Shown here piece by piece: positions 1-64,000 of a DNA stretch of 64,000 nt. The DNA is taken from the IMG/VR virus record IMGVR_UViG_3300033145_001841, positions 1 through 64,000 of that record. One strand, 5' to 3'. The position numbers were made by a program, and so were the translations under genes. The first letter of the stretch is position 1. Every line of letters begins with the position of its first letter. Under the pieces are notes generated by a model. The model searched no databases. It had not been told where the DNA came from and saw only the letters and a list, made by a program, of their open reading frames with translations. This DNA is from a virus.

Positions 1-2
1 TT

Positions 3-431
3 TATGTTGCTAAACAAGCCACAGCAATGAAAGATTTTACATCCGGGAATTCCTCGGCAACCGACCATTGGGGGTCAACCGGGTGCGTGGCGATGATGGA
101 TTTGTTTTCCCCTATGTTTAAGCCCGGCAGCGGTTTCGCTCAACATTTTGGATCGGGCACGAATCAAACTTTGTCTGGTGCCACATCGGGTAATGCCTGG
201 ATATTGTCCGGGCTGGGATTCCCGATGTCAAGCGATGGCGTCGATTCAACGGGCACGTCGCAATTCGGAAAAGATTATTTTTATCAGTATATTCGAAATG
301 AATTATGTTTGCTCTCGTGCGGGTCTTGGGGCGACGGTTCGGCTGCGGGGGTTTGGTATTCGCATTGGTACGACTGTCGGTCGGGTTCGAGCGACTCTGT
401 GGGTTTACGGCTCTGCCTGTACCCGTGGTAG
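3..431 (+). CDS. DGR variable protein, C-terminal part (C-type-lectin-like adhesin; 5-prime end outside window)
   Basis: The reading frame is open from the window edge, so this is the last 142 codons of a longer protein. The final 40 residues (from about LCLLSCGSWGDGS to GLRLCLYPW) have the GSW...GVW...W...GLR pattern of the C-type-lectin fold used by retroelement-diversified proteins such as Mtd of phage BPP-1. This part is encoded by the variable repeat. The gene is followed directly by avd, TR and a reverse transcriptase, so its role as the diversified target is well supported. In phages these are usually receptor-binding tail proteins. The position just before the lysis genes fits a tail tip or fiber, but the N-terminal part is not visible. 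Confidence 0.9.
   Translation, partial: YVAKQATAMKDFTSGNSSATDHWGSTGCVAMMDLFSPMFKPGSGFAQHFGSGTNQTLSGATSGNAWILSGLGFPMSSDGVDSTGTSQFGKDYFYQYIRNELCLLSCGSWGDGSAAGVWYSHWYDCRSGSSDSVGLRLCLYPW
302..419 (+). repeat. DGR variable repeat (VR)
   Basis: This 118-bp stretch aligns without gaps to 880-997. There are 30 mismatches and every one is at a position where the template has A (30 of 40 template adenines changed; no C, G or T changed). Identity starts abruptly at 302 and stops 12 bp before the end of the gene. Substitutions fall mostly in AAC and AAT codons, as expected for adenine-specific mutagenic retrohoming. Confidence 0.97.
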
Positions 432-447
432 TCGGGCGATAGCCCGA
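432..447 (+). other. DGR target-site hairpin downstream of VR
   Basis: A perfect 6-bp stem (TCGGGC / GCCCGA) with the 4-base loop GATA starts one base after the stop codon of the variable protein and 12 bp after VR. Hairpins or cruciforms with 4-nt loops just downstream of VR are known target-recognition elements in phage BPP-1 and other DGRs. Function here is inferred from position and shape. Confidence 0.75.
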
Positions 448-460
448 TCAAGGATTAGAA

Positions 461-862
461 ATGGGACTACACAGTGAAGCGACACTAAATAGTAAGTTCA
501 TGGAATTTGCAAAACTTATGAATATTTATTTAAACCATTTTCCACATCATGAAAAATTTGCATTGGCTAACAAGATAAGGAATACGGCATACAATGTCTA
601 TGACCTTATCACAGAAAGCCAAAAGCGTTATTTCAAGAAAACGACATTGGTGAATTTAGACATTGCTCATGAAAAACTGAGGATGCAACTATTGTTAGCG
701 CACGAATTGGGATATTTTCATTTCAAAGACGGCAAGCAAAGCGATAAAAGTCCTAAAAATTTAGAAAGACATCGTTTTTCGGCAATTAGTCGGCTGAATG
801 ACGAATTGGGGAAAATGATAGGAGGATGGATTAAAAAAGTAAAGCAGGACAATAAATGGTAG
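461..862 (+). CDS. avd: Avd-like accessory protein of the retroelement
   Basis: The 133-aa, helix-rich basic protein lies between VR and TR, the usual place of the accessory variability determinant, which forms a pentamer of four-helix bundles and works with the reverse transcriptase in cDNA synthesis. An AAGGAT box lies about 6 bp before the ATG. The length and the helical pattern with many Lys and Arg fit the bAvd/S23-like family. Family assignment rests on context plus general sequence character rather than one diagnostic motif. Confidence 0.8.
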   Translation: MGLHSEATLNSKFMEFAKLMNIYLNHFPHHEKFALANKIRNTAYNVYDLITESQKRYFKKTTLVNLDIAHEKLRMQLLLAHELGYFHFKDGKQSDKSPKNLERHRFSAISRLNDELGKMIGGWIKKVKQDNKW

Positions 863-879
863 TAAATGGGAAGGCTCTT

Positions 880-997
880 ATTATGTTTGCAATCGTGCAG
901 GAATTGGAACAACAGTTCGAATGCAGGAGTTTGGAATTCGAATTGGAACAACTATCAGTCGAATTCGAACAACAATGTGAATTTACAGCTCTGACTA
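880..997 (+). repeat. DGR template repeat (TR)
   Basis: This is the adenine-rich donor copy of VR, between avd and the reverse transcriptase gene. Read in the VR frame it is dense in AAC, AAT and CAG codons and ends in a stop, so it is a template and not a gene. Its RNA would be copied into mutagenised cDNA. Apparent open frames across it are not expected to be translated. Confidence 0.96.
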
Positions 998-1123
998 CAG
1001 TTCTACCTCAAATTCTTAACAGAAATAGCGGAACTACAGGGAGAGTTTTTCCAGCTTTAAGCGAAATCAATCAGAATCCTCTTTTTGGTAAACGAAAGTT
1101 GAAAACCAGAGGCTTTATTTAAA

Positions 1124-2077
1124 ATGAAACGATATGGCAATTTATTCAATTCTGTATTCAATGAAGAAAATCTATATAATGCCCATTTGGATGCTAGAAA
1201 AGGCAAACGAAAGAGATCTTCTTGCTTTAAATTTGAAAAGAATTTAAGCAAAAATTTGTTTGATTTACATAATGAAATTCATATCGGTAAATATTACCCA
1301 CAACCATATTTTAAATTTATCGTTTATGAACCAAAGAAAAGGATTATTTATGCTCCGGCTTTCCGAGACACTGTGGTCCAACACGCCATTTATAGGGTGG
1401 TTTATGATATTTTCGATAAAACATTTATCAGTAAATCATTTGCTTGTCGCCGAGGCTATGGAACTCACAAGGCAAGTGATTATACCCAATGGGCCTTAAG
1501 ACAACATGAACCAGACGAGTATACGTTAAAGCTCGATATCCGAAAATTCTTTTATTCGATCAACCGAGAGATCCTAAAAAGTCAGGTCGAGCGGAAGATA
1601 AAAGATGAAAGATTGGTAAATGTGATGATGATGTTCACCAAAATGGATGAACCGGACGGTATCCCAATCGGGAATCTTTTAAGCCAGATATATGCGCTGA
1701 TCTATCTAAACCCAATGGACCATTTCATCAAGCGTGTACTTAAAATTAAACACTATGTCCGATATGTGGATGATTTTATTTTGATCGGATTAACCCGCCC
1801 CCAATGCCTTGAATACCGGGCGATGATTATCCAATGGTTGCGTGACAATTTACATCTGCAGCTATCAAAATCAACCATTCAAAAGGTAAAAAAAGGTCTG
1901 AATTTCGTTGGTTATCGAACATGGCGGAGCAAGCGGTTTATCCGAAAATATAGTCTTTATAAATTCCGGCGTGCCGTCAAGGCCGGGAAGCGGGATGTTG
2001 TTGTATCATTGTTCGGCCATGCTAAAAACACTCAGTCAGTGCCATATATGGCCGGAATTCTACGGGGGGAACACTGA
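1124..2077 (+). CDS. DGR reverse transcriptase
   Basis: 317 aa. Group II intron/DGR-type reverse transcriptase. Visible motifs are LDIRKFF (metal-binding Asp about residue 138), IPIGNLLSQ (179-188, the form of motif 4 typical of DGR enzymes where other RTs have QG), and the YVDD active site (214-217). A C-terminal thumb-like basic region follows. It would copy TR RNA with adenine misincorporation for transfer to VR. The stop overlaps the ATG of the next gene. No maturase or endonuclease domain is present, consistent with a DGR and not a mobile intron. Confidence 0.95.
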   Translation: MKRYGNLFNSVFNEENLYNAHLDARKGKRKRSSCFKFEKNLSKNLFDLHNEIHIGKYYPQPYFKFIVYEPKKRIIYAPAFRDTVVQHAIYRVVYDIFDKTFISKSFACRRGYGTHKASDYTQWALRQHEPDEYTLKLDIRKFFYSINREILKSQVERKIKDERLVNVMMMFTKMDEPDGIPIGNLLSQIYALIYLNPMDHFIKRVLKIKHYVRYVDDFILIGLTRPQCLEYRAMIIQWLRDNLHLQLSKSTIQKVKKGLNFVGYRTWRSKRFIRKYSLYKFRRAVKAGKRDVVVSLFGHAKNTQSVPYMAGILRGEH

Positions 2078-2430
2078 TGGCAAATCAAATTGAACTTTGC
2101 ACCATCGACAAAAAAAGCTATGTGGCCCTTGAAGACAAAGACGGTAAAATGCAACTGGCGGAAATGATGGCCAAGGGCGCCGTCATCATTGAAGGCACAA
2201 CTCACACGGCTAGGGAGCTTCGGGATCTCAAGATGCAAATTGCGCTGGCGACACCAGCCGCCATGGCGATCAGAGGCCAGGTGGTCTCTAAAATCCGTGA
2301 GCAATACACGGTGGCGGATGAGATTAAAATGTTAAGAATTTCTCCATCTCCCGAAACCGCGGCGTGGAATGATTACGTGGAAGATTGCCGGGCCTGGGGC
2401 CGGGAAGAAAAAGCGAAATTAGGGCTGTAG
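2077..2430 (+). CDS. Hypothetical phage protein between DGR and lysis genes
   Basis: 117 aa, soluble, no recognised motif. The N-terminal half (residues 1-60) is beta-rich and contains a VALEDKDGKMQLAEMM segment; the C-terminal half is helical with several Trp (AAWNDYV...RAWGREEK). Its start overlaps the reverse transcriptase stop, so the two are translationally coupled and probably belong to the tail/lysis transcript. Function unknown. Confidence 0.75.
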   Translation: MANQIELCTIDKKSYVALEDKDGKMQLAEMMAKGAVIIEGTTHTARELRDLKMQIALATPAAMAIRGQVVSKIREQYTVADEIKMLRISPSPETAAWNDYVEDCRAWGREEKAKLGL

Positions 2431-2446
2431 ACCAGAGGGCTAAAAA

Positions 2447-2725
2447 ATGCCGGTAAACGAAATGCCATCATGGGAAGAATGGAACGAACAGCTATCGGAA
2501 GAACAGCGAAAGTATTCCCTCTATAAAACTCTTGAGTCTATCAACAGTCAGTTATCAGAGCGAGAGAAAAACTGTGTAGCGCGAGAAACCATTTGTATTG
2601 CCCACTTTCAGAAACTGGATCGGCGCAAAAAATGGAATTCGGCAGAATCAATGCTCGGTGGGATTATCGGTGGGATTTTGGCAGTGATCGGCGGGTGGGC
2701 ATTTTGGAAGGGGGCAGGGCCATGA
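2447..2725 (+). CDS. Small protein with one C-terminal membrane segment (holin or spanin candidate)
   Basis: 92 aa. A charged helical N-terminal 70 residues is followed by one hydrophobic segment (about 72-90, GGIIGGILAVIGGWAF). It overlaps the M15 peptidase start by four bases (ATGA). A tail-anchored protein directly before an endolysin is the common position of a holin or lysis accessory protein. The single membrane segment with a long cytoplasmic-type N-terminus is also seen in phage Hol-like XhlA proteins. The role is inferred from context. Confidence 0.7.
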   Translation: MPVNEMPSWEEWNEQLSEEQRKYSLYKTLESINSQLSEREKNCVARETICIAHFQKLDRRKKWNSAESMLGGIIGGILAVIGGWAFWKGAGP

Positions 2726-3024
2726 TTAAATTTAAGCAAAACGTTGTTGTGCATCCGTACGCTATTCGATCTCCGGAGGTGATGCGCATTCTCGATATTG
2801 CGGTGTCCGAGGCGCCGGATGGGTATCACGTAACCGTCACCAGCGGATGCGAGGGGAAGCACTTGCCCGGATCCAGCCATTACCGGGGGAAGGCCTGGGA
2901 TCTTCGGATCCGTGATTTTCCGGGAAACGTGGAAACCTGGGTGGACCGCATCCGCCGCGCCCTGGGAGACCGGTATTTTGTGCTCCTGGAATCGGATCAT
3001 ATTCATATTCAGTGGAACGGATAG
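2722..3024 (+). CDS. M15-family peptidase (endolysin-type D,D-carboxypeptidase)
   Basis: 100 aa from the ATG overlapping the previous stop. It has the compact zinc-peptidase motif set of M15A enzymes: SSHYRGKAWDLR (His and Asp ligands, about 49-60) and the C-terminal HIHIQW (His ligand). These enzymes cut peptide cross-links in peptidoglycan, and phages use them as endolysins. It lacks a cell-wall-binding domain. Position between a membrane protein and a lipoprotein supports a role in host lysis. Confidence 0.88.
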   Translation: MIKFKQNVVVHPYAIRSPEVMRILDIAVSEAPDGYHVTVTSGCEGKHLPGSSHYRGKAWDLRIRDFPGNVETWVDRIRRALGDRYFVLLESDHIHIQWNG

Positions 3025-3036
3025 CGGGGAATTAAA

Positions 3037-3405
3037 ATGAAAGCAATGATGATTGCATATCAAAAATGGATAATCCCGGCGCTGTTTCTGACGGTCACGG
3101 CGTGCGCCACGGCGTCGTTCTCCAAAAACACTTACGACACCCTTGCTACTTCAGCAGATGCATACAGGGCGTCAATGCAAAGCGCCGGAGAGCTTTATAA
3201 AAAGGGGATGATAACCGAGGCGCAGAAAACCCGAATCATCGTGTACGGGGAGGATTTCTGGTTGGCTTATCATACCGCGGTTGATGCCCTGGAGGCGTAC
3301 CAAATCACCAAGGATCGAGCGGGAGTCTACACCGCGCTTGCAACTTTATCAGCGGCTTTGGGGTCGTTTCTTGAGTATGCCCAATCGTTGAATGGAGGGT
3401 CGTGA
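3037..3405 (+). CDS. Small lipoprotein in lysis cassette
   Basis: 122 aa. The N-terminus is a signal peptide with a lipobox (LTVTAC, Cys about 22), so the protein should be lipid-anchored. The rest is helical with no recognised domain. It sits last in the lysis cassette, where many phages of Gram-negative hosts carry an outer-membrane spanin subunit, but it is long for an Rz1 and not proline-rich, so spanin function is only a possibility. Confidence 0.75.
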   Translation: MKAMMIAYQKWIIPALFLTVTACATASFSKNTYDTLATSADAYRASMQSAGELYKKGMITEAQKTRIIVYGEDFWLAYHTAVDALEAYQITKDRAGVYTALATLSAALGSFLEYAQSLNGGS

Positions 3406-3410
3406 TGGAA

Positions 3411-3623
3411 CTAGGCACTTGTTATAAACATGGTGGAAATATACTGAGAATATCCTTTGCAACCATCATTGCCCCTTAACGGAGTCTTTGGGTGTATTAA
3501 GCACCACAATCCGAAGGGATCGCAAGCGTCACTGTTTTTGCAAAAATTCGTTACATTGCTCAAATCGCAATCTTGAACCTTTCCGGCTTTTACATCGTGT
3601 TCTATGGTTTGTTGTGGGCCCAC
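3411..3623 (-). CDS. Small Cys-rich protein (tentative)
   Basis: 70 codons with a GTG start preceded at 5 bp by GGAGGG. Six cysteines lie in the second half, including a CDPFGLWC segment, which suggests metal binding or disulfides. It runs opposite to the lysis genes and reads away from attP. No family recognised. The good ribosome binding site is the main reason to keep it. Confidence 0.45.
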   Translation of the reverse strand: MGPQQTIEHDVKAGKVQDCDLSNVTNFCKNSDACDPFGLWCLIHPKTPLRGNDGCKGYSQYISTMFITSA

Positions 3624-3768
3624 CTCATCCCTCCATAAATCGTTAACATTTAGTTACCACCCGCATTACCGCCTAATAATTTCAACCACTTCCGTCTTAA
3701 CGTGCGGGTTCAAGTACCGCACTGGCCTATTATAAAGATGCCTGCACCCTTTCTTCTCTCATGCACTC

Positions 3769-4033
3769 CGGGGTAGTGTTTGGGGTAGTGACGTTTGACA
3801 ATCCGTGCAAAATATGACAAAATACCCCAAAAAATACCCCACTGTTTTTTGACTTTACGCTATCCATGCGGTTTTTAACGATATCCAGAGCGCCTTTTAG
3901 CCCTGTTACTTGCCTTTCACGCCTGCGACAGGGGTTCGAATCCCCTTGGGGACGCCAAATGATTTTAGGGGGTTAGCCGTTTATTGGTTGGCCCCCTTTT
4001 CATTTCGGGGTAGTGTTTGGGGTAGTGACGTTT
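3769..4033. other. Phage attachment site (attP) with integrase arm-type repeats
   Basis: The centre (about 3911-3957) is the 3-prime half of a tRNA-Glu gene: anticodon loop CTTTCAC, a T-arm with loop TTCGAAT, acceptor strand and encoded CCA. The 5-prime half of the tRNA is absent. Two identical 28-bp direct repeats at 3769-3796 and 4006-4033 flank it, each holding two GGGGTAGTG units, and an inverted version lies at 3821-3843. This is the layout expected of a P-arm / core / P-prime-arm attachment site for the adjacent tyrosine integrase. Because no full tRNA precedes the integrase gene, this is best read as attP and not attL or attR. Confidence 0.85.
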
Positions 4034-5039
4034 CGAAAGATAGATTTTCAACCGCATTTTTCACATCGTCCTGAACATTATAAATGTACCGATCCGTTGT
4101 GGTCGGAGCCGCATGGCCGAGCAGCTTCTGAATGGTCGGGATGGACTTTTTATATTTGTCGGCCAGCAGGGATGCAAACATTCTCCTGATTGCATGAAAG
4201 CCCACCCTACCCTTCTCGATCCCCGCCTTTTTACATAATCCGTGAATGAACCTTCTCCTGGTCGTGTACCCTGCCCCGTAGTGGCTGTGATTTGGCTCCC
4301 GGTTCTGGAAAACGAAGTCTGACATGGGTAATTTGTTTTTCCACTGGTCCTGCAAGCAACTAAACGCCATGTCGTTCATGGGCGCATATCGGTATTTCAT
4401 GGAACCATCCCTTGACTTTCTGCTCCCTAATCGGATTGTGCGCTTCTCAAAATTGATATCGTCCGTCCAGGTCAGCCGAAAGATTTCTGAGCGCCGGGCC
4501 CCTGTTGTCCCCAAAACCACCAAAAGGTTCCGACCGTGCCTAGTTGCAGCCAACATAATGCGAATGAACTCATCCTCAGTGAATACAGCCTGTGGTCCCC
4601 TGTTGGACGGGAGCTTATCAATGCCCACTACCGGGCTAACAGGCAGCTTGTGAAATTTCATAGCGTAATTGAAAAATGCCAGTAGTTCTTTCCTGGCTCG
4701 GTTAAACCGCGACGCGGGCGTGATCATCTTGAGGTAGTCCCACACGTCTTTCGTGGTAATATTCAGGATCGGCGTATCTGGTGGGTATTTACAAAGCAAT
4801 CTTTTCAAGTGCCTCCGCTTTGTTTTGTATGTGCTTTCGATGTACTTGATTTCGGCAAATGACAAATAATCGTTAATGACTTCCAGCAAAGAGCCCGTGT
4901 GGGTCTGCTTGAGATAAGAGCTTTTGGTCTCCCTTTCCCATGCGATTGCCTCTCTTTTTGTACGGAATGATTTTTGCGCGATGCGCTTCTGGCTGACTGT
5001 CACGACTCCGCGCCATCTTCCCCGATCCTTGTAAGGCAT
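3981..5039 (-). CDS. int: Tyrosine integrase
   Basis: 352 aa. An N-terminal AP2-like arm-binding domain (residues 1-50, rich in basic residues) is followed by a SAM-like core-binding domain and a C-terminal catalytic domain with the Arg of GTTGARRSE, the HAIRR box and the final GHAAPTTTDRY with the tyrosine nucleophile. It catalyses integration and excision at the neighbouring tRNA-Glu site. Its last codons overlap one of the arm-site repeats, so that DNA is both coding and, by inference, a binding site. Start is the ATG inside the 3-prime end of the upstream excisionase-like gene. Confidence 0.95.
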   Translation of the reverse strand: MPYKDRGRWRGVVTVSQKRIAQKSFRTKREAIAWERETKSSYLKQTHTGSLLEVINDYLSFAEIKYIESTYKTKRRHLKRLLCKYPPDTPILNITTKDVWDYLKMITPASRFNRARKELLAFFNYAMKFHKLPVSPVVGIDKLPSNRGPQAVFTEDEFIRIMLAATRHGRNLLVVLGTTGARRSEIFRLTWTDDINFEKRTIRLGSRKSRDGSMKYRYAPMNDMAFSCLQDQWKNKLPMSDFVFQNREPNHSHYGAGYTTRRRFIHGLCKKAGIEKGRVGFHAIRRMFASLLADKYKKSIPTIQKLLGHAAPTTTDRYIYNVQDDVKNAVENLSFETSLPQTLPRNEKGANQ

Positions 5040-5196
5040 CTTCCAGCCCCTCCCGTGTGAATATCCACGATCCGCCTATGCTCACCGCACCCAATTCGGC
5101 AGCGTTCTTATACACCCACCTAATAGATTTACGCAAGTGGGCAGCAACCTCTTTGGGTTTTAGGACAGGATTCATTTTTTCGGCGGCGGTTGTCAA
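4873..5196 (-). CDS. Excisionase-like helix-turn-helix protein
   Basis: 107 aa. Residues 12-60 (LKPKEVAAHLRKSIRWVYKN...) match the MerR-like helix-turn-helix of excisionases and plasmid-type DNA-binding proteins that bend DNA. The remaining 45 residues are read in a different frame over the integrase N-terminus. Overlap with int by 167 bp implies co-expression. Likely a recombination directionality factor, inferred from fold and location. Confidence 0.78.
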   Translation of the reverse strand: MTTAAEKMNPVLKPKEVAAHLRKSIRWVYKNAAELGAVSIGGSWIFTREGLEDALQGSGKMARSRDSQPEAHRAKIIPYKKRGNRMGKGDQKLLSQADPHGLFAGSH

Positions 5197-5245
5197 CTAT
5201 TTTTCCTCATTGACAATGGCGTTTATTTCGGTGTGAGTTGTCATT

Positions 5246-5554
5246 CTAAAATAGACTCTGCTGAATCGGCCTGTCCTGATCCATGATAATGATCCGGTCG
5301 TATCCCAATTTTGTTTTATGGCCACAAATAGTCTTATTCAGGCTCAAAAGCGTTTCTTCATCAAAATGACCCATCCAGAAGCGAGCGGTTCCGTCCGGAC
5401 GTGTCAGTGTTAAATGAATGTGTGGCGGTTGCTCCTGATCTATGCCCTTCATCCTGTCGCTATACAATTGGCAGATGCACCCGCGTTTAATCGACTTTAT
5501 CCTGTACGGCCCGCTGTAATTCGTTTTTATCAACATCCCAGGTTCGAGTTTCAT
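5246..5554 (-). CDS. Hypothetical protein
   Basis: 102 aa from the ATG preceded by AAGGGG (the upstream in-frame TTG lacks support). N-terminal GMLIKTNYSGPYRIKSI resembles a small SH3-like barrel strand pair, followed by PPHIHLTLTRPDGTARFWMGHFDEE. Found as a similar small protein in accessory regions of phages and islands; function unknown. Confidence 0.65.
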   Translation of the reverse strand: MKLEPGMLIKTNYSGPYRIKSIKRGCICQLYSDRMKGIDQEQPPHIHLTLTRPDGTARFWMGHFDEETLLSLNKTICGHKTKLGYDRIIIMDQDRPIQQSLF

Positions 5555-5564
5555 CAAGTTCCCC

Positions 5565-5909
5565 TTAAACTATCGGAAAGGCCTCGGCTTCACGGATTTT
5601 ACGATCTCGCTCTAACTTTAGATATCCAGCAATAGAATGAGCGTGGCCATCTATAAATTCCATGATTTGGTTTGACCTATCATGCCAGCAATCACACGAT
5701 GACACATATTCAACACCCTCGAATTTGACATAACAAACTGCATGATCGAGAGCGGTTGCCTTTGTATCCTTCTCAAGGCTTTTCAATTCACCTTCCTCAA
5801 AATCCCCATTTCCATTAAAATCGTAGAACTCACGTCCGCAGGCGCATGTCGCTGAGCATGATCCAATTCCTGGGGAAAAGGCCCTTTCGAAATTTTCATT
5901 TTTAGACAT
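5565..5909 (-). CDS. Hypothetical Cys-rich protein
   Basis: 114 aa. Paired cysteines (CSATCACGREF near residue 20 and SSCDCWHD near 75) suggest a zinc site. The ATG chosen has AAGGG just upstream; ten residues of extra frame before it lack a good binding site. Same direction as its neighbours, with 10 bp to the next gene. Confidence 0.65.
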   Translation of the reverse strand: MSKNENFERAFSPGIGSCSATCACGREFYDFNGNGDFEEGELKSLEKDTKATALDHAVCYVKFEGVEYVSSCDCWHDRSNQIMEFIDGHAHSIAGYLKLERDRKIREAEAFPIV

Positions 5910-5913
5910 CCCT

Positions 5914-6669
5914 TCACCCCTGTAATAATTTTTGACCACTATGTATCAGAGAAAGTAAAACATCCTTATCCTGGGTGAAATGCTGTATCTTTCGGCACAT
6001 CTCGGCCATATTCAGCATGAGATTATGGAAGAACATTGCCGCCTCATCTGAATATGGGATTTCTTTTGGGTCTCGCCCTAACGTGAAGGAGCACCAACTA
6101 TTTAAGAGGGACGCGGGACATTCGATGCTGAGATGGTCACCTTTTCCGTAATACATTTCATATTTTACTTTTTCGAGTTCCCCGTATCGGTATGTCCGCT
6201 TGTGTTTAGCTATTGCGCCTACGGTTAAACTGTATCCACCATTGGACGGCCTTGTCGCATGATGTCCGCCGTAGATGTCGTCCTTACCCATAGAGACCCA
6301 TTCCGCGCCATCACTGGCGTTTGGGTAAATGGTTCCATCTGATTTTTCCGCGAAAGAAACGTGTGATTCGATGTTGTACAGAATAACAATTTCATCTATG
6401 ATTTCTGGCTTAATATAAAGGGAAAGAGCATTATTTATGGCACTTATCAACCATTCGAATCCTTTGCTGCAATATTTTGTTTTGCCCCTGTAGTGATCCA
6501 TCCATATTCGATTGTTTTTTTTAGTTTCTTGTCTCAAGATGTCAGCAAGGTGATCTGGGACATAGCAATAGAAGTTCCCGTCAGCATCGACGCTTATGCT
6601 TTCCGTGAATTGTTCAGTTGCACCGGCCTCATTCCGAGCGGAAAAAGTATGTTTTTTAAACTGGGGCAT
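5914..6669 (-). CDS. Hypothetical protein
   Basis: 251 aa from the ATG at 6669, which has GGGAGA 6 bp upstream; a longer frame exists but overlaps the real upstream gene. No signal peptide or membrane segment. No domain recognised. Overlap of the codon range with the next gene's upstream region is minor, so the two are probably co-transcribed. Confidence 0.7.
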   Translation of the reverse strand: MPQFKKHTFSARNEAGATEQFTESISVDADGNFYCYVPDHLADILRQETKKNNRIWMDHYRGKTKYCSKGFEWLISAINNALSLYIKPEIIDEIVILYNIESHVSFAEKSDGTIYPNASDGAEWVSMGKDDIYGGHHATRPSNGGYSLTVGAIAKHKRTYRYGELEKVKYEMYYGKGDHLSIECPASLLNSWCSFTLGRDPKEIPYSDEAAMFFHNLMLNMAEMCRKIQHFTQDKDVLLSLIHSGQKLLQG

Positions 6670-6694
6670 TCTGATCTCTCCCTTAAAAATCCCT

Positions 6695-6889
6695 TTAAGT
6701 CTCGGTCCAGGGGAGCAACCTCGGCATTTCTCCATTTTCATATGCGATTTCCAATTGTGGGCCCACAAACTCAGACACGGTGGACCCGTCCGGCAGCATG
6801 ATATGGGCCAGGAATTCATCCTGAAATGTCGTGATCCCCGTTTCGACAGCCTCTAGCTTCGCTTTTATCACCAAGCCAGCGCCCGCCAT
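6695..6889 (-). CDS. Small hypothetical protein
   Basis: 64 aa, acidic, preceded by AAAGGA at good distance. Pattern of alternating hydrophobic residues (LVIKAKLEAVETGITTFQDEFLAHIMLPDG) suggests a small beta-rich fold. 25 bp from the downstream gene, same operon. Confidence 0.6.
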   Translation of the reverse strand: MAGAGLVIKAKLEAVETGITTFQDEFLAHIMLPDGSTVSEFVGPQLEIAYENGEMPRLLPWTET

Positions 6890-6931
6890 TAAGGTCCTTT
6901 GTCGGGTAATTGATGGTTATTGCCATGCGCT

Positions 6932-8239
6932 TTACAGGATTCCGATCTGTTTCAATTCATAACCGTAATAACAACGGTTATGTGATAGATTTTTCTTCAC
7001 TATTCTCTTCAAATAGCCGAGCGTATATTCACTATCTTTTTCAAGATCATTGGCATTACAAAAACCTCTTACACCTTCTTTGCAAAACCCGAGACGCCTA
7101 CAAAGCTTCATATTGATTATTTTGCTATCTGTCTTCTTTGCTGCTTTTTTCTTTTCCCATCCAACAACACACTGATCTATCGACGCTGCATGATATGTTA
7201 CGCCATCACGTAACACGCAGTAATCATAATGCGTTCCTGCGAGCAGGCGTTGAAAGGTTCGGAAGCCCGGAGTGTCTGGGCCCACTGTTTCGATTACTTC
7301 CATCTTAGGATTTAGCTGTACGGGTTTCAATTCCGCACAAACATTAATTCTCTTAAGTTTCAATCCGAAATATTCTTCTATTGCGTTCAAAACGAAGTGG
7401 CCAGCATAGACCTTTAAGGGCTTTAAAAACACAATTCCTTTTCCGTTCCTGATTGCAATTTCTCTATTTGTATGCGTTAGCTTACCGAGGCCGTGATGCA
7501 CTTTGGAGTCATCGTAATGCAATACTGTGTCGGTGGTGATGTAACGACCCTCGAATGTCGCATACGTGTGGTTTTTATGTTCGTCTTGCAATTCAATCAA
7601 AGGAACCTCGTTATAAAGATAGCGCGGCGGGAGCCCTGAAGCCTTTTTAAGCTTGTTGTAATCAACTTGAGCCTTCTCCATGGCGAGATCCAGTTTCCGT
7701 CGATTGTCCTGCGTAACTTTTGTAATTTTACGCCGGTTGCGGCTCGCCGGATATTGTCCCATGTCGCCGAAAATATGCTCCCATGCGAAATCGTTTGTTC
7801 TTTCCGTGGAAGCTCCCCAGCTCCGCCTCACTTTTTTTATTTCTTCAAACTTTTTAAACGCCTCTGGGTATTTCCGATGTAGGTACTCCGCGAATCGTTG
7901 ATGACTTCCGGCGTTTCTTACAATCTTCATCCCCCTTGGGCTTCTACCTATTTTCGCTGCCAAGTTATCATTTAGCGGCGCTCCCTTCACATGGTCAAAA
8001 CATCTACGATCATCTGCCCACTCATTGAGATATGGCCTAACGTATGCCGAATCAAAACGGGCCTGATGTTTGCCGGCGCATGTTTTGAAAAATTCCCGGA
8101 TCAGAGCAGCGCCTTCATAGGATCCAGGACGATTATACGTTTTTATCAACACAAGCTTTTTGCACTTGATCCAGAAGTGCATCGCTGAATCATTTATAAT
8201 CGCCTGAATTTCTCTGATTAGTTTTGGTGATTTCTTCAT
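6932..8239 (-). CDS. Large hypothetical protein with a poly-G tract at its ribosome binding site
   Basis: 435 aa from the ATG at 8239. The frame extends upstream but runs through the poly-G tract and into the preceding gene. The protein is basic, mostly soluble, with several Cys and His near the C-terminus (KLCRRLGFC...RGFC...NRCYYG) and a central KNHTYATFEGRYITTD segment. I do not recognise the family. Two bases upstream of the ATG lies a run of 14 G on the coding strand, which must serve as the Shine-Dalgarno region. Length changes in that run could alter expression. Confidence 0.72.
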   Translation of the reverse strand: MKKSPKLIREIQAIINDSAMHFWIKCKKLVLIKTYNRPGSYEGAALIREFFKTCAGKHQARFDSAYVRPYLNEWADDRRCFDHVKGAPLNDNLAAKIGRSPRGMKIVRNAGSHQRFAEYLHRKYPEAFKKFEEIKKVRRSWGASTERTNDFAWEHIFGDMGQYPASRNRRKITKVTQDNRRKLDLAMEKAQVDYNKLKKASGLPPRYLYNEVPLIELQDEHKNHTYATFEGRYITTDTVLHYDDSKVHHGLGKLTHTNREIAIRNGKGIVFLKPLKVYAGHFVLNAIEEYFGLKLKRINVCAELKPVQLNPKMEVIETVGPDTPGFRTFQRLLAGTHYDYCVLRDGVTYHAASIDQCVVGWEKKKAAKKTDSKIINMKLCRRLGFCKEGVRGFCNANDLEKDSEYTLGYLKRIVKKNLSHNRCYYGYELKQIGIL

Positions 8240-8241
8240 TG

Positions 8242-8255
8242 CCCCCCCCCCCCCC
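8242..8255 (-). promoter_or_regulatory. Poly-G(14) tract at the ribosome binding site
   Basis: 14 consecutive C on the plus strand (G on the coding strand) end two bases before the ATG of the downstream gene. Long homopolymers like this are slippage-prone, and at a Shine-Dalgarno position they can tune translation. Compare the second tract at 48502-48513. Confidence 0.7.
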
Positions 8256-8264
8256 GGTGCCGGG

Positions 8265-8636
8265 TTATGCTTCCTTATTCCAATCGACCTCAAAAAACCC
8301 CAATTTCCCCAGGCACGGAACAAAATCAACCGCCTCCGAATTCTCAAAAACGAAACCCCAAGGTCCGAAGAAGAAAGGGCTTTCGTGGTGATCAACGCAA
8401 TCCACGATTCGGGACTTTCCGACTATGCCGCCCATGAAGAAATCATCCCTGTGCGGGATTTCGGCGTCCAACAAATCACGGTGTTCCAAGAGCCATTGGT
8501 ATCCAATATGATCGAATTTCTTCCCCGCATGGATCAGGAACGGGCCTGTAATCCTGGTGGGCCAGGTCCGATTTTCAACCGGCTTCCCGTGCAGAATTGC
8601 CCAGGCCCAGGGTTGTCTTATTGATAGTGCTCTCAT
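8265..8636 (-). CDS. ASCH-domain protein
   Basis: 123 aa. The N-terminus (RALSIRQPWAWAIL...KPVENRTW) is the signature of ASCH domains, a PUA-like fold that binds RNA or modified nucleotides; some members hydrolyse N4-acetylcytidine. ATG preceded by GAGGT. Upstream of a hypothetical gene whose start carries the poly-G tract. Substrate unknown. Confidence 0.85.
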   Translation of the reverse strand: MRALSIRQPWAWAILHGKPVENRTWPTRITGPFLIHAGKKFDHIGYQWLLEHRDLLDAEIPHRDDFFMGGIVGKSRIVDCVDHHESPFFFGPWGFVFENSEAVDFVPCLGKLGFFEVDWNKEA

Positions 8637-8660
8637 TTTTTTACCTCGCAATATAACAAT

Positions 8661-8840
8661 TTAGCTGACTTGCGGCGGTTGTTTGCCGTCAGAGTCCAGC
8701 GGCTGGTTAGCTATTTTGGTAAGTTCATGTCCTTGCCAACATTTTGTTCCGTAGCCCTTTTCCAGGTCTGTATATTTCGTTTGGCACGTTTTGCACTCCC
8801 ACGTTTTAGGCTGAAGATGATCCGTGCGCCCATTCCACAT
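8661..8840 (-). CDS. Small zinc-ribbon protein
   Basis: 59 aa beginning MWNGRTDHLQPKTWEC, with AAAGGAG 6 bp before the ATG. CKTC near residue 17 and a later C...H give a zinc-ribbon-like pattern. It is the first gene downstream of the cassette array and has no attC after it. Function unknown. Confidence 0.65.
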   Translation of the reverse strand: MWNGRTDHLQPKTWECKTCQTKYTDLEKGYGTKCWQGHELTKIANQPLDSDGKQPPQVS

Positions 8841-8856
8841 ATTTTTCTCCTTTAAT

Positions 8857-8944
8857 AGCTAACGATATAGTTCACCGGCCCCTGCGGGGGACTCCAAATT
8901 TACAGGGGGGACTTCCAGGGGGCCGGCGTGGCGGTTGGTTATGA
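8857..8944 (-). repeat. attC-like site 1 (integron-type recombination site)
   Basis: 88-bp imperfect palindrome bounded by GCTAAC on one side and GTTATG on the other. Inner arms CACCGGCCCCTG and CAGGGGGCCGGCGTG pair. It contains the stop codon of the PP-loop gene, as is common in gene cassettes. Sequence is clearly related to sites 3 and 4. Confidence 0.82.
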
Positions 8945-9658
8945 CCCGCAATGACACGGCGGGTACTCCATTTCTTCAAATAGAACTTTTTGATTTTCAT
9001 TAACAATCACAGGCAATGTTTTTTTTGAACTGGATAGGGTAAATGGCTTTTTCCCTTTTTCAATTGAATATTCCATGTTCGATTGTTCGAGCGCAACCGC
9101 ACGGGCAAACAAGCACGGGTGTTTCTGGCGCAATTCTTTCCATTGGCTTTTGCGCTGCATCGGGCAAATGTAACAGCCGGATCGGACAGGGACCGGCAAC
9201 CCATGTTGCTTAATGATCTCCTTGCACCCGTCACGGTCAATATCATGCTCGATCAACGGCCACCTGTTTTCAATGCCATTATTTACCCCTATTTTTGCTC
9301 TATGCGCTTCACCCGCGTCTATTCCCAAAAGTTGAAAGCACGGTGCTTTGACATGCTTTTCAATGATCTTGATTTTGTATTCCACGGTACACCACCTTTG
9401 ACGCATGGTCGGGACCATGCGGTATGCTTCACATTTATCTATCACTGAGCGGAATTTGCCGGACGGAAAAAGGATCGTAATCGGTCTATGCCCGTTGGCT
9501 TTTAGCCACCATTGGAACCCGGCGAGGTAATCATACGTTTCCGGCCAGTCCGTCCCGTGGTGGGCAAATACGGATTCAAAGTCTGTTCCCTGATCCAAAA
9601 GCAGCAAATGAAGCGCAACCGAATTGACACCCCCGCCGAATGATAGGTAATTTTTCAT
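8939..9658 (-). CDS. PP-loop ATPase of the PAPS-reductase family (cassette gene)
   Basis: 239 aa. The N-terminal YLSFGGGVNSVALHLLL is a variant of the SGGxDS PP-loop that binds ATP in PAPS reductases, tRNA thiolases and DndC. A CYICPMQ pair of cysteines near residue 160 fits the family. Phage members are common; roles in nucleic-acid thiolation or sulfur chemistry are proposed. It is one of five minus-strand genes each followed by an attC-like site, so it appears to have been acquired as an integron-type cassette. GGAGC precedes the ATG. Confidence 0.85.
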   Translation of the reverse strand: MKNYLSFGGGVNSVALHLLLLDQGTDFESVFAHHGTDWPETYDYLAGFQWWLKANGHRPITILFPSGKFRSVIDKCEAYRMVPTMRQRWCTVEYKIKIIEKHVKAPCFQLLGIDAGEAHRAKIGVNNGIENRWPLIEHDIDRDGCKEIIKQHGLPVPVRSGCYICPMQRKSQWKELRQKHPCLFARAVALEQSNMEYSIEKGKKPFTLSSSKKTLPVIVNENQKVLFEEMEYPPCHCGS

Positions 9659-9674
9659 GTTTTTGCTCCAAAGG

Positions 9675-9736
9675 GTTATAACGCTTGAGTTAAGCCGCCG
9701 CGCTGTTTGCGGTCGGATTGAACGCCTGGTTGTAAA
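9675..9736 (-). repeat. attC-like site 2
   Basis: 62-bp site. On the minus strand it runs from the end of the preceding gene through CGGCTTAACTCAAGCGTTA, which is nearly the same as the right half of the classic aadA-type 59-base element. Left and right arms pair imperfectly. It overlaps the last codons of the 9690-9977 gene. Confidence 0.82.
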
Positions 9737-9977
9737 CGTTTACGCCAAAACCATCCTCGCAAAGCTCAACAAGTTCGCTCTTGGACAAATCGCCCAAACT
9801 CGGAACCGCGCCCTCTGCAAGCTCGTTGAATTTAACACCATCATCTGCGAGGAGCTCAATATCGCCTTCAAATATCCAACACCAGTTATCAACATAAGTG
9901 CAGTTGGCCTTTAGCAACTTTATCGCTTCAGGAGACTGCTCTTTTGCTACTACTATCAGAGTTGTCCAAAATTCCAT
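9690..9977 (-). CDS. Hypothetical cassette protein
   Basis: 95 aa from the ATG at 9977 (the next upstream ATG at 9986 adds three residues). Starts MEFWTTLIVVAKEQSPEA; acidic middle part (EGDIELLADDGVKFNELAEGAVPSLGDL). No known domain. The final codons run into attC site 2. Short, promoterless and in line with the other cassettes. Confidence 0.65.
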   Translation of the reverse strand: MEFWTTLIVVAKEQSPEAIKLLKANCTYVDNWCWIFEGDIELLADDGVKFNELAEGAVPSLGDLSKSELVELCEDGFGVNVYNQAFNPTANSAAA

Positions 9978-10006
9978 GGTAACCATCCTTTTTTTATGTT
10001 TGTACA

Positions 10007-10091
10007 GATAACGCTTTAGCTCACCGCCCCCCTGCGGCGAACTCAAAATTTACCGCGGGCTTCCAGGGGTCCGGTGGAGCAGTTGGTTATA
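10007..10091 (-). repeat. attC-like site 3
   Basis: 85-bp palindromic site bounded by ATAACGC and GGTTATAC. Inner arms (plus strand) CTCACCGCCCCCCTG and CCAGGGGTCCGGTGGAG pair. Shares long blocks with sites 1 and 4, so the three belong to one attC family. The stop codon of the upstream gene lies at its edge. Confidence 0.87.
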
Positions 10092-10356
10092 CCGTTTCTA
10101 GCAAAGCGTGTATTGCGTTGATTGCGACAATTTTATCTTGTTCGATCCCTGGTGATGCCCGCAAAGCGAGCTCCATTGCCTCAAGCTCTGCTTTTGTTTC
10201 TGCTCCAACGAGGGCCGCTAAGGCTTTTCGGAGTTTCCGCATTGGATGTTTTTCGCAAACCGTGATATGGTCTGTAAGGATTTTTGCTCCGTGTGGTGGT
10301 GTCCCTTCCGGGTACGCCATACCACAATAAATACAAGTCAATGTGTTGTTACTCAT
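10087..10356 (-). CDS. Small zinc-finger protein (cassette gene)
   Basis: 89 aa starting MSNNTLTCIYCG. The first 40 residues carry CIYCG...H...H..VCEKHPMR, a C2H/C-H type zinc finger seen in many small phage and cassette proteins. The second half is helical. AAAGGAG lies 8 bp before the ATG; the longer frame upstream runs into attC site 4 and is not used. Function unknown. Confidence 0.78.
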   Translation of the reverse strand: MSNNTLTCIYCGMAYPEGTPPHGAKILTDHITVCEKHPMRKLRKALAALVGAETKAELEAMELALRASPGIEQDKIVAINAIHALLETV

Positions 10357-10381
10357 TTTAAATCTCCTTTCTGCATGCAGG

Positions 10382-10467
10382 TATAACGTCCTAATCACCG
10401 GCCCCTGCCCGGCGAACTCCAAGTTTACCGGTTAAGCATCCAGGGTCCGGTGGAGTGATTGGTTATA
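10382..10467 (-). repeat. attC-like site 4
   Basis: 86-bp palindromic site bounded by ATAACG and GGTTATAT. Arms TAATCACCGGCCCCTG and CCAGGGTCCGGTGGAGTGATT pair with small bulges, which is the extrahelical-base arrangement of attC hairpins. Closely related to sites 1 and 3. Confidence 0.87.
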
Positions 10468-10662
10468 TTGCCTTAATGCAAAACTTTCTATTGTATGTTC
10501 ATTTCCAATGTGCACTATTTTGTCATCGTGCACTACGTAGTGTGTACCCATTGCTAACAAAGCGATTGGAGCAGACATACCCGTATAGTTGGAGTGATCT
10601 ATTACGTGGACCTGCATTTTTGCAAATTCTAATTTTTCGAGTACTTTTTTTAGGTTTTCCAT
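10432..10662 (-). CDS. Hypothetical cassette protein
   Basis: 76 aa, MENLKKVLEKLEFAKMQVHV..., with GGAGGG before the ATG. A short helix followed by a beta-rich segment (VHVIDHSNYTG...GTHYVVHDDKIVHIG). No family recognised. Its stop codon lies inside attC site 4. Confidence 0.65.
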   Translation of the reverse strand: MENLKKVLEKLEFAKMQVHVIDHSNYTGMSAPIALLAMGTHYVVHDDKIVHIGNEHTIESFALRQYNQSLHRTLDA

Positions 10663-10674
10663 AACTCCCTCCGG

Positions 10675-10733
10675 TTATAACGCCAAAATCAGCGGCACGG
10701 CTTTTTGTGTCCGCTGCATTTTTTTGTTATGCC
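10675..10733 (-). repeat. attC-like site 5
   Basis: 59-bp palindrome bounded by TTATAACGCC and GTTATGCC with inner arms AATCAGCGGCACGG and GTGTCCGCTGCATTT. Shorter than the others. It lies directly after the stop of the restriction-modification gene, ending that cassette. Confidence 0.85.
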
Positions 10734-10734
10734 A

Positions 10735-13590
10735 TCACTCATCTATCTGCCACAATGCTTTTAACCTGTCCTGTATTTTTTGTTCAAAATACATCGCAAT
10801 TTCTTTTTGTCTGTTTATCATTTGTTGCTCGTATTCAATCTTTTGTATAATTTGTTCCTGCTCGATTATAGATGGGACAGGTATTTTTAGACTTTTAATA
10901 ACGTTTGCATTGAATTGTGGTTGGCCCGTCCCTGTTGCTAAAGAATTGGCCTGTGTCCAATATTCATCAGCTTGCGAAAAAATCCAAAAAAATTTAGGGA
11001 GAATTGTCTTGTTGAAATTTAAGCGGATTAAATAGGATGCAAAAACAGCCTTTATGTTAGTCTCTATCAATACGCTTTTCCCGTATGTAGCACCAGTTCT
11101 TGCTATAAAAATATCGCCATTTTTCACAAGATACTCATTGATCCTTTCTTGTGAATTGATATATTTACAATCAACATCAGAAAGCATGCATTCATGTGTA
11201 ATATCTGTAATTCGGATAAAACGATAGTCCCCAATTTCTAAACCTGTTGATGTTAAACCATACTTAAGGGTTGCAATATCGGCAAGTTTTGCTGATTCCC
11301 ATTTCGGATTAAAGGGTAAGTATGGCTTGTATCCATCAATAACCAACTTAGCCCCGTCAATGATTTGCTGGTAATTTTCAAGTTCTTTTACGATATCATG
11401 TTGTTTCTTAAGGGATGGCAATGGTATCTCATAAGTAGATATTTTACTTTTGGAAACTTCTTTAAAAGTTGTTCCAGTTGCTAATGTGCCGATGTTAAAA
11501 GCTTCATGCTTTAAAATATAATAGAGATATTCGGGGAGGATTCTTTTTTCATTGCACACAAAGTTTTTAAAACCTTGATTTGTACACGTCTCTTTTTCAG
11601 TAATACATACTTCACCAATGGTAGCCCTGCTCGAAAAAATTACGGCCTTCTTCGGCAATAATTTCGCATTACTATTATTCATTCCTGCCTGAGTTATTTT
11701 TCTTTCGGTTTCATAAAGATATTTTTGTTTTACATCTTTAATTGTCGCCCAATTTATATCCCCATCCCAATAATCTTTATTTTTTATGCTTGGCGTTCCA
11801 CCATTCACAATTTCGGCCACTTCGCCCAATTCGACCAGCCTATATTCACTCTGAATATTATAGAAATTAGATCGAGTAACTAAATTGTAATCATCGTTGG
11901 AAATGTCAGAAATATGAACGCCTTGAAAACCAATGGTATAAAGCAATTCTGAATCTTGTTTAGAGAGAGGTCTTTCGTTTAGAGCTGATGCATTGATTTT
12001 ATCTATATCACTTTCTTCGTTAATTTTTCTCCGATTATTATCCAATGTAAATCCGTCATTCTCAACCTTGAAACACCAATATGTCTGAGTTGATGTCTGT
12101 TCAATGTCAGTTAAATATAAAATATCTGTCTTAACTCCAGCATAAGGGAGGAAACATCCTTGGGGCAAAGATACGACACTATGAAGATTAGCATGTTCCA
12201 ACAAAAATCGTCTCGCAGGCTTTAATTCTTTCCTAAACAAAAAGCCTTCAGGGACAATAACCGCCATTCTTCCACCTGCTTTTAAACTTTTAAAACAATG
12301 AAGAACACACACTGTGTCGCCACTGTTTTTTCCAAGCCCGTCATAATATTTGTCCGTAACATCATTGATGAGTTTTCCGTCTTTGCCTTTCTTGGTGATT
12401 CTTTGAGAAAAAGGGATATTTGTCAAAACAATATCATATTGACCATCAACTGGATTTTCCAAGCTATCTATCTGCGAAACGCCTGAATGACCATCTCCAT
12501 GCAAAATCATATTCATTTTAGCTATGCGTGAAGTTGTTGTAATCTCACGTCCCCAAATTGATTGTGATCTTAGGAACTCTACTGCCTCTTCATTATGTTC
12601 TAAAGATTCTCGGATATGGTTAAATACCCCCGTCAAAAAGCCTCCCGTCCCACAAAATGGATCGTATGTTTTTTCCCCGAATTGTGGGTTGACCAAGTTT
12701 ACCATTGCTTTGATAATATGGCGGGGGGTAAAGTATTCCCCTAGATCGTTCTGTGTTGACGTGGTTTTTTCAAGGAAATATTCAAATGCCCCTCCTTTTA
12801 TATCTTCGTCAACCGGCGTTAGGTGGAGAGGGTCAAGACGTTCAATAATATCATCGAGGGTGGAAGGTTTTCTAATGAGCAGTGTGGAAAACACGTCCCC
12901 TCCATATTGCTTAGCGATACTTTTTAAGACGATTTTATTGATATAATCAATTCTCGTTTTGCTCTGTTGTTTTTTTATGTCATTCCATATCGAACTTTTA
13001 TTGTGCTCGCTGAGTAATTTGAGAAACAGAATGTTGGCAAATTCGCTAAATCTCTCAATTCCAGCCCTCAGCCCTTCCCCTCTCAAGACATCATTCAAAT
13101 CTCCGAACAAAGAAATCATGTCCTTTCGTGAACGAATCACCTCTTTTGGGATGGTATAGAGATCGTTCGTTTTTTCTGTCAAATATCCGAGGGCCTCTTT
13201 AACTCGAAGAAGTTCCTTGACTTCTTGCCCATTCAGAAGAAGCGTTTTTGAGTTCTGAACATAACGAGTTTTGCAGAACGTTCCATTAATCGCAAAAACA
13301 AGAGGAGCCTTGAGTTTTTTTGCATATTTTGTTCCCTGATCTAAGGCTTTGTCTAAATCTGCCCCTGGTTTTTTTGCTTCAATTACTCCAAGCGGGACAT
13401 ATGAATCATCAACATGGCCTTTATACAAAAGAGTATAGTCAGGACGTTTTCTCCCTAATTTCTTTGAATACCCTTGAGGCAGGGAAGACTCAAAATAAAC
13501 ATTCCGTAGCGGATCATCAGGGTTGAGAATCCATCCTTTGTTTTCTAATGTCCGATCTATTCTATATCTTACATCAGCTTCTAAGGCCAT
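10735..13590 (-). CDS. Single-chain restriction-methylation-specificity (R-M-S) fusion enzyme
   Basis: 951 aa. Residues 1-150 form an HsdR-N-type nuclease domain with a PD-(D/E)XK site (Asp51 ... Glu71-Ala-Lys73). About 160-560 is an HsdM-type adenine methyltransferase with motif I DPFCGTGG (310-317) and motif IV NIPF (391-394). About 590-951 is an HsdS-type specificity module with two target-recognition halves, each ending in a long coiled helix. There is no helicase motor, so it should act like a type IIG enzyme and not translocate as type I does. AT-rich compared with neighbours. It is the largest gene of the cassette array. It could protect phage DNA or exclude competitors. Confidence 0.88.
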   Translation of the reverse strand: MALEADVRYRIDRTLENKGWILNPDDPLRNVYFESSLPQGYSKKLGRKRPDYTLLYKGHVDDSYVPLGVIEAKKPGADLDKALDQGTKYAKKLKAPLVFAINGTFCKTRYVQNSKTLLLNGQEVKELLRVKEALGYLTEKTNDLYTIPKEVIRSRKDMISLFGDLNDVLRGEGLRAGIERFSEFANILFLKLLSEHNKSSIWNDIKKQQSKTRIDYINKIVLKSIAKQYGGDVFSTLLIRKPSTLDDIIERLDPLHLTPVDEDIKGGAFEYFLEKTTSTQNDLGEYFTPRHIIKAMVNLVNPQFGEKTYDPFCGTGGFLTGVFNHIRESLEHNEEAVEFLRSQSIWGREITTTSRIAKMNMILHGDGHSGVSQIDSLENPVDGQYDIVLTNIPFSQRITKKGKDGKLINDVTDKYYDGLGKNSGDTVCVLHCFKSLKAGGRMAVIVPEGFLFRKELKPARRFLLEHANLHSVVSLPQGCFLPYAGVKTDILYLTDIEQTSTQTYWCFKVENDGFTLDNNRRKINEESDIDKINASALNERPLSKQDSELLYTIGFQGVHISDISNDDYNLVTRSNFYNIQSEYRLVELGEVAEIVNGGTPSIKNKDYWDGDINWATIKDVKQKYLYETERKITQAGMNNSNAKLLPKKAVIFSSRATIGEVCITEKETCTNQGFKNFVCNEKRILPEYLYYILKHEAFNIGTLATGTTFKEVSKSKISTYEIPLPSLKKQHDIVKELENYQQIIDGAKLVIDGYKPYLPFNPKWESAKLADIATLKYGLTSTGLEIGDYRFIRITDITHECMLSDVDCKYINSQERINEYLVKNGDIFIARTGATYGKSVLIETNIKAVFASYLIRLNFNKTILPKFFWIFSQADEYWTQANSLATGTGQPQFNANVIKSLKIPVPSIIEQEQIIQKIEYEQQMINRQKEIAMYFEQKIQDRLKALWQIDE

Positions 13591-13631
13591 AATCGTATCC
13601 TTTTTTAAATCTCAATCTTGTATGGTGCGGG

Positions 13632-13652
13632 TATAACCAGTGGTTGAACGAT
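13632..13652 (-). repeat. Partial attC/attI-like core upstream of the first cassette
   Basis: GTATAACCAGTGGTTGAACG resembles one outer arm of an attC site, with a GGTTATAC core on the minus strand. It lies at the upstream boundary of the restriction-modification cassette, where the previous site of the array would be expected. No full palindrome, so this may be a remnant or secondary insertion site. Confidence 0.4.
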
Positions 13653-13663
13653 TTTTTTTGTCA

Positions 13664-13903
13664 TCAAATATCCATTTCCGTATATTGGCCGACAAATTCC
13701 AAGAACTCAAAAAGTGCCCGCCCCGCCTCAGTGCGCGTAAACACGTCCACCTGATGCCGAGGCGCGTCAAAGGGGTTGGGCTTGTCTTTCTCTGGGAAAT
13801 GCGGCAGTGGCGCCACTGGGGAGCCCGTATACCCCGGCGGGTGTTCGGCCTGTAGTCTTTGCCACATTTCGGCTTCAGTTTCTTTTTTCAATTCAAACCC
13901 CAT
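13664..13903 (-). CDS. Hypothetical protein
   Basis: 79 aa, MGFELKKETEAEMWQRLQ..., proline-rich centre (HPPGYTGSPVAPLPHFPEKDKPNPF) and helical C-terminus. No known domain and no clear Shine-Dalgarno sequence. Sits between the tRNA-like element and the cassette array. Confidence 0.55.
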   Translation of the reverse strand: MGFELKKETEAEMWQRLQAEHPPGYTGSPVAPLPHFPEKDKPNPFDAPRHQVDVFTRTEAGRALFEFLEFVGQYTEMDI

Positions 13904-13931
13904 TTATATGATCGACAACTTGTTTTTTGTG

Positions 13932-14127
13932 GGGAGGATGAGGAATCGAACCCCAGACAGCCTCGCAGATTCAAATACCAAACTTTACAGCGTAACCGGT
14001 GTGCAATAAATTCGGTGGTTTATCTTCTTTTTTCGCTTACTAATTAGGTTGCCATGCTTTGTGGCCACTCCACATGGTTTTCTAAGATTTGTGCGGCGAG
14101 ACAACTCTACCACTGAGTTATCCTCCC
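13932..14127 (-). other. tRNA-like element interrupted by an insert of about 130 nt
   Basis: On the minus strand, GGGAGGA and TCCTCCC at the two ends form a perfect 7-bp acceptor stem. An ACTC...GAGT D-arm with loop AGTGGTA and a T-arm with loop TTCGATT are present. The anticodon stem GTCTC / GAGGC would be split by a structured insert (arms CCATG / CATGG inside). No CCA is encoded and no anticodon can be assigned. Could be a decayed tRNA, a tRNA with an unusual intron, or a tRNA mimic. Much shorter than a group I intron. Confidence 0.45.
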
Positions 14128-14160
14128 AAAATAACCCACGTAGGAACCGGGACGTGGGTT
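14128..14160 (-). terminator. Intrinsic terminator of the early operon
   Basis: A 9-bp perfect stem AACCCACGT / ACGTGGGTT with a 10-base loop, followed on the minus strand by ATTTT. It ends the minus-strand run that begins near 23.7 kb, before the tRNA-like element. Confidence 0.7.
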
Positions 14161-14207
14161 GGACCCTGAAAACTGGTTAAATTCAAAGGAGGTTTTGCAT
14201 GAAAAAC

Positions 14208-15416
14208 TTATGCACATATTTTCTCCTGCAACATCGTTTTCCGAATACCAGAAACTTCAACCTTAATCGCTTGCTCAATCGCCCGGAATTGGCCGACTGT
14301 AATGCAAATCTCCCGAGCCCTGGAAATCGCTGTATAAATCCATGGCCTATTCACTAAAAAAGAAAACGATTTATGAACCGGGATAATGATCACTGGCGCC
14401 TCGGATCCTTGGAACCGATGACAGGTTATCGAATAAGCGAGCAATAAATGGTTGACGGCCTTCGGGAATGAAACGATTCGATCTGGATCAAAGAATTTCG
14501 CTTTAATTTCCTTTTCTGTGACTTCCAGAATTTTACACAAATCACCGTTGACCACATATTCGTTTTCAATGGATTGATTCTTTGTTTGGATCGCCTTATC
14601 ACCAGGCTTGAATTTACATCCTTTAACGGGTTTTTCAGGGTTTAAAGCTTTCTGCAGGGACTCGTTAATGCCATTGCATGACATGGCGGTTCTGGTATTT
14701 GTGGGGCTTAAAACCTGGATGTCCCAAATCGGATCATATCCGCGGGCAGGCAATCGGGTTGAAACCAATTCGCGGATGATTTCCACGATTTTGATAGGGT
14801 TCGGCTGCTCGATATGCCGGATGTTAAGGCCGGATTCCGGATCTAATGAAGGGGAAGGGGCATATCGTTTGCCTGATTTGATTTGATGGCACGATTTAAC
14901 GATATCGCCCGAGTTACGGAATACTTGATCAAGTTCAATGGTTGGGATGGCCCCAGAATTGAGAAAGTCCCTCAATACACTCCCAGGAGAAATAGACGGC
15001 AATTGATCTTGATCACCGATAAAAAGAATCTTTGTTTTACTCACATCAACGGCCCTTAAAAGATCCGCCATTAAATCGCATCCAACCATGCTTGTTTCGT
15101 CACAAACCACAAAGTCGCAATCAAGGGGGTTGCTTTCATTCCTGGTAAAACAAAACTCACCCGCATCCATTTGGGCATCCAAAAGCTTATGTATCGTGGA
15201 AGCGGGTTCGCCGGTTGCCTCAGACATTCTGCGGGCGGCCTTTCCTGATGGAGCACAAAGCTTGATATTTTTGCCACTTGATTTCATTTTTAAAAGGACT
15301 TCATTTAAGGTGGTCGTTTTCCCTACGCCGGGGCCACCTACAATTAGAGCGATCCGGTTGCTCTCCATTATACTTGTCGCTTCAAATTGCTTTTCAGTAA
15401 GGGTTAAACTGCCCAT
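14208..15416 (-). CDS. RecD2-type helicase, C-terminal half (motor domains)
   Basis: 402 aa. Contains the SF1B helicase core: Walker A GGPGVGKTTT (about 27-36), motif II DETSM, motif III GDQDQLPS, and the C-terminal SITCHRFQGSE / YTAISRA motifs. It starts exactly where the helicase domain of RecD2 normally begins. The missing N-terminal OB/helix-hairpin part is the separate gene at 15991-16875. The two halves are separated by a homing endonuclease gene. Together they probably make one 5-prime to 3-prime helicase used in phage recombination. Confidence 0.9.
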   Translation of the reverse strand: MGSLTLTEKQFEATSIMESNRIALIVGGPGVGKTTTLNEVLLKMKSSGKNIKLCAPSGKAARRMSEATGEPASTIHKLLDAQMDAGEFCFTRNESNPLDCDFVVCDETSMVGCDLMADLLRAVDVSKTKILFIGDQDQLPSISPGSVLRDFLNSGAIPTIELDQVFRNSGDIVKSCHQIKSGKRYAPSPSLDPESGLNIRHIEQPNPIKIVEIIRELVSTRLPARGYDPIWDIQVLSPTNTRTAMSCNGINESLQKALNPEKPVKGCKFKPGDKAIQTKNQSIENEYVVNGDLCKILEVTEKEIKAKFFDPDRIVSFPKAVNHLLLAYSITCHRFQGSEAPVIIIPVHKSFSFLVNRPWIYTAISRAREICITVGQFRAIEQAIKVEVSGIRKTMLQEKICA

Positions 15417-15994
15417 CGTTCATTATTCCTTATTTTATGAAGGTGCTTATAGCTAATCCCGTTTTCATGCGCCAGTTTGACGGGTGGATATCCGAGTTCT
15501 AATTTTCGTCTTATTTCTTTGACCTTTTCCCAATTCAATTTAGTAGTTCTTTGGTTCCTACAATTTTCACCCTTTGTCACAAAACGACAATTCCCAGGTT
15601 TATAGTTCCCGTCATTATTGATTCTATCGATTGACAAATTGTCTTTATATCCACTTTTTAACGCCCATTTTTTGAATATAGAGAAATCGTTAGACCATTT
15701 CTGGCATACAGATATACCTCTTCCTCCATAATTTTTATAGCAAGCTAAATTTGGATTCTTGCATCTACGTTTCATATTAACCCAAATATTATAAAGCCTT
15801 GTCCCAAAACCACCATGTTTCCTGTTTGCGTTTCCTATCAATTTTGGCATAGCGCATCCGCATGATTTTGCTTGATTCCCGCTACTCAACCTTTTTTTGA
15901 CTTCCTTTTTGCAAAATTGGCAAAAGAATACTGCCCATGATTCACATTTTCCGCTTTTAAGTTTTTTCGTAGGAAGCTTTCTTACAAATCTCAT
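15404..15994 (-). CDS. HNH-type homing endonuclease inserted in recD2
   Basis: 196 aa. Pattern YKNYGGRGISVCQKW...SIDRINNDGNYKPGNCRFVT...N.RN is that of a widespread family of phage HNH-like homing endonucleases; an N-terminal CxxC...CGC zinc motif and a C-terminal NUMOD-like helix-turn-helix are also visible. Its start overlaps the stop of the RecD2 N-terminal gene by 4 bp (ATGA) and its end overlaps the start of the C-terminal gene by 13 bp, so it is a free-standing gene and not an intron. AT-rich relative to flanks. Confidence 0.88.
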   Translation of the reverse strand: MRFVRKLPTKKLKSGKCESWAVFFCQFCKKEVKKRLSSGNQAKSCGCAMPKLIGNANRKHGGFGTRLYNIWVNMKRRCKNPNLACYKNYGGRGISVCQKWSNDFSIFKKWALKSGYKDNLSIDRINNDGNYKPGNCRFVTKGENCRNQRTTKLNWEKVKEIRRKLELGYPPVKLAHENGISYKHLHKIRNNERWAV

Positions 15995-16875
15995 CTCAGC
16001 AACTCCTTTATCTTTTCAGCGATATACGCTTCATCCCTGGCCATGGCTTTTAAGGCCACACACTCATCCTCCCGAACAACCGCGCCTTTATCAATCGCCC
16101 TGGCCAATCCTTCACCCGGATCACACCGGATCATTGATTTGACTTCCTTCACCAATTCGGCAACCTCAATCCACACATGGCCCTCACCGTGCGTCTTTTC
16201 TCGTATCGCATAGATAACAGCGGCCTGCTGTCTAAATACCGATTGTGGCTTAACCTTGAAACGGTCAACGGCCAACCGATCAGCGGAAGGAAAACCGACT
16301 TGTTTCATCTGGATCAACCGGTATGGATTTTCCTTCAGCATGGCCACTGCGTCACCGCCCCATTTTTGTACCAAGTCCATGGGCAGGGATTGACGGAGCC
16401 CGGCGCCGCCTATGAGTTTTTCCAATTCGACCAAAGCGCCTTCTATTTCTTGATTTTTAACGATATGGGCCTGGATCTCTTTTGCCCGGGTAATGGTGAT
16501 TCCTTTAATATCGCGTGCGACCTGGTTTGGCTTGTCTCGAAGGGCGTCCAGGGTTTCAGCTCCGTAGGTCTCAACTAGCGTCCTTCCGGTTTTAGGGCCC
16601 ACAAAACGACATACCCTGACTATATATCTGAATATTCCGTCGACATCTTTTGGTATTACGATTTCATGGGTTGAAAATTTGAATTGCCGGCCATATTTTT
16701 GATCATTCACCCACTTTCCAAATAATTTTATTTCTAAGCCTATTTCCGGTCGAAGAATCTGACCCAAGGCAATAAAAGAAATACGATTATGTTGAAAAGA
16801 TCCAATTAGAAAACCTGTTTCTATATTCTGAAATCGGATATTCGTTAGAATCCCCTGCTCTGTTTCAGCTCCCAT
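15991..16875 (-). CDS. RecD2-type helicase, N-terminal half (OB and helix-hairpin-helix domains)
   Basis: 294 aa. The start (ILTNIRFQNIETGFLIGSF...) matches the OB-fold N-terminus of RecD2, followed by helix-hairpin-helix repeats (FVGPKTGRTLVETYG; IKGITITRAKEI) and the linker domain (NPYRLIQMKQVGFPSADRLA). It ends at the domain boundary before the helicase core. It should assemble with the product of 14208-15416. The ATG directly abuts the stop codon of the upstream endonuclease gene. Confidence 0.88.
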   Translation of the reverse strand: MGAETEQGILTNIRFQNIETGFLIGSFQHNRISFIALGQILRPEIGLEIKLFGKWVNDQKYGRQFKFSTHEIVIPKDVDGIFRYIVRVCRFVGPKTGRTLVETYGAETLDALRDKPNQVARDIKGITITRAKEIQAHIVKNQEIEGALVELEKLIGGAGLRQSLPMDLVQKWGGDAVAMLKENPYRLIQMKQVGFPSADRLAVDRFKVKPQSVFRQQAAVIYAIREKTHGEGHVWIEVAELVKEVKSMIRCDPGEGLARAIDKGAVVREDECVALKAMARDEAYIAEKIKELLR

Positions 16876-17490
16876 TTATAAGACCCATATTTCATTATTT
16901 ACGATTCTTCCGATAGTGGACATGTGGACACCGTACAATTCGCCCAATTCCCTTAAGAAGTATTGCCCTCCCGCATATAGGCTCCGAATTGTTCTAACAG
17001 ATTCAACGTCCAATTTATTGTTTCTACGATTTCTGTTATTAATTGCGCTGCTTACGAACCTGCAATTCGAGGCACTATAACCTTTTAAATTATTTTTTCG
17101 ATCTATCTGGAGCGGTCTCCTGTATCCGTTATCCATAGCCCATTTCTTAAAGGCCAAGAAATCATTTTTCCATTCATCGCAAACAGTAACCGGGTCGTTC
17201 TTCCTCCCGCCATAATATTTGAATTTTGAATTTTTAGGGTTTTGACACCGGTCTCTCATTCGATAAAATATTGTATAAATTCTTGAATCTTTAGCTTTCC
17301 GTGCGTCGCCATGTATTGTCTGTTTCGCACCTCTTATTGTCCCACCAGCGCAACCACATGACATTTGTTTCATCCCAGATTCCATTATTTTTTCAACGTT
17401 CTTGTTGCAATACGGACAGTAAAACATCCCGTAGCGTCTTCGCTTGTCCCTCTTATCCATCCTAATATTTAATTTCTTAATCATATCCAT
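16876..17490 (-). CDS. Second HNH-type homing endonuclease, same family
   Basis: 204 aa if the ATG at 17490 is used (an ATG at 17484 overlapping the upstream stop is equally possible). Shows the same order as its neighbour: CPYCNK zinc motif, CGCAGG, RMRDRCQNP, KYYGGRK...VCDEWKNDF, LQIDRKNNLKGYSASNCRFVS, and a C-terminal helix-turn-helix. It lies between the RecB-type nuclease gene and the RecD2 N-terminal gene. Two related copies in one operon suggest local spread. Confidence 0.85.
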   Translation of the reverse strand: MDMIKKLNIRMDKRDKRRRYGMFYCPYCNKNVEKIMESGMKQMSCGCAGGTIRGAKQTIHGDARKAKDSRIYTIFYRMRDRCQNPKNSKFKYYGGRKNDPVTVCDEWKNDFLAFKKWAMDNGYRRPLQIDRKNNLKGYSASNCRFVSSAINNRNRRNNKLDVESVRTIRSLYAGGQYFLRELGELYGVHMSTIGRIVNNEIWVL

Positions 17491-18194
17491 GACAACATCG
17501 CCTCGACCTCCTTCTGATAATCTCCGATCCTGAACCACTTCGGCCCTTCCTCAGTTAAATGGCACAACCCTTTCCGGTAGACCGTCCCCGGTGGAAAATA
17601 CCCTTCTTCAACCATGATCCGTTCGTAAATATTCAACTGGATACAATATTCATTCAGGTTGCAATCATCCAGGTGATCAATAGGCGGAAAGGCCTTTCGC
17701 CATGGATTATCCTGTTCAATGGCTTTATCCGTTTTCCAATCCCAAATGAGAACGTCTTCCCCATCCTGCATCAACAAATCAATCTGGCCGGCCAGGCCAA
17801 GCGATGTGCTAAATACAATTTTCTCAGCGTTCAAAAACTCATATCGCTCGGTTAACCTGGCAACGGCAATATCAATGGATCGTTTCTGGCCAGCCCAACA
17901 TTCAAGCACGTCAACCGGATCCGCGAAGGGAACCATCAACGATTCCGCATAAGCATGCAGCGCATGCCCTTTCTCTCGGCCCACGCGCCCCTTCTCTTCC
18001 CAATCCGCCAACACCTCCCCAACGTGAACGCCATGTTTTTCAGCGTATTTCGCAGCAACCTTTTCCTTTTCGAATTCAGGGAAAAAACCGCCCTTGAATT
18101 GAGTCGCGCTTAAAAGCGTTTGGTTGCCCACGAAATAGCGGTGGTCTTTCTCGCTGAAGTAACAGGTCTGGCCGTCGTGTTGGGCGGTCTTCAT
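17481..18194 (-). CDS. PD-(D/E)XK nuclease, RecB/Cas4-like
   Basis: 237 aa. Shows GLAGQIDLLM (Asp, about 148), VLIWDWKTDK (Asp-x-Lys, about 160-166) and YCIQLNIYERI (QxxxY motif), the usual order of RecB-family exonucleases. Probably works with the RecD2 halves in end processing or recombination. Stop overlaps the start region of the endonuclease gene. Confidence 0.88.
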   Translation of the reverse strand: MKTAQHDGQTCYFSEKDHRYFVGNQTLLSATQFKGGFFPEFEKEKVAAKYAEKHGVHVGEVLADWEEKGRVGREKGHALHAYAESLMVPFADPVDVLECWAGQKRSIDIAVARLTERYEFLNAEKIVFSTSLGLAGQIDLLMQDGEDVLIWDWKTDKAIEQDNPWRKAFPPIDHLDDCNLNEYCIQLNIYERIMVEEGYFPPGTVYRKGLCHLTEEGPKWFRIGDYQKEVEAMLSWI

Positions 18195-18574
18195 TTTTTA
18201 TTCCAAGGTCTGAATCTGAAAATGGTTGAAATGCTCGGGAACGTGCCGTCGAATGTAATAGCCCGATCATCGATTGTTACAATGGCGGCGGGTTTATGCT
18301 CAGGGAAAACTATGTCAATCGGCTTTCCATCGTCATAACAGGGCCACCCATGTTTAAAGAACCACGCCTTCATGGCGCCTATCCCACCGGTTTGATGGGA
18401 CCGTGACGAAAAAATATTCACACTGAATTTCTGGCAGTACTCTTGGATCGTTTCGAATGCCCCTTCAACAGGCGGGTCCGGTATCACATCAGCGCCCTTC
18501 CATCCGCTCGTGTAGGAGTGGATAACTCCGTCAAAATCAAGACACAGAGTTGGTTTGTATTTACGTTTGGCCAC
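18191..18574 (-). CDS. HAD-like phosphatase
   Basis: 127 aa. LCLDFDGVIHSY (DxDGV motif I, residues 11-17), SSRS as motif II and TIDDRA as motif IV identify a small HAD-superfamily hydrolase without a cap domain. Phage homologues are thought to act on 3-prime phosphates or nucleotides. Overlaps the next gene by 4 bp. Confidence 0.85.
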   Translation of the reverse strand: MAKRKYKPTLCLDFDGVIHSYTSGWKGADVIPDPPVEGAFETIQEYCQKFSVNIFSSRSHQTGGIGAMKAWFFKHGWPCYDDGKPIDIVFPEHKPAAIVTIDDRAITFDGTFPSISTIFRFRPWNKK

Positions 18575-18586
18575 CCTTCGCCTCCT

Positions 18587-19123
18587 TTAGATATCGTCAA
18601 AGGAATCAGTGTTTGTGGACTCATCAACGGATTCATATCCATCAAAGGCCACGTTGACATACATTTTCCCCGGGTCTTTTTTCGACTCTTTTTCTTCAGT
18701 GGTGATAATCGCCTGGGCACCAATGATCAGATCAGACCAAGCGTTCTTGGGAATTTTTTCATTCCCGCTGATCATACCGCACCGTTTGGCAACCAGAATG
18801 CGCCGGTTTTTCGCCCAATCTTCCTCCTTAGGATGACCAAGCAAAATGTTGTCGAATTGAAATCGGCCTTCGAACTGATCCTTTATTTCATCAGTGGCCT
18901 TTGTCCCAACAGGACATTCGAGCACTTCATCAACAATCCATTTCAAACCGGCTTGATAGCCCGTGTAGTCCGACATCTTCGCTTCACTTGGCACGCTGGA
19001 TTCACACGTCCCAAGAAATCTCATAGGTGGAAGTCTCCCGCCACTTTCAGCGTTTTTAATATCGTCTGCGGTAATTTCCTCATCATCCATCCCTAACTCA
19101 TCCCACAACAATGCATCTCCCAT
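18587..19123 (-). CDS. Possible single-strand DNA-binding protein
   Basis: 178 aa. No enzyme motif; beta-rich middle and a very acidic tail ending SFDDI, similar to the acidic tip of SSB proteins. Lies between nuclease, ATPase and DnaQ-type genes where phages often keep SSB. Function inferred from the tail and context only. Confidence 0.55.
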   Translation of the reverse strand: MGDALLWDELGMDDEEITADDIKNAESGGRLPPMRFLGTCESSVPSEAKMSDYTGYQAGLKWIVDEVLECPVGTKATDEIKDQFEGRFQFDNILLGHPKEEDWAKNRRILVAKRCGMISGNEKIPKNAWSDLIIGAQAIITTEEKESKKDPGKMYVNVAFDGYESVDESTNTDSFDDI

Positions 19124-19125
19124 GG

Positions 19126-19260
19126 TTATTCTCCTTGTTCCAAAAAAGTTTCAATTATGCGGCACTCCTTGTTCGTTGTGGCCCAAAGGCCGGGAAATTC
19201 AAGCGCCGCAGCTCCTGCTTTATTTATACGTTTAGCCCCATACCGGATAACCAGTGGCAT
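19126..19260 (-). CDS. Small hypothetical protein
   Basis: 44 aa, MPLVIRYGAKRINKAGAAAL..., start codon overlaps the stop of the upstream ATPase gene (TAATG). Its last codons contain the AAGGAG of the next gene. The coupling on both sides argues that it is real. Confidence 0.6.
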   Translation of the reverse strand: MPLVIRYGAKRINKAGAAALEFPGLWATTNKECRIIETFLEQGE

Positions 19261-20462
19261 TAAGCGGGTTGGGTTTCGGTAGGGCGGAGGGCTTCAAGTT
19301 CAGCGATAAATTTTACCCTCTGGCCTGCATCCATTTCCTTCGCAGTGGCCACCTTGTACGGTTTGAGAAGGTTTTTCCACGATTCCGGCGCCACAATTCG
19401 CAATTCTTTCTTTAACTTCACGATTTTCATGAGGTCGTCTTTTTGATCGGCTGGGGTATCAGCCTTATCGGTTTTTGTTTCAGCGGCCGGAGGCGGAGCC
19501 TTGGATGGTTCGGATTTCTTTTTTTCATCGGCTTTTCTGTCGGCAGCCTTTTTTTCTTCCGGTGTGATGGTTGCCGGTTCGAGTTTGGTAGTGGTAGTTT
19601 TCTCAGTGGCGCCATTGCCGCCCTGGATCAGATCCCGGAAGGGTGCGAAAAGAGCAAAAGCGTCATCTTGGTTCCGCCATGGGTACGTTTTCTTTTCAGG
19701 AAGCATCCCCGTTCGGTCTTTCTCAACTTTGGCGATAAAGACCCCGTTAGATTTCTCGAAAATGTGAACCACGGTATCGAACCAATGCTCAAGGCCTTTG
19801 ACGCCATCCGGTTTTTCCCCGACCACCTTCATGCCACTCCATTTACTCGTACTGTGACACGTCCATATGAAATGGAAGGGTGACTTAATGAAATCTCTCA
19901 AGAGGTCGTAAATTTCTTTTCGGTAGGGCTCGTGATCATTCGGCTGGAAAATGTAAAATTCTTTCTTGTGGCCTGAAGAGGTTGGCATTCGTGTCAAGTA
20001 TAGCTCGGCGTATTTCGATTTGACGGCGTTGAAATAGTTGGTGTGGCTGTCAAGGGAAAGGACTTGAAGCCCTTTCGGTATTTTTATTTTCGATGCAACG
20101 TAGGCCATTATTTCATCCGGATCAGAGGTTCGGCAATGACGGAAACGAAATTGATTACCATAATAATCAGTGCCGTTTTCCGTATCAATAACGGATAAAA
20201 TGGGCGCTTGATCTGCAGGAACATCGCACATCTGGAGGATTGCCCGAGTTTTGTATTGCCCCCGAGGGCCAGTGATTAAAATTTTTAACTGCTTTTCCGT
20301 TGAATCCCCGGCAATTTCATCCGGCGGGGCTTTCATTTGCGTTTTTGCCATTGACTCTTTCTCCTTATAAATAGGACATCGTTTTCGTTTTGGACAATTG
20401 ACGCATGTGGATTGCCACTGTCCGCGGATCTCGCACCAGAATTTTCCGTTTACGACTGACAT
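19260..20462 (-). CDS. Phage P-loop ATPase (Sak4/RecA-like candidate)
   Basis: 400 aa from an ATG overlapping the DnaQ-type stop (TAATG). Residues 1-35 hold four cysteines (CEI...CVNCPKRKRC), a probable zinc site. The ATPase core has a divergent Walker A (ITGPRGQYKTRAIL; Tyr replaces the usual Gly) and Walker B QVLSLDS. The C-terminal 100 residues are a low-complexity Lys/Glu/Ala/Thr linker and a helical domain. Phage AAA_24/Sak4-type ATPases promote annealing or strand exchange. Exact class uncertain. Confidence 0.75.
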   Translation of the reverse strand: MSVVNGKFWCEIRGQWQSTCVNCPKRKRCPIYKEKESMAKTQMKAPPDEIAGDSTEKQLKILITGPRGQYKTRAILQMCDVPADQAPILSVIDTENGTDYYGNQFRFRHCRTSDPDEIMAYVASKIKIPKGLQVLSLDSHTNYFNAVKSKYAELYLTRMPTSSGHKKEFYIFQPNDHEPYRKEIYDLLRDFIKSPFHFIWTCHSTSKWSGMKVVGEKPDGVKGLEHWFDTVVHIFEKSNGVFIAKVEKDRTGMLPEKKTYPWRNQDDAFALFAPFRDLIQGGNGATEKTTTTKLEPATITPEEKKAADRKADEKKKSEPSKAPPPAAETKTDKADTPADQKDDLMKIVKLKKELRIVAPESWKNLLKPYKVATAKEMDAGQRVKFIAELEALRPTETQPA

Positions 20463-21103
20463 TAGAAGTAAAACCCCAACATCTTCTGGTAAATTGCCTT
20501 GAGCGACCGGCATTCAGCCTGGTTGTATTCTTTGATTTCGGCGTAGACGCCAACGTCCCAAAGGCTTTGTATAAATGAACCATCCATGTCATCAGCCTTT
20601 GATTCGCCCAAGATAATCTTTGAATAATAATCAAGCGTGCCCTTTGCGTGCGTGTCCCAATCACCCAGTAAGGCCCGAATGTCCACATGGTTTCCTATCT
20701 GGTAGCGCTTGGTTGATATCTTTACGGACGGTTGGACGCCATTGACCATTGAACGGAAGGTGAGAACGGGGATGTCAAATCCGTTTCCGTTAAATGTTAT
20801 GAAACGAGAATATGGATGGGCGATTTCCCAAAAGTCTTCCAGGAGAGCCTTTTCGTCCAGTGTTTCAGTATCCAGCTCGACCGATTGAATTTCATCCGTT
20901 TCGACATCCAATGTTGTAATGCAGCAGATTAAACAAGTGGTTTTATCGAGCCCCATTTTTTCGATTTGTTCTATTCCTTTTTCGACCTTCGCCGCTTCGA
21001 TTTTCACAGGATCTTTCAACCGGCTATCGATTTTTATCGGTGGAAGCCGATCTTTCATGGCCGGATTTGCGATACTTTCGATGTCAAAAATTAATTGGCG
21101 CAT
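20462..21103 (-). CDS. DnaQ-like 3-prime to 5-prime exonuclease
   Basis: 213 aa. Exo I motif IFDIES (residues 5-10), Exo II-like TFNGNGFDIPVL (about 104-115) and a C-terminal YNQAECRSL (Exo III-like Asp/Glu region) mark the RNase-H-fold exonuclease family of phage recombination operons. Coupled to the ATPase gene downstream. Confidence 0.82.
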   Translation of the reverse strand: MRQLIFDIESIANPAMKDRLPPIKIDSRLKDPVKIEAAKVEKGIEQIEKMGLDKTTCLICCITTLDVETDEIQSVELDTETLDEKALLEDFWEIAHPYSRFITFNGNGFDIPVLTFRSMVNGVQPSVKISTKRYQIGNHVDIRALLGDWDTHAKGTLDYYSKIILGESKADDMDGSFIQSLWDVGVYAEIKEYNQAECRSLKAIYQKMLGFYF

Positions 21104-21682
21104 GCCTTCCTCCTTCTATAGTTTATCTGGTATTCATTTCTGCATTCGTTATGATATGCGACGTAATTATTTGGTTTCTTGAACATTTTTTTTGGATCGT
21201 CATATTTTTTACAAAAATGGCATTTCATCCAGTTGGCATGCCCAGACTCGGTAAGTGCTCGTTTCCTTGCGTGCAAAAGCAAGTGATAACCCTGGTCTTC
21301 GCATATTACCAGGTTGCAATTATCGTTTTCTTTTTTGTTGGAATTTGCATGGTGAACGACAGCCTTCCTGGGAAGATTTTTGCCTAGGGCTTTTTCAGCA
21401 ATAAATATGTGTTCAAGGATGTAGCCATTATGGCTACGGGGGTGGCTTGTTTAGTATGCAAACATACCCTGCGATATGGTTTGTTCTTCCGTTTTTATAG
21501 TTTGCACGATTGTGGCCATGGATAAATCTTAAAGGGTATCCTTTTTTAGAACCTGTTCTATGGTTTGTTTCAGAAGCAGGCTTCGTGTTGCTTCCACATC
21601 CGCATTGACAATATCCAAATGGAATTTTTACCAACCCTTCTATTGTATTGCCGTTGCCTCTCATTATGCGGCTTTCCTCCAC
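21091..21682 (-). pseudogene. HNH endonuclease gene broken by a frameshift
   Basis: The first part (21434-21682; CQCGCGSNTKP...RFIHGHN zinc-knuckle start) and the last part (...KCHFCKKYDD...) are in different frames. Changing frame at the run of five C near 21446 joins them into one protein that includes the expected RSHNGYILEHIFIAEKALGK and the HNH core with VVHHANSNKKENDN. One inserted or deleted base explains it. It could be a true inactivation, slippage, or a sequencing error. The last codons overlap the DnaQ-type gene. Confidence 0.78.
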
Positions 21683-21846
21683 TTCGCGTGATCCATTGTC
21701 GCGGCAATCTTGACAGGGCTACACATCAACCATGTCGAAAGGCTCACGGGGTGCGTGTCGGCACAACGCGGGCAATCTTTGTTTTCTTCAACGGAGAATA
21801 TCGTTTGGCAATTCTCGCAATACATCGCATCGTAAATATCGATCAT
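21664..21846 (-). CDS. Small zinc-ribbon protein
   Basis: 60 aa from MIDIYDAMYCENC. YCENC ... CPRC form a classic zinc ribbon within the first 33 residues. The longer frame upstream overlaps the previous gene and is not needed. Role unknown. Confidence 0.68.
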   Translation of the reverse strand: MIDIYDAMYCENCQTIFSVEENKDCPRCADTHPVSLSTWLMCSPVKIAATMDHAKWRKAA

Positions 21847-21862
21847 GACGTTATGCCCCCTT

Positions 21863-22186
21863 TCACCCACCCAATGGTTTGAACCTGGGAGAATTCCCCA
21901 CACGCGGCGGTGGGCGATACGTTCTCCCTTTCGGCTTTGAAAACATGCCCAGCTGGTCCTCGTTAATAATCCCTGACGTTTTGTCTTTAATGCGCCCTGT
22001 GATAAAATTGATTGCAACTTCGATTTTCGTGCCGCCCTGAGCCGGCGTGGCCTTAATCGTGACACCGATTGATAAAGGATCATCACCCATTTCGAGATAG
22101 GCCTTATTCAGTGCTCGTCGATAATCGCGCAATAATGCTTTCACCTGATCAGTCATATAATTGATTGTTTCCGTCCCAATGGTCAT
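21863..22186 (-). CDS. Hypothetical protein
   Basis: 107 aa from MTIGTETINYM, with GGAGGG 10 bp upstream. Contains ALLRDYRRALNKAYLEMGDDPLS and a beta strand pair (GGTKIEVAINFITGRIKDK). Likely conserved in early phage operons; function unknown. Confidence 0.65.
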   Translation of the reverse strand: MTIGTETINYMTDQVKALLRDYRRALNKAYLEMGDDPLSIGVTIKATPAQGGTKIEVAINFITGRIKDKTSGIINEDQLGMFSKPKGRTYRPPPRVGNSPRFKPLGG

Positions 22187-22416
22187 TGGCGTGTTTCCCT
22201 CCTGTTCCCCCCGGATCCCCGAGGGGGGTCTCTGGTTTTCAGTTATTTCCAAACTTTTCAATCCTTTCTCATGGGCATGCCCTCCGAAGGTAAATATATT
22301 ATTGCTTGGGGTTAGTGGTTAATGGGTGGTCTGGCCGGTTGTGCTGTTAAGAGGTTGGTGAGCCGGTAGCAGGCATCGAACCTGCGACACTGTGCCACCG
22401 CGTCTTTTGTTGATTC

Positions 22417-22476
22417 TTGTCTTGTCTGGTCTTGTCATGTCCTGTCATGTCGGGTCATGTCTCGTCATGTCACGTC
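22417..22476 (-). repeat. Pentamer array A (12 units of NNGTC)
   Basis: 60 bp made only of 5-bp units ending GTC on the plus strand (GACNN in the transcript). All 12 keep GTC; the two leading bases vary (TT, TG, AT, CT, GG, TC, AC). Bounded on one side by a leader TTTTGTTGATTC shared with arrays B and C. Lies 9 bp after the stop of the 22486-22980 gene. Not a simple microsatellite, since two of five positions are free. Confidence 0.92.
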
Positions 22477-22485
22477 GCATTAAAA

Positions 22486-22980
22486 TTATCCCCCTGAAAA
22501 AGCCTCAAGGGTTTTCCCAATTGGCAATTCTTTTTGAACCTGCTGAACCCTGTTTTCAATCCGTTTGATGCTGCCAGGCTTCGTGAAAGCGTACATGGCC
22601 CCTAAAACGCTCATCGCGGTGTTGTGTTTGACCCTCGCTTCGTTTGGCATGGCGTCAAAATCGCTGATACTCGAAACTTGCCGGATGCCATTTCTTGCAG
22701 TCCTTCTGATGCGCTTAATGAAGTGTTCTGATGTAGAGACGGTTTCTTCTTGGGATAACCGCTTAAGCCCGACTCCCCGCACAGTGCCAAATGTGATTTG
22801 ATTATCCTTTTGGGCCATTCTTCGCGCCGTATGCAGATTCCCATACGCCACTGATTGAACGTCACGGTTGATGGTCTGGGAAAGATCCGGGTAGGTGATG
22901 GTTTCCCCTTCAGGAACTTCGATCAGTTTTTCATAAAGGGTGCGGCTGTCGATGCTGAGTTCTTCGATGCCTTTGGCCAT
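22486..22980 (-). CDS. Hypothetical protein flanked by pentamer arrays
   Basis: 164 aa from MAKGIEELS; AAAGGAG 8 bp upstream. The first 75 residues (LIEVPEGETITYPDLSQTINRDVQ...LHTARRMAQKDNQITFGTV) look like a winged-helix-type domain, then a helical C-terminus. The frame upstream runs into pentamer array B and is not used. Unknown function; position between arrays A and B is notable. Confidence 0.68.
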   Translation of the reverse strand: MAKGIEELSIDSRTLYEKLIEVPEGETITYPDLSQTINRDVQSVAYGNLHTARRMAQKDNQITFGTVRGVGLKRLSQEETVSTSEHFIKRIRRTARNGIRQVSSISDFDAMPNEARVKHNTAMSVLGAMYAFTKPGSIKRIENRVQQVQKELPIGKTLEAFSGG

Positions 22981-23002
22981 TTGTTGCTCCTTTTGTTGAT
23001 TC

Positions 23003-23122
23003 TTGTCGCGTCTTGTCCCGTCTTGTCGAGTCACGTCGAGTCAAGTCAAGTCGTGACTTGTCGAGTCGTGTCATGGCTTGTCGCTTCTAACCTCGTCGTG
23101 TCATGCCTGGTCAAGTCTGGTC
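23003..23122 (-). repeat. Pentamer array B (24 units of NNGTC)
   Basis: 120 bp, 24 phased 5-bp units; 19 end in GTC and the other five (units 11, 15, 17, 18 and 21) differ by one or two bases but keep the phase. It fills the whole gap between the stop codon of the RAMP-like gene (3 bp away) and the Shine-Dalgarno of the next gene. Same TTTTGTTGATTC leader as A and C. Confidence 0.92.
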
Positions 23123-23125
23123 TGG

Positions 23126-23692
23126 CTAAGACCACTTAATATCTTTCACAACAAACCGGCCGTTGTACCCACCGTTTTCAGGTCGAAAAACACCAACCCC
23201 GATGAAATTACCGCTTTCCGTCACGTGCTGTTCAAGCACTTCCCGGGTAATGGTTTCGTCAAGGATGAAGTAGGTGACATCCCCGCCCCATTCGTGGATA
23301 GTGGGGAAGCATTTGGCAACCCTGGGGCCAGCAGACCCACGCTTTCCTTGGCTGTTCCCAAAAATCCACACACCATCGACATCATCCTTTTTAACTGATA
23401 ATTTCAAGCCATCTGTAACCAATATCCCGGCCAGGAAATGCTTTGTGAATGTGGCCTTGCCCCCACCTTTCCCCGGAACCTTCATGCTGAGAAAGCTCGC
23501 CGCGCGTTCAAGGGCTTTCTTAAAAGCCATAGGCGGAATGAAAATGTACCCGTCATTGTCGGCATGGCATTTCTCGCGCCAGGTTCTTTTTTCAAAATCG
23601 TCTTTGCTCTCTTTTTCAAGGGGCTCAGTTTGGTGGTATCGCCCCTGCTGATATGGAGCGATGCCTTCAATTGTTACGATTGCCGTTTTCAT
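23126..23692 (-). CDS. RAMP-like phage protein 1
   Basis: 188 aa. Begins with a beta strand (KTAIVTIEGIAPYQQG), then RTWREKCHADNDGYIFIPPMAFKKALERAASF, and ends with a Gly-rich turn and strand, GNFIGVGVFRPENGGYNGRF. This outline, with the final G-rich loop, resembles the RAMP/Cas7 fold of CRISPR effector proteins. I know it as a recurring phage protein of unknown function; the RAMP link is an inference from motif shape. Array C lies directly upstream and array B directly downstream. GGAGG lies just before the ATG. Confidence 0.72.
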   Translation of the reverse strand: MKTAIVTIEGIAPYQQGRYHQTEPLEKESKDDFEKRTWREKCHADNDGYIFIPPMAFKKALERAASFLSMKVPGKGGGKATFTKHFLAGILVTDGLKLSVKKDDVDGVWIFGNSQGKRGSAGPRVAKCFPTIHEWGGDVTYFILDETITREVLEQHVTESGNFIGVGVFRPENGGYNGRFVVKDIKWS

Positions 23693-23714
23693 TTGATCCT
23701 CCTTTTGTTGATTC

Positions 23715-23809
23715 TTGTCTTGTCTGGTCTTGTCAGGTCTGGTCGCGTCGCGTCTCGTCTCGTCAAGTCAAGTCAAGTCGGGTCAGGTCATGTCAAGTCA
23801 TGTTTAGTC
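23715..23809 (-). repeat. Pentamer array C (19 units of NNGTC)
   Basis: 95 bp, 19 phased units, 18 ending GTC. Same leader next to the Shine-Dalgarno of the RAMP-like gene, so the array would be in that gene's 5-prime UTR or promoter region. Decays into ATGTT, TAGTC and AT-rich DNA at its far end. Confidence 0.92.
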
Positions 23810-23819
23810 ATATTTAAAG

Positions 23820-24120
23820 TTATTTGGTTAACTCATTAACTGGGCTTCTTGCCGTGCCAAACCGCCCGTCCGAGATGCTTCGTAGACGCCTGCTCTATCC
23901 GCTGCCAAGCTGCCCACCGGGCGGGATGCGCTCAATCCACATGGGATATTGGCGACTTTTTCCCGGTTGTCGGTGGGGTGCTTGACTGTTGGGTGTGATA
24001 ATTGCATAAGTGGAATCTTATGTCAAGGAAATAAATTTCATATGTGCAATTTTTATTGCACAAAAAACCCGGCCTGATATACTCAGTGCCGGGTTGTGGG
24101 ATCTTTATTAAGATTGGAGG
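23820..24120. promoter_or_regulatory. Divergent control region of the early operon
   Basis: About 300 bp without a gene between the minus-strand early operon and a plus-strand small gene. It holds a possible plus promoter TTGACT-17-CATAAG whose -10 overlaps a perfect inverted repeat CATAAG-6-CTTATG (about 24002-24022), a second inverted repeat GTGCAAT-4-ATTGCAC (about 24043-24060), and a stem AACCCGGC / GCCGGGTT (24066-24095) with a T-run on the minus side. These look like repressor operators and a terminator. Which protein binds is not known. Confidence 0.6.
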
Positions 24121-24127
24121 GAAAAGG

Positions 24128-24301
24128 ATGGACAGCGGAAACGCTTCTGAGAAACTGTCACAAAGAGAGCGATTGAAACTCGTAAAGAAATATTTGGATG
24201 TGGGCGTGGTCGAAGCGAAGGACGCTATTGCATTGGGTATTGACCCGTTGAAACACCCAGATTATAGCACATTGTGTGTGATGCGGATGTCGGAAATTTG
24301 A
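24128..24301 (+). CDS. Small hypothetical protein
   Basis: 57 aa, MDSGNASEKLSQRERLKLVKKYLDVG..., with GGAGGG upstream. A short helix-rich sequence with the look of a regulatory or adaptor peptide. First gene after the plus promoter in the control region. Confidence 0.6.
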   Translation: MDSGNASEKLSQRERLKLVKKYLDVGVVEAKDAIALGIDPLKHPDYSTLCVMRMSEI

Positions 24302-24302
24302 A

Positions 24303-24623
24303 TCCGTCATTATTTCAGCCAAAGCGGGGAAGACGGGGGTTAATCATGTGCGGGATCTGCGGGGTGTGTTGGACAGAGAGAAGGCGGCAATTGGAGTATT
24401 TATCTCCATGCAGAAACCAACAGCCCCAATGATACAGGAAGCAATTTCATGTGGATTCTATGAATCCGAAATGTGGGGCAAACGACATCCCAAACTCCAG
24501 CTCTTGACTATAGAAGACCTTCTAGGCGGGAAACAGATAGATATGCCGCCCATCAAACAGACATTCAAAAAAGCCAAGAAAGAGCTTTTACGCGAAGAAA
24601 AGCAGGGGAAATTGTTTGGTTAG
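24303..24623 (+). pseudogene. C-terminal fragment of a DNA methyltransferase
   Basis: The frame reads VIISAKAGKTGVNHV then RDLRGVLDREKAAIGVF...GKRHPKLQLLTIEDLLGGKQIDMP, which is the conserved C-terminal end of a family of site-specific adenine DNA methyltransferases. The catalytic N-terminal part (FxGxG, DPPY) is absent; the fragment starts abruptly after the previous gene. A start at 24348 could still give a 91-aa peptide. Remnant of a lost or replaced modification gene. Confidence 0.75.
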
Positions 24624-24641
24624 GATAGCGTTTCAGTCACA

Positions 24642-24670
24642 CAAAAAAAAACCGCCCGGAGACGGGTGGT
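24642..24670 (-). terminator. Intrinsic terminator
   Basis: 8-bp stem ACCGCCCG / CGGGTGGT with loop GAGA, followed on the minus strand by eight or more T. Placed just downstream of the retropepsin-like gene. Confidence 0.8.
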
Positions 24671-24705
24671 GGATTCCGATAAGGATGTATTGAAGTTTTA
24701 TATGA

Positions 24706-25266
24706 TCAACTGCTCCCACAACATTTTTTATATTTCTTGCCGCTACCACAAGGGCATGCCGCGTTTCTGCTAATCTTCTCAGATTTTGTGGACTGTCCTT
24801 TCTTATACTCCTTTACAAAGTCGATACGCTCTTTAGGTGGGGTCCGAAATGAAAAGGCCGTTTTCTTTTGATAGTTGGTTATCGCAAAATCACCCAATAA
24901 AATAATATCCATGCCGATAAGGGCATCAATACCATCTGTAATAATCCCTTCCGTGACGCGAACGCGGATAACCCCAAGGTCGTTTGACAACTTAATATTT
25001 ACTAAATACACGGGGCAATCTTTAATAGCCCCACCTACGCCATGAACTTGGGTCATGCCAATTGGTTTTAGACCGCATTCTTGGACAGCCCGCTTGGTTA
25101 TCACAGTATTTGTCGCACCGGTATCCCATATGGCCTGAAATTTTCTTCCAGGAGGGATAGGATTTGTTTTCTGAGGATTAAAGGCAGGATGAATTATCAC
25201 CCAAGTTATAAGCGTGTTGGCCAGACCGTCAAATTGAACTGTAAAACTTTGGGATTTAGAGGGCAT
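24706..25266 (-). CDS. Retropepsin-like aspartic protease with SEC-C zinc motif
   Basis: 186 aa. AIWDTGATNTVITKRA (about 45-60) is the DTG active-site loop of retropepsin-like single-domain aspartic proteases, followed by ALIGMDIILLGDFAI, the usual second hydrophobic motif. The C-terminal NAACPCGSGKKYKKCCG is a SEC-C zinc motif. Such proteins would act as dimers. It forms a two-gene unit with a DUF5678-like gene and has its own terminator, next to the repressor region. Substrate unknown; a defence or toxin-like role is possible. Confidence 0.87.
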   Translation of the reverse strand: MPSKSQSFTVQFDGLANTLITWVIIHPAFNPQKTNPIPPGRKFQAIWDTGATNTVITKRAVQECGLKPIGMTQVHGVGGAIKDCPVYLVNIKLSNDLGVIRVRVTEGIITDGIDALIGMDIILLGDFAITNYQKKTAFSFRTPPKERIDFVKEYKKGQSTKSEKISRNAACPCGSGKKYKKCCGSS

Positions 25267-25268
25267 TT

Positions 25269-25514
25269 TTAGGCGAAAGCCACTCTGGAATGGAAGGTTT
25301 GGGTGTAACTATTAGTTCCCGGCTCACATTTTTGAACAAGAAAAGTCCCAAGTTCATGTTCTTCGCTTGTTTTTTTAATGGCTTCAAGTTCGTCATGGTA
25401 TGCTCCAATAATATTTTGATCTTTGATGACGACAAACTTGCCATTGTACTTTTTGACAAGGTCTTCTTGGTTCTCAATATAAAATCGGAACTCTTTTTGG
25501 AGCGGCTTTGCCAT
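25269..25514 (-). CDS. DUF5678-like small protein
   Basis: 81 aa. YNGKFVVIKDQNIIGAYHDELEAIKKTSEEHELGTFLVQKCE matches the short alpha/beta pattern of DUF5678 proteins, often encoded beside retropepsin-like genes. ATG at 25514; 2 bp from the protease gene, so co-translated. Upstream (25676-25688) is a perfect inverted repeat CCGGAATTTCCGG that may be an operator. Confidence 0.75.
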   Translation of the reverse strand: MAKPLQKEFRFYIENQEDLVKKYNGKFVVIKDQNIIGAYHDELEAIKKTSEEHELGTFLVQKCEPGTNSYTQTFHSRVAFA

Positions 25515-25730
25515 TTTAGCGCCTCATTTTAATCTAGAGCGTAAAATTATCCCACAGGCTGTTTTCAGCGTCAAGAAAATTCGTGTAATGTTTCACCTTT
25601 TACCTCACCATTCTCAATATCGTGTAAACGCCTGATACGCCACAGAGGGCAAAAATCCTCACCATCCCGAAATGCCGGAATTTCCGGAATACGCTGTTTT
25701 TAAATACCACCGGTGGTCGGTCGGTCTTGA

Positions 25731-26249
25731 TCACTTTGTAGATTGTGCACCTCCGTTGGCTTCTATTCCAGGGCCCGTTGTAATATCGGTCAGACGCTTC
25801 ACCTCTTCCTTTAGTTTATCAACGTCTTTTCTCAATTTTGTTTCATTTTCAACCGAATTTTTAAACGCCGCTAAATTCGCCAATAAGGCAGGGACAATGC
25901 TCGGATGTTCCGACTCCATGATTTCTTTTACATCGGCTATGGCTTGCCGGGTCGCTTTGTTTTCAACCTCGCCTTCAATTTTGGCTACAAGGGAAAATTT
26001 TTCGGATACAACAGCTTCTTTCAACAAGTTTAACGCTTTCAGGATGCCGTAGATGTTGGCAATCCCGACATTCACAGACCCTTTCAAAAACCTGGAAATT
26101 ACAGCCTCCGGGACGTCAGACATCTCGTACAGACGCTTATTTCTCCCATGGCCAATAAGCCCAATGGTGTTCATTCTATTATCTATTAATTCCACAAGCG
26201 GATTTTTCTCTTGACTTAAATCTTCCATTTGTGATATTTTATCCCCCAT
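25731..26249 (-). CDS. Repressor-like helix-turn-helix protein with coiled coil
   Basis: 172 aa (an internal ATG at 26228 would give 165). Residues 20-70 (TIGLIGHGRNKRLYEMSDVPEAVISRFLKGSVNVGIANIYGILKAL) form a lambda-repressor-type helix-turn-helix. The C-terminal third is a predicted coiled coil (LRKDVDKLKEEVKRL). No cleavable LexA-type protease domain, so induction must differ from lambda CI. It is divergent from the Cro-like gene with overlapping start codons. Confidence 0.8.
   Translation of the reverse strand: MGDKISQMEDLSQEKNPLVELIDNRMNTIGLIGHGRNKRLYEMSDVPEAVISRFLKGSVNVGIANIYGILKALNLLKEAVVSEKFSLVAKIEGEVENKATRQAIADVKEIMESEHPSIVPALLANLAAFKNSVENETKLRKDVDKLKEEVKRLTDITTGPGIEANGGAQSTK
26211..26247 (+). 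promoter_or_regulatory. Promoter of the Cro-like gene, giving a nearly leaderless mRNA
   Basis: TTGACT (26211) and TATTTT (26235) with an 18-bp spacer. The expected start of transcription falls at about 26247, at the ATG of the Cro-like gene. No Shine-Dalgarno is present. The promoter overlaps the N-terminal coding region of the divergent repressor. Confidence 0.6.
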
Positions 26250-26484
26250 GGAACTTACAATTTTCTTTCAAGTCAATATCACGAAGCCGACAGTGTGGGC
26301 CATTGAAAATAAAATTTCCCCGTCAGTGGTAAGCCGCTACCTGAACGGCTGCGGTATTTCCACTAAAAACGCCCTACGCATCGAGCAAGCCACGGGTGGC
26401 GCGGTAACCCGGGATGAACTACTGTTCCCGGAATTGTATAAACCCAAACAAGGAGACCAAAATGTCAATACTCCCACGTCGTAA
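26248..26484 (+). CDS. Cro-like (YdaS-type) regulator
   Basis: 78 aa. KPTVWAIENKISPSVVSRYLNGCGISTKNALRIEQATGGAVTRDELLFPEL is a YdaS/Cro-type helix-turn-helix with the usual EQATGGAV ending. Divergent from the repressor, it should form the lysis-lysogeny switch. The ATG shares bases with the repressor start (CATG). Confidence 0.85.
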   Translation: MELTIFFQVNITKPTVWAIENKISPSVVSRYLNGCGISTKNALRIEQATGGAVTRDELLFPELYKPKQGDQNVNTPTS

Positions 26485-26644
26485 TGGAAAACAGTTCAGG
26501 GAAGCCCGAACCGCGCTCGTTGTTGAACTCCTTGAGCTCCTGGCAACAAAAGAGCTTCCGGTTTACGTTATCGAAAACGCTTTTGAAAAAGTACATCACA
26601 TAATACAAGAAGCCGTTTTTACAGGACATCATCCAGGCGAGTGA
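26462..26644 (+). CDS. Small hypothetical protein
   Basis: 60 aa from MSILPRRNGKQFREA; AAGGAG 7 bp upstream. Helical; overlaps the end of the Cro-like gene by 23 bp. Function unknown, likely part of the early plus transcript. Confidence 0.65.
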   Translation: MSILPRRNGKQFREARTALVVELLELLATKELPVYVIENAFEKVHHIIQEAVFTGHHPGE

Positions 26645-26807
26645 CGAACTCTCTGCATACATCAAAAACTTCGTCTTTTATTTCAGCTTCGTTCACCGCC
26701 TGTTCGTCGTTTTTCGAGTGCAGCAGTTTGTTGATGTAGAAAGCTGACGTAAGATTTGCGGCAAGCAGTATATTTTTTTGCTCTCTATTTGTATCCGTTT
26801 TTTCCAT
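26619..26807 (-). CDS. Small hypothetical protein (tentative)
   Basis: 62 aa, MEKTDTNREQKNILLAANLTSAFYINKLLHSKNDEQAVNEAE, acidic and helical. Opposite strand to neighbours, overlapping the previous gene by 26 bp. No strong Shine-Dalgarno; kept for its natural composition. Confidence 0.45.
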   Translation of the reverse strand: MEKTDTNREQKNILLAANLTSAFYINKLLHSKNDEQAVNEAEIKDEVFDVCREFVTRLDDVL

Positions 26808-26864
26808 TTTTGTACCTCGATTTCAGGTCCTGGAGTTGCGCTTCCAGGTAAAGTGAGGAAACCA

Positions 26865-27035
26865 ATGCCAAGTAAAACTCTTGACGACATCCACGGTGTG
26901 CTGGTGGATATCAATGCCGTCCTGGTCGCAATACTCACCATGGAAAACGAAAAACGTAATGCGATGATAGAAGGGATGCAGTTGACTAATCCCTCTCGGC
27001 AAGCCCTTGAACAATCTGATCGCCCAGAAGGATAA
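26865..27035 (+). CDS. Small hypothetical protein
   Basis: 56 aa, MPSKTLDDIHGVLVDINAVLVAILTMENEK..., with GAGGAAA before the ATG. Short amphipathic helix; may associate with membrane or act as a small regulator. Confidence 0.5.
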   Translation: MPSKTLDDIHGVLVDINAVLVAILTMENEKRNAMIEGMQLTNPSRQALEQSDRPEG

Positions 27036-27207
27036 GGCTTGCCATGCAGACGCTGGGCGGCGGACCCTCAATCGCGGGAGATCCAGCCAAGCAACTCTTT
27101 CTTCTGTTGCCTAAGCGCTTGCATACATCAACTGCTGGGCAATCTTCAATCCGCTTTGGCATGGTAGGTTTTTCAACTCTAATAGAATCAAGTGGGTTGT
27201 TTTCCAT
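26986..27207 (-). CDS. Small Cys-rich protein (tentative)
   Basis: 73 aa from MENNPLDSIRVEKP. Four cysteines (CPAVDVC ... SCLAG ... SVCMA) suggest metal binding. GAAGG lies about 11 bp before the ATG. Convergent overlap with the plus-strand small gene. Confidence 0.45.
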   Translation of the reverse strand: MENNPLDSIRVEKPTMPKRIEDCPAVDVCKRLGNRRKSCLAGSPAIEGPPPSVCMASLILLGDQIVQGLAERD

Positions 27208-27282
27208 GTTCTTTATGCCTTCAGTTTCGGGTTTACGCAGATAGTGGTTGGCAAGCACCGTAACGCCCGCCCACCACTATTT

Positions 27283-27375
27283 TTATAGCAGTAGGGCCAA
27301 GGTGAATGAAGCAATGACCCAGAGGATCTTCGCAACATCAACCGAGACACTTACTGCTATCTGGAGTTTGTCCAT
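27283..27375 (-). CDS. 30-aa single-pass membrane peptide
   Basis: Starts MDKLQIAVSVSVDVAKILWV and ends in a hydrophobic run to LALLL. GGGAGA lies 6 bp before the ATG. Tiny membrane proteins like this are common in phage early regions but functions vary. Confidence 0.5.
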   Translation of the reverse strand: MDKLQIAVSVSVDVAKILWVIASFTLALLL

Positions 27376-27724
27376 GGTGTTTCTCCCATGTCAAAACCCA
27401 GAGCCGGCCCTGAGTTATTTACAGGGCATTTGTATCGCGCCTTGACCGGGCGCTATCCCCTATCCTTGATCAGGGATTCGGGGAGTCGGACCAAAGTGTT
27501 GAAGTTTGTCCCCGTTTGCGATTGTGGTCTTTTGGTTACCGGGGAAACCAACCCCCGGGGGTTTCGCAATCGGGGCTTCATTAATTTTTGGCCCTTGAGC
27601 CGGTTCTCTTAATCCGACCCCGGAGGCAAGAGACCCCCGATCCAGCAGGAGCCCAGCCTCGGGCCGGGCAGCCTGTTTGGATTCTCAGAAAAACCCGTTT
27701 CATAATATCACACAGGTTAACAAC
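27376..27724. other. Non-coding stretch in immunity region
   Basis: About 350 bp, GC-rich with short inverted repeats (for example CCCCTATCCTTGATCAGG / CGGGG around 27460-27485). No gene, RNA or promoter that I can support. Probably operators or a leader for the downstream helix-turn-helix gene. Confidence 0.4.
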
Positions 27725-27961
27725 ATGACAACAATAAAAGCAAAAGATTTCAACCAGCTTATAGTGAGCGGCTACGCGTTCAACAACGTAGTCGCTTTTT
27801 TCATGCGTGACGCTGGAACCACCATGGCCGATATTGGCCGGTCTGTCCGTGTGGATAGGGCTATGGTCACTATGGTGATTTCTGGTAAACGCGAATCCAA
27901 GCCTGTTAAGCAAGCCGTTTCTAAGGCCCTCGGGTTCGACCCTTGGGATGTTAAAATCTAA
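27725..27961 (+). CDS. Helix-turn-helix regulator
   Basis: 78 aa. FMRDAGTTMADIGRSVRVDRAMVTMVISGKRESKPVKQAVSKALGFDPWDV is a classic phage helix-turn-helix with the C-terminal LGFDPWD tail of Nlp/Ner-like or CI-type small regulators. 22 bp before a ribbon-helix-helix gene; together a regulatory pair. Confidence 0.8.
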   Translation: MTTIKAKDFNQLIVSGYAFNNVVAFFMRDAGTTMADIGRSVRVDRAMVTMVISGKRESKPVKQAVSKALGFDPWDVKI

Positions 27962-27982
27962 GATCAAATGGAGGTCTCCTAA

Positions 27983-28258
27983 ATGCCACAGCAACAAAAT
28001 ATCTTCCAGAACAACGCACCTATTCATGTCACAAATAATTTTTCCAATCCTGCTGGCGAATCCGCGACAGCGCCCATAACGGTTAAATTTAAGGAGGGCA
28101 TGAAACGAGACCTCGAAAAATTTTGTTTTGAAAATGATATTTCCCGGTCGGAATTCCTGCGAGATGCTGCTCAATTCTACCGTCATGTTTTTCCCCAAAA
28201 GGACAAATTCTTAAAATACCAAAACGCTGTTTCAGCGCTGTTGAAGAGTCTACCATGA
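27983..28258 (+). CDS. Ribbon-helix-helix DNA-binding protein
   Basis: 91 aa. PITVKFKEGMKRDLEKFCFENDISRSEFLRDAAQFY matches the Arc/CopG ribbon-helix-helix: a beta strand, helix, and SRSEFLRDA second helix. The first 30 residues are flexible and Asn/Gln-rich. Directly downstream is a 22-bp direct-repeat array, a likely binding site. GGAGG precedes the ATG. Confidence 0.82.
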   Translation: MPQQQNIFQNNAPIHVTNNFSNPAGESATAPITVKFKEGMKRDLEKFCFENDISRSEFLRDAAQFYRHVFPQKDKFLKYQNAVSALLKSLP

Positions 28259-28278
28259 TTTTTTTTGACTTGTCAGTA

Positions 28279-28366
28279 ATACCGAGGGCATATTCAGGGC
28301 ATACCGAGGGCATATTCAGGGCATACCGAGGGCATATTCAGGGCATACCGAGGGCATATTCAGGGC
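28279..28366 (+). repeat. Four 22-bp direct repeats (eight 11-bp half units) over a promoter
   Basis: Exact tandem repeats of ATACCGAGGGC followed by ATATTCAGGGC. Half units differ in only four positions and have the period of a DNA turn, so a protein could bind one face. A -35-like TTGACT at 28266 places the array in the -10 region. Likely operator of the ribbon-helix-helix protein just upstream, controlling the replication genes; an origin-type iteron role is the alternative. Confidence 0.85.
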
Positions 28367-28424
28367 ATACTTAGGTGTACCTGAATAATTACAACCATTT
28401 ATTCACATCTTTGGCGAGGGTCTG

Positions 28425-28868
28425 ATGCAAATTATAGCCGACACACGCGAGCAAACCCCTTACCAGTTCGCTACCATTACCCCCCGCCCGGATGTTGTAC
28501 GCCAAACACTCCAAACGGGCGATTATTCGTTGATCGGATTTGAAGACCGGATCACCATTGAAAGAAAAAGTAAAAGCGATCTTTTTAGCAGCTTAGGAAA
28601 AGGACGCAAGCGTTTTATCCGAGAGCTTGAGCGCATGCAAAATTTCAACTTCGCTGCAATTCTCATAGAAGCCAACTGGCATTCAGTTTTAAGACAACCC
28701 CCAACGCGATCAAAGATGAATCCAGTGTCCGTCTATGTGTCATTGATTGCCTTTGCCATACGGTACGGGATCCACTGTTGGCCGTGTGAGAATAGGGCCA
28801 TGGCTGAGAGAACATGTTATCGGATGCTCGAACGCTATTGGAAAGATCATCATAAGGGAATTAGATGA
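28425..28868 (+). CDS. ERCC4-type nuclease
   Basis: 147 aa. IIADTREQTPYQF (Asp6) and DRITIERKSKSDLFSSLGKGRKRFIREL (ERKS motif, about 46-55) are the ERCC4/XPF-type nuclease active-site motifs. Phage homologues lack the helicase part and are seen near replication genes. Ends with ATGA overlap to the HNH gene. Confidence 0.88.
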   Translation: MQIIADTREQTPYQFATITPRPDVVRQTLQTGDYSLIGFEDRITIERKSKSDLFSSLGKGRKRFIRELERMQNFNFAAILIEANWHSVLRQPPTRSKMNPVSVYVSLIAFAIRYGIHCWPCENRAMAERTCYRMLERYWKDHHKGIR

Positions 28869-29752
28869 AAGCCCAACAATATAAAATTGATAATGGTGTT
28901 GAATTCCAGAAATGTAATGTGTGTGAAAAATGGAAATTTATTAGTGACTTTCATAGAGATAAATCAAAGAAACGAGGGTTTAGATATAAATGCAAAGTTT
29001 GTACTAAAAAATATGATGTTGATTACTTAAAAAGAAATCGTGAAAAGCGATCCAAGCAACATAGAGAATGGAGAATAAATAATAGAGATCGGCATAACGA
29101 ATTGAATTCCAGATGGCGCAATAATAATCTTGAAAAAGCAAGAGCAAGTGGTCGAAAGTGCTATCATAAACATAAAGATGAACGACGATTGTGGTCAATC
29201 GAATATTACATAAAAAACAAAAATAATATTAGACCAAAAAAGAAAAAATGGAAAATTGAAAATTTTGGAAAAGTAAAAAAAACGAGTGCCATTTATTATC
29301 AAAAAAACAAGGAAAGACATAAAAAATGGATGAAGGAGTATTATAAAAACAATAAAGACAAATACAGGGAAAGTGCTCGAAAATATTATAATACACCAAA
29401 AGGGAGAACATCCTTAAACATTTCTCGTAGAATAGCATTTACCCTAAAAGGCAAAAAGGGTGGAAGACACTGGGAAGACATTGTTGGATATTCAGTAGAA
29501 CAACTCATTTTCAGGCTGAAGAAAACAATGCCAAAGGGATATACATGGGATGATTATTTAAATGGAGAACTACATATTGATCATAAGATTCCTATTGCGG
29601 TTTTTAACTATGAAACGCCAGACGATTTAGATTTTAAAAAATGTTGGGCTCTTAAAAATTTACAACTTCTTCCTGCGGGTAAAAATTTGTCTAAAGGGGC
29701 TAAAATTGATAGGCCTTTCCAGCCATCATTGTTATTGAGGGCTCAATTTTGA
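28865..29752 (+). CDS. HNH homing endonuclease with long basic repeats
   Basis: 295 aa, strongly AT-rich and Lys-rich. N-terminal FQKCNVC...YKCKVC zinc motif; long stretch of REWRINNRDRH-type repeats seen in many homing endonucleases; C-terminal HIDHKIPIAVFNYETPDDLDFKKCWALKNLQLLP with HNH residues. It overlaps both neighbours by 4 bp, as an inserted free-standing gene would. Confidence 0.88.
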   Translation: MKAQQYKIDNGVEFQKCNVCEKWKFISDFHRDKSKKRGFRYKCKVCTKKYDVDYLKRNREKRSKQHREWRINNRDRHNELNSRWRNNNLEKARASGRKCYHKHKDERRLWSIEYYIKNKNNIRPKKKKWKIENFGKVKKTSAIYYQKNKERHKKWMKEYYKNNKDKYRESARKYYNTPKGRTSLNISRRIAFTLKGKKGGRHWEDIVGYSVEQLIFRLKKTMPKGYTWDDYLNGELHIDHKIPIAVFNYETPDDLDFKKCWALKNLQLLPAGKNLSKGAKIDRPFQPSLLLRAQF

Positions 29753-32727
29753 AAAAAGATTTAGATCAAATAAAAACAGAAATATTGTCGCGTTTAAATA
29801 TTCAGAGCGAAATGGAACTGTTAGGTATTAAATTTGTAGGCAATCCCAATTCATCGGGTTGGATAGTTTGCCGCTCACCATACGCACCTGACAAACACCC
29901 CTCCTGTGGGGTTAATATTTCATCCGGATCATATCGTGGATATCTTTGCGCGTTCAATGCCAGCGGCTCACGCGGAAAACCCTATGCTGCTTTTTCTTTC
30001 TGGGACATCGCTGCGAATTTCCTCCCGGGCGCCGGCGGGGACTTCGGGCACGTTCTCAAGCATTATGCAAAAAAGACCGGGGTACGATTGAAATCTTACT
30101 CACCTCCCAAGGCTAAATATATTGAATTTTCTCAAAAAAATGTCGTGAAAGAGGTCAAAAAATACCTGAATGAAAAACGTGGCCTTACAGATGAATCAAT
30201 CAAGAAATACCACATTGGATGGGACCCAAAACGAGAAAGAAACACATTCCCTGTTTATGATGAGAATGGTCAGCTTGTCAATATCCGATACCACAATTCC
30301 AAAAAAAAACCGAAAACATTTAACCACTCCGGATACGGCGGCGCCAGGATATGGGGGTTAGATCGGCTGGTAAAGGCTTCCCCGGGCTTGACCATCGCAA
30401 TAACTGAAGGTGAATGGGATTCAATGATGGTTGAGCAGGAAACCGGGTTAATTTCTGTTTCCCCTACCAATGGAAAAGAAGCCTTTAAACCGGAGTGGGC
30501 AGCGTTATTCAAGGGTTATCATGTGGTGCTTGTATGGGATTGCGACAAAGAAGGACGCGAATCAGTGAAACGAACGGTGCTCCCGGTTTTCAAGAAGCAT
30601 GTTCAAGACGGAAGCGTATTGTCGATAAAGGTAATTTGGCTGTTCAATGATCCAAAAGATAAAACTCAAAAGGATTTTACAGATTTCATTGTGCGTGCTG
30701 GCGGTACTGGGGAAAGCCTCTTAAAGATAATCGAAGATACGTCTCCATATGAATATATCACGCCAAAGCATGTCCTACCCGATCCAATTTCCCTGTCATC
30801 ATTTGCAGAGATAGACAACGATGAATATGTGGGTCGTCGCGTGACCGTTCCCCTTTATATATATGGCGAGAATTCCGAAGCGTATCATGCGCCCACTGAA
30901 GTCAAAGTGACGCATTGCCTGAAAATGGAAAAGAGCCAGTGTTACCAGAGGGACGATTGGGAATATCAATGCACTGATCCTGTACCTATCTCTACGGGGA
31001 ACCGAATTTTATTATCAGCGGTTTCCAGCACAGACGCACAGCTCAAAGGCGCATTGCGTGATTTCGTTTGCGATAAAGGAACAAGGCCGAACGTTGAAGT
31101 TGAAGATAAAAATCGGGTTACGATTCGGGAGAATTTTGCGCATCAGGTTTTAAGTGAAAGCATTGCAACGGACGCCACGGAATTGGTGGAAAAGCCGGTT
31201 TATACCATTGGTGGTGACCTGCTACCCATTGGCCAGTACCAGGCCACAGGGTTTATCCATTCACACCCGCGAAACCAGCGGCCCACCATGCTAATTGATA
31301 GTTTTGAAAAGCAAGCTGAAGATTGGCAAGCGTTTGATTTAGATAAATCCAGGCACATGTTGGAACATCTACAAGAACTGAGCCCTGTAAAAATTATTGA
31401 AAGTTTGGTGTCAAATGTGACCCGGATTTATGAACGGGAGGAAATCCACCTGGGAGTGTTGCTTACAATTCTTTCTCCGTTATGGTTGAACATCCCGGGT
31501 GAAGGGAAAAAAAGAGGTTGGATTTCTTCGATTGTCATCGGTGATACGGGCACTGGAAAAACCACTATCTCAGAAAACATTTTTCGTTATGCCGGAATCG
31601 GTGCCCGGTTATCCGGCATGACCAGCACGCGGACAGGGATCACATATGCCCTTGAATTTAACGAACGGCGTGGATGGCGGATCAAAGCCGGAATGCTACT
31701 CAAGATGAGCAAGCAGGCTCTAATTATTGACGAAGGGCAGGATATTGCCGAGTTCGACCTGAAGACCATGGCAGAGGCGCTGGACACTGGTCAGCTTCAA
31801 ATTGCCCGGGTGGAATCACGTAAGTTCGAATCAATGACCCGTTGTTTTTTCAGTTGCAATCCGGTTTCAAATATACCTGGGCGCCAAGCCAATCAACGGA
31901 CAATGGATTCCTTCCTGTACCCGGCAAGATCCCTAAACGATATTTTTCCACAAATGATGTTGAGGCGAATTGATTTTTGCATGTTTGCGGCCAGTGACGA
32001 CATCAAAGGGATGAAAAAAATATATTCAAAGTTCGATAATAAATCTCCAAAGCCTACGCCTGCATTCACCTCTGCAGAATTCAAAGCGCTTGTGTATTAT
32101 GCGTGGACGCTCTCCTCGGACCGAATACGGATATCCGACGATATTGCCAGAAAAATCAGAGCGGAGTCATTGCGCATGACGGATAAATTTGGTCAATGTG
32201 CAGACCTGCCGATTGTTTATCCTCAAGATTTTAGGCACACGCTTGCCAGGCTTGTTGTGGCTTATGCTGTTTTGGATTTAGCATCAGACGACGACTTTCA
32301 AACCATTACACCAAATGAGACACATATTGCAACTATATGCCGCCTGTTGGATGCCATTTATTCTGCTGATAATTGCCGCTTGGATGCATACTCAAATCAG
32401 TATGCAAAGACCCATCAATTTTTAAATCCGGAAGAGGATATTCAGAAATTAAAAGATCATCTTCTTGGGTCTGAATCTCGCACATACCGCGTGAAGAAAA
32501 TCCTTGAAGAATTGGTTGAACTGGATCCGAATGGAAGACAAAAATTACAGCAAAGATACCTTGCGGATCTGTTCGATGTTCACCGTGAGACCATCCTTGA
32601 GGACCTGAAACCTTTCGTAACCATGAATTTAATCAAATCTGTCAGGGGATATGTACCGACAACTCGTTTAATTCGGTTGTGGTCGTATTTATTGAAAAAC
32701 AAGAAAAATTTTTGGGAAGAGGTGTAA
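29749..32727 (+). CDS. Primase-helicase fusion with MCM-like AAA+ domain
   Basis: 992 aa. Residues 35-75 contain a CHC2-type zinc finger (CRSPYAPDKHPSC...YLC). About 210-270 is a TOPRIM domain (ITEGEWDS; VWDCDKEG). The middle part is less conserved. About 590-760 is an AAA+ core like MCM helicases: Walker A GDTGTGKTT, Walker B ALIIDEGQD, sensor FSCNP and Arg finger RRID. The C-terminus has a winged-helix domain. It should synthesise primers and unwind DNA at the candidate origin just downstream. GTP/ATP details and ring form are inferred from family. Confidence 0.87.
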   Translation: MKKDLDQIKTEILSRLNIQSEMELLGIKFVGNPNSSGWIVCRSPYAPDKHPSCGVNISSGSYRGYLCAFNASGSRGKPYAAFSFWDIAANFLPGAGGDFGHVLKHYAKKTGVRLKSYSPPKAKYIEFSQKNVVKEVKKYLNEKRGLTDESIKKYHIGWDPKRERNTFPVYDENGQLVNIRYHNSKKKPKTFNHSGYGGARIWGLDRLVKASPGLTIAITEGEWDSMMVEQETGLISVSPTNGKEAFKPEWAALFKGYHVVLVWDCDKEGRESVKRTVLPVFKKHVQDGSVLSIKVIWLFNDPKDKTQKDFTDFIVRAGGTGESLLKIIEDTSPYEYITPKHVLPDPISLSSFAEIDNDEYVGRRVTVPLYIYGENSEAYHAPTEVKVTHCLKMEKSQCYQRDDWEYQCTDPVPISTGNRILLSAVSSTDAQLKGALRDFVCDKGTRPNVEVEDKNRVTIRENFAHQVLSESIATDATELVEKPVYTIGGDLLPIGQYQATGFIHSHPRNQRPTMLIDSFEKQAEDWQAFDLDKSRHMLEHLQELSPVKIIESLVSNVTRIYEREEIHLGVLLTILSPLWLNIPGEGKKRGWISSIVIGDTGTGKTTISENIFRYAGIGARLSGMTSTRTGITYALEFNERRGWRIKAGMLLKMSKQALIIDEGQDIAEFDLKTMAEALDTGQLQIARVESRKFESMTRCFFSCNPVSNIPGRQANQRTMDSFLYPARSLNDIFPQMMLRRIDFCMFAASDDIKGMKKIYSKFDNKSPKPTPAFTSAEFKALVYYAWTLSSDRIRISDDIARKIRAESLRMTDKFGQCADLPIVYPQDFRHTLARLVVAYAVLDLASDDDFQTITPNETHIATICRLLDAIYSADNCRLDAYSNQYAKTHQFLNPEEDIQKLKDHLLGSESRTYRVKKILEELVELDPNGRQKLQQRYLADLFDVHRETILEDLKPFVTMNLIKSVRGYVPTTRLIRLWSYLLKNKKNFWEEV

Positions 32728-32745
32728 ATGTGCAAAAACCGTTCG

Positions 32746-33197
32746 CTATGTCGGGTCACTCTATCACCTTAGATGTTAATAGGTTATGTAAGAAATGGGG
32801 GGGTACGACCCGACATAGTGGAGAAAGACCCCTAATACCCACCCCTATTATTAATTTTGAAAAAAATCTATCTCAAAAACGCTCTCTAGGCGGTTGTCGA
32901 TTTTTAGAACTTTTTTTAGGGGTATACCACCCCTTCGGCCACTATGTCGGAAATTTCAGTCAAAAACAGGCGTTTTTACCTTCTTTCTTTAATAAATATA
33001 TTGGTTTACGTCAAACCCGACATAGTGGCCTATGCCGGGTCTAAAGATTTTTTAAATAAAAATATTTCTCGGTATCCCCTAAATGGATTCACTATGCCGG
33101 GTTAAAATAAAAATATTTCTCGGTATCAAGGAATTCCACACGTTATGCCGGGTTTAAGAAAAAATTCAGTATCCCTAAATCACCGAGGCTATGCCGG
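32746..33197. repeat. Candidate replication origin with repeated CTATGYCGGGT boxes
   Basis: About 450 AT-rich bp without a gene right after the primase-helicase gene. Eight copies of the box, some degenerate and in both orientations, lie at 32746, 32808, 32942, 33015, 33030, 33092, 33143 and 33189; the 33015/33030 pair is inverted with a 4-bp spacer. A 22-bp exact repeat (AATAAAAATATTTCTCGGT...) occurs at 33055 and 33106. Iterons plus an AT-rich unwinding region beside the replicative helicase fit an origin; an operator cluster is the alternative. Confidence 0.65.
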
Positions 33198-33683
33198 ATG
33201 AAAATCGGAAATATCATTGAAAACGTGGAAGAAATTGTTCCAGAAAATATGGGCGAAAAGGCCTTGGACCATCCGCCCATATTTTCAAAATCAATGTATG
33301 AAAACGCCATTGTTTCGTCGATAAGAAAATTGGATACAGCAAACATTTTATTTGGCAATATTTCGAGTAAGCAACGAAAGAAACTTGAGACACTTGAAGG
33401 CAATATTCATAGGGCTATTGAGAATGGTGATGAACGTGAATTCCGTGGTTCAATTAAGCAATGGCAAGAAATTTATTTATCTACATCAAAGAATGAATCG
33501 CAAGAACGAGTTGGCGATGAGCCATCCATCAGGTGCCCATACAGAGGCAAGCCCAGGCCGGTCCATCCGAGTGTTTGTGAATACCACAGAACAGAAGAGG
33601 ATGAGGTGTGTAGTGGATTGAAATGCCCACGAATCAAGTTGGGGCGGGGGATGAATAAGAACGGAGATTCAAACAATGCCTAA
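33198..33683 (+). CDS. Hypothetical protein with C-terminal Cys cluster
   Basis: 161 aa. Helical N-terminal two-thirds; the C-terminal 50 residues hold RCPYRGKPRPVHPSVCEYHRTEE...CSGLKCPR, a C-H-C-C type zinc site. The ATG overlaps the last origin-like box. Might bind the origin or load the helicase, but this is a guess from position. Confidence 0.65.
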   Translation: MKIGNIIENVEEIVPENMGEKALDHPPIFSKSMYENAIVSSIRKLDTANILFGNISSKQRKKLETLEGNIHRAIENGDEREFRGSIKQWQEIYLSTSKNESQERVGDEPSIRCPYRGKPRPVHPSVCEYHRTEEDEVCSGLKCPRIKLGRGMNKNGDSNNA

Positions 33684-34275
33684 ATGCAGATATTGCCAAA
33701 CAGCGCTATCCGGACAGGGGAAACAAGTCTGTTCATCCGTCGAATGCCAGGAACGGATGAAGCGAGAACGAATGATGAAAGGCCGGGAAAATGCCAAGGC
33801 GCGAAACGATAAAAAAAGAGAAAAACGCCTGCGAGAGAATCCGGTCCACTGCGTTCGCTGTGGGTTGCTCTTCACTCTGGAAGACAGTCTGAAATCTCCC
33901 GCGTGCCATCACCCAGATTGTCAAAATTGGTGGGCGAGCGAGGTGATCCGCCGGAGAGAAGTGCGACAAGCGGCAAATGCGAAAAAGAAACCAAAGAAGC
34001 GTAGGGTGGTCCAGGCCCCACATGATTCCAGGGAGATCCCACCGGAGGAGTTCTTTTCTCAAGCGATTTACGACCGTGAACAAGCGGCAAATGCGAAAAA
34101 GAACAAACGAACGTGCATGGGCGACAACTGCAACAAGTCGACCTTCGGGCCAAACCATTTTTGCGACACCTGCCGGGCAAGGAATTTCAGGATTGCAGAC
34201 GGGTCGCTGACGGACGGGCATTGGGGTGGCGGAGATGGGGATAAACGGCGGGCTTTTCAGGGGGTGTTGGGATGA
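33676..34275 (+). CDS. Zinc-finger protein with three Cys clusters
   Basis: 199 aa. Three zinc motifs: CRYCQTALSGQGKQVCSSVEC (1-24), CVRCGLLFTLEDSLKSPACHHPDC (58-82) and CMGDNCNKSTFGPNHFCDTCR (145-167). Two copies of QAANAKK link them. The highly basic linkers suggest nucleic-acid binding. Overlaps the previous gene by 8 bp. Confidence 0.72.
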   Translation: MPKCRYCQTALSGQGKQVCSSVECQERMKRERMMKGRENAKARNDKKREKRLRENPVHCVRCGLLFTLEDSLKSPACHHPDCQNWWASEVIRRREVRQAANAKKKPKKRRVVQAPHDSREIPPEEFFSQAIYDREQAANAKKNKRTCMGDNCNKSTFGPNHFCDTCRARNFRIADGSLTDGHWGGGDGDKRRAFQGVLG

Positions 34276-34303
34276 AATCGTTTTACATCAAGGAGGCAAG
34301 GGC

Positions 34304-34624
34304 ATGAACAGGAATGATTTTGATAGGCTGGTGGTTCGGCGATGTGAAAAATCTAAAAAAGTTTTGGCGGGTAAAGCATCAGAATATGCGTCAACGGATG
34401 ATCGGTTTCACAATTTCCATGTTGCGGCAGCGGCAAAAGGGGAAACCCCGGAAGAAGCCCTCTGGGGAATGTATATGAAACATTTCGTGAGCGTGCAGGA
34501 TATGGTTCAAAGCGACGCGACCCCAACACAGGCATGGATTGATGAAAAGATTGGGGATTCCATCAATTACCACATACTGCTTGAGGGGTTATTTACAACG
34601 GAGGTGAAAAACATGGATCCTTAA
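34304..34624 (+). CDS. Conserved phage protein (possible nucleotide-modification-associated)
   Basis: 106 aa from MNRNDFDRLVV with AAGGAGG upstream. GKASEYASTDDRFHNF...PEEALWGMYMKHFVSV...DEKIGDSINYHILL resembles helical MazG-like/DUF1599 phage proteins, which act in nucleotide pools. Assignment is by resemblance only. Confidence 0.68.
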   Translation: MNRNDFDRLVVRRCEKSKKVLAGKASEYASTDDRFHNFHVAAAAKGETPEEALWGMYMKHFVSVQDMVQSDATPTQAWIDEKIGDSINYHILLEGLFTTEVKNMDP

Positions 34625-34687
34625 AATTATATCTCGTCTAATATTTAATAATGCCAAAACGCTAAACCAAAAGAGGAGATAAGCAAA

Positions 34688-35410
34688 ATGGCGAAAACAA
34701 TAAAAAGTTACACGATAAAAGTGGTGGGGGAAGCTGAAAGCCCCTTCCGTGGTGCTGTCCCGGAATCAATTGAATCTCTCATTAAGAAGCCGTCAAAAGA
34801 CGTGGCAAGCCTGATCTACCAGGCGGTCAAAGCTCAAGTTGAAATGTGTACCCAGGCGGGGGATGTTGCGGGTGCATGGGAAGCGATTAAGAAATATCAG
34901 TCAGAGCAATTTCAGTATTCATGTCCGTTAAATACATTCAAACGAGATCATCAAAATGGTGAGCGTCCATATCAAGGAGCACATACGGTTTTCGGTGCTT
35001 TTCGTGATGGTGCTCGGTTTATCTTCCCTGAATTTTTCTATGAAAAAGGCATTACAGGTGGAACAAAACGGCCCTCAAAGACACACCTGCGAAAGTTCGT
35101 CATTGTCCGGCCCAATCATATCTTTTTTTACAGGCCGGATTTAGCAGGTGAAATTATTACGGAGCCGGATTCTGTTGAAGGCCAACAGCCGGTTGCTGAT
35201 GTCAAGGGGTTCGCCCGGTATGAAGTAATCAACAGCCCTTTTCAGTTCCAGTTCCAAATATCAGTCAACCCCAGGGGCATGTACGAGAAGTTTTTGAGCA
35301 ACCAGGATAAGGCGCTTGACGCCTTACACCAGGGGGTTAATCATGGCTTGGGGGCTGGCAGGAGCGCTGGATATGGCATGTGGAAGATCGTTAGCGCGGA
35401 AATATTATAG
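34688..35410 (+). CDS. RAMP-like phage protein 2
   Basis: 240 aa with GAGGAG upstream. N-terminal strand KSYTIKVVGEAESPFRG, middle with DHQNGERPYQGAHTVFGAF, and C-terminal GVNHGLGAGRSAGYGMWKI, a textbook Gly-rich loop plus last strand of RAMP (Cas5/6/7) proteins. Differs from RAMP-like protein 1 in length but shares the outline. Its stop codon is followed after 4 bp by the long 5-nt-periodic array. No Cas1, Cas2 or CRISPR repeats are present. Fold assignment is an inference. Confidence 0.7.
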   Translation: MAKTIKSYTIKVVGEAESPFRGAVPESIESLIKKPSKDVASLIYQAVKAQVEMCTQAGDVAGAWEAIKKYQSEQFQYSCPLNTFKRDHQNGERPYQGAHTVFGAFRDGARFIFPEFFYEKGITGGTKRPSKTHLRKFVIVRPNHIFFYRPDLAGEIITEPDSVEGQQPVADVKGFARYEVINSPFQFQFQISVNPRGMYEKFLSNQDKALDALHQGVNHGLGAGRSAGYGMWKIVSAEIL

Positions 35411-35414
35411 GTTT

Positions 35415-36100
35415 TTCGTTGTGTGCCATATTATTTGACTTAATTGGATACCGTGCAATAGAATAAGGTCATATATGTCTTAAAGGTATAATGAAATAGG
35501 GTGGTGTAGAATAATTAGCTTGCTGTTTTTTTCCATTGTGTCCATTGGGGTTTCATTAGGTTCTTAATATAGCATCTTGTTTTGTCCGTTGAGTTCCCGT
35601 GCCGTGTAGTGGCGTGCGATTTAATAATCATCACTTCACATACGATAACATAAAGTGCGATGCAGTGGCGTTACATGGTTTCATATCATACCATCGCGTT
35701 CCATAGGTAATGCGTTGTTGTATGGTCCTATGCAATACCGTCATTTCGGTTCATATCCGGTTCTGTAAACATGCGGTTATATGCTATGATGATGCAAGGT
35801 CAACGATGGAATTTTTTGCTGTTTGGCCTCGTACGGTTGGGTTGCGCGAAATAACATAGGATCTGATGCTGTATATAGTGTTCTTTCAGTTGCAATTTGA
35901 TTAGGTGCCATCCCATGCGATATGATAAAATTTCATTGCCTTTGCAAAATGGTGTTTTATTGGTTCCAATCTTGTGGTATACAGTGCGATGCAATACTTA
36001 TTTAGTTCGATGTTCTTCAACTCGATTCGATATGGTAAATATTTCAATGCGAAAACATATGATTCCATGTGGTCGCCTCATGTTCGGTACGATGCAGTGC
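35415..36100 (+). repeat. Non-coding array with RT dinucleotide every 5 nt (NNNRT units)
   Basis: About 690 bp with no convincing gene. GT or AT recurs at exactly 5-nt spacing in long runs: 35419-35474 (11 of 12 positions), 35487-35512, 35596-35625, 35642-35676, 35892-35936 (nine in a row), 35946-35995 and 36058-36098. The phase slips by a few bases between runs. The other three bases of each unit are free. Starts 4 bp after the RAMP-like gene stop. Confidence 0.82.
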
Positions 36101-36171
36101 TTACACAAAATAAAATAGAGCTGTTCCGATGTAAGCGAATTCTAAAACTTTCACGGAAAGGGGGTGAGAAT

Positions 36172-36399
36172 ATGAGTGAAGTCAGAGAAATCATGATCGA
36201 AACCATGAAAGGCGTTCGTGACGGTAGTTGCCCACTGGATACCGCAAAGGAAATCCATCTGGCTGGCCACAGGGCCGTCATGGATGTTTACGCAGGTTGT
36301 AAACAAAAACGTATGGGGATTCAAGCAAAAGTCACATTTAAAGCACTGGAAGCCATGAGGCAGGTAAAATCCAATAAAGATGAGATGCAAAAAATATAG
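36172..36399 (+). CDS. Small hypothetical protein between periodic arrays
   Basis: 75 aa from MSEVREIMIETMKGV with AAGGGGGTGA upstream. Pattern DGSCPLDTAKEIHLAGHRAVMDVYAG...KVTFKALEAMRQ is like small phage proteins of unknown function. Array units lie on both sides of it (ending about 36100, resuming at 36419). Confidence 0.68.
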   Translation: MSEVREIMIETMKGVRDGSCPLDTAKEIHLAGHRAVMDVYAGCKQKRMGIQAKVTFKALEAMRQVKSNKDEMQKI

Positions 36400-36418
36400 C
36401 ATCATTTTTGATTTTGTT

Positions 36419-36458
36419 TCGTGTTGTGGGATAACATATGATCGGATATCATGACATG
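36419..36458 (+). repeat. Second NNNRT block (eight units)
   Basis: Eight consecutive 5-nt units each ending GT or AT, with no break in phase. Same rule as the array at 35415-36100, on the other side of the small gene. Confidence 0.8.
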
Positions 36459-36554
36459 ATTCGAGGATGGGGTGGTGCCATGGGTAAAATTGACCCATCA
36501 GCTAACAAGATGTTGGTGTTGTTCCCACGGGGGTGGGGATGAGTCGATGGCCCT

Positions 36555-36791
36555 CTACAGGAGCTTGACAAGAGCGGCAACGATGGCGATTGACGCGGCG
36601 GAAATCGCGCCCATACGCATTGTGAGACGCGCCTCAAGCTCTTTCAGATCTATTTTGGTTGCAAGGTCTGCAATGGTAGTTTCATGGGATTCCTTGAATG
36701 CCTCAGAGATGGCTTCCGCCTGTTCTTCCGCAAAGCCGGACGCTTTTAACCTTTTAACAAATTTATGTGTGTCGAACGTGATGGTAGTCAT
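36555..36791 (-). CDS. DUF1640-like coiled-coil membrane protein
   Basis: 78 aa from MTTITFDTHKFVKRLKASGF with GGAGG upstream. The N-terminal TFDTHKFVKRLKASGFAEEQAEAISEAF and a C-terminal membrane segment (AISAASIAIVAALVKLL) match DUF1640/CCDC90-like proteins often carried by mobile elements. Opposite strand to neighbours. Confidence 0.8.
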   Translation of the reverse strand: MTTITFDTHKFVKRLKASGFAEEQAEAISEAFKESHETTIADLATKIDLKELEARLTMRMGAISAASIAIVAALVKLL

Positions 36792-36835
36792 AATATGAAC
36801 CTCCTGAAACAAAAATATAGCGGATCACTCAAAAC

Positions 36836-36878
36836 GTCAACATTTTTTGTTGACAACCGCCTAATCCACGAGTATTCT
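36836..36878 (+). promoter_or_regulatory. Promoter with overlapping operator ahead of the C4-like leader
   Basis: Consensus TTGACA (36850) and TATTCT (36873) with a 17-bp spacer. An inverted repeat GTCAAC-7-GTTGAC (36836-36854) overlaps the -35, a good place for repressor control. It reads toward the leader RNA and antirepressor gene. Confidence 0.75.
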
Positions 36879-36884
36879 TGCGTT

Positions 36885-37080
36885 GCCGTGGCATAATCCA
36901 CGGCCCGGATTAGAAAGCCGGAATACTCGTAAGGTGCGCAAGCGCCTAAACCATAGAGCGCTTTTTTTATGCTCTGTGAACCCTTGGCGGGTTGTGCGCG
37001 GGAGCCTTCGGGCTCGCCGGTTTCCTTACGGGCCGGTCTTTCTAACCGTGTGCATCCCGCCTTTTTTTATTAGAAAGAAG
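36885..37080 (+). ncRNA. C4-like antisense RNA leader of the antirepressor gene
   Basis: About 195 nt of GC-rich, hairpin-forming sequence between a strong promoter and the AntA-type gene, in the place of C4 antisense RNA of P1, P7 and N15 phages. It includes GCGCAAGCGCCTAAACC, a GAGCC-TTCG-GGCTC hairpin and CCTTACG (37023-37029), which is complementary to CGTAAGG at the Shine-Dalgarno of the antirepressor (37107-37113). Antisense control of ant translation is the inferred role. Confidence 0.55.
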
Positions 37081-37123
37081 AAAAGGCGGATCTCTTCCAA
37101 CTCTTCACGTAAGGAGGTTCGTC

Positions 37124-37960
37124 ATGAACAAACCCACCAGCCCGTCCACCGATCTTATCCCCATCAACTCGAATATGGGAGGCAAGCGCACGGTCAATGC
37201 GCGAGATTTGCATGAATTCCTGGAATCCAAGCAAGACTTTTCCACATGGATCAAGAAGCGAGTCAAACAATACGGCTTTCTCGAAAATCTTGACTTTCTC
37301 ATTATCCCAAGTGCTCCACAAAAAAATGGAGCGCTAAAATCAACAACTTACGGACAGTCCCGAATCGATTACCACCTAACCATGGACATGGCCAAAGAGC
37401 TGTCCATGGTCGAGCGAACAGAGAAAGGACGTCAGGCCAGACGGTATTTCATCCAATGTGAGAAAATCGCCCGTGGTCAGGCCCAGCCCCTTGCCGCTCC
37501 AACCCCGGCACAGATCCCCGCCAAAATCGAAACCCTCACCCCGGTCCAGTGGACCGAAGTCAAAAAACTGGTCTTAGGAAAAGCTCAGCGAAATGTAGGC
37601 GATAAAAAACCGACCAAAAACGATTACATCAAAATCTACCGGTCCATCAAGGAAGAATTTCAGGTTGCCAAAAGCTCAGACGTGCCACAGACACGGTTCA
37701 ACGAGCTGCGGGCCTTTCTCGGAGACGCATGGAGCGTAGTGCCCCTTGAGGATGAGGACATCTCAAACGCCTACCTGTACGTGCTGAAACAGGACGCCGA
37801 GCATGCTGTCGGATATATAATGGAGCGTATGAACAGCATCATGACCGAAATGCTGAATATTTCAAATGCGGTTGGCGTGGTGTTCCCGGAAGAGCTGAAG
37901 GCGCAAGGCAACCGTGGCTTCGTGCCCGAACGCGTGATGACGGAAGGGGGTGTGTTATGA
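37124..37960 (+). CDS. AntA/AntB-type antirepressor
   Basis: 278 aa. KRTVNARDLHEFLESKQDFSTWIKKRVKQYGFLENLDFLI (about 20-60) is the AntA domain signature, followed by GQSRIDYHLTMDMAKELSMVERTEKGRQARRYFIQCEK. The C-terminal half is a separate helical domain of unknown type. Antirepressors bind the phage repressor to trigger lytic growth. AAGGAGG upstream lies in the region complementary to the C4-like leader. Confidence 0.9.
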   Translation: MNKPTSPSTDLIPINSNMGGKRTVNARDLHEFLESKQDFSTWIKKRVKQYGFLENLDFLIIPSAPQKNGALKSTTYGQSRIDYHLTMDMAKELSMVERTEKGRQARRYFIQCEKIARGQAQPLAAPTPAQIPAKIETLTPVQWTEVKKLVLGKAQRNVGDKKPTKNDYIKIYRSIKEEFQVAKSSDVPQTRFNELRAFLGDAWSVVPLEDEDISNAYLYVLKQDAEHAVGYIMERMNSIMTEMLNISNAVGVVFPEELKAQGNRGFVPERVMTEGGVL

Positions 37961-38481
37961 CAAATTACATCCCAGGAATGATAGTAAGGCAAAGGGCTAT
38001 TGATTGGTGGCCGTACCTCGGAACGATTATTAACCGGGTCAATAAGGCAGCTGAAGAAAAGAATATCGAAGTTCTGCATGAGATCTTCCTTGATACCGCC
38101 GTTGCTGTGCAAAAAACCCGGAAGGTAACCACCGTAGCTGGGCTTGAGCAAGACCTTAAAGAAAAGCTACATCGGCATAAAAAGGCCGTTAGGGAGCTTG
38201 CAGCAAGAAAGAGAGTCATCAAGACCGGGATCGGTATTCGTGGAAAGCCACTAAAAGAGATCACCTTGAAAACGTATCGCAATGAAATAGCATGGTATGT
38301 AACTCGAAAAAACAAGGCGAAGGCAGAAGTCCGCCAGCTGGCAAAAACCATCAAGAAGTTTTCTTGTGCCCGGGGCAAGCTCGTTGTTCGTGGCGATGTT
38401 CCCTTTCGGGTGATTTTTGGGGGGAAACATCCTGCAAAGCTGGATGTTAAATTTCAACAAGGATGGAGCAAAATCAGGTGA
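37957..38481 (+). CDS. Hypothetical basic protein
   Basis: 174 aa, overlapping the antirepressor stop by 4 bp. Highly basic and helical; possible nucleic-acid binding. No family recognised. Confidence 0.65.
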   Translation: MTNYIPGMIVRQRAIDWWPYLGTIINRVNKAAEEKNIEVLHEIFLDTAVAVQKTRKVTTVAGLEQDLKEKLHRHKKAVRELAARKRVIKTGIGIRGKPLKEITLKTYRNEIAWYVTRKNKAKAEVRQLAKTIKKFSCARGKLVVRGDVPFRVIFGGKHPAKLDVKFQQGWSKIR

Positions 38482-38630
38482 ACATGGCTAACTCAGCGCC
38501 ACGAGGTGAACCGTTCTCATGGTGGGGGATGATAACATGCCCGGGGATAGCCTGACCAGTAAACCCCAGGGGCCCGGACCCTTCCGGGTCCTTGGGGAAG
38601 GGGGCGGTGCCGGCGGGTAAACGAACTGTT

Positions 38631-39146
38631 CTAATCAAAGGTGATGTTGGTGATTTCCCACTTATTGACTTGCCTGTAAAGTTTATATCTCCAATAGTTT
38701 GTACCTGATAAAGCTCCCCGGCTACCAGGCCCGATTTTTCCTTGCGCTGTTGCCGTAGCCAACTCAAACCCCTTCCGGTCTAACGCTCGAACCCAGGCCT
38801 TCACGTCTCCCCTGAACTTTGGATCCGTGCATCGAACATCGAGCCTTAAAGAAAAATCAACAAATTTTCCATACCTTCGAAGATATTTTATTTTGATACC
38901 AAGGATTTTCAAGTCAAGTTCGTATTGTGGATGCGCTTCTTCTGGCTGTTTTGCTATATCTTTGCCGTATTCGTTCAGCTGATACACTTGCCCCGTTGGT
39001 TTTTTGTCTGAAACGTGAACTTGGCCATTTTGATCAACCCATTTATACATCTTTGCAAAAGTATGAGTCAAACATAAGGCTAAGGTAGACGCTAAAGCGA
39101 GCGCTATGATGAGTAGATTTAATGGCCTCCACGCTATTGTTTTCAT
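38631..39146 (-). CDS. Secreted DUF4124-domain protein
   Basis: 171 aa. Signal peptide (LNLLIIALALASTLALCLTHTFA) then MYKWVDQNGQVHVSDKKPTG, the DUF4124 motif. More typical of proteobacterial chromosomes than phages, so probably a host-derived gene. May modify the envelope during lysogeny. Confidence 0.82.
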   Translation of the reverse strand: MKTIAWRPLNLLIIALALASTLALCLTHTFAKMYKWVDQNGQVHVSDKKPTGQVYQLNEYGKDIAKQPEEAHPQYELDLKILGIKIKYLRRYGKFVDFSLRLDVRCTDPKFRGDVKAWVRALDRKGFELATATAQGKIGPGSRGALSGTNYWRYKLYRQVNKWEITNITFD

Positions 39147-39190
39147 CTTACATTCCTCCGAAATTATTCATGGAATTATTCATGGGGTGG

Positions 39191-40057
39191 TCATTTCCAC
39201 CCCATCCCAACTCTAATTCTTTTACGCAAAACATCAACAGGACAATGCAAATATACATTCCGGATGGTATCTGCTGAATCCCCAAGCAGGACCGCCACGT
39301 CTTCTATTTTTACCCCTCCTATAAAGAATAAATAAGAAGCCGTATAATGTCTGAAAGTGTGCGCGCCTCTTCCGTCCCTCCCGTTCTTAAACCCAAGGTC
39401 TTTCAGCATCCCGTTGACAATTTCCTGGACACGGCCGACGTCCGGGAATGTTTTACTCAGCCATGCTTTTTTCCCGACCTCGGATTGTCGTGCCACCATC
39501 AGCTTGTGGGTCTCCTTCGAAAAGAACGCCGGTCGCGGCTCAGTTTTCGAGTCAGAAAGAAACAGCGTGCCGGCCGCCATGTCAATATCCGTCCCCCGCA
39601 AAACAGCCAGCTCCCTTGCCCGGCAACCGGTTTCGATGAGAAGCGCGGTTATCAACCTGTCCCGCGTTGGGTTTGCGCTCCTGGGGAAGAAATAGGCCCG
39701 GCACTGCGCGATCTCGTCTTGAGACAGCCAACGCCTTGCATGTTTCAACTTGAAGGCCTTCTTGCCCTTGTTGCTGATCGAGAAGGTGTATTGCGATGGA
39801 CGCCCCGCCCACTTTAGGAATATTTTAATGCCGGTGAATTTCTGGTAAATGGTTTGGTCGGAAATTTTCCGCGCCTTGAGCGCCTTGGCCAGGGCGGGCA
39901 TATGCGATTCGATGTGTCTGACTTCCGTGATGCCGCTGGACGCTTCACAGAATTTGCGAAGGTCATTCAGGCTGATGGTGTATCCTTCGCGGGTGGTGGG
40001 GGCAAGGCTCTGCACCTTTTGGCTGTTCAGGTATTCATTGATCTTCTCCTTTATCAT
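39191..40057 (-). CDS. Second tyrosine recombinase
   Basis: 288 aa from MIKEKINEYL with AAGGAGG upstream. N-terminal SAM-like core-binding domain, then IETGCRARELAVL (catalytic Arg), HTFRHYTASYL (HxxR) and LLGDSADTIRNVYLH (Tyr). Asp replaces the usual His in the LLGH box. XerC/D-like size. It differs from int at attP. Could resolve dimers or be the integrase of an inserted element covering 38.6-47 kb. Confidence 0.88.
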   Translation of the reverse strand: MIKEKINEYLNSQKVQSLAPTTREGYTISLNDLRKFCEASSGITEVRHIESHMPALAKALKARKISDQTIYQKFTGIKIFLKWAGRPSQYTFSISNKGKKAFKLKHARRWLSQDEIAQCRAYFFPRSANPTRDRLITALLIETGCRARELAVLRGTDIDMAAGTLFLSDSKTEPRPAFFSKETHKLMVARQSEVGKKAWLSKTFPDVGRVQEIVNGMLKDLGFKNGRDGRGAHTFRHYTASYLFFIGGVKIEDVAVLLGDSADTIRNVYLHCPVDVLRKRIRVGMGWK

Positions 40058-40076
40058 TTGATCCTCCTTCAGGCGT

Positions 40077-40427
40077 TCACGACAGCCTTTTATCTTTCCC
40101 CCTGTCGCTCCAATCGCCTTCCCTGATGAACCTGGCAATGTTTTTCACCTTCGCTTGGCATGTCAGGCACAGGTGCGTATCTTCGTTGAACCCGAATTCA
40201 TTCCCGTCGCATTTGGAACAGAAGTAACATTTACTCTGGTTCGCTTGTTTGTAAAGGCTGTCAATCGGCTCGAAAAAACCTCCATGGTCCCTTCCCGCAA
40301 GGCCGTCTTCAACGTCAGACGCGACCAGATTTAGTATGAAATGCAGGATTACTTTCTGCTGTTCCGGTTGTAGTGAGTCCATTACCCGCTTTCCTGCTCT
40401 CATTACTGTTTCGGTTGCTTTTTTCAT
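40077..40427 (-). CDS. Hypothetical zinc-ribbon protein
   Basis: 116 aa from MKKATETVMRAGKRV; AAAGGAGA upstream. Helical start, then SKCYFCSKCDGNEFGFNEDTHLCLTCQAK, a four-Cys zinc ribbon. Role unknown. Confidence 0.7.
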   Translation of the reverse strand: MKKATETVMRAGKRVMDSLQPEQQKVILHFILNLVASDVEDGLAGRDHGGFFEPIDSLYKQANQSKCYFCSKCDGNEFGFNEDTHLCLTCQAKVKNIARFIREGDWSDRGKDKRLS

Positions 40428-40453
40428 TTTTCTCCTTTCCCGCCTGGCGGGGA

Positions 40454-40747
40454 TTAAGCTAACTCCAACACCGGCATTTTGCTTGATCCGGAGACAAGCT
40501 GTGGTCTCCCACAACTATGTGTTTCAATTTCGCAATAGGTATCCCCATGAAAAATAGCTGTTTTTCCGTGAATGGTTTTCGCCACGTCGTAACCATCCGG
40601 CAGGATATAATCCCTTCCGCCGTCGTCGTAACCCTCATATTCTCGGGTGTTGCCGCCCCACGGGACGAGATCAAAACCGCTGCCTAACTCCATGCTTGCC
40701 ATGTACGCTTTCGTTACTGTCCCTTTGTAGAGTTTCACTGTTTTCAT
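40454..40747 (-). CDS. Hypothetical protein
   Basis: 97 aa from MKTVKLYKGTVTKAYMASM (ATG at 40747; 40753 is an alternative two codons earlier). AAAGGAGA upstream. No recognised motif; Asp/Gly-rich centre (GYDDGGRDYILPDGYD). Confidence 0.62.
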   Translation of the reverse strand: MKTVKLYKGTVTKAYMASMELGSGFDLVPWGGNTREYEGYDDGGRDYILPDGYDVAKTIHGKTAIFHGDTYCEIETHSCGRPQLVSGSSKMPVLELA

Positions 40748-40785
40748 CTTCATTCTCCTTTCCCGGCATAGCCGGGGGTTTGGGG

Positions 40786-41361
40786 TTAATCCCATTTGTG
40801 GGCGTCGCAATGGTCAGCCCACGTTTTTTCCATTTCTGCGATTACCACTTCGCAGTCTTCACCGTTACCAATCTTCTTTTTTGCTTTATCACCAGCTGAG
40901 GACTTCCGGTAGTGGCTGGCTAACTCCCAATTTTCAGCCTTGATATACGCTGACGCAACCGGGTATTTTTTTGCAATGTCGGCAACTTCTTTAGCGGGTC
41001 TCGCCGGGGGATTCACTCCATCATTCATTTCGTTTTCCATCATGCGAGTGAAGCCCTCATGATAATCGTTCCAATCGCTGATTATGGCCCTCAACTCGGT
41101 TAATCCCGGGACATTATTATTTATTGCTGCTACTTTCGCGGACCATCGTTCGGCGGATAAATCAGCGGACTCACTCACAACCGATTTGATTTCCGGCATC
41201 GGCTTTGAGCTGAGAGCCCGGCGGAGGGTTTCGGCATTGCACTTTGTGCAGACAAATTTGTGCATGTTTCCCATCCCGGGCACGATTTCAACGATATGGG
41301 TAATCTCGTTTTTGCCTTCGGCGTATTCCCTTGCCGCTTTCACGGTTTTAAAAGTTTTCAT
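40786..41361 (-). CDS. Hypothetical protein with CxxC motif
   Basis: 191 aa from MKTFKTVKAAREYAEGKNEI; GGGAGGGG upstream. FVCTKCNAETLRRAL gives one CxxC. The rest is helical and acidic with no known domain. Confidence 0.65.
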   Translation of the reverse strand: MKTFKTVKAAREYAEGKNEITHIVEIVPGMGNMHKFVCTKCNAETLRRALSSKPMPEIKSVVSESADLSAERWSAKVAAINNNVPGLTELRAIISDWNDYHEGFTRMMENEMNDGVNPPARPAKEVADIAKKYPVASAYIKAENWELASHYRKSSAGDKAKKKIGNGEDCEVVIAEMEKTWADHCDAHKWD

Positions 41362-41533
41362 GATCCCCTCCCTAATCGTGTTTTGCGCTATCCCCCGCAC
41401 TGTTAATGTTTTTTTTCAAACCAATTTTTTATAACACATTATCGCTTTTGCATCATCATCTTCCTACATCCCCAATTGCAGGCCCGGATGTTGGGTAGAA
41501 CGTTGCGTTAAACATATTTGTTTTCACCTCCCC

Positions 41534-42451
41534 TTATGCCGCCTTCTTAAACTTAATTTTTCGCTTCAGTGTCCCGTCCGAAGAGTACCCGGACAGATCA
41601 TCAATATCGTCTGCCAATCTCTTCAGGTTGTCACCCAGCGCCTTGGCCGTTCCCCAATCACCCCTGATGACTTTGGCGTCAGAGGCCTCCAGGGTAGCTT
41701 TCAACTCCGCAACCTTTACCTTGATGTCTTCCAGGTCAAACAATTCTGCAACCTGGGAATATTTCTCGATGATGTTCATGGGCTTCTTAATCGTGGCCTT
41801 TGTGATTTTGTCGCCGGTTTCAAATATCTTTGCGGCAATCACGTCACAGGCTTCAATAATCCCGGCGTGAGCTTCCTGCAGGATCTCTTTTTTGAGGCTA
41901 TCGTAGCCTTCCTTCAGCTCCTTTCTGAATTCATCCTTCGCGTTGATCAGGTCTTGAGGGTCAGCTTCCATTGCCCCAACCTCTGACACCTCGAAAACAA
42001 TCCACCTGACGTGGAATTTACTGATGATCTGCTCCGATGTGGGCCAGTTGGCGGTCGCCAGTACCGGGTAATTCTGGATCATTTCTTTCTTCAACTTAGG
42101 GAGCTGTTCGGCCAGTTGGATCCCGGTTTCAAGATGATCCGCCTTGATTTTCTCAAGCCCTTCTTTGGTGAGCAACGTATTCTTGAACGGAACAAACGTG
42201 GCGGCCGGCAGAAAAAATGGCGTACCCGCTCTATTCATGAGGGCGTTTACTTTCCCCGGGACCCCGGATATCTTAACCCGGATGTCGCTTGGAAGCAGGT
42301 ATTTCCTGCCCAGCTTGAAAATATCCAGGATATCCTCTGGGTCTTTATCCAGGTCCCCGGCGTTCAGCCGGTCCGTCCCCGTGTAAGTCGAAGTTTTCAC
42401 GACCCACACACTACCATTCTGGTACAGCGTTTTTGAAACATTTGACTCCAT
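41534..42451 (-). CDS. DUF3150-like protein
   Basis: 305 aa. SVWVVKTSTYTGTDRLNAGDL...LGRKYLLPSDIRVKISGVPGKVNALMNRAG resembles the start of DUF3150 proteins of conjugative elements and phages. The C-terminal half is long helices. GAAAGGAG before the ATG; a terminator lies directly upstream, so it starts a new transcript. Confidence 0.75.
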   Translation of the reverse strand: MESNVSKTLYQNGSVWVVKTSTYTGTDRLNAGDLDKDPEDILDIFKLGRKYLLPSDIRVKISGVPGKVNALMNRAGTPFFLPAATFVPFKNTLLTKEGLEKIKADHLETGIQLAEQLPKLKKEMIQNYPVLATANWPTSEQIISKFHVRWIVFEVSEVGAMEADPQDLINAKDEFRKELKEGYDSLKKEILQEAHAGIIEACDVIAAKIFETGDKITKATIKKPMNIIEKYSQVAELFDLEDIKVKVAELKATLEASDAKVIRGDWGTAKALGDNLKRLADDIDDLSGYSSDGTLKRKIKFKKAA

Positions 42452-42520
42452 GGTATTTCTCCTTTCGTATGATTTTACGATTTGGTTTTCTGGGAATTTC
42501 GTGTTGTTTCAAATGCCCAA

Positions 42521-42554
42521 TAAAAAACCCCGACGGATCCACATCCGTCGGGGT
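42521..42554 (-). terminator. Strong intrinsic terminator
   Basis: A 12-bp perfect stem ACCCCGACGGAT / ATCCGTCGGGGT with a 4-base loop and a T-run on the minus strand. It ends the transcript of the DUF1257 gene group above it. Confidence 0.88.
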
Positions 42555-42584
42555 TCTTGATGGAAATTCGAGGGTGTTCTTCAC

Positions 42585-43025
42585 CTACCAACCCCCCATG
42601 TTCACCGTTAATTCCTGCCAACCCTCCCGGCCCTTAACGGCCCCCTGCGTCCAACCCCGTGCATGGGCTCGGCAAGTTACCTGTGTTTTGGCAATATTGT
42701 ACGTCTGCTTCAGCAGCCCAGCGTTTTCTCCGAGTCTCGTTTTCAGGCCACCGGGCGAATAGAAGTCATATAGCAACACCCATTTGTCGTTTTTCCTGAC
42801 AACTCCAACCTCATATCGGCACCCTGGGATGTTAATGGCATGGCTACACCGGCCCATATCCTTGGCCTCGAAGCCTTCCGGAATAGGGAAGTCACCAACA
42901 TGTCTTCCGAACCATGCGAAGGTCTCTTTGCCCTCGATGAACTCCCACCCCTGGTTCTCGCACATGCGTTTCAGGGACAGGATATCGTAGAATTCCTTTG
43001 CGTCAATCGTTGTTACGTGGGACAT
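42585..43025 (-). CDS. DUF1257 (Ycf35-like) protein
   Basis: 146 aa. SHVTTIDAKEFYDILSLKRMCENQGWEF...CSHAINIPGCRYEVGVVRKNDKWVLLYDFY follows the DUF1257 pattern. In bacteria this family often sits with DUF2997 proteins and an AAA ATPase. Here DUF2997 is two genes upstream. Function unknown. Confidence 0.85.
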   Translation of the reverse strand: MSHVTTIDAKEFYDILSLKRMCENQGWEFIEGKETFAWFGRHVGDFPIPEGFEAKDMGRCSHAINIPGCRYEVGVVRKNDKWVLLYDFYSPGGLKTRLGENAGLLKQTYNIAKTQVTCRAHARGWTQGAVKGREGWQELTVNMGGW

Positions 43026-43203
43026 GGTTCACCTCCTCTTTGAGGCATATAAAGCACGGTATCGCTTTACCTTCCTTCAATAGCATATTGAAGTCTTTTA
43101 CGACTTCGTGCATAGGAGTTTCTGTTTCGCGGCCGTATATCTCCATGCGCGTGCAAAGCATGCTGAAGTCAAGCCTCAGCTCCAATAATGTCGTGTCTAC
43201 CAT
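43003..43203 (-). CDS. Small hypothetical protein
   Basis: 66 aa, MVDTTLLELRLDFSMLCTRMEIY..., overlapping both neighbours. CFICLKEEV near the end may bind metal. AAAGGAG upstream. Part of the DUF1257/DUF2997 gene group. Confidence 0.6.
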   Translation of the reverse strand: MVDTTLLELRLDFSMLCTRMEIYGRETETPMHEVVKDFNMLLKEGKAIPCFICLKEEVNHVPRNND

Positions 43204-43406
43204 TAGATTCTCCTTTCAGGCATCCACAAGGGGCACTCTTTGCCGTTTTTCATGCCTTTCTTCAGGTTCCACCTGTATTTCAAGCGTGCATTTTTTCTTA
43301 TACAGTGCTTGTCGCATTCTGAATCGCAACCGGCCAATGATGTAACGATGTTACCGATATGCGCCTGCCCAGAATCATCCACATAGGCTTGCTGGATTGT
43401 ATCCAT
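43203..43406 (-). CDS. Small Cys-rich protein
   Basis: 67 aa, MDTIQQAYVDDSGQAHIG...; four cysteines (CDSECDKHC ... CPLW) suggest a zinc or iron site. Stop overlaps the start of the next gene. Confidence 0.62.
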   Translation of the reverse strand: MDTIQQAYVDDSGQAHIGNIVTSLAGCDSECDKHCIRKNARLKYRWNLKKGMKNGKECPLWMPERRI

Positions 43407-43593
43407 AACTTTTCTCCTTCTGAATCGCCTGAGCGTTTTGCAGAAACCACTCGGTCTTCATCTTGGTATCTTTCTCGGTTCCCAGGGCCTCCTCAAGGAA
43501 TTTCGTGGCCTCCTTGCACCCCTTGCCTTTGTATCCCACGGCCTCAACCTCTATTTCACCGTTCGGGCCGTACAGGATTTTGATTTGTTTCAT
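43375..43593 (-). CDS. DUF2997 protein
   Basis: 72 aa from MKQIKILYGPNGEIEVEA. The IxxxGxxEVEAxGYKGxxCxEATKFLEEALG pattern is the DUF2997 signature. It co-occurs with DUF1257 elsewhere, so the two probably work together. Confidence 0.85.
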   Translation of the reverse strand: MKQIKILYGPNGEIEVEAVGYKGKGCKEATKFLEEALGTEKDTKMKTEWFLQNAQAIQKEKSYGYNPASLCG

Positions 43594-43756
43594 GGCTTCC
43601 CCTTTCAACGGACCTCCGTTCAATGATGTATTCCCATTTCCCGTGCGGCGTTTCGACACTTTTTGATCTTTCTCGTTTTAGGTTTTGCATAATAGCTTCC
43701 AGCGCCCACTCCATACCGTTAATGCTCTCGTCCTTGATTGTTATTTTCAGTTCCAC
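43556..43756 (-). CDS. Small hypothetical protein
   Basis: 66 aa, MELKITIKDESINGMEWALEAIM..., overlapping the DUF2997 gene. Probably another member of this small-protein group. No known domain. Confidence 0.58.
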   Translation of the reverse strand: MELKITIKDESINGMEWALEAIMQNLKRERSKSVETPHGKWEYIIERRSVERGSHETNQNPVRPER

Positions 43757-43765
43757 TTTTCACAC

Positions 43766-44035
43766 TCACCTCCTCATCGATCTAACCGCGTTAATCTTCA
43801 ACTCAGCCGATAATCCGGCGAAGTCATGCTCAACCCCGTTTCGGTACGCCCTGGCCGCAATGCAGCACCCATCCCCAAACGGCACAGATTCGAGCGTGCA
43901 GGTCGCAACGTCGCCAGTGAATACCAGCGCAGGGCATGGGTCGTGCTCCCCGATCCTGAATGAAATACGGGCCAGGGCGCATGTCTCGGCTAAACAGCAG
44001 AGTCCGCATCTTGTGCATGGGTTTGGGTATTTCAT
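43766..44035 (-). CDS. CxxCxxCC-type metal-binding protein
   Basis: 89 aa. NPCTRCGLCCLAETCALARI at the N-terminus is the CxxCxxCC motif of the YkgJ-like zinc/iron-chelating family. Further cysteines (PCPAL, TCTLE, GCCIAA) complete the site. Its ATG overlaps the stop of a 23-aa gene. Confidence 0.75.
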   Translation of the reverse strand: MKYPNPCTRCGLCCLAETCALARISFRIGEHDPCPALVFTGDVATCTLESVPFGDGCCIAARAYRNGVEHDFAGLSAELKINAVRSMRR

Positions 44036-44103
44036 GGCTTATCCGGATAGAATTCATCCTTATCATAAGTCTCGAAGCCACATTCCGGGCATCGAATATC
44101 CAT
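44032..44103 (-). CDS. 23-aa zinc-knuckle peptide
   Basis: MDIRCPECGFETYDKDEFYP plus three residues; GGAGG 8 bp before the ATG and a 4-bp ATGA overlap with the next gene. CPEC is half of a zinc knuckle. The strong start signals argue that it is translated. Confidence 0.55.
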   Translation of the reverse strand: MDIRCPECGFETYDKDEFYPDKP

Positions 44104-44194
44104 CGTTCTCACCTCCTCTATTTTAGTTTTTCCATCCAGAAAGCCCCAAAGCGAACTTTGAGGCTCGAGCATGGAACAACGGTTTAATCCTCCA

Positions 44195-44467
44195 TCAATC
44201 AATCCTGACGACCCTGCCTCGTCGGATGCTCAACACACCGTCATCTTTAAATTTTCCGGTGACAGTCCAGTATTGCGTAGCGGACCCCACAACCCTTTCT
44301 TTGTCTATAACATGGCATTTCCGCTTAACGGTCTTCATTGTGTCTCCAAGTTTTATGACCCCATTCCCACACGCATAGAATGTTCGTGCGTTAGCTGGGG
44401 CTTCCATTATCATAATTGATGCAACCAAAATAAATGCAAACACCCCGACCTTAAATTTCATTCTCAT
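44195..44467 (-). CDS. Small secreted DUF2845-like protein
   Basis: 90 aa from MRMKFKVGVFAFIL with AAGGAGGG upstream. Signal peptide ending near NARTFYACG; mature part GNGVIKLGDTMKTVKRKCHV resembles DUF2845 periplasmic proteins. Probably acts in the host envelope. Confidence 0.68.
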   Translation of the reverse strand: MRMKFKVGVFAFILVASIMIMEAPANARTFYACGNGVIKLGDTMKTVKRKCHVIDKERVVGSATQYWTVTGKFKDDGVLSIRRGRVVRID

Positions 44468-44492
44468 GGCTCCCTCCTTGATCATTACCCTC

Positions 44493-44741
44493 TCAATGCT
44501 CGGGCAGTTTGATTTTTCTCTTCGCTCCCACTTTCACCGGATCCCCGGCCGAAGCAGGGATACAGACGCTTTCAGCCTTTTTCTTGATCTCCCCCAACCG
44601 TGGACCCAATGCCTTGGCAGTTGGGATCACGAACTTAGCCGCTTTCTCAGCGCACACTTTCATCATGCTCATAGTGTTTGCCAGCTTCTTGATATCTCTG
44701 CCGGTCCACCCATTAAAGTCAAAGTTGCCGGGGATGTCCAC
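44493..44741 (-). CDS. Hypothetical protein
   Basis: 82 aa, MDIPGNFDFNGWTGRDIKKL...; short helices, no known motif and no clear Shine-Dalgarno. Next to an intrinsic terminator on the upstream side. Confidence 0.5.
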   Translation of the reverse strand: MDIPGNFDFNGWTGRDIKKLANTMSMMKVCAEKAAKFVIPTAKALGPRLGEIKKKAESVCIPASAGDPVKVGAKRKIKLPEH

Positions 44742-44831
44742 ATCTAATTTCTCGGACCAGATCCGTGCGATGCCTCACCTAAAAATCCAGAACGTGGCCC
44801 TGCTTCAAGGCGACCTTCAAGATTTTCACGC

Positions 44832-44872
44832 AAAAAAAATGGGCGAAACAGCAAGGGGGTGCTGTTTCGCCC
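44832..44872 (-). terminator. Strong intrinsic terminator
   Basis: 12-bp perfect stem GGGCGAAACAGC / GCTGTTTCGCCC with an 8-base loop and eight T on the minus strand. Ends the transcript of the small secreted-protein genes above it. Confidence 0.9.
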
Positions 44873-44883
44873 GAGAGCCCGGC

Positions 44884-45021
44884 TCAAGGCCGGAATTTGA
44901 TAAAACTCTTAATCCAGTTTGATAGAAATACTGAATGCAACGCCCCGCACACCGGGCATTCAGGACCTTCAAATATTTCCTCGCAGTCAATGCAGAATTT
45001 CGCCGATGTGAGTCGCATCAT
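44884..45021 (-). CDS. Small zinc-ribbon protein
   Basis: 45 aa starting MMRLTSAKFCIDCEEIFEG; CIDC ... CPVCG is a complete zinc ribbon. AAAGGAGG upstream and a 4-bp overlap with the upstream gene stop. Confidence 0.65.
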   Translation of the reverse strand: MMRLTSAKFCIDCEEIFEGPECPVCGALHSVFLSNWIKSFIKFRP

Positions 45022-45254
45022 TTCCTCCTTTCCTTGAAGCTCTTTTCAAAATTTTCCGTAAATAACATGCACGTTTGCCCGTTTCGCTTGAATCCAAACA
45101 CGCCGGGCTCCACCTCGTAAGCGCTCAGGATACCGTGGTATCTCATAGCGGCCTTTATTTTCTCGTTCGTTTCAAGGCAATTAACACCCTCCACCGGAGG
45201 TGATTGCATTGCCAGAGGGGAAAACAAGAGCCAGATGATGAAAATAGGTACCAT
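45018..45254 (-). CDS. Small secreted protein
   Basis: 78 aa. N-terminal VPIFIIWLLFSPLAMQS looks like a signal peptide or membrane anchor, followed by a short mature domain with two Cys (VNCLETNE ... QTCMLF). Function unknown. Confidence 0.6.
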   Translation of the reverse strand: MVPIFIIWLLFSPLAMQSPPVEGVNCLETNEKIKAAMRYHGILSAYEVEPGVFGFKRNGQTCMLFTENFEKSFKERRK

Positions 45255-45363
45255 CCTACGACCACCTCCTTTCTCAGTCGTTTCTCGGTCGTTCCGCAGG
45301 ATGTCTCAGTAGGCACCCTGAGCAAAGACCAAAAAAAGTAGGGAACCGAAGTCCCCCATTTGA

Positions 45364-45549
45364 TTATTTTCCGAGCTTCCTGCTCTCTCGCTTTTTGATG
45401 GCGCGAATGACCTCAAACGTGGACTTGAGCTTCTTTGTTTTAACCGTCCAATATTTCTTGCTTTTGTGCTGCTTCCAGGTTGTCGTTGACGCCGCGTAAG
45501 ATGGTACCGCGAACGCCATTATGACCGCAAATATGATGGCTTTTTTCAT
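45364..45549 (-). CDS. Small basic secreted protein
   Basis: 61 aa. KKAIIFAVIMAFAVPSYA is a clear signal peptide; the mature part is rich in Lys, Thr and Trp (TTTWKQHKSKKYWTVKTKKL). Overlaps the upstream gene by 4 bp. Confidence 0.65.
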   Translation of the reverse strand: MKKAIIFAVIMAFAVPSYAASTTTWKQHKSKKYWTVKTKKLKSTFEVIRAIKKRESRKLGK

Positions 45550-45773
45550 GATGTTTCCCCTTTCAGCATTCCCTTGATCAGCTTATGCAATTTCGGTCCG
45601 CGGTCGTAACCGCAGTGGACTACGAAGGTTCTTCTGGTTCCCCCATAAAATAACGTATGTGTTGACTCGCCATCGTCCCCATAATGAGAGTCCATGACAA
45701 GGCGAGTTGTCTTTGAAGGGTTTTTGTACCACCTAAGGTCACCTGATTTTAGCAATCTGTAGTAGGTCTTCAT
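45546..45773 (-). CDS. Hypothetical protein
   Basis: 75 aa from MKTYYRLLKSGDLRWYKN; GAGGAAAACGTC precedes the ATG, which overlaps the stop of the gene above (ATGA). The longer frame is not used. No known domain. Confidence 0.6.
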   Translation of the reverse strand: MKTYYRLLKSGDLRWYKNPSKTTRLVMDSHYGDDGESTHTLFYGGTRRTFVVHCGYDRGPKLHKLIKGMLKGETS

Positions 45774-45901
45774 GACGTTTTCCTCGGCGCACAATACAAC
45801 GCCTTCCCGATCATGCGAAACGAATACCACTTCCGCATTCCATTCGTCAGATGGTCGCAACGAAACCACGTCGCGCCATCAATTACGCGTTCTTTTGGCA
45901 T
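45770..45901 (-). CDS. Small hypothetical protein
   Basis: 43 aa, MPKERVIDGATWFRCDHLTN..., with GGAGGAAA before the ATG and an ATGA junction with the following gene. The junction indicates this frame and not the overlapping longer one is real. Confidence 0.55.
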   Translation of the reverse strand: MPKERVIDGATWFRCDHLTNGMRKWYSFRMIGKALYCAPRKTS

Positions 45902-45929
45902 GATATTTTCCTCCAATGAGTTTACCCAT

Positions 45930-45955
45930 AAAAAAAGCCGTCCCGAAAGACAGCC
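45930..45955 (-). terminator. Intrinsic terminator after the ParB-like gene
   Basis: Stem GGCTGTC / GACGGC(T) with two G-T pairs and a run of seven T on the minus strand, placed between the ParB-like gene and the small genes below it. Confidence 0.65.
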
Positions 45956-46010
45956 TCTTTTATGAGGGGGTCAACGATTTCTCGCTGGCCCCTATATGGA
46001 CGTGCCTGCT

Positions 46011-46955
46011 CTATCCGTTGGCAGCAGACAGTTTGTAATTCTCAAGCTCTCCGGTTAATTTCTTGGCAACGGCGGTCAAAGACTTCGCAAGCTGTTCAAT
46101 GATGCGCTCCTGGCCTTTCTTTGCGATCAAGATCGCGCTGCTGTGCCCGTTCCCGAGCGGGGACCCGGCGTATTTATTCACGACCTTTTCGAGTGAGTCG
46201 AATAATTTCCCGGCCCGGTCGAACGTGAACGGCTTCTCGTTCCACATGCACACCAGGTTCTTCTCTTTCCTGGAAACCGTCTTATTCGCATCTTCGTCCT
46301 TTGAAAACAGGCTCTTTGTTCTTGCGGCCCTGGACGTTTGTACCTCAATCACATACTTCTCAATGCCCTTGACCATCAGGCTGCTTTTGTTCCCCGCAGC
46401 GACAGCCTTTTTCATGGCCTTGACAGGATCAATATCGTCCTGCGCGACCTCAGCGATTTTCCTGGCGACCTGCTTGCCAATTTCACCAGCGTTAAGCGCC
46501 TTTTTCACTTCGCCCGGCAAGGATGCGATACACCTATCATCCTGAAGGGCCTTTACGGATTTTCCAAGCGTTGAGGCCACATTATAGATATTGGCGCCCG
46601 CTTCGAGCGCCCGCTCCACAGTGTTGATGATTTCCATGGGCGCATGAGCCAAGCTCATGTTATCCATCAACTGCTCCAGACGTAATTCTGATTCATCCTC
46701 AGTGTCATCGACATCAAAGATAAATGCAGGAATTTCCTGCAACCCAGCCTTGACGGCCGCCGATGCCCGATGGGCGCCGTTCTTGACAATCAGGTCGCCA
46801 TTTTCCATGCGGCGAACCGTGATGGCCTTGTCCGGGCGGAAGCCCTTGTGTTTCATGCTGACGACCAGAGTGTCGATATGGTTGTCGTTCAGGCTTTCTC
46901 GCGGCTGATCTTCGTCCAGGTGCAGCTTTCCAGGTTCTACCATTTCCGTGTTCAT
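46011..46955 (-). CDS. ParB/Srx-fold nuclease-domain protein
   Basis: 314 aa. EDQPRESLNDNHIDTLVVSMKHKGFRPDKAITVRR and KNGAHRASAAVKAGLQEIPAFIFD are the ParB N-terminal box I/II motifs. A central helix-turn-helix-like part follows. AAGGGGG before the ATG. No ParA is present in this window, so a role in partition is unsupported; such proteins can also act in regulation or as CTPase switches. Confidence 0.82.
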   Translation of the reverse strand: MNTEMVEPGKLHLDEDQPRESLNDNHIDTLVVSMKHKGFRPDKAITVRRMENGDLIVKNGAHRASAAVKAGLQEIPAFIFDVDDTEDESELRLEQLMDNMSLAHAPMEIINTVERALEAGANIYNVASTLGKSVKALQDDRCIASLPGEVKKALNAGEIGKQVARKIAEVAQDDIDPVKAMKKAVAAGNKSSLMVKGIEKYVIEVQTSRAARTKSLFSKDEDANKTVSRKEKNLVCMWNEKPFTFDRAGKLFDSLEKVVNKYAGSPLGNGHSSAILIAKKGQERIIEQLAKSLTAVAKKLTGELENYKLSAANG

Positions 46956-46969
46956 AACATCCCCCTTGT

Positions 46970-48060
46970 AATTTTCCCGGCATCAGCAATATTGCCCATG
47001 CCAACCATCAGCGGGCGCAAGCATGGCCCGGTCATGGTACAAAGGTTTTCATGGTCAAAACCCATATCCGCTGTCAAGGGATCGCGCCCCGGAAACGTCA
47101 AGGATTTTCTCAGCCGAAGCCGATAATTTCCAGCAGCTACGTTTACCCGAAGGGTTCACCTGGCTGGAAAATTTCTTGTGATTTCAAAAGATGCTTCCCC
47201 TTGAAAGCAGTATGGATCTCTGTGCAAAAAAAAAGCACGGTGTAAATCAAGCCGCCTAATGGAGCAAGCCAGTGCAATCCAAACGATGTAAGCACAAGCC
47301 CAATCAGTTAAAGACGCCAAGCAGTAAACAGTTCGTCCAGCGTTCAATCAGCGACAACCACCAACCGACCCGAAGGTCAGCCCCGGCGGTCCTCACGCTG
47401 TAAGAACCATGCTCAGCAACCGAAAGACAAACGGCAGCGCCCACGGTGTTCTTCTCACCATGGCAAGCCACATTTCGGCGGCAAAAGTGCGCTTTTGGTG
47501 TCCAGAGTGCGAAACTGGAACCGTGGCCTTGATCTTAATGTCGGTTGGCCCTTCGGGTTAATTCACCGACACGCAGTATTATTCTCAAAAAAGCATGGGC
47601 TGGAGTTACGGGAATACCCACCTGCCAGTCCGGAAGCCATACCGGGAGCCACCTTGCCATGGCCGTTTTACGCCGAAACCATCATGAGGCGGAACGGAAT
47701 TCAGCAATCCAAGCAATCCGGGCCGATCAAAAACCGGAATGCTTTTTGAGAACGTTCCCCTACCTGGAACCCACAGTTATCTCACTCCCGTGGGAAGCAG
47801 GACGGCTTTTTAACGCTGTACACGTTGCAGCGGTCAGGCGTCACACCTGGCTGTCAATCGCGGAGCCCGGATTGATACGGGGAAAGGAACCGTTGCCGAT
47901 AAATACGGAGCATCGACACCATGGCGGTCAGGCCGGAAGCATCGATGCTCCAAAGGCGCAAGCCCTTTACTCAGAGCGTGGGGTCTATTACGCCACGCCC
48001 TGAATAAAAAGCATCGGGGTTTTGATGCGGGGAACCCCGGTAGAACCGTGAAGCGGGTAA
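46970..48060. other. Long non-coding region
   Basis: About 1.1 kb between the ParB-like gene and the late region. Open frames here have poor starts and unnatural composition. Several GC-rich hairpins occur (for example around 48010-48060). No RNA family, repeat array or promoter that I can name. It does not show the 5-nt period of the 35-kb array. Could hold structured RNA or centromere-like sites for the ParB-like protein. Confidence 0.4.
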
Positions 48061-48064
48061 TGGG

Positions 48065-48154
48065 TTAACACCCAAAAAGCATGACGATGGTCATAAAACA
48101 CATTGCCACACCGGTAATCGCCGAAAATGCAAGGACCTCTTTTGTCGCTCTCAT
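48065..48154 (-). CDS. 29-aa membrane peptide
   Basis: MRATKEVLAFSAITGVAMCF then a hydrophobic end to LFGC; AAGGGGG 10 bp before the ATG. Single membrane span. Tiny hydrophobic proteins of this kind may act in exclusion or lysis control. Confidence 0.55.
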   Translation of the reverse strand: MRATKEVLAFSAITGVAMCFMTIVMLFGC

Positions 48155-48339
48155 AATATCGTCCCCCTTATCTATTAACGGATTCAAATCCCCAAAAAGC
48201 GTCAAAAACTTTTTAGGGTCCAAAAAAAAAGAAATAGGAAGAATCAGGCAACCAAAGCCATCGTCAACCCCCTCATACTCTCTAACGGGTTCAAAATATG
48301 GGAAAGCGCCATTTATTTTTGGATCCGTTCATTTTTTTG

Positions 48340-48493
48340 TTGCAATCGCTGGGGAGAGGCGTATAATCATGTTGTCGATAATACAGAGAGGTTGTTATGC
48401 AGTCAAAAAAATCTATGCTCGTGGGTTGTAACGGTAGCAATGCCGTCACCGTGGTCTCTGTACCACGCGACAGACCCACGGGCATTTTTTTTT
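48340..48493 (+). ncRNA. Late promoter with sRNA or attenuator
   Basis: TTGCAA (48340) and a perfect TATAAT (48362) with 16-bp spacing. The transcript would reach an intrinsic terminator: 10-bp stem GCTCGTGGGT / ACCCACGGGC (48417-48483) with a nested GTGGT / ACCAC hairpin and nine T. The result is a 110-120 nt RNA ending just before the regulator gene, which suggests an attenuator needing antitermination, or a stand-alone sRNA. A 33-codon frame inside may be coincidental. Confidence 0.65.
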
Positions 48494-48501
48494 CATAAGG
48501 A

Positions 48502-48513
48502 GGGGGGGGGGGG
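48502..48513 (+). promoter_or_regulatory. Poly-G(12) tract in the ribosome binding site of the late regulator
   Basis: The sequence reads AAGGA followed by 12 G and then AGCACC before the ATG at 48520, so the homopolymer is part of the Shine-Dalgarno and its spacer. Gain or loss of bases would move the SD relative to the start codon. Confidence 0.75.
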
Positions 48514-48519
48514 AGCACC

Positions 48520-49236
48520 ATGGGAAACAGTAACATTTTTTGGGGCAGCAATAACGGTAGGTCGGGGAGCCACAATGGGTCCACAGTGGATTTCAACATC
48601 AATAAAAATTTATCATCGGATAGCGTACAGATCGTTTTGACGCGGATGCTCGACAAAGGGCACCCTGCGTTATTTGGGCCTCAGGATGCTTTTGAGGCCT
48701 ACGTCCGGGTTTCGGCCAGGTACACCGCCCGGGACGGGTCGGCCTGGGAGGATCGCAAGGCGGATTTGGAGCTGTGGGAAATCCAGGATATCACGCCATC
48801 AAATAAGGTCGCAAAAATGGACCTGAGCGACGCCCCCCTGAAAAAACGGGATCAGGAATATCTGAGGCGGTACCTGGCCGGGGAAATAAATGATGCTATT
48901 TGCTCCGATCTCGGCATTTCCCCCCGCACCGGGGACCGTATCCGGCTAGGTACTGTCAAAACTCTCAAGGCGTGGACAAAATACGACGGGGCCAAAGCCC
49001 TCCACCAGGCCGATATGACCTGCCTACACGGGTCCGATATCTCAGATTTACGGTATCGCAAAGTTTACTCACGGGACCATGCGGAAAATCAGCGCATCAA
49101 GGCCAACGCAGACGAGCCCACGTTTTGCAGCCTCTACCCTACATGCCCGCTCGTCCCACCTCTGCCGGATTGTCAACTCCCTGATTATCCACTCCGCGCT
49201 ACTGATGCAGAGCGGATGCGCGTCAACGCCCGTTAA
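48520..49236 (+). CDS. Late transcription regulator candidate (RinA/ArpU-like helix-turn-helix)
   Basis: 238 aa. About 105-140 (LKKRDQEYLRRYLAGEINDAICSDLGISPRTGDRIRLGTVKTL) is a sigma-70 region 4-like helix-turn-helix as in RinA, ArpU and LuxR-type late activators. The N-terminal 30 residues are Asn/Gly/Ser-rich. It is the first gene of the late region and is followed by a terminator. Translation may depend on the poly-G tract. Confidence 0.72.
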   Translation: MGNSNIFWGSNNGRSGSHNGSTVDFNINKNLSSDSVQIVLTRMLDKGHPALFGPQDAFEAYVRVSARYTARDGSAWEDRKADLELWEIQDITPSNKVAKMDLSDAPLKKRDQEYLRRYLAGEINDAICSDLGISPRTGDRIRLGTVKTLKAWTKYDGAKALHQADMTCLHGSDISDLRYRKVYSRDHAENQRIKANADEPTFCSLYPTCPLVPPLPDCQLPDYPLRATDAERMRVNAR

Positions 49237-49259
49237 TTCCAAATTTTTACAACTCGACC

Positions 49260-49294
49260 AGCCCACGGCTACCACAGAGCGTGGGCTTTCTTTT
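49260..49294 (+). terminator. Intrinsic terminator after the late regulator
   Basis: 8-bp stem AGCCCACG / CGTGGGCT followed by TTCTTTT on the plus strand, 24 bp after the regulator's stop codon. Confidence 0.85.
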
Positions 49295-50211
49295 GCCCAA
49301 CCCAGTGACCGCCCGGTCATTGTGTCTCAGGTGTCATCCTTACTTGATACACTTCCGTCTCGCATTATCGTGATACGCTGTGATGCTCTGTAATCCTGCT
49401 CGTGGTGGACGTGAGTACGATTGTACGTCGTATGCCGTGTGACGTGGATTATGTGCAGTGTTGGGCATATGTGCGCTCCGATCATTGGTATCACAATGTG
49501 GTACTGTAAACAAATGTTACGGTTGTAAACTTATGTTACGGTTTCGGTTACTCATAACGTGGGGTTATGGGTTGGCTCATTCATAAGCTTAGGTTATGAG
49601 TTGCGTGACTCATAACCTAAAGTTATGGGTTGTAATTGGCGACGGCCTATAAGATGAGAGTGTGTAGAAAGGTAACACTGTGTAGAAAGGTAACACTTGT
49701 GTCTCAAGATAGTGTCTCATGTTAATAATGATGCAATGATGCACCATTGTGTCTCAATGTGTCTCATATTAACATCCCCTGACCTTTATGGGCTATAAAG
49801 GTTGGTGGTATAACACAATAATATCAATAAGATAGGCTGGTCGTCATGTGTGATACTCGGTATGACCATGACGTACACCCCCCCCTCGGATTATCTCAGA
49901 CACCCCCCGCCCCCCTGGGGCACACGGGGTAGTCGTCATAATATTTCTCCTAAAAAAACGGTCCCCTTAAAGCCCCGTTTTACTACATAGATTTGCGAAC
50001 TTTTTTCTTACCATTGACAATTGGCATATATTCGTATTATTAAAAGATAATTGGTGGCATATGTAAGTTGAATCTATTTTTATAAATATATGTCTATATG
50101 CTATATATTAACGTATATCTATATATATATATCGCATATGATCAAGATTAATATATTGTTATATATATATAGGGTATTTTAAACGGTCGTTTTTAGGAAT
50201 AGGGCAGATAA
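49295..50211. repeat. Repeat-rich region upstream of terminase (operator or pac/cos candidate)
   Basis: About 0.9 kb without a gene. ATGTTACGGTT occurs at 49514 and 49533; several GTTATGGGTTG / CATAAC inverted units lie at 49550-49633; an 18-bp unit (TGTGTAGAAAGGTAACAC) is duplicated in tandem at 49661-49696; GTGTCTCA occurs five times (49322, 49699, 49712, 49749, 49759). The end (50030-50180) is very AT-rich. Likely binding sites for the late regulator, or the packaging site. Confidence 0.6.
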
Positions 50212-50778
50212 ATGGCGATTGATAAACAGAAGGCGTGGAAGCTATATCCGACTGTTGGTGTAATTGACGGCAGACAGGTTATGCGTTGGGGTCCTGCCTC
50301 TAAATGTGACGAAAACTGTCCTTTATTTAAATTGTGTTCATACTCGAAAAAGGGAAGTTGTTCTATTGAGAAGCATTATATGAACGCCATTTTTGACATG
50401 CTGATAACTTCTGATTCTAAGCGGGGAATTTTCGACAAGCTTGATGATATTGAGCTATGGCGTGTTGGATTTCATCTTATTCCTTTGTATCACCAGCTGA
50501 TTCGAATGAAAAAAGTAGCATATGCAGTTGAGCAGATTGCCAAAACCGACAAAAAAGGGGTGCTCAAAATCCACCCGGTGTTCTCTGAGATAAGGGCCAT
50601 TATCAAGGATGTCGCAAAAGAGATCCGGGATTTAAGGTTGAACGAAAAATGGGCCGAGAAATTCGGGGGGGAAGGGGGCGGACCGAGACCGGGTCCGAGC
50701 ATGGAAGAAATGATGGAAAATGGGGACCCGAACTATTACGATGAAATGGCTGGAACGAAAACACCAAAAGGAGAATAA
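50212..50778 (+). CDS. Probable terminase small subunit or packaging accessory protein
   Basis: 188 aa. CDENCPLFKLCSYSKKGSC gives a zinc site near residue 40. The middle (HPVFSEIRAIIKDVAKEIRDLRLNEKW) resembles P27-type terminase small subunits. First gene of the packaging operon. The C-terminal 40 residues are Gly/Pro/Glu-rich. Function inferred mainly from position. Confidence 0.6.
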   Translation: MAIDKQKAWKLYPTVGVIDGRQVMRWGPASKCDENCPLFKLCSYSKKGSCSIEKHYMNAIFDMLITSDSKRGIFDKLDDIELWRVGFHLIPLYHQLIRMKKVAYAVEQIAKTDKKGVLKIHPVFSEIRAIIKDVAKEIRDLRLNEKWAEKFGGEGGGPRPGPSMEEMMENGDPNYYDEMAGTKTPKGE

Positions 50779-50780
50779 CC

Positions 50781-51239
50781 ATGGCAGGAGAAAACAGTAT
50801 CCCGGATGTACCCTATATAATGCCGGGCGAAGCGATGCTATCTGTAACGAGCGACAACGTGATGGCAGAGAAAGTCAAAGCATACGTGGGCGCGGTAGAC
50901 CTATTCTATGGCTACATGGATCCAGAGTTTGCAAGACGAGTCAAGAAGCATGGTCTCAACCAGAAGGAAGTGAAAACCCTCGGCAAAAAGGTTGGAGAAG
51001 TGGGACTGCACATTTCGCTGTTCGGGAGCACAGAGGTCGTCAAGAAATATAGCACACACCGGCTGCTTTCCCAAGGAGGCGGTGATCCGATCCCCGTCGT
51101 GGACTCTTTCATAGAGACTATCATTGCCATGAGGCGGGATTTGTTGGGGGATGGTGCCGGAGACATTTCAACGGATGAGATTTTAAGCACGTTTCTGGTG
51201 CTTGAGGAGATGGCGGATGAGCAAAATTCCGTCACATAG
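50781..51239 (+). CDS. Hypothetical packaging-operon protein
   Basis: 152 aa with AAAGGAG 9 bp before the ATG. Contains KVKAYVGAVDLFYGYMDPEFARRVKKHGLNQKEVKTLGKKVGEVGLHISLFG, helical. 2 bp after the previous gene. Unknown role; a terminase small-subunit partner is possible. Confidence 0.65.
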   Translation: MAGENSIPDVPYIMPGEAMLSVTSDNVMAEKVKAYVGAVDLFYGYMDPEFARRVKKHGLNQKEVKTLGKKVGEVGLHISLFGSTEVVKKYSTHRLLSQGGGDPIPVVDSFIETIIAMRRDLLGDGAGDISTDEILSTFLVLEEMADEQNSVT

Positions 51240-51426
51240 CGAAAGCAAACTACGGTGTGGGAATGCGTCGCGTGAGAAGGAGGCCAACATTGTCTTTGAT
51301 GAGGCTAAAGAACGGTTCATCCACTGGATGGCATCCAAGCCCACCGGAAAATTCGGCATTACAATTCCCGTCCATCAGGGCGGAATCAGGAAGCACAGGT
51401 TCTTTGTGGAGGAAGATGGAAGATAA
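51217..51426 (+). CDS. Small hypothetical protein
   Basis: 69 aa, MSKIPSHSESKLRCGNASREKE..., overlapping the upstream gene by 23 bp. Ends with a beta hairpin-like GKFGITIPVHQGGIRKHRFFVEED. Unknown. Confidence 0.6.
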   Translation: MSKIPSHSESKLRCGNASREKEANIVFDEAKERFIHWMASKPTGKFGITIPVHQGGIRKHRFFVEEDGR

Positions 51427-51571
51427 GGCAAAGATTATTACAGCGATGGCACGGGGTGCGCAAGCCGTGAGATCAGCAACCGAAGCATTCGAAAGGCTGC
51501 AAAAGGCATTCTCGGATACTTCAGATAGATTCACTGAATATTTTAAGAACATAAACATCCGGATACAGTAA
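51416..51571 (+). CDS. Small helical protein
   Basis: 51 aa, MEDKAKIITAMARGAQAVRS..., an amphipathic helical hairpin. GGAGG lies just upstream inside the end of the previous gene. Unknown. Confidence 0.6.
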   Translation: MEDKAKIITAMARGAQAVRSATEAFERLQKAFSDTSDRFTEYFKNINIRIQ

Positions 51572-51599
51572 AGCCCCTGGGGTTCCAGGGATACACTTC

Positions 51600-51652
51600 A
51601 GCCCGGGTTCTGCAATGCGTCTTACGGCGTGTTCGCAGGCCCGGGCTTTTTT
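51600..51652 (+). terminator. Intrinsic terminator directly before the large terminase gene
   Basis: 8-bp stem AGCCCGGG / CCCGGGCT followed by six T and then at once the ATG at 51653. A smaller hairpin CCCTGG / CCAGGG lies 20 bp upstream. Suggests that expression of the packaging and head genes is controlled by antitermination or that read-through is tuned. Confidence 0.75.
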
Positions 51653-53509
51653 ATGACAATGGCTGATTTTAAAAAATACAGAAACGGTGGCGAAGGCTTC
51701 ATCTCGTGGGTCGAAGAGAATGTCAATTTCTTGGTCGCGCCCGATGGCAGCGATGTCAAGGTATGGATGTCAGTTGAAGAGCTCCCGGTCGGCTTCAAAG
51801 AGCAGTGGAAGCGGCAGCAGGAGGCCCTCATCATCCCCGCCTTGGAGATGACGAACGGGGAATTTCTGTATCGCCTTATCATTATGATGTGGCCCAGAGG
51901 TGAAGGGAAGTCCGTTTTAGCGAAGCTCATTACCTTATGGCGGTTTTTCAACTTCACGAACGTGGCGCTTATCCTTGGCGCCAACAGCCTTGGGCAGGTC
52001 CGGTTTCATCATTTTGAAGAGATGATAAACACCATTGCACGTAGCCCGAACTTGTTGGCCCAGATAGGCAAGAAGAATCTGAAGCAAAAACAAATTGAAA
52101 TCCGCGACGGCATGGGGAACGTGGTGTCTTTTATCAGGCCCGTATCGTCATTTAGCGGGATCTATAGCGGGTGTTCCGGGTACGTTTTTAACGAATTCCA
52201 TCAGGCCATCAACTTTAAATTCTTCACTGAAATCGACAGTTCGATGCGTGGGGTGAAGAATGGGCTTGGCGTGATCGATACGACGGTTTCGACCAAGAGC
52301 CATATCCTCTACCGGCTTTATAAAACATGGAAAAAGAAAACCGACCCATTCCTTTTTTATTCGTATAGAAGCACGGAAGGAAAGTCTTCAGAGTTTTGGA
52401 ATCCGTCCATCACCCAGCCATACTTGGATTCTCAAAAAGAAAGGCTCCCGTTTGGGGAATTCGGTCGATTCTTTGAGAACAAATGGTCTGCCGGCGCCGA
52501 GCGGATATTCACGGACGAAATGATTGAGGCGACCAATTACCTGGGGGTCGACAATCAGTTGAACGTCCACCCCGCTCTAATGGAGATCCTGACCAAAAAG
52601 AATAAACTCATCGAGAGTGAAGAGAAGATGATCCGCAGGGCCGGGGACCCGGAGCTGGACGAATACAAAGCCCCCTCAATCTTGGCGCAACTGGAAGTCA
52701 AGCACGCGCACCAATTCGAGGAAATCGACAGCAGACTGTGGCCGGTGTCCGATATTTACGAACTTCGGGATGAAGCGACGGGTCAACCCGACATGGCCAC
52801 CATTCAAGACCTTGAAAGGCTCTCCGATCTGTATGACACCAATTGGGCTATCCTGGCCGGGATGGATCGCGCTGACCCGATGAAGACCACCACCGCGGCC
52901 CGCACCATCGTTTCATGCGTTGCGAAAGGGTTGGCCGGCAGCCGAAGCAACCCCTTCCCTGTGGACGAGAAAGACGCTCCCCGATACCTGTACGTCCTGC
53001 TCCACCTGGCTGATGTAGAGGACCACTCCATTGAAGTTGTCCAGGACATCCTGATCCGCATCAAGCAGGAGTTCGACAGTATCGATGCTTTCGGCACGGA
53101 GCGGTGGGGGGCCGTTGACTTGGTGAACTGGTGCAACGCGGAGGATATCCTCCCGGTCATCTACTATCCGACTTATTCGCGGCAGCGGACCATGTTCACG
53201 GAATTATTCCTTGCCTTCAAGAATGGCCGGTTTAAAACACCACCGGTGTTGGTCAGGGGAAATAAAGAGGACGATATTCTGCAAGAGGAAGCGAAGGTGT
53301 TTGATCACAACCCGGCCGCCACAAAGGGTAAATTCGGAAGCCCGGAGAAGGGTGAAAAGTATGGCCGGCAGGACGATGCCATGTTCTCTATTGGAAGCGC
53401 CGTTTATGGCGGACTGACCCTTGGCGTCGAGTCATTCCGGGAGAGGCAGAGCGCCGCGCAATTCGGGTTTGTTTTTCAGGGAAAAGGGCTTTTTGGGGAT
53501 TATCGTTAA
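51653..53509 (+). CDS. terL: Terminase large subunit
   Basis: 618 aa from the ATG at 51653 (51659 also possible; no Shine-Dalgarno). ATPase: Walker A MWPRGEGKSVLA (about 83-94) and Walker B SGYVFNEFHQ. Nuclease: first Asp motif LAGMDRADP (about 400) and the C-terminal Asp near YGRQDDAMFS. It packages DNA into proheads. Moderately long for a TerL. Confidence 0.92.
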   Translation: MTMADFKKYRNGGEGFISWVEENVNFLVAPDGSDVKVWMSVEELPVGFKEQWKRQQEALIIPALEMTNGEFLYRLIIMMWPRGEGKSVLAKLITLWRFFNFTNVALILGANSLGQVRFHHFEEMINTIARSPNLLAQIGKKNLKQKQIEIRDGMGNVVSFIRPVSSFSGIYSGCSGYVFNEFHQAINFKFFTEIDSSMRGVKNGLGVIDTTVSTKSHILYRLYKTWKKKTDPFLFYSYRSTEGKSSEFWNPSITQPYLDSQKERLPFGEFGRFFENKWSAGAERIFTDEMIEATNYLGVDNQLNVHPALMEILTKKNKLIESEEKMIRRAGDPELDEYKAPSILAQLEVKHAHQFEEIDSRLWPVSDIYELRDEATGQPDMATIQDLERLSDLYDTNWAILAGMDRADPMKTTTAARTIVSCVAKGLAGSRSNPFPVDEKDAPRYLYVLLHLADVEDHSIEVVQDILIRIKQEFDSIDAFGTERWGAVDLVNWCNAEDILPVIYYPTYSRQRTMFTELFLAFKNGRFKTPPVLVRGNKEDDILQEEAKVFDHNPAATKGKFGSPEKGEKYGRQDDAMFSIGSAVYGGLTLGVESFRERQSAAQFGFVFQGKGLFGDYR

Positions 53510-53554
53510 AAAAAGCTTGACAATGTTAATTAACAGGTGTTAAGGGTGTTTAAC

Positions 53555-53728
53555 ATGGTAGCAAAAGTGCAACCCTATGAAGACGGCATTAAGTATTTCG
53601 ATGGAAAAAACAAGATATGCTGCATCCGGTGTAGAGGAGTTCTTTTCTACGCGGTGGCGTCATTTGTCGGTAAAAATCACGGGATAACCATAAAATGTAA
53701 GAAATGCGGATGTAAAAATAGTTTTTAA
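53555..53728 (+). CDS. Com-like zinc-ribbon protein
   Basis: 57 aa from MVAKVQPYEDGIKYF. CCIRCRGVLFYAVASFVGKNHGITIKCKKCGCKNSF matches the four-Cys layout of Com, the Mu protein that activates mom translation. No mom gene is visible here; it may instead act as a small RNA-binding or structural protein. Confidence 0.65.
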   Translation: MVAKVQPYEDGIKYFDGKNKICCIRCRGVLFYAVASFVGKNHGITIKCKKCGCKNSF

Positions 53729-53853
53729 GAGCGCTTCAAGCGCCACATAAAGCCTTCCACTAAGAGAGCTTTTCAAAAGCCTGGATGGGATTCAGCTTCA
53801 CCACTGAAATCCTGTTCGGGCTTTTTTCGTTTTAAACCGGGGTTTTCGAACGC

Positions 53854-55491
53854 ATGGCCGAACCTGAACACAAATTGTCCATCGATGACATTCCGGAAGA
53901 GCACCTGGAGGTGTTTCTGCGGGAGTTCCCCCAGCTCTCCATGAGCACCCCGTGGCAATACGACCAAGGCGGGTACCTGGGCTCCGGGTCCAATAGAACC
54001 GATGCGGACGGGTTTTCGCCGGACGGCGGTTCAGATAGGAGCGACCCCGGGACGACCAGGAATACCCTCCAGCTAGAGTGTTGGAAGAAATACCACCGCA
54101 CCCCGCAGGTCAACACGGCGCTTCGAGGTCAGACCGGACGGTTGGCCGGATTCGGGTTCGAAACAACCTCTGATATTCCCGAAATCCATGATGCCGTCGA
54201 GGAGATTGAACTCGACCCGAGGAACCGCCTTTACAACTTCTGGCCGAAGTACGTCGCCCGGTCGTTTATCGAAGGAGAGTTAAGGATCTGCTGCACGGTC
54301 CATGGGGACGGGTTCATTGAAGTGGATTTTGTGGATCCTTCCGTTGTTCAGTCCCCATCGGTTGACAGCGGAATTATCTACCACCCACGAAAAACGACCA
54401 TGCCGCTGATCTACTGTATCAAGCAGGACGGAGACGAAGAGGAGGAGCATATCCCCTCTATCTTCATTGCCCGGTACCCGGAATTGATGAGCATCGCCAA
54501 GGGGCAACCCGGCTATTCGGCAGACAAGCTCAAGAACAGCCGGCGCCAGAGCTTCAAAAACCTGGGCGGTTTTTTTCGTTTCATTATCGAGTGGGACAAA
54601 TCGACCATCACTCAGCGGAATGTCGGGCATGTCCGCACCATCCTTGAGTGGCTCAACCTATGGGAGAACCTCAAAAAATACGAAATCGATCACAAGAAAT
54701 CAGCCGGCGCATATGTCTGGGAACATCAGTTCACGACCTTTAAAGGGTGGATTACCTGGTTGAAGATGTCAGAGGAGGAGCGGGCAAAGACGGGGATTGC
54801 CGGACCCAAAACGCCCGGAACCTCCCTCGTCACCGGCCCGGATTTAAAAACGCATGTCCATAACCCCAACCTGCCGAACATTTCGGGTTCCGATACCGAC
54901 ATCATGGCCCAGGTTACCAGTGGCCTGAATGAATCCGAGGACGTGACGACCGGGAGCCTGAACTCCACATTCGCATCGGCAAACGCCAGCCGGGGTCCCA
55001 TGAGCGACCGAACGAGCGATGAGGTCGCCTATTTCGAGCGGTTCCTTCGGCACGACTTTTGGTCTGGGATCTTCTTCCTCAAAAGCCAGGTAAGCGACTT
55101 CCCGGAGACCTTCACGGTCAAGGAAGCGGTCGGATTTAAAGACCAGAAGACGATATTCGAAAAGAGGGATAAGCGCCCTGAGCACAAAAAGCTTTTAGAA
55201 ATCAACTTCCCCATGAGCGAAACGACCGATGCCGAGTCCAGGGCCCGGGCGTTTTTTGGATCCAAACACGCATCTCTTCACGATACGGCCGGTATACCGA
55301 TGTCCAAGCTCACAGAGAAGATGGGTTTCGGAAATTATCGGAAACTGAGGCTTAAATACGAGGAGGAAAAGGAACAATACCCGGATCTGCCCCTGACGCT
55401 TGATGCTGAGTCAATGCAGGAGAAGAAGCAGGCGGAGCCGTCGAAGAACGAATTAAAGGAGAAGAATAGTGGAAAAGATCGTGCTGCATAG
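53854..55491 (+). CDS. Portal protein
   Basis: 545 aa. Follows TerL and precedes a S49 protease, the usual portal position. Contains KKYHRTPQVNTALRGQTGRLAGFGF, NRLYNFWPKYVARSFIEGELRICCTVHGDGFIEVDFVDPS, and a helical C-terminus. Charged Lys/Glu-rich last 70 residues. Forms the dodecameric channel for DNA. Overlaps the next gene by 23 bp. Confidence 0.85.
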   Translation: MAEPEHKLSIDDIPEEHLEVFLREFPQLSMSTPWQYDQGGYLGSGSNRTDADGFSPDGGSDRSDPGTTRNTLQLECWKKYHRTPQVNTALRGQTGRLAGFGFETTSDIPEIHDAVEEIELDPRNRLYNFWPKYVARSFIEGELRICCTVHGDGFIEVDFVDPSVVQSPSVDSGIIYHPRKTTMPLIYCIKQDGDEEEEHIPSIFIARYPELMSIAKGQPGYSADKLKNSRRQSFKNLGGFFRFIIEWDKSTITQRNVGHVRTILEWLNLWENLKKYEIDHKKSAGAYVWEHQFTTFKGWITWLKMSEEERAKTGIAGPKTPGTSLVTGPDLKTHVHNPNLPNISGSDTDIMAQVTSGLNESEDVTTGSLNSTFASANASRGPMSDRTSDEVAYFERFLRHDFWSGIFFLKSQVSDFPETFTVKEAVGFKDQKTIFEKRDKRPEHKKLLEINFPMSETTDAESRARAFFGSKHASLHDTAGIPMSKLTEKMGFGNYRKLRLKYEEEKEQYPDLPLTLDAESMQEKKQAEPSKNELKEKNSGKDRAA

Positions 55492-56911
55492 GCTGGCAAG
55501 AGACGTTTTCAACACACCGCTGATGATCCTGCCGGAAAAGCTGGATGTAATCCTGAGCGTTATTGGCGACCGAATCGGCTTCGACCACATGATCGACCCC
55601 GACACCGGCACTGATCTGATGTCAAGGTCTTCAAAGAACCGTGGGGTTGTAGAAAGTTCATCCCGGATATCGGTCATCCCGATTCAAGGGTCTCTCGTCA
55701 ACCGGACCTACGGGTTAAGCCCTGATTCCATGCTGCAAACCTATGACGATATCAGAAATGACTTTAACGCGGCATTGGATTCGGATTCCGAAGCGATCCT
55801 TTTCGACATCAACAGCCCGGGCGGAACGGCTTCAGGCGTGTTTGACCTGGTAGACGAGATTTACGAAGCCAGGGGTGAAAAACCAATCTACGCCATGGCA
55901 AACGAGGCTGCATACTCTGCCGCTTTCGCCATCGGATCCGCCGCTGACAAAATCTTCCTGTCTCGAACTGCGCATGTCGGTTCAATCGGCGTGATCGGAA
56001 AACATAAAGACGAAAGCGCTGCGAACGAAAAAGCCGGCATTAAATACACCACCGTTTTCAAGGGCGCGAGAAAGGCTGATTTCAGCGCTGACGCACCGTT
56101 ATCCGATGAAGCGAAGGCCGTACTGGACGAGGAATGCGGTGACGTTTTCGACATATTCACGAAAACCGTTGCGCGAAACCTGGATATGCCGAGAGCCCAG
56201 GTCATTGCAACGGAAGCAGGGATTTTTATGGGCGACAAGGCGGTCCTCAAAGGGCTCGCACACGAAGTAATCGCGGCCAAGGACGTCCAAGCAAAAATCT
56301 TGGCCGAGTTGGATGCAAACCCGAACAAGGAGGAGGGCACCGAAATGGCTGAAAAGAAGCAAGACCCGAAATTGGAAATAAAGGAGGTGAAGATCATGAA
56401 CGCACAGGAGTTGAGAGAGAAACACCCTGAACTCGTTGCTGAAATCGAAAGTTCGCTTGAGCAGAAGCTTGCTACGAAGTTTGACGGTGAGAAAACGGCA
56501 ATGGCCACGGAAAACAGCACCCTTAAAGATTCCGTGTTGAAGCTAGAGAAGTTCGAAGCGATCCGGCAGGTGAGGGAGGTCAAAACCGATGCCGATGGTA
56601 TTTGGACCAGTGCGCTGGCCGGGAGCGACATCCCCGATAGGCTGCACAACAAGGTCAAGGTCCAGGTGTCCCACGAGAAGTTCGTCGAGGACGGCATTCT
56701 GGACCGGGACGGTTTTTCAGCAGCGGTTAAGACAGAGGTAGAAGACTGGGAAACCCGTGGCGCCACGTCGCAGGTCATGGGAACCGGTTTCTCTTCAAAA
56801 GGTGTTGAAGATGAAGAGGCCACGAAACTTCAAAAGGAAGAGGCGGATGATGATGCTCTGGCAGAAGAGATATTTGCCGCTTCAGGTGGAACAAGAGAGG
56901 AGGTGAAATAA
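55469..56911 (+). CDS. S49-family prohead protease fused to scaffold
   Basis: 480 aa. About 70-260 is a SppA/S49 serine protease of lambda gpC type: FDINSPGGTASG, then ANEAAYSAAFAIGSAADKIFLSRTAHVGSIGVI with the nucleophile Ser in AAYSAAF. The C-terminal 170 residues (from about 310) are a coiled-coil, acidic scaffold. The scaffold has its own start inside (see 56396). Confidence 0.88.
   Translation: MEKIVLHRLARDVFNTPLMILPEKLDVILSVIGDRIGFDHMIDPDTGTDLMSRSSKNRGVVESSSRISVIPIQGSLVNRTYGLSPDSMLQTYDDIRNDFNAALDSDSEAILFDINSPGGTASGVFDLVDEIYEARGEKPIYAMANEAAYSAAFAIGSAADKIFLSRTAHVGSIGVIGKHKDESAANEKAGIKYTTVFKGARKADFSADAPLSDEAKAVLDEECGDVFDIFTKTVARNLDMPRAQVIATEAGIFMGDKAVLKGLAHEVIAAKDVQAKILAELDANPNKEEGTEMAEKKQDPKLEIKEVKIMNAQELREKHPELVAEIESSLEQKLATKFDGEKTAMATENSTLKDSVLKLEKFEAIRQVREVKTDADGIWTSALAGSDIPDRLHNKVKVQVSHEKFVEDGILDRDGFSAAVKTEVEDWETRGATSQVMGTGFSSKGVEDEEATKLQKEEADDDALAEEIFAASGGTREEVK
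56396..56911 (+). CDS. Nested scaffolding protein start (lambda Nu3-like)
   Basis: In frame with the S49 gene. AAGGAGGTGAAGATC lies just before this ATG, a much stronger ribosome binding site than the gene's own start, and a second one (GGAGGAGGGC) precedes an ATG at 56345. This would produce the scaffold alone (171 aa), as Nu3 is made from gene C in lambda. Confidence 0.75.
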   Translation: MNAQELREKHPELVAEIESSLEQKLATKFDGEKTAMATENSTLKDSVLKLEKFEAIRQVREVKTDADGIWTSALAGSDIPDRLHNKVKVQVSHEKFVEDGILDRDGFSAAVKTEVEDWETRGATSQVMGTGFSSKGVEDEEATKLQKEEADDDALAEEIFAASGGTREEVK

Positions 56912-56912
56912 C

Positions 56913-57599
56913 ATGCCGTTAGGACAAACTCCATACGTTTACAAGGGCGGACAGGAGGACCTGAAAAGGCTTTTCTATTCCGACCCTGACAAAGCATTTA
57001 CAAGGGCGATTACCATCCCCGCAGGTTACGGCGTCGTGAAAGCCGGGGCGGTTATGGGAATCATCACGGAGAGCACCAACAGGGTGGGGCAGCACGTGCC
57101 TTACACCGGGCTTGACGCGGCTGGAAACGTCGCGGCCGGCATCGAAAACCTGTTCGGGGCCGCTTTTTTAACCGACGACCCGGCAACCGGCAATGATGGT
57201 TATGTCACCATGGAGGACAGCTACAAGTTTGCCGTGGGGGATCATTTGGTAGCGGGCGACAGCGACCTTTCCAATACCGACCTTGGCGCGATTACCGCCA
57301 TTGACCGGACCACGTACACCCATATTGCGAAGATTACGGTCACGAACTCATTTGGTTCCGAAACCGTTGCAAAGGGTGCGGTCATTACCATTCAGAGCGC
57401 TGCCGCGAGCCCGTATGTGGCCGCGAATGGCATCCTGAAGACCGCGGTGGACACGGGCGTAGGGGAGAACGCGAAGGGCGGGCAAGGGGTGATCGTCATC
57501 AGCAACGCCATGCTCTATTCCTCAGCCCTATACAACTGGAATTCGGATGTTGTTACCGACCTTGGCGGGTCTGACAGCACCCCGTATTACATCTTTTAA
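56913..57599 (+). CDS. Head decoration protein (candidate)
   Basis: 228 aa between protease/scaffold and major capsid gene. Beta-rich with AGYGVVKAGAVMGIIT...GFAAGIEN-like segments, as in lambda D-type or DUF2190 stabilisation proteins, longer than gpD. GGAGG before the ATG; only one base after the previous stop. Confidence 0.78.
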   Translation: MPLGQTPYVYKGGQEDLKRLFYSDPDKAFTRAITIPAGYGVVKAGAVMGIITESTNRVGQHVPYTGLDAAGNVAAGIENLFGAAFLTDDPATGNDGYVTMEDSYKFAVGDHLVAGDSDLSNTDLGAITAIDRTTYTHIAKITVTNSFGSETVAKGAVITIQSAAASPYVAANGILKTAVDTGVGENAKGGQGVIVISNAMLYSSALYNWNSDVVTDLGGSDSTPYYIF

Positions 57600-57623
57600 A
57601 AAACTGAAAGGAGGTGAAACGAT

Positions 57624-58850
57624 ATGCCTATAGGAATCAATGAAATTCCGGCACTTAGACTCAAAGTGCTGAATAAACTGGTTACGAAATACATGTCTCC
57701 GCCCAATCTGATTCTCAAGAAGATGTTCAAGGCTGTGGAATACGAGTCCGACATCATCGAATGGGAATCTCAGATCGGAAGCAGGGGATTGACCCCGTTC
57801 GCCGCAGAAGATGCGGAGAGCCCGTCCGCCGCCATACCCGGGGTCGGCGAGAACTCAGCGCACGCTGCGTTCTGGAAAGAACGGACCTTTTTTGGAGCGT
57901 CCTTTTTGAACAACATCCGTAAGTCCGGTACCGACCGAATGTACCAGAAGGCGAAAAGGACCCTCGGGAACCAGGCCCGGAATCTCAGCAACAGGAGTTT
58001 CCGGAGAGAGGAATGGATGCTTGCACAAATGTTGTGCAACGACGGGTTCACGTATAAAGACAAAAACGGGGTTTACATTACCCTGGACTACGGAACCCCT
58101 GATGCCAACAAGGTATCCCTGGAAGTTGATTACAAGTGGGATGCTGGAACCAAGCGGAACATCGTTGAGAATATCTTCGATGGGAAGCTTTTGGTCAGCA
58201 ACGCGAACGCCGGTGTTTTGACGGATTCAATTTGCACCACTGAAGTCCTCAAGCTCATGATATTTGACGACACGATCCAGACGCTTTTGCAGAAGTCGGC
58301 TTACGGGCAGGGTGACTTGTTCGCCAACCCGACCAATGTCATCGGCAGCCTGATCGGGATCACAAATATGCACCTGTACGATGAAGCATACCAGATCCGC
58401 GCATGGTTGACTTCCGCATTGTCGGCCGGTGCCGGCCCCCACACCGTATCCATTGATACGACGGTGGACTTTGAGGTGGACGGGACCCTGACCCTCCTGG
58501 ATACATCCGCCAAAACAACCGAAACCTTAACCATCACGGCTGTGAACACTAATGCCGGGACCCTTACGGCGACCGGGGCCCTATCGTCTTCTTACAAGGC
58601 GACCGAGGACTATGCCTACATGACCAGGAAGTTCATCCCAACGGATAAGTTCACTATGTGGGCGGGAACTGTTGACGGTGAACCCATTGCGGAATTCATG
58701 AAGGCGCCGCACGAACTGGCAAGGAAATGGGGCCAGCAGATTGACCGCTGGGAGAAGAAAGACCCCGACGGGATCTTTTTGCGCGTTGAAGATAAGGGCC
58801 TTCCGGTTCTTTATCATGAGGACGCTGTTTATCAACTTACAGTAAAATGA
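57624..58850 (+). CDS. Major capsid protein
   Basis: 408 aa. Order protease-decoration-capsid and the pattern KVLNKLVTKYMSPPNLILKKMFK ... GRKWGQQ-like C-terminus (HELARKWGQQIDRWEKKDPDGIFLRVEDKGLPVLYHED) fit the gpE/HK97-fold capsid family. A Thr/Ala-rich insertion near residues 275-325 (TVSIDTTVDFEVDGTLTLLD) may be a surface domain. AAAGGAGG upstream. Confidence 0.88.
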   Translation: MPIGINEIPALRLKVLNKLVTKYMSPPNLILKKMFKAVEYESDIIEWESQIGSRGLTPFAAEDAESPSAAIPGVGENSAHAAFWKERTFFGASFLNNIRKSGTDRMYQKAKRTLGNQARNLSNRSFRREEWMLAQMLCNDGFTYKDKNGVYITLDYGTPDANKVSLEVDYKWDAGTKRNIVENIFDGKLLVSNANAGVLTDSICTTEVLKLMIFDDTIQTLLQKSAYGQGDLFANPTNVIGSLIGITNMHLYDEAYQIRAWLTSALSAGAGPHTVSIDTTVDFEVDGTLTLLDTSAKTTETLTITAVNTNAGTLTATGALSSSYKATEDYAYMTRKFIPTDKFTMWAGTVDGEPIAEFMKAPHELARKWGQQIDRWEKKDPDGIFLRVEDKGLPVLYHEDAVYQLTVK

Positions 58851-58869
58851 GAAATTTAAGGTAGTTACG

Positions 58870-59682
58870 TTGGATAATCCTGCGGCAGTGATAAAACTTT
58901 GTGAATGTGGATGTGGTAGCCCGGCTCCCATAGCAAAACGTACCGTCTCAAAGATGGGGTGGAGAAAAGGAGAGCCGAAAAGATTCATCAAAGGGCACGC
59001 AATCCATGTTAAACGACTGCCTCCTTTATTTGGGAAAGACAACCCAAAATGGAATGGAGGGAAAATAAAGGTGCGTTGCGCACAATGCGGGAAAGAATTT
59101 GAAAAAAAGCCCTCGCAAGTAAAAAGGGCTAAGCGCCACCTCTGTAGTCCAGAGTGCAATGGTTTATGGAAGTCCGCCAACCTTTCTGGAAGGAACAGCC
59201 ACTCGTGGAGGGGTGGGGCGGATAAGGTTGTTTGTTGCCAGTGTGGGAAGGAATTTGAGAAAACGCATGCTTCAATAAGGCAGAGTGAAAAGCATTTTTG
59301 TGGTCGAAACTGCCAGTATATTTGGCAGGCCATCAACCAGAGTGGCGCGAATAACCCAATGTGGAATGGTGGGATATCTCTTGGCATTTATTGCCCAATT
59401 TGGACATCTAAAGAGTTCAAGGAATACATTTTTGAACGCGATGAACATAAATGTCACAACCCGGATTGTTGGGGTACTGGGACATTCTTAACCAGACACC
59501 ATATTGACTATGACAAGAAAAATTGCGCCCCCACTAACATTATTACAGTATGCAATTCCTGCAACGCAAGGGCCAACTCCAACAGGGATTGGCATGAAAA
59601 CAATTATAAAGCGATTATGGCTGAAATGCTTGAAGGAGAACAACCAATGGCTAATTCATTAAATTCAAAAAAAAGGGGGTGA
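58870..59682 (+). CDS. HNH homing endonuclease between head genes
   Basis: 270 aa with a TTG start and AAGGTAG upstream. N-terminal LCECGCGSPAPI knuckle, two CAQCGKEFEKK...HLCSPEC zinc motifs, and a C-terminal HNH core (HKCHNPDC...TRHHIDYDKKNCAPTNIITVCNSCNARA). An inserted homing endonuclease interrupting the structural operon. The initial CECGCG domain is like that of the broken HNH gene at 21.1-21.7 kb. Confidence 0.88.
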   Translation: MDNPAAVIKLCECGCGSPAPIAKRTVSKMGWRKGEPKRFIKGHAIHVKRLPPLFGKDNPKWNGGKIKVRCAQCGKEFEKKPSQVKRAKRHLCSPECNGLWKSANLSGRNSHSWRGGADKVVCCQCGKEFEKTHASIRQSEKHFCGRNCQYIWQAINQSGANNPMWNGGISLGIYCPIWTSKEFKEYIFERDEHKCHNPDCWGTGTFLTRHHIDYDKKNCAPTNIITVCNSCNARANSNRDWHENNYKAIMAEMLEGEQPMANSLNSKKRG

Positions 59683-59687
59683 TCTGA

Positions 59688-60158
59688 ATGGAGCAAGGAA
59701 GAGGACCATTCCCAAGCCCTGCTTTTAAAAAGCAGATTGCGGCCAATGACCCGTCGCCGATGATCGGGATTTTCTCCGGTGAGATAACCGCCAGCGCTCC
59801 CGGCAGGATGCTCGGGGCGGCCAATATCGGCGGTGTGGTGTCGGACGTGTGGTTGTCGGTTGGCGCCAGCGGGAAGGACGACAGCAACGCGTTGTCTTTG
59901 ACCGTGGACGTCAAGATCAATGGGACCTCGTGCCTGAGCACAAAACCTGTCATTGCTCATGTGAGCGGTGAGGCAAGCACGAATAAGACCACAAAGGTTT
60001 CCGGCGACACCGGTATCATACAGCGTGTTTTAGATGCCGACAACAACTCCGTGTCCCCGGGGGATGTCATCACGTATGACATAACCCAGGCGCGCACTCC
60101 GTCGCCTACAACCGAAATGAGTGCAGTCGCGGTTGTAGTGGAATTTGAACCCGCTTAA
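59688..60158 (+). CDS. Virion structural protein (candidate)
   Basis: 156 aa, AAAGGGGGTG upstream. Gly/Ala/Ser/Thr-rich, beta-type (GEITASAPGRMLGAANIGGVVSDVWLSVG...). Typical of small head or tail decoration proteins. No specific family. Confidence 0.68.
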   Translation: MEQGRGPFPSPAFKKQIAANDPSPMIGIFSGEITASAPGRMLGAANIGGVVSDVWLSVGASGKDDSNALSLTVDVKINGTSCLSTKPVIAHVSGEASTNKTTKVSGDTGIIQRVLDADNNSVSPGDVITYDITQARTPSPTTEMSAVAVVVEFEPA

Positions 60159-60173
60159 CCATAGGAGCAATCG

Positions 60174-60647
60174 ATGAAAATCGAAATTATTAAGACGCTT
60201 AAAGGCGCTACTGTCTGGAAGAAGGGCACAGTGTTTGACGATGCTGTCGCCCCGATTCCAGGCAATATTTTAAATGAAGTCCGACACGGCTCAAAGGCTG
60301 TTCGGGTGATCTCAGCCGAGAAACCCATTGCTGAGATCGAAACTGAAATCGAGAACGAAGATACTGTGGCCGAACCCACATCCCCCGCACCTGAAACGGA
60401 TCGGGCCAGTGAAGTGCCGCAAGAGAATACACCGAAATTCACCTTTCCGGAGTTGGAAGGGCTGATCGAAAAAAACACATCTGTCAAAGAAGTGGCCGTC
60501 CTGTTGGGCGTGTCATACCCGACGGTTCTCAAGTGGCGGTCGGGGAAAAGCAAGCCGAAAGCAAAAACGCTGAGAAAGATAAGGCGGGAATTCAAGAAGG
60601 TGAACGCCGATGACCAGAACAGAACTGATCGCCAAGGTCCAATCTGA
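60174..60647 (+). CDS. Structural-operon protein with C-terminal helix-turn-helix
   Basis: 157 aa. N-terminal small beta domain (KIEIIKTLKGATVWKKGTVFDD), an acidic/Pro linker, then SVKEVAVLLGVSYPTVLKWRSGKSKPKAKTLRKI, a clear DNA-binding helix-turn-helix with basic tail. Overlaps the next gene by 38 bp. A DNA-binding domain among head genes is odd; could be a connector-associated or regulatory fusion. Confidence 0.72.
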   Translation: MKIEIIKTLKGATVWKKGTVFDDAVAPIPGNILNEVRHGSKAVRVISAEKPIAEIETEIENEDTVAEPTSPAPETDRASEVPQENTPKFTFPELEGLIEKNTSVKEVAVLLGVSYPTVLKWRSGKSKPKAKTLRKIRREFKKVNADDQNRTDRQGPI

Positions 60648-61065
60648 AATTAAAGGTCTTTCCGCAAGTCTTTCCACCGATGATTACGGGAACGCCGTGG
60701 ACGCCGCTGAACGGGATACAGGTTGGTCTTTGCCTCAGACTACGGCCTTCAATATAAAATGGCTGATAGAACGATCGAAACGTCATCTGTTTTTCTTTTT
60801 GCTTTCCGAATCTGCATCAAAGTTCCGGTTTAAGGCCATATACCTACAGCATAAATTTGAGCATTACCGCAGGCTGGTAGATGACATGGATGAGCGATTT
60901 GAAAAAGCGCAGGAAGAGTTCGCTTTGGAATTCGCAGGCGTTTCAAATTACGAGATTGCCGGGACAAGAATTGACGCCGGGTTTAGCTACGATCCGCTGA
61001 CCGGAAGAGACACGACTTACGACGAGACCAACAAGGTTTTAATTCATCCGAATGAGAATTCGTAA
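60610..61065 (+). CDS. Head-tail connector candidate
   Basis: 151 aa. Helical core (FNIKWLIERSKRHLFFFLLSESASKFRFKAIYLQHKFEHYRRLVDDMDERF) as in gp6-type connectors or head-tail joining proteins. Directly abuts the next gene. Assignment by place and helical content. Confidence 0.68.
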   Translation: MTRTELIAKVQSEIKGLSASLSTDDYGNAVDAAERDTGWSLPQTTAFNIKWLIERSKRHLFFFLLSESASKFRFKAIYLQHKFEHYRRLVDDMDERFEKAQEEFALEFAGVSNYEIAGTRIDAGFSYDPLTGRDTTYDETNKVLIHPNENS

Positions 61066-61692
61066 ATGGGTGTTGGCGCAGACATAAAAGAAGCTCTCGA
61101 AGAAGTGGGCGTCTCCTATACCATTGTCCGGGATGCCGGTAATGTTTCTGGAGAATATGGTCTACTGGAGTTCTCTTCGCAGGTCACAAAACCGCTGACA
61201 ATCGAGGCTTTCAGGCGCGGAATGACGCCTTATGACACAGCGCTTATCGCCGGGGATGTGGTTCGTTTTGACGTAGTTGACGAAATGTATCTCGCAACGA
61301 ATATGCTCCCTGAATTGTTTGTGAACGATATCGTCCATTACGACACTGTTTTTTATAAGTGCAACGTGGCCAGCGGTGAGTTGTCCAGGCCCAGCGGTGA
61401 AACGTGGGATGATCCTTTGGACCAGTACCATAAAGAAACCGGGTGGGAAGTGATTAACGACAACTGCAATGCCATGCAGGTGGCCGCGCTTTACGGAAAC
61501 GACCTTGAGACGGATAAAGAACTCGCGTTGTTAGGGCTGCAAGAGAACGAAGTCTTAATCCCACATTCTATTGGAGCGCAGGTATTGGACCGTTGGCAGC
61601 CCGCAAGCGGAGAATATTACCAGATAAGCGTAATCGAACCCAGGCGTTATCCGAACATAGATGTGCTGATCATCGAAGAAGACAGAAGATAA
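61066..61692 (+). CDS. Hypothetical virion assembly protein
   Basis: 208 aa. Beta-rich with DVVDEMYLATNMLPELFVNDIVHYDTVFYKCNV and a C-terminal IDVLIIEEDRR. Probably a head completion or neck protein. Starts one base after the preceding stop. Confidence 0.65.
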   Translation: MGVGADIKEALEEVGVSYTIVRDAGNVSGEYGLLEFSSQVTKPLTIEAFRRGMTPYDTALIAGDVVRFDVVDEMYLATNMLPELFVNDIVHYDTVFYKCNVASGELSRPSGETWDDPLDQYHKETGWEVINDNCNAMQVAALYGNDLETDKELALLGLQENEVLIPHSIGAQVLDRWQPASGEYYQISVIEPRRYPNIDVLIIEEDRR

Positions 61693-61715
61693 AACAATCT
61701 TCCTGGAGGAAGAAA

Positions 61716-63710
61716 ATGAAACGAGTGCTTTTTGTGGGTGAAAACCCCCTCATGACAACCGGAAATGCAAACATGCTGGCCGCGATACTCAAGCGGCTGG
61801 ATACGGACAAGTACGCCCCATCATGCCTGGTATCGGGGAATGTAGACCCGAGCCCGATCCTTTTCGATCCTACGCCTTACACCATCGCAAACGCTTCAAC
61901 GCCTGAAGACCATTGGGGGAACAAACGACTTGTCTCTCTCATCCAAGGTACTGACTTCGACTACCTGTGCATGGTTGGGGTTGACTTCTGGCGGTACCTG
62001 CCTGCGTGGGGTGCGATTAAGCAGCTCCGGGACGCGAAGAAATTCAAGTGGATATCCATTTTTCCGTATGACCTGTGGAAAATGCAGCCATCGTGGGTGA
62101 AATACCTGAACGCACTGGATTACCCCTGCGTTTATTCTCAGTACGGATACGACGCCCTGAAACCATACGTCCCGAATATCAGATATTACCGACCTGAATT
62201 GAACGGATGGGAGATGTTTACGCCGGCACAAGATAAAATAGCTGCCCGGAAAGAGGTGTTCCCAAACGTGCCGGACGATAAGACCATTTTCGGCTTTATT
62301 GGTGTCAACCAGATCCGCAAATCACCTGAGATCCTGATAAAAGCGTTTTTCGAGGCCAAAAAAGAGAACCCGGATATTGTCCTGTACCTGCATTGTGAAA
62401 TGGGCCATCTGTACAACTTGAAGCAGATTGCCCAGGACTGCGGCGCCAAAGACGGCGACGTGATCTCAAAGCAGCAAGGCATGTTGTATTCGAGAGACAA
62501 GATGCCGACTATCTACAACGCTTTGGACTGCGTAATCAATTGCAGCATGCAGGAGGGCCTTTCGTGGACGCCTCTTGAGGCCATGGCGTGTGGGGTCCCC
62601 GTGATTGCATCCGACACCACGGCGCAAACTGAGCTTGTCAAAGGTGTGGGCGGTCTGGTCCCCTGCAATAATCTTTCTTTCGTGCCGATGTCCGGTGAAA
62701 ACGGGCCGGTCACGATTGAATCACGAGCTTGCCACGTATCTGATATCACCCGGGCTATCTTAGATGTGGCCGTGAACGATAATCTTCGAGAAGCCATGTC
62801 AATAAAAGGGTTGAAACGGGCGAAGGAGTGGTTCGCCGGCACGAACGACATCAACGCATTATTGGCAGAAGCCGGTAAAAGAGTTAAGCCGCCAAAGCAA
62901 ATCCCTGCGGTGTTGTTCGCTCAGCACTCTTCCGCGGGCGATGTGCTTATGACGACCCAGTGCTTCAAGGGAATCAAGGAGCGTCACCCGGGCATGCCGT
63001 TGGTCTATATGACGCAGAAGGTCTTTTCCGGCATTGTTTTCGGGAACCCGTACATTGACGAAATCATAGAGTGGGATGAGCGCCATCTGAAATCATACGA
63101 TGTGGTCTACAACCCGCACGGGGAACACATCCTTCACGGTGGTTTCAACAACCTGGATGTGACGCTTCACAGTATGTACCCGTATTTCACGAACGTTGTA
63201 CCGGACGAGATGTTCATTGATCCGGTGAAACCAAAGATTGAGTTGTCAAACGAATACATCGTCGCCCACACAACGGGTGGCAGTAAAAAATATCGATCCT
63301 ACCCGCACATGGATATGGTCTTAAAGGACATCGGCCTGCCTGTGGTCCAACTCGGAGGCCCCGGCGATTTGAGGTGCAAATCTGACCTGGATCTATGCGG
63401 CAAGCTCACATGGCAAGAATCTGCTTGGGTGATGAAGAACGCCAAAGCCGCCGTTGTGGTTGACAGCTTCTTGTCTCACCTTGCTGGTGCTGTTGGAACT
63501 GATGCCGTGGTCTTGTACGGGCCAGCTCCGCCGCGCGTTGTTCAACCAAAAGCTCAAGGGTGTAAAATCGTGAATTTGAAACCGGACATGCTAAAAGTGT
63601 GTAAAAATATGACCCATTGTTGGGGGCAGCAACAACAGTGTAATTCGCCTTGCATCAACTCAATAAATCCTCTTGACGTCCGGAAGGCTTTGGAGGAACT
63701 GTTATGCTAA
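61716..63710 (+). CDS. GT4-GT9 glycosyltransferase fusion
   Basis: 664 aa from the ATG with GGAGGA upstream. N-terminal half: GT4-type (GT-B fold) with SMQEGLSWTPLEAMACGVPVI near 275-300. C-terminal half (about 390-664): GT9/heptosyltransferase-like, with HSSAGDVLMTTQCFKGIKERHP, PHMDMVLKDIGLPVVQLGGPGDL and VVDSFLSHLAGAVGTDAVVLYG. A fused pair of sugar transferases in a head-tail operon is unusual. It may glycosylate virion proteins or the host surface. Confidence 0.85.
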   Translation: MKRVLFVGENPLMTTGNANMLAAILKRLDTDKYAPSCLVSGNVDPSPILFDPTPYTIANASTPEDHWGNKRLVSLIQGTDFDYLCMVGVDFWRYLPAWGAIKQLRDAKKFKWISIFPYDLWKMQPSWVKYLNALDYPCVYSQYGYDALKPYVPNIRYYRPELNGWEMFTPAQDKIAARKEVFPNVPDDKTIFGFIGVNQIRKSPEILIKAFFEAKKENPDIVLYLHCEMGHLYNLKQIAQDCGAKDGDVISKQQGMLYSRDKMPTIYNALDCVINCSMQEGLSWTPLEAMACGVPVIASDTTAQTELVKGVGGLVPCNNLSFVPMSGENGPVTIESRACHVSDITRAILDVAVNDNLREAMSIKGLKRAKEWFAGTNDINALLAEAGKRVKPPKQIPAVLFAQHSSAGDVLMTTQCFKGIKERHPGMPLVYMTQKVFSGIVFGNPYIDEIIEWDERHLKSYDVVYNPHGEHILHGGFNNLDVTLHSMYPYFTNVVPDEMFIDPVKPKIELSNEYIVAHTTGGSKKYRSYPHMDMVLKDIGLPVVQLGGPGDLRCKSDLDLCGKLTWQESAWVMKNAKAAVVVDSFLSHLAGAVGTDAVVLYGPAPPRVVQPKAQGCKIVNLKPDMLKVCKNMTHCWGQQQQCNSPCINSINPLDVRKALEELLC

Positions 63711-64000
63711 ATGTAAAACGAATGATTTTGTCTGCCGATGATGAAGAAGTCCAGTTAAGGGCAAAAATGTTGTTGATCCAGACTATCCTTAACGGGGATA
63801 TCTTGGAATTTGAGAATGAAATTGAACTCATTGATGCGTGGGATGATAACGAAGGTTGCATGGGGAAGGCTTTTTCAGGGGTGAGAGATTTGATAATCCG
63901 CATAAGGGATAAGGCTGTTGGAGAAGATATCGAGATTATCCAATGCCCTGTCATCAAAGGGTGCTCTTGCTTCGGCACATTAAAGCTCGCTGCCGGATGT
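63704..64000 (+). CDS. Hypothetical protein (3-prime end outside window)
   Basis: First 99 codons, starting MLNVKRMILSADDEEVQLRAK and overlapping the glycosyltransferase stop. GGAGG lies upstream. Acidic helical start; four Cys near the visible end (QCPVIKGCSCFG ... AAGC). Family not recognised. Confidence 0.6.
   Translation, partial: MLNVKRMILSADDEEVQLRAKMLLIQTILNGDILEFENEIELIDAWDDNEGCMGKAFSGVRDLIIRIRDKAVGEDIEIIQCPVIKGCSCFGTLKLAAGC

What the first reader, a model, noticed from the sequence alone, without database searches (positions are those of the whole stretch)
3..2077. Complete DGR with adenine-only substitutions
TR and VR differ at 30 of 118 positions and all 30 are template adenines (10 adenines unchanged, no change at C, G or T). 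The arrangement target-VR-hairpin-avd-TR-RT matches the BPP-1 type. The high fraction of changed adenines means the VR has been rewritten repeatedly, so the system has been active. It diversifies a phage protein next to the lysis genes, probably a receptor-binding protein.
Basis: seen in the sequence. Interest (0 to 1): 0.75.

Follow-up and report, generated by a model that had tools for sequence, protein, structure and literature searches.

The report
Ordinary phage diversity-generating retroelement

Summary
VR 302-419 and TR 880-997 align without gaps over 118 nt; all 30 differences fall on the 40 template adenines and none on the other 78 positions. The order target/VR - GRNA hairpin - avd - TR - spacer RNA - RT is that of BPP-1. 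Every defining DGR part tested is present.

Three corrections. (1) The target gene is cut by the contig end, so only its last 142 codons are seen. (2) The last differences (402, 403, 409, 416, 419) lie in the IMH zone. At 416, TR has A and VR has C in this element and in all 71 relatives scored, so it is a fixed IMH/IMH* mark, not mutagenesis. The mutable body is 25 of 34 adenines. (3) Homing copies and replaces the VR, so a high changed fraction does not show repeated rewriting. It shows at least one recent round plus a high error rate or selection.

A relative's full-length target models confidently as the DGR lectin fold (TaqVP, Mtd). Sister pairs in the clade share a TR while their VRs differ almost only at adenines, so the lineage has been active. 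No sister of this phage was found. New member of a known kind; interest low.

The parts
3..431 (+). 3' part of the target gene (142 codons seen; 5' part beyond the contig start): C-terminal part of a C-type-lectin-fold variable protein
   Evidence: Open reading frame running off the contig; 63% identical to residues 521-661 of a 662-aa frame in L089 and 49-58% to other close relatives' targets; homologue L009 (52% identical here) models as the DGR CLec fold, TaqVP Z 32.6, Mtd 13.6
302..419 (+). variable repeat (VR); mutable body 302 to about 401, IMH zone about 402-418
   Evidence: 118-nt ungapped match to TR, 30 mismatches all at TR adenines
416..416 (+). fixed IMH mark: C in VR opposite A in TR (994); TR/VR homology ends 3 nt later
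   Evidence: TR A / VR C in 71 of 71 relatives scored
432..447 (+). target-site hairpin TCGGGC-GATA-GCCCGA (GRNA loop), 12 bp after VR
   Evidence: Sequence; single-strand DNA fold -7.4 kcal/mol, z -3.66; loop motif YGRTAR within 60 nt in 62 of 72 elements against 9.5 in shuffles
461..862 (+). avd, accessory variability determinant
   Evidence: PF22296 bAvd E 8e-17, above cut-off; phrog_3206 'Avd protein of DGR' E 2e-20; NF033474 DivGenRetAVD E 7e-18, below its cut-off
880..997 (+). template repeat (TR); body 880 to about 979, IMH* about 980-996
   Evidence: 13 in-frame AAC/AAT codons
982..1119 (+). IMH* end plus spacer (Sp) of the template RNA between TR and RT
   Evidence: Covariance model built from 28 relatives without this sequence matches full length, 97.8 bits, E 3e-23
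1124..2077 (+). DGR reverse transcriptase, 317 aa, IGNLLSQ at 182 and YVDD at 214
   Evidence: RVT_1 E 3e-17; phrog_1423 E 6e-101; best solved relative 8ub7, E 1e-48; motif positions

Best explanation
A phage diversity-generating retroelement of the BPP-1 arrangement. A transcript through avd, TR and the spacer folds and is reverse-transcribed by the RT-Avd complex, which misreads template adenines; the cDNA replaces the VR at the 3' end of the target gene, guided by the IMH and the GRNA hairpin. The result is variation at up to 20 codons of the binding face of a C-type-lectin-fold phage protein, most likely the receptor-binding tip of the tail. Shown here: the parts, their conservation, adenine-only differences, and activity in sister pairs of the clade. 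Inferred: the mechanism (from BPP-1), present activity of this copy, and the receptor-binding role.
For: Adenine-only TR/VR differences, 30 of 30. RT closest in the PDB to 8ub7, which I know to be the BPP-1 DGR reverse transcriptase. Avd. GRNA hairpin 12 bp after VR, as in phage DGRs (PMC3240598). Spacer RNA found by a model built without this sequence, 97.8 bits, within the 66-106 bits of ten held-out relatives. Same gene order in BPP-1. Target homologue models at pLDDT 91.6 and matches DGR variable proteins TaqVP (Z 32.6), Mtd (13.6) and TvpA (13.2). Two full-length relatives' targets carry weak N-terminal Mtd_N matches, E 1.7e-5 and 0.013, both below the curated cut-off. Sister pairs share a TR while their VRs differ at adenines: 11 of 11, 16 of 17, 17 of 18.
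Against: No sister of this very phage was found, so present activity of this copy is not shown. The target's N-terminus is off the contig, so its place in the virion is inferred from relatives. The direct model of the window's own fragment was poor (pLDDT 39.7). The template has four adenines in the IMH zone where 60 of 72 elements have none, which could affect homing.
Confidence: 0.93

Rival explanations
1. A recently dead DGR: VR was rewritten in the past, but this copy no longer homes, for example because adenines in the IMH zone or changes in the spacer (GCGGA for GTGGA, GGTAAA for GGTAGG) spoil it.
For: TR has four adenines at -14 to -7 before the fixed site, the most of 72 elements; spacer departs from conserved bases at a few sites.
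Against: RT, avd and target frames are open with the catalytic YVDD kept; no non-adenine change in 78 sites; spacer scores as well as relatives.
Confidence: 0.1
2. The diversified protein is not a receptor-binding protein but another surface or lysogeny-conversion protein with a lectin fold.
For: Its N-terminus is not in the record; family annotations outside the lectin part are poor.
Against: Targets of relatives match phage tail families in PHROGs and viral tail-fibre models; some carry weak Mtd_N matches; ORFs upstream of the target in L089 weakly match tail families.
Confidence: 0.15
3. A simple gene-fragment duplication that diverged by ordinary mutation.
For: None beyond the existence of the repeat.
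Against: 30 of 30 differences on template adenines (P 9e-20); complete DGR gene set and conserved RNA.
Confidence: 0.005

Closest known systems
Bordetella phage BPP-1 DGR (mtd-avd-TR-brt), NC_005357
   Same: Gene order; adenine-only VR changes (19 of 25 in the deposited record); GC-rich hairpin with GRNA loop after VR; Avd; RT best PDB hit; CLec target fold
   Different: IMH mark is reversed at its first mismatch (VR A / TR C in BPP-1; VR C / TR A here); spacer RNA not recognised by this clade's model at E 0.1; target is closer in fold to TaqVP (Z 32.6) than to Mtd (Z 13.6)
Pseudomonas phage Bise DGR (OR683401)
   Same: Closest annotated phage RT (60% identity); same order, TR/VR 116 nt with 9 adenine-only differences, same GACT/GCCT end; same spacer RNA family (94.6 bits)
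   Different: A phage with a contractile tail and other genes; different target (376-aa frame)
DGR in a Deltaproteobacteria MAG (L089, JAJFTS010000224)
   Same: RT 65%, target C-terminus 63% identical, same order and IMH mark
   Different: Different genomic context; target has an inserted E1_FCCH-like domain
Thermus aquaticus DGR variable protein TaqVP (5vf4)
   Same: Nearest solved fold to the target family, Z 32.6 over 297 residues
   Different: 19% identity over the aligned residues; different host group

Membership tests
Diversity-generating retroelement (DGR) | TR/VR pair whose differences fall on template adenines | tested here: met
   30 of 30 differences at A, 0 of 78 elsewhere
Diversity-generating retroelement (DGR) | DGR-lineage reverse transcriptase with the GxxxSQ and YxDD motifs | tested here: met
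   IGNLLSQ and YVDD; best PDB match 8ub7, E 1e-48, ahead of group II intron RTs at 4e-17 and weaker. No tree was built
Diversity-generating retroelement (DGR) | Accessory protein Avd (or HRDC) | tested here: met
   PF22296 above cut-off, phrog_3206
Diversity-generating retroelement (DGR) | IMH at the VR 3' end, nearly A-free and differing from IMH* beyond it | tested here: met
   Fixed A/C mark, homology ends at +3; the 14-nt zone has 12 TR adenines in all over 71 relatives, but 4 in this element alone
Diversity-generating retroelement (DGR) | Hairpin/cruciform after VR, GC-rich stem of 7-10 bp, GRNA loop, 4-34 bp from VR (PMC3240598) | tested here: met
   6 Watson-Crick pairs plus a closing G-T pair, loop GATA, 12 bp from VR
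Diversity-generating retroelement (DGR) | Structured spacer RNA between TR and RT | tested here: met
   97.8 bits with a model built without it; 10 of 16 modelled pairs show changes on both sides among relatives
Diversity-generating retroelement (DGR) | VR in the 3' end of a lectin-fold (or Ig-fold) target gene | tested here: met
   Model of homologue L009 against TaqVP, Mtd, TvpA; not on the window's own fragment (one search gave a poor model)
Diversity-generating retroelement (DGR) | Mutagenic homing activity | not testable with these tools
   Indirect only: sister pairs in relatives
BPP-1-type arrangement | Order target(VR)-avd-TR-RT on one strand | tested here: met
Group II intron / retron / DRT reverse transcriptases | Match above the curated cut-off of those families | tested here: not met
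   All far below cut-off in NCBIfam

The most novel reading that the evidence does not exclude
In this phage the mutable zone has spread into the normally adenine-free IMH (TR adenines at -14, -13, -9 and -7 before the fixed mark, where 60 of 72 elements have none), so homing here would start closer to the mark than in relatives and vary the otherwise constant last strand of the lectin fold.
Probability: 0.1. Interest if true: 0.4.

Novelty: new member of a known kind. Interest (0 to 1): 0.22.

Why it matters
It adds a well-preserved member with an unusually adenine-rich template (40 adenines in 118 nt, about 1e17 possible protein variants) in a phage whose capsid protein has no match in the phage collection searched. 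The comparison gives two usable points: a clade-wide fixed A/C mark at the TR/VR 3' end that bounds information transfer without an experiment, and a spacer-RNA covariance model that finds the template RNA of this clade and has no match in Rfam.

Tried and rejected
Protein-only search of viral contigs with the RT found no close relative; an exact TR 20-mer found none; DNA search of the phage collection found only a 65% match to phage Bise; so no sister of this phage with the same TR was available. Single-sequence folding of the spacer is not better than shuffles (z 0.41), so the RNA claim rests on the comparative model only. Rfam has no family matching the DGR RNA. My first automatic hairpin scan picked other stems in many relatives and was replaced by a motif count. 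BPP-1's spacer is not found by the clade model at E 0.1, which does not show it is unrelated.

Full report
Observation. A permissive scan (identity, or any base opposite a template adenine) over all offsets finds one pair: VR 302-419 and TR 880-997, 118 nt, 30 differences, all at template adenines, 0 of 78 elsewhere. The 30 differences are A to G 19, C 6, T 5. Placing 30 mismatches at random on 118 positions would put all on the 40 adenines with probability 9e-20. No second VR exists in the 64,239-base record. The window is bases 1-64000 of a linear virus record, so the target gene is cut at its 5' side; only 142 codons are visible.

Anatomy. Target 3' end (3-431) with VR; a hairpin TCGGGC-GATA-GCCCGA at 432-447; avd 461-862 (bAvd); TR; a 126-nt spacer; RT 1124-2077 with IGNLLSQ and YVDD. 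The best solved relative of the RT is 8ub7, which from my own knowledge is the BPP-1 DGR reverse transcriptase. BPP-1 read from its record has the same order. The hairpin fits the published rule for phage DGRs (GC-rich stem, loop GRNA, 4-34 bp from VR; PMC3240598).

Relatives. A viral-contig scan with an RT alignment gave 80 loci, a bacterial-genome scan 80 more; the close ones (RT about 50-70% identical) come from viral contigs and from Pseudomonadota, Desulfobacterota/Geobacter-like and Campylobacterota genomes. Where a VR/TR pair could be read, TR lies downstream of VR in nearly all.

Where mutagenesis ends. Aligning 71 relatives by the 3' end of homology shows a fixed feature: TR has GACT and VR has GCCT, the A/C difference being present and always C in 71 of 71, with homology ending 3 nt later. 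The detection looked for this pattern, so the count is of elements where it was found; pairs without it were the four distant phages (L005-L008) and one mis-scored locus (L044), which on rescanning shows TCGCCT/TCGACT. A mutagenised adenine would show G, C, T and A; this site does not, so it is not rewritten. In this element it is position 416. In the 14 nt before it, relatives have only 12 template adenines in 71 elements; 6 differ, all to G, against 50% G in the body; with the three G changes here (402, 403, 409) the excess of G has P 0.002. These are better read as fixed IMH/IMH* differences or selected constant residues (the VGxR strand) than as mutagenesis. That the IMH encodes the non-varying last strand is known for Mtd, TvpA and AvpA (PMC5006420). 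The mutable body therefore has 34 adenines, 25 changed (G 15, C 5, T 5).

What the changed fraction means. 25 of 34 (74%) is above the clade body mean of 54%; against a rate of 52% P is 0.009, against 51% (BPP-1 in vitro rate quoted in PMC12875486) P is 0.007, and against 31% (in cells, same paper) 3e-7. Because homing replaces VR with a fresh copy of an unchanged TR (PMC3240598), rounds do not add up. A high fraction points to a more error-prone RT or to selection, not to many rounds. That no non-adenine site has changed says the last round was recent relative to drift.

RNA. The stretch from TR end to RT start is conserved in 28 relatives; the consensus fold has 16 pairs, 10 with changes on both sides. 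A covariance model from them, without this sequence, finds the window at 982-1119 full length with 97.8 bits, E 3e-23, and nothing else convincing in 64 kb; ten held-out relatives score 66-106 (L023, L036 and others are near kin of model sequences). Rfam has no such family.

Target. The fragment is 63% identical to the C-terminus of the target in L089 and 49-58% to other close ones. The fragment alone did not fold well. The full-length homologue L009, with 48 sequences, gives pLDDT 91.6; its best solved match is the DGR variable protein TaqVP (Z 32.6, 297 residues, 2.8 A), then Mtd (13.6) and TvpA (13.2), with formylglycine-generating-enzyme folds below; many of the viral models matched are named tail collar/fibre proteins. 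Mtd_N is weakly matched at the N-terminus of two relatives' targets. A receptor-binding tip is the best inference; it is not shown.

Activity. Sister pairs with the same or nearly the same TR differ in VR at 11 sites of which 11 are shared TR adenines (L016/L017), 17 of which 16 (L094/L115), 18 of which 17 (L098/L114), and, with a more diverged TR, 20 of which 15 (L091/L092); two further pairs have identical VRs. The lineage is thus active; for this phage the test could not be made.

Context. The cassette (avd 35%, TR 38%, RT 38% G+C) is poorer in G+C than the record (47%) and the downstream genes (51%), as for an acquired module. Downstream lie small ORFs in the position of lysis genes, unmatched by any library; the 97-aa one (2731-3024) carries SxHxxGxAxD ... 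HIH by eye, as in M15-type peptidases. Then comes the 3' end of a tRNA-Glu-like sequence (3929-3957; near matches in two other genomes lie in tRNA-Glu genes) beside an integrase, with no full tRNA in the window: an attP, so the record is probably the free or excised form of a temperate phage.

Verdict. A real, well-preserved DGR; new member of a known kind; interest low.

Noticed in passing
36980-37067 (+) and 37124-37960 (+): C4 antisense RNA (Rfam RF01695, 62.5 bits) directly upstream of an AntA/AntB-type antirepressor gene: P1-like c4/ant control of lysogeny.
   Followed up: partly
3929-3957 and 3764-3796 / 4001-4033: 3' end of a tRNA-Glu-like sequence next to the integrase (3981-5039, -) with no complete tRNA gene, i.e. 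an attP; a 33-nt direct repeat overlaps the integrase 3' end and is repeated 237 nt away.
   Followed up: partly
10735-13590 (-): 951-aa fusion with N6_Mtase and two Methylase_S stretches and a weak HSDR_N stretch (below cut-off): a type I modification/specificity fusion carried by the phage.
   Followed up: partly
61593-63710 (+): Two-domain glycosyltransferase (GT group 1 plus heptosyltransferase family 9) inside the structural gene region.
   Followed up: no
29749-32727 (+): 992-aa primase-helicase with an MCM-type P-loop domain, unusual for a bacterial phage.
   Followed up: no
39191-40138 (-): A second tyrosine recombinase, far from the attP-side integrase.
   Followed up: no
57624-58850 (+): Major capsid protein E family (PF03864) with no tblastn match in 50,697 phage records.
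   Followed up: no
L096 and L116 (same Psychrobacter contig), L117: One bacterial genome holds three DGRs of this clade; two on the same contig have identical TR and VR over the 113 nt compared.
   Followed up: no

What the first reader, a model, noticed from the sequence alone, without database searches (positions are those of the whole stretch)
8857..13652. Integron-type cassette array (CALIN) inside a phage genome
Five minus-strand genes are each followed by an attC-like palindrome with AAC/GTT ends; sites 1, 3 and 4 are clear relatives and site 2 carries the near-canonical CGGCTTAACTCAAGCGTTA half. Stop codons lie within the sites, spacing is tight and genes share one direction, all known traits of integron cassettes. 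There is no IntI-like gene in the window; the two tyrosine recombinases here are phage or Xer-like and lack the IntI-specific insertion as far as I can see. Arrays without integrase are known in chromosomes, and cassettes in phages are rarely reported.
Basis: partly seen in the sequence, partly recalled or inferred. Interest (0 to 1): 0.88.

Follow-up and report, generated by a model that had tools for sequence, protein, structure and literature searches.

The report
Six-cassette integron array in a phage
An uncultivated tailed-phage genome carries six genes packaged as integron cassettes, each ending in an attC recombination site, but no integron integrase; such arrays in phages have been reported before, and what this one adds is that four of the six genes belong to families that other phages mostly carry as ordinary genes.

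Summary
Six attC-type sites, not five, lie on the minus strand between 13635 and 8651, each at a gene's stop codon. A covariance model built only from 13 attC sites of plasmid class 1 integrons ranks four of them first in the 64-kb window (E 2.5e-7, 1.2e-4, 8e-4, 0.03). A refined model adds the site at 8651-8712 (E 0.011). The site at 8857-8944 scores weakly (E 2.3) but is a diverged copy of its neighbours. All six share the class 1 attC layout, with the unpaired base at the same place. About 900 kb of other phage DNA gave no hit. No IntI was found: both tyrosine recombinases score far below the integron-integrase cut-off and lack the IntI insertion. The record carries terminase, head protease and capsid genes. 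It is a CALIN in a phage, a kind already published (Qi et al. 2023). Homologues of four of the six cassette genes occur in other phages, mostly without attC; one of them, c2, sits between attC sites in a second phage. Further attC sites turned up in three other IMG/VR phages. The likely mechanism is host IntI acting in trans; mobility itself was not shown.

The parts
13630..13650 (-). Left boundary of the array: R-box-like core, CGTTCAACCACTGG|TTATACC, directly after a small phage ORF; proposed attG-type insertion point
   Evidence: Sequence; a 20-nt core is picked up weakly by R1, E 7.9 in a 5.9-kb search. Role is inference
10735..13590 (-). Cassette 1 gene: 951-aa protein with HsdR-type N-terminal region, N6-methylase and two specificity domains (type IIG/IIB-like restriction-modification enzyme)
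   Evidence: Pfam N6_Mtase 3.3e-48, Methylase_S 2.5e-43, HSDR_N 4e-5 just under cut-off; EcoAI-type R subunit N-terminus and PADLOC type I models; full-length relative in a phage fragment at 39.6%
10675..10732 (-). attC site D, ends cassette 1
   Evidence: R1 E 1.2e-4, R2 E 6.2e-6
10432..10662 (-). Cassette 2 gene c1, 76 aa, no convincing family
   Evidence: weak SecA-domain match only
10381..10468 (-). attC site C, ends cassette 2; the c1 stop codon lies inside it
   Evidence: R1 E 8.3e-4
10087..10356 (-). Cassette 3 gene c2, 89 aa; relatives in 16 other viral loci, in L218/L219 between attC sites
10006..10092 (-). attC site B, ends cassette 3
   Evidence: R1 E 0.03
9690..9977 (-). Cassette 4 gene c3, 95 aa; phage family (76% in L044, 43% in Vibrio phages), found there without attC
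9676..9735 (-). attC site E, ends cassette 4; near-canonical class 1 type, the c3 stop codon lies inside it
   Evidence: R1 E 2.5e-7; plasmid integron matches
8939..9658 (-). Cassette 5 gene c4, 239 aa, PAPS-reductase/SspD-like
   Evidence: phrog_424 E 2.4e-36, PADLOC SspD 3.7e-30
8857..8944 (-). attC site A, ends cassette 5 (diverged)
   Evidence: Repeat of sites B and C; R2 E 2.3
8661..8840 (-). Cassette 6 gene c5, 59 aa, weakly zinc-ribbon-like
   Evidence: R2 E 0.011; R1 E 7.6
8265..8636 (-). First gene after the array, ASCH-like phage gene, not a cassette
   Evidence: phrog_3193 2.7e-43; 77 relatives in viral contigs, none with attC nearby

Best explanation
The region is a genuine cluster of six integron gene cassettes without an integrase (a CALIN) inside a double-stranded DNA tailed-phage genome. 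Shown: six same-direction genes each ending in an attC-type site with the class 1 layout; no integron integrase in the record; phage structural genes in the same contig; relatives of four of the cassette genes in other phages. Inferred: an IntI supplied by an integron-bearing host inserted the first cassette at a G|TT site in the phage's leftward region, between the small ORF at 13664-13891 and the ASCH-like gene at 8265-8636, and later cassettes entered by attC x attC or attC x attG recombination using the folded bottom strand. The cassette genes would be read from the phage's leftward transcript. The contents look like phage accessory functions (restriction-modification, a PAPS/SspD-like enzyme, small proteins), so the array would let the phage gain and swap accessory genes by borrowing host recombination.
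For: The independent covariance model ranks four sites first in the window; the refined model adds F and confirms D out of sample; zero hits in about 900 kb of other viral DNA. In every site the unpaired base falls after R'' + 5 + 3 nt, as in class 1 attC, and the fit is better in the minus-strand polarity than in the plus. Site E matches plasmid integron attC sites. Stop codons lie in or next to the sites. No IntI. Phage genes: terminase, head maturation protease, major head protein, primase. Phage attC sites of this kind have been shown to recombine with attI1 through IntI1 (PMC9892861); insertion of cassettes at attG sites is known (described in PMC12901181).
Against: No empty site or relative with a different cassette content was found, so mobility is not shown. 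Sites A and F are weak by the independent model. Five of six R' boxes depart from GTTRRRY at the fifth base (GTTAT), although a class 1 site does too (L007). The record is uncultivated and may be incomplete; an IntI in a missing part and an assembly join cannot be ruled out. No chromosomal source integron was found: the one genome scan gave only chance matches.
Confidence: 0.87

Rival explanations
1. The palindromes are transcription terminators or regulatory hairpins between genes of an ordinary phage operon, resembling attC by chance.
For: All sites lie at gene ends and can fold into hairpins.
Against: No T-tract terminators coincide with them: 3 terminator-like sites found against 7.2 expected, none at a site. 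Hairpins alone would not give the attC sequence match or the fixed unpaired base.
Confidence: 0.03
2. A bacterial cassette array was joined to a phage contig by misassembly, or the contig holds a prophage next to a chromosomal CALIN.
For: The window is an uncultivated virus record; cassette 1 has lower G+C (0.37) than the whole window (0.47).
Against: The array lies inside the phage, with replication and recombination genes on one side and an ASCH-like phage gene and an integrase on the other; four of the cassette genes themselves belong to families found in phages.
Confidence: 0.06
3. One of the phage's own tyrosine recombinases, not a host IntI, moves the cassettes.
For: Two tyrosine recombinases are encoded; the one at 39191-40138 has a weak Phage_int_SAM_4 match, the N-terminal domain also found in IntI1.
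Against: Both lack the IntI-specific insertion and score far below the integron-integrase cut-off. None of the other attC-bearing phage records has an integrase over that cut-off.
Confidence: 0.04

Closest known systems
CALINs in virulent and temperate phages (Qi et al. 2023, PMC9892861), such as Tetrasphaera phage TJE1 and Pseudoalteromonas phage PH101
   Same: Same-direction cassettes with attC sites and no integrase in a phage genome, including methyltransferase genes; their sites recombine with attI1 through IntI1.
   Different: This record is an uncultivated IMG/VR phage, whereas their set came from NCBI phage genomes; it has six sites, carries a fused restriction-modification enzyme, and shares one cassette gene family with a second phage array.
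Class 1 integron gene cassettes (aadA, aac(6')-Ib, dfrA12 and others on plasmids)
   Same: attC architecture, position of the unpaired base, stop codons at the site; site E is close in sequence.
   Different: No intI1, no attI1, no resistance genes; long central loops in sites A, B and C.
CALINs of bacterial chromosomes (IntegronFinder term, PMC9024848)
   Same: Cluster of attC sites lacking an integrase.
   Different: Located in a phage; contents match phage gene families.

Membership tests
CALIN (cluster of attC sites lacking an integron integrase) | At least two attC sites close together by a covariance model | tested here: met
   Four sites E<=0.03 with an independent model within 1.1 kb, a fifth E 0.011 with a refined model. 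My own model, not the IntegronFinder one
CALIN (cluster of attC sites lacking an integron integrase) | No integron integrase nearby | tested here: met
   TIGR02249 best 23.6 bits against cut-off 265 in the whole record; no IntI insertion. Completeness of the record is unknown
CALIN (cluster of attC sites lacking an integron integrase) | Genes in one direction, stop codon in or next to attC (usual trait) | tested here: met
attC site | R''/R' boxes RYYYAAC ... GTTRRRY | tested here: inconclusive
   AAC and GTTA in all six; fifth base of R' is T in five of six, a departure also seen in a class 1 site
attC site | L''/L' pairing with an extrahelical base at the conserved place and one polarity | tested here: met
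   Six of six, best in the minus-strand polarity
attC site | Recombination by an integron integrase | not testable with these tools
   Shown for other phage attC sites in PMC9892861
Complete integron | intI gene with attI and Pc promoter | tested here: not met
   No IntI in the record; no attI identified
Phage genome | Virion and packaging genes in the same contig | tested here: met
   Terminase large subunit, head maturation protease, major head protein

The most novel reading that the evidence does not exclude
Phages have a cassette pool of their own: ordinary phage accessory genes have been turned into cassettes more than once and pass between unrelated phages by host integron integrases. 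Points in favour: relatives of c2, c3, c4 and the restriction-modification gene are phage genes, mostly without attC; c2 sits between attC sites in a second phage (L218/L219) with unrelated attC sequences and the opposite attC polarity relative to the genes; and site C shares 24 identical nucleotides of its left arm with the single attC in a third phage (L011).
Probability: 0.3. Interest if true: 0.75.

Novelty: new member of a known kind. Interest (0 to 1): 0.5.

Why it matters
Integrons are known for collecting resistance genes on plasmids and accessory genes in chromosomes. A six-cassette array made largely of phage-type genes suggests that phages can use the same system to gain and shuffle their own accessory genes, including restriction-modification enzymes, and could carry cassettes between hosts. 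The sites are ready for a standard IntI1 assay.

Tried and rejected
A scan for R boxes plus arm pairing, and a stricter rule with the unpaired base, gave about as many hits in shuffled sequence as in the window, so they were replaced by a covariance model. Rfam gave no attC-type match. A search of 84,980 bacterial and archaeal genomes for the site B/C left arm found 14 matches, all chance. A right-arm pattern in viral contigs gave 18 matches, of which only L011 is an attC; most others are one repeated sequence family without attC. No relative of the phage's RecD-like protein (viral contigs) or terminase (phage records) was found, so no empty site could be shown; 77 relatives of the gene next to the array share no synteny with it. 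A MAFFT alignment mixing phage and class 1 sites misaligned the right arms and was dropped.

Full report
What is there. The window is an IMG/VR virus record of 64,239 bases. Its right part carries terminase, head protease and capsid genes and its left part replication, recombination and accessory genes, mostly on the minus strand. Between 13635 and 8651, read on the minus strand, six genes follow one another, each ending in a palindromic site that starts ...AAC and ends GTTA....

Are the sites attC? I built a covariance model (R1) from 13 attC sites of class 1 integrons on plasmids, with the known R, L and unpaired-base layout and nothing from this window. Over the whole window with filters off its four best matches are sites E, D, C and B (E 2.5e-7, 1.2e-4, 8.3e-4, 0.03); F comes seventh at E 7.6. 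A second model (R2), trained with E, C, B and two other phage sites but not A, D or F, gives D 6.2e-6, F 0.011 and A 2.3. A is nevertheless a relative of B and C by direct repeat. R1 found nothing in 787 kb around 77 relatives of the neighbouring gene or in 111 kb of other viral loci. In all six sites the unpaired base follows R'' by 5 + 3 nt, as in class 1 sites, and the fit is better in the minus polarity than in the plus polarity in each case. Site E resembles sequence in 3862 plasmid records, and those opened were integrons.

No integrase. The best integron-integrase match in the record is 23.6 bits against a cut-off of 265. The recombinases at 3981-5039 and 39191-40138 lack the insertion present in IntI1.

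What the cassettes carry. Cassette 1 encodes a 951-aa fusion of an HsdR-type N-terminal region, an N6-methylase and two specificity domains, like type IIG/IIB enzymes; relatives lie in Acinetobacter phages at 42% and in one phage fragment at 39.6% over the full length. c4 is PAPS-reductase/SspD-like. c3 is a family found in 175 Vibrio phage records. c1 and c5 have no convincing family.

Are these genes always cassettes? No. The c4 relative in L004 (51%) and the c3 relatives in L044 (76%), L045 and two Vibrio phages have no attC after them. c2 relatives lie in 16 viral loci; in most no attC was found, but in L218/L219, two copies of one phage, c2 sits in a series of small genes separated by attC-type sites. 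R1 gives one site of that phage E 3.2e-7 and three others 0.04 to 0.7. There the attC polarity is opposite to the genes in all five sites tested. L044 and L011 carry one attC each.

Mechanism. The best reading is that an IntI from an integron-bearing host acts on the phage DNA in trans. The left boundary CACTGG|TTATACC and the right boundary AATTG|TTATATTGCGAGG are consistent with insertion at a single G|TT; joined, they leave a short gap between a small ORF and the ribosome-binding site of the ASCH-like gene. This step is inference. Insertion of cassettes at attG sites is described for IntI1, and phage attC sites work with IntI1.

Novelty. Qi et al. found integron parts in 21 phages among 10,705 genomes, with 17 CALINs. 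This is a further example, so a new member of a known kind. What goes beyond it is the phage-like content, and the c2 family appearing between attC sites in two unrelated phages but as an ordinary gene in most others.

Limits. Recombination, the host, and the junctions at read level could not be tested, and no empty site was found.

Noticed in passing
window 13931-14127, minus strand: ARAGORN with introns allowed finds a tRNA-Phe(GAA) whose anticodon loop is interrupted by about 122 nt. That is short for a group I intron and no Rfam intron family matched; whether it is a self-splicing element or a degenerate gene is open.
   Followed up: partly
L218/L219 4516-5582 and L238 3092-3142 (IMGVR_UViG_3300005403_000005): A second phage has at least five attC-type sites, one at E 3.2e-7 with the independent model, all in the opposite polarity to the genes they separate; one of the genes is a c2 relative.
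   Followed up: partly
L044 2060-2356: A single 86-aa cassette in another phage whose R-box-like core directly abuts the start codon (CGTTATGACC), upstream of a DNA methyltransferase-like gene.
   Followed up: partly
window 1124-2077, plus strand: Reverse transcriptase (phrog_1423, E 6e-101), possibly part of a diversity-generating retroelement.
   Followed up: no
window 36980-37067, plus strand: C4 antisense RNA, 62.5 bits.
   Followed up: no
window 14208-16875, minus strand: RecD2-like helicase spread over separate ORFs: helicase part at 14208-15416, OB and HHH part at 15991-16875.
   Followed up: no

What the first reader, a model, noticed from the sequence alone, without database searches (positions are those of the whole stretch)
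34688..36458. RAMP-like gene followed directly by a 690-bp array with a 5-nt period
The RAMP-like gene (34688-35410) ends with a Cas-type Gly-rich loop. Four bases after its stop, non-coding DNA begins in which AT or GT recurs every 5 nt for hundreds of bases, resuming at 36419 beyond a small gene. The other RAMP-like gene (23126-23692) is also followed, 3 bp after its stop, by a 5-nt-phased array (B). RAMP proteins of CRISPR effectors bind nucleic acid as filaments with a regular base step (6 nt in Cas7 backbones). The shared 5-nt period suggests, as a hypothesis, that these phage proteins coat an RNA or ssDNA made from the arrays. I know of no described system of this kind.
Basis: partly seen in the sequence, partly recalled or inferred. 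Interest (0 to 1): 0.92.

Follow-up and report, generated by a model that had tools for sequence, protein, structure and literature searches.

The report
Second RNA-guide array in a phage
This uncultivated phage carries two gene-plus-repeat modules that look like VIPR, an RNA-guided weapon phages use against each other that was first described in 2026; the one flagged here uses a divergent CRISPR-like protein and an unusually long, loosely patterned guide array that may be a new version of the system.

Summary
Array A (35415-36099, resuming 36398-36465) has a strict 5-nt period (A/G-T pairs at lag 5: 82 seen, 31.7±4.8 expected). The other arrays are three (GAC-NN)n arrays around the gene at 23126-23692. 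That gene is a Vipr: its family profile matches the solved SUSP1 Vipr protein (E=4e-15), its predicted fold is Cas7-like (pLDDT 96), and its neighbour matches SUSP1 Vap1. Of 66 viral loci found only by a (GACNN)n pattern, 49 encode this family. VIPR was published (bioRxiv 2026), so the kind is not undescribed.

The flagged gene, RAMP1 (34688-35410), is a different, distant RAMP. An 86%-identical relative is followed by an unrelated sequence with the same rhythm. A remote relative in Microcystis phage Mae-JY09, which lacks ordinary Vipr and Vap1, is also followed by that genome's strongest 5-nt array. The scaffold is relaxed (N-D-T/NN, ~135 units, not GGY/NN, 9-16). The variable bases fit codon positions 1-2, antisense only; a guide shared with the relative decodes to a phage-primase motif. 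Best reading: a second, divergent VIPR-type guide system, possibly one of the seven published types (supplement not readable). No natural target was proven.

The parts
34688..35410 (+). RAMP1: divergent RAMP-like protein, 240 aa, C-terminal Gly-rich loop GLGAGRSAGYG
   Evidence: Pfam RAMPs PF03787 E 0.037 over residues 98-230, below cut-off; PADLOC Cas6 E 0.021, 0.0058 for the relative; 86% identical relatives in L110-L112; best hit outside the training set among 10,636 ORFs for a profile of L248 ORF + Mae-JY09 WWT39994.1. AlphaFold failed (pLDDT 37).
35415..36099 (+). Array A main block: ~135 pentanucleotide units N-D-T/NN in ~12 phase blocks
   Evidence: replaced by an unrelated sequence with the same rhythm in L110
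36172..36399 (+). Small conserved gene of unknown function (GTG at 36097 may be the true start); candidate accessory gene
   Evidence: conserved in L110-L112; no Pfam, PHROG or NCBIfam match
36398..36465 (+). Array A second block, ~13 units; absent from L110
   Evidence: HMM parse, sequences
23126..23692 (-). RAMP2 = Vipr (phrog_4652), 188 aa
   Evidence: profile hits PDB 36pp SUSP1 Vipr E 3.9e-15; AlphaFold pLDDT 96; Foldseek to type VII Cas7/Csm3, prob 1.0, E 8e-8
22486..22980 (-). Vap1-type accessory protein (phrog_5926-like)
   Evidence: family profile hits SUSP1 ALH47068.1 E 1e-5 and LESphi2 P21_8 E 3e-6
23715..23809 (-). GAC/NN array 1, ~19 units, upstream of vipr
23003..23122 (-). GAC/NN array 2, ~24 units, between vipr and vap
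22417..22476 (-). GAC/NN array 3, 12 units, downstream of vap
23702..23719 (-). Constant 3' end of the arrays GACAAGAATCAACAAAAG (identical at 22990-23007 and 22404-22421)
   Evidence: direct reading

Best explanation
The phage holds two RNA-guided interference modules of the VIPR kind. Module 1 (22.4-23.8 kb): three GAC/NN arrays, Vipr and Vap1. Module 2 (34.7-36.5 kb, the finding): RAMP1, a long hypervariable pentanucleotide array and a small gene. Proposed working (inferred from SUSP1 VIPR): the array is transcribed; RAMP subunits polymerise on the RNA, one per 5 nt, gripping a fixed scaffold (GAC in module 1; N-D-T in module 2) and exposing two variable bases, which pair with a target read as two bases plus one skipped base, normally the codon wobble position. 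Binding silences genes of competing phages or prophages. Shown here: period, hypervariability, homology, co-occurrence, codon-position signature. Not shown: RNA, binding, targets.
For: Array A is not chance and its content turns over almost completely while the gene stays 86% identical. The RAMP1-family gene of Mae-JY09 is directly followed by that genome's strongest 5-nt periodicity (lag-5 z 5.4), scaffold S-M-C/NN, and that phage has no ordinary Vipr or Vap1. A RAMP1-like ORF also sits among GGC/NN arrays in the VIPR locus L248. RAMP2 is a Vipr with Vap1. Of 66 loci found by DNA pattern only, 49 encode Vipr and 35 Vap1-like proteins (redundant contigs included). Vipr relatives found by protein carry 5-nt arrays with other triplets: GGC, GTC, GTT, AGT, GGT. 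NN of GAC arrays fits codon positions 1-2 better than 2-3 or 3-1 (LL -4236.8, -4258.9, -4423.6). Array A N1N2 fits codon positions 1-2 antisense. A guide shared by window and L110 (same antisense frame) decodes to WNPG(R/Q)EKAG, a motif of phage TOPRIM primases, absent from the window itself.
Against: RAMP1 could not be modelled (pLDDT 37) and shows no significant profile match to Vipr (hhalign probability 2.7%; hmmsearch nothing). Its array departs from published vrRNA: not GGY, ~135 units instead of 9-16, no 3' tail found in the window. No guide of either module matched a target above chance in held loci, one decoded GAC guide had no exact match in IMG/VR, and decoded array A had no credible BLAST match in phages. 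The primase hits match the guide at only 20-22 of 30 bases, encode the peptide by construction of the pattern, and had no null scan.
Confidence: 0.78

Rival explanations
1. RAMP1 is not the array's partner: Vipr (RAMP2) alone uses both array types, and RAMP1 is a processing enzyme (Cas6-like) or accessory protein.
For: Both modules lie in one phage; L248 has Vipr and a RAMP1-like gene in one locus; the C-terminus matches Cas6 models weakly.
Against: Mae-JY09 has the RAMP1-family gene and the array but no Vipr or Vap1 by profile; the scaffolds differ between modules (GAC against NDT); L110-L112 show no Vipr, but the contigs are short.
Confidence: 0.2
2. TRAP-like regulation: a protein binds periodic triplets in leader RNA and controls translation or termination of the downstream genes, without any target.
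For: TRAP binds (G/U)AG triplets 2-3 nt apart, also about a 5-nt step (own knowledge); two of the GAC arrays lie just upstream of start codons.
Against: The variable bases carry a codon-position signature, not expected of free spacers; SUSP1 VIPR was shown to be RNA-guided (PMC13142463); array A is far longer than a leader needs to be.
Confidence: 0.06
3. Array A targets mRNA (or only the coding strand) rather than double-stranded DNA.
For: Estimated share of sense-oriented guides 0.00 (0-0.25), against a 0.4/0.6 mixture for GAC arrays.
Against: Only 221 units from two related arrays, composition only; in the window array alone the interval is 0-0.48.
Confidence: 0.25
4. Array A is a decaying satellite or compositional artefact.
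For: Phase slips every 6-20 units and a degenerate scaffold.
Against: T at 92% of scaffold positions and C at 2% of the position before; the same profile in an independent sequence (L110); no sequence identity between repeat units; a remote relative has the same arrangement.
Confidence: 0.04

Closest known systems
VIPR systems (Vipr + Vap + vrRNA), Escherichia phage SUSP1; PMC13142463, doi 10.64898/2026.04.26.720920; PDB 36pp
   Same: Module 1: homologous Vipr and Vap1, phage-borne, pentanucleotide arrays with two hypervariable bases, arrays on both sides of the genes. Module 2: RAMP-like gene followed by a pentanucleotide array, small second gene, codon-position signature.
   Different: Module 1 uses GAC instead of GGY. 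Module 2: protein not detectably related to the Vipr profile, scaffold N-D-T, one ~690-nt array with phase slips instead of ~100-nt vrRNAs, no tail seen, antisense bias. The seven types of the preprint could not be compared (supplement not readable).
Cas7/Csm3 backbone RAMPs of class 1 CRISPR (types III, VII)
   Same: RAMP2 predicted fold (Foldseek probability 1.0, TM about 0.55); periodic RNA binding.
   Different: Single small gene; no CRISPR array found near the module and no match to PADLOC models for RAMP2 or its partner; 5-nt instead of 6-nt step.
TRAP (trp RNA-binding attenuation protein)
   Same: Triplets spaced by unconserved bases, about a 5-nt step (own knowledge).
   Different: Unrelated fold; binds a fixed number of triplets; no guide information.

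Membership tests
VIPR (module 1, 22.4-23.8 kb) | Vipr protein: small RAMP homologous to SUSP1 Vipr | tested here: met
VIPR (module 1, 22.4-23.8 kb) | Pentanucleotide repeats, three fixed + two hypervariable bases | tested here: met
VIPR (module 1, 22.4-23.8 kb) | Fixed triplet GGY (or 'a related consensus') | tested here: inconclusive
   Triplet is GAC, so GGY itself is not met; relatives use GAC, GTC, GGC, GGT, GTT, AGT. The related consensus sequences of the preprint are in an unreadable supplement.
VIPR (module 1, 22.4-23.8 kb) | Adjacent vap gene | tested here: met
   Vap1 homologue
VIPR (module 1, 22.4-23.8 kb) | 9-16 repeats followed by an invariable structured 3' tail | tested here: inconclusive
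   12-24 units; an identical 18-nt 3' end in all three arrays; structure not tested
VIPR (module 1, 22.4-23.8 kb) | 1-nt skip reading of DNA targets | tested here: inconclusive
   Codon-position fit over 1544 units of the GAC clade supports it; no natural target found for the window
VIPR (module 1, 22.4-23.8 kb) | vrRNA expressed and co-purifying with Vipr | not testable with these tools
   needs small-RNA sequencing and pull-down
VIPR (module 2, the finding) | RAMP fold with Gly-rich loop | tested here: inconclusive
   Loop present; Pfam RAMPs E 0.037 below cut-off; relatives match RAMPs/Cas6_C weakly; AlphaFold failed
VIPR (module 2, the finding) | Homology to Vipr of the SUSP1 clade | tested here: not met
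VIPR (module 2, the finding) | Pentanucleotide array with hypervariable bases | tested here: met
VIPR (module 2, the finding) | GGY scaffold, 9-16 repeats | tested here: not met
   N-D-T scaffold, ~135 units in ~12 phase blocks
VIPR (module 2, the finding) | vap1-6 accessory gene | tested here: inconclusive
   The small gene 36172-36399 has no family match; vap2-6 sequences not available
Class 1 CRISPR-Cas | cas gene set and CRISPR array | tested here: not met
   No tandem-repeat array of CRISPR type near either module; RAMP2 and Vap1 have no PADLOC match and RAMP1 only weak Cas6 similarity; other window genes not scanned with PADLOC

The most novel reading that the evidence does not exclude
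RAMP1 founds a lineage of repeat-guided RAMPs outside the described VIPR types, using a nearly free scaffold (only a pyrimidine and a not-C fixed) on a single RNA of ~135 units that carries about a dozen guides, all antisense to coding sequence, so that it silences mRNA or the coding strand of competing phages' replication genes.
Probability: 0.25. Interest if true: 0.9.

Novelty: new variant of a known kind. Interest (0 to 1): 0.72.

Why it matters
VIPR is proposed as the ancestor of CRISPR. A second RAMP family with its own relaxed pentanucleotide code, coexisting with an ordinary Vipr in one phage and standing alone in a phage of a cultured host (Mae-JY09), would show which parts of the code are fixed (the 5-nt step and a scaffold pyrimidine) and which can drift, and whether RNA as well as DNA targeting existed before CRISPR. 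Mae-JY09 makes this directly testable. The variety of triplets across Vipr relatives (GAC, GTC, GGC, GGT, GTT, AGT) is also a ready data set for finding the residues that read the scaffold.

Tried and rejected
AlphaFold of RAMP1 with two distinct sequences: pLDDT 37, not used. RAMP1 in GenBank phages, plasmids and 676 genomes of two phyla around Deltaproteobacteria MAGs: no match. A conserved 3' tail hairpin after array A (GCTTACA...TGTAAGC): dropped, because the conservation is explained by the N-terminus of the small gene in the relative. NNN read as sense codons: rejected. Contiguous reading (0 skip) against one skipped base for array A: not decided; the fit is good for the full antisense codon, but the linkage between units is weak (z 1.8), and the two homologous guides differ mostly at the third N and D. 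Target searches with skips 0-3 in 2.0-2.2 Mb of held loci: nothing above chance. Bacterial genome contigs with the GAC pattern: only 7 loci passed the diversity filter and most hits are other repeats. Rfam: nothing at the arrays.

Full report
OBSERVATION. The window is an IMG/VR virus record. Array A behind RAMP1 is a true 5-nt periodic sequence: A/G-T pairs at lag 5 are 82 against 31.7±4.8 in 500 dinucleotide-preserving shuffles, with depletion at lags 4, 6, 8 and 9. A period-5 HMM fitted to array A and its relative gains 176 nats; periods 3, 4, 6, 7 gain at most 6. The unit is D-T-N-N-N: T in 92%, the base before it almost never C. The phase slips after 6-20 units, giving about a dozen blocks.

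MODULE 1 IS VIPR. Scanning viral contigs with the pattern (GACNN)8GAC gave 108 stretches; 66 loci hold diverse arrays. With no protein used for finding them, the two commonest genes behind the arrays were relatives of RAMP2 and of its neighbour; iterated HMM searches find RAMP2 relatives in 49 loci and neighbour relatives in 35, redundant contigs included. 36 of 38 aligned members match phrog_4652, unknown function. AlphaFold models RAMP2 at pLDDT 96; Foldseek finds type VII Cas7, Csm3 and gRAMP, probability 1.0. Relatives exist in Felixounavirus, SUSP1 and Pseudomonas LESphi2, where the arrays use GGT or GGC instead. A literature search then found the VIPR preprint (PMC13142463), whose model phage is SUSP1; the RAMP2 profile hits the deposited SUSP1 Vipr protein, PDB 36pp, at 3.9e-15, and the neighbour profile hits SUSP1 ALH47068.1. 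The SUSP1 locus shows one array upstream and several blocks downstream of the genes, in line with the one upstream and three downstream vrRNAs of the preprint. Vipr relatives found by protein alone carry 5-nt arrays with GAC, GGC, GTC, GTT or AGT triplets; in a few the signal is weak.

A TEST OF THE CODE. In 1544 units of GAC arrays the NN dinucleotides fit codon positions 1-2, read from either strand (0.4 sense, 0.6 antisense), with log-likelihood -4236.8; positions 2-3 give -4258.9 and 3-1 give -4423.6; TA is depleted to 0.58 of expectation. This agrees with the published rule of one skipped wobble base and extends it to the GAC clade by composition alone.

MODULE 2, THE FINDING. RAMP1 is distinct from Vipr: no profile match. 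Three contigs carry an 86% identical relative, followed by ~490 nt with no alignable sequence except one 36-nt stretch, yet with the same D-T rhythm (z 7.7) and then the same small gene. So the array content turns over while its grammar is kept. RAMP1 aligns with a second RAMP-like ORF of L248 (score 9.6 SD above shuffles), which lies among the arrays of a GGC VIPR locus and matches Pfam RAMPs and Cas6_C weakly, and which is 32% identical to WWT39994.1 of Microcystis phage Mae-JY09. A profile of those two ranks RAMP1 first among 10,636 held ORFs outside the training set (E 0.027; next unrelated 1.9). In Mae-JY09 the gene is followed directly by ~400 nt with 5-nt period (lag-5 z 5.4), scaffold S-M-C/NN, the strongest such signal in that complete genome, which has no Vipr or Vap1 by profile. 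RAMP1's own fold could not be predicted.

READING ARRAY A. Its first two variable bases fit codon positions 1-2 in antisense only (sense share 0, interval 0-0.25), and the codon mixture beats independent bases in a way 0 of 300 simulations do. The one guide homologous between window and L110 decodes, in that frame, to (W)NPG(Q/R)EKAG; the window copy has a stop codon in place of W. A degenerate scan for that peptide hit ten contigs (about six distinct sequences), all in one family, phage TOPRIM primases with a conserved stretch like NGDAWNPGEEKAGNAA; the motif is absent from the window. The pattern forces the peptide, so the information lies in all hits being one conserved replication protein; there was no null scan, and the DNA match to the guide is only 20-22 of 30. 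Between the two homologous guides the second N and the T never differ, while D and the third N do; I therefore prefer the unit N-D-T/NN, a relaxed form of the published xxY/NN scaffold. This step is inference.

MECHANISM. By analogy with SUSP1 (RNA co-purifies with Vipr, the complex binds dsDNA with a one-base skip and silences transcription; PMC13142463), RAMP1 should coat the array RNA at one subunit per 5 nt and use the variable bases to find genes of competing phages. Period, turnover and homology are shown; expression, binding, target and strand are inferred.

NOVELTY. Module 1 is a new member of VIPR with a GAC scaffold. Module 2 is a variant: other protein family, relaxed scaffold, far longer array, antisense bias. 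The preprint names seven types and 'a related consensus' plus staggered arrays, and its supplement could not be read, so RAMP1 may belong to one of them. Hence 'new variant of a known kind' with reserve.

Noticed in passing
window 36980-37067: C4 antisense RNA (Rfam RF01695, 62.5 bits) just upstream of an AntA antirepressor gene (37124-37960), a P1/P7-like immunity arrangement directly next to the RAMP1 module.
   Followed up: no
window 3981-5039 and 39191-40138: Two integrase genes in one virus record: perhaps two elements, or an element within a phage.
   Followed up: no
window 22345-22405 (-): tRNA-3'-end-like sequence (GCAGGTTCGATGCCTGC ... CACCA) right after GAC array 3; possible attachment site. 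ARAGORN finds no complete tRNA.
   Followed up: no
window 28279-28370: Perfect 22-bp repeat, 4.2 copies (iteron-like), ahead of the genes leading to the primase-helicase: candidate replication origin.
   Followed up: no
L275 (Mae-JY09), 5724-6130: Within the 5-nt array a CGAC(T/A)-like junction recurs at most phase slips, roughly every 30-50 nt, and the region is followed by a perfect hairpin GAACTTCCCCCTGCGCAGGGGGAAGTTC.
   Followed up: partly
L233 (phage wV8) 3202-3259 and 4595-4652: GenBank repeat_region 'DR_4' lies at the GGT/NN arrays around gp95/gp94 of a classical coliphage; deposited without explanation.
   Followed up: yes
L248 3343-5710: A locus with Vap, Vipr and a RAMP1-like gene, separated by GGC/NN arrays: the two RAMP families side by side.
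   Followed up: partly
L026, L054, L009, L074, L022, L002, L083, L043, L020: Vipr relatives whose arrays read GTC on the vipr sense strand, i.e. GAC on the opposite strand; either true GTC scaffolds or antisense arrays.
   Followed up: no
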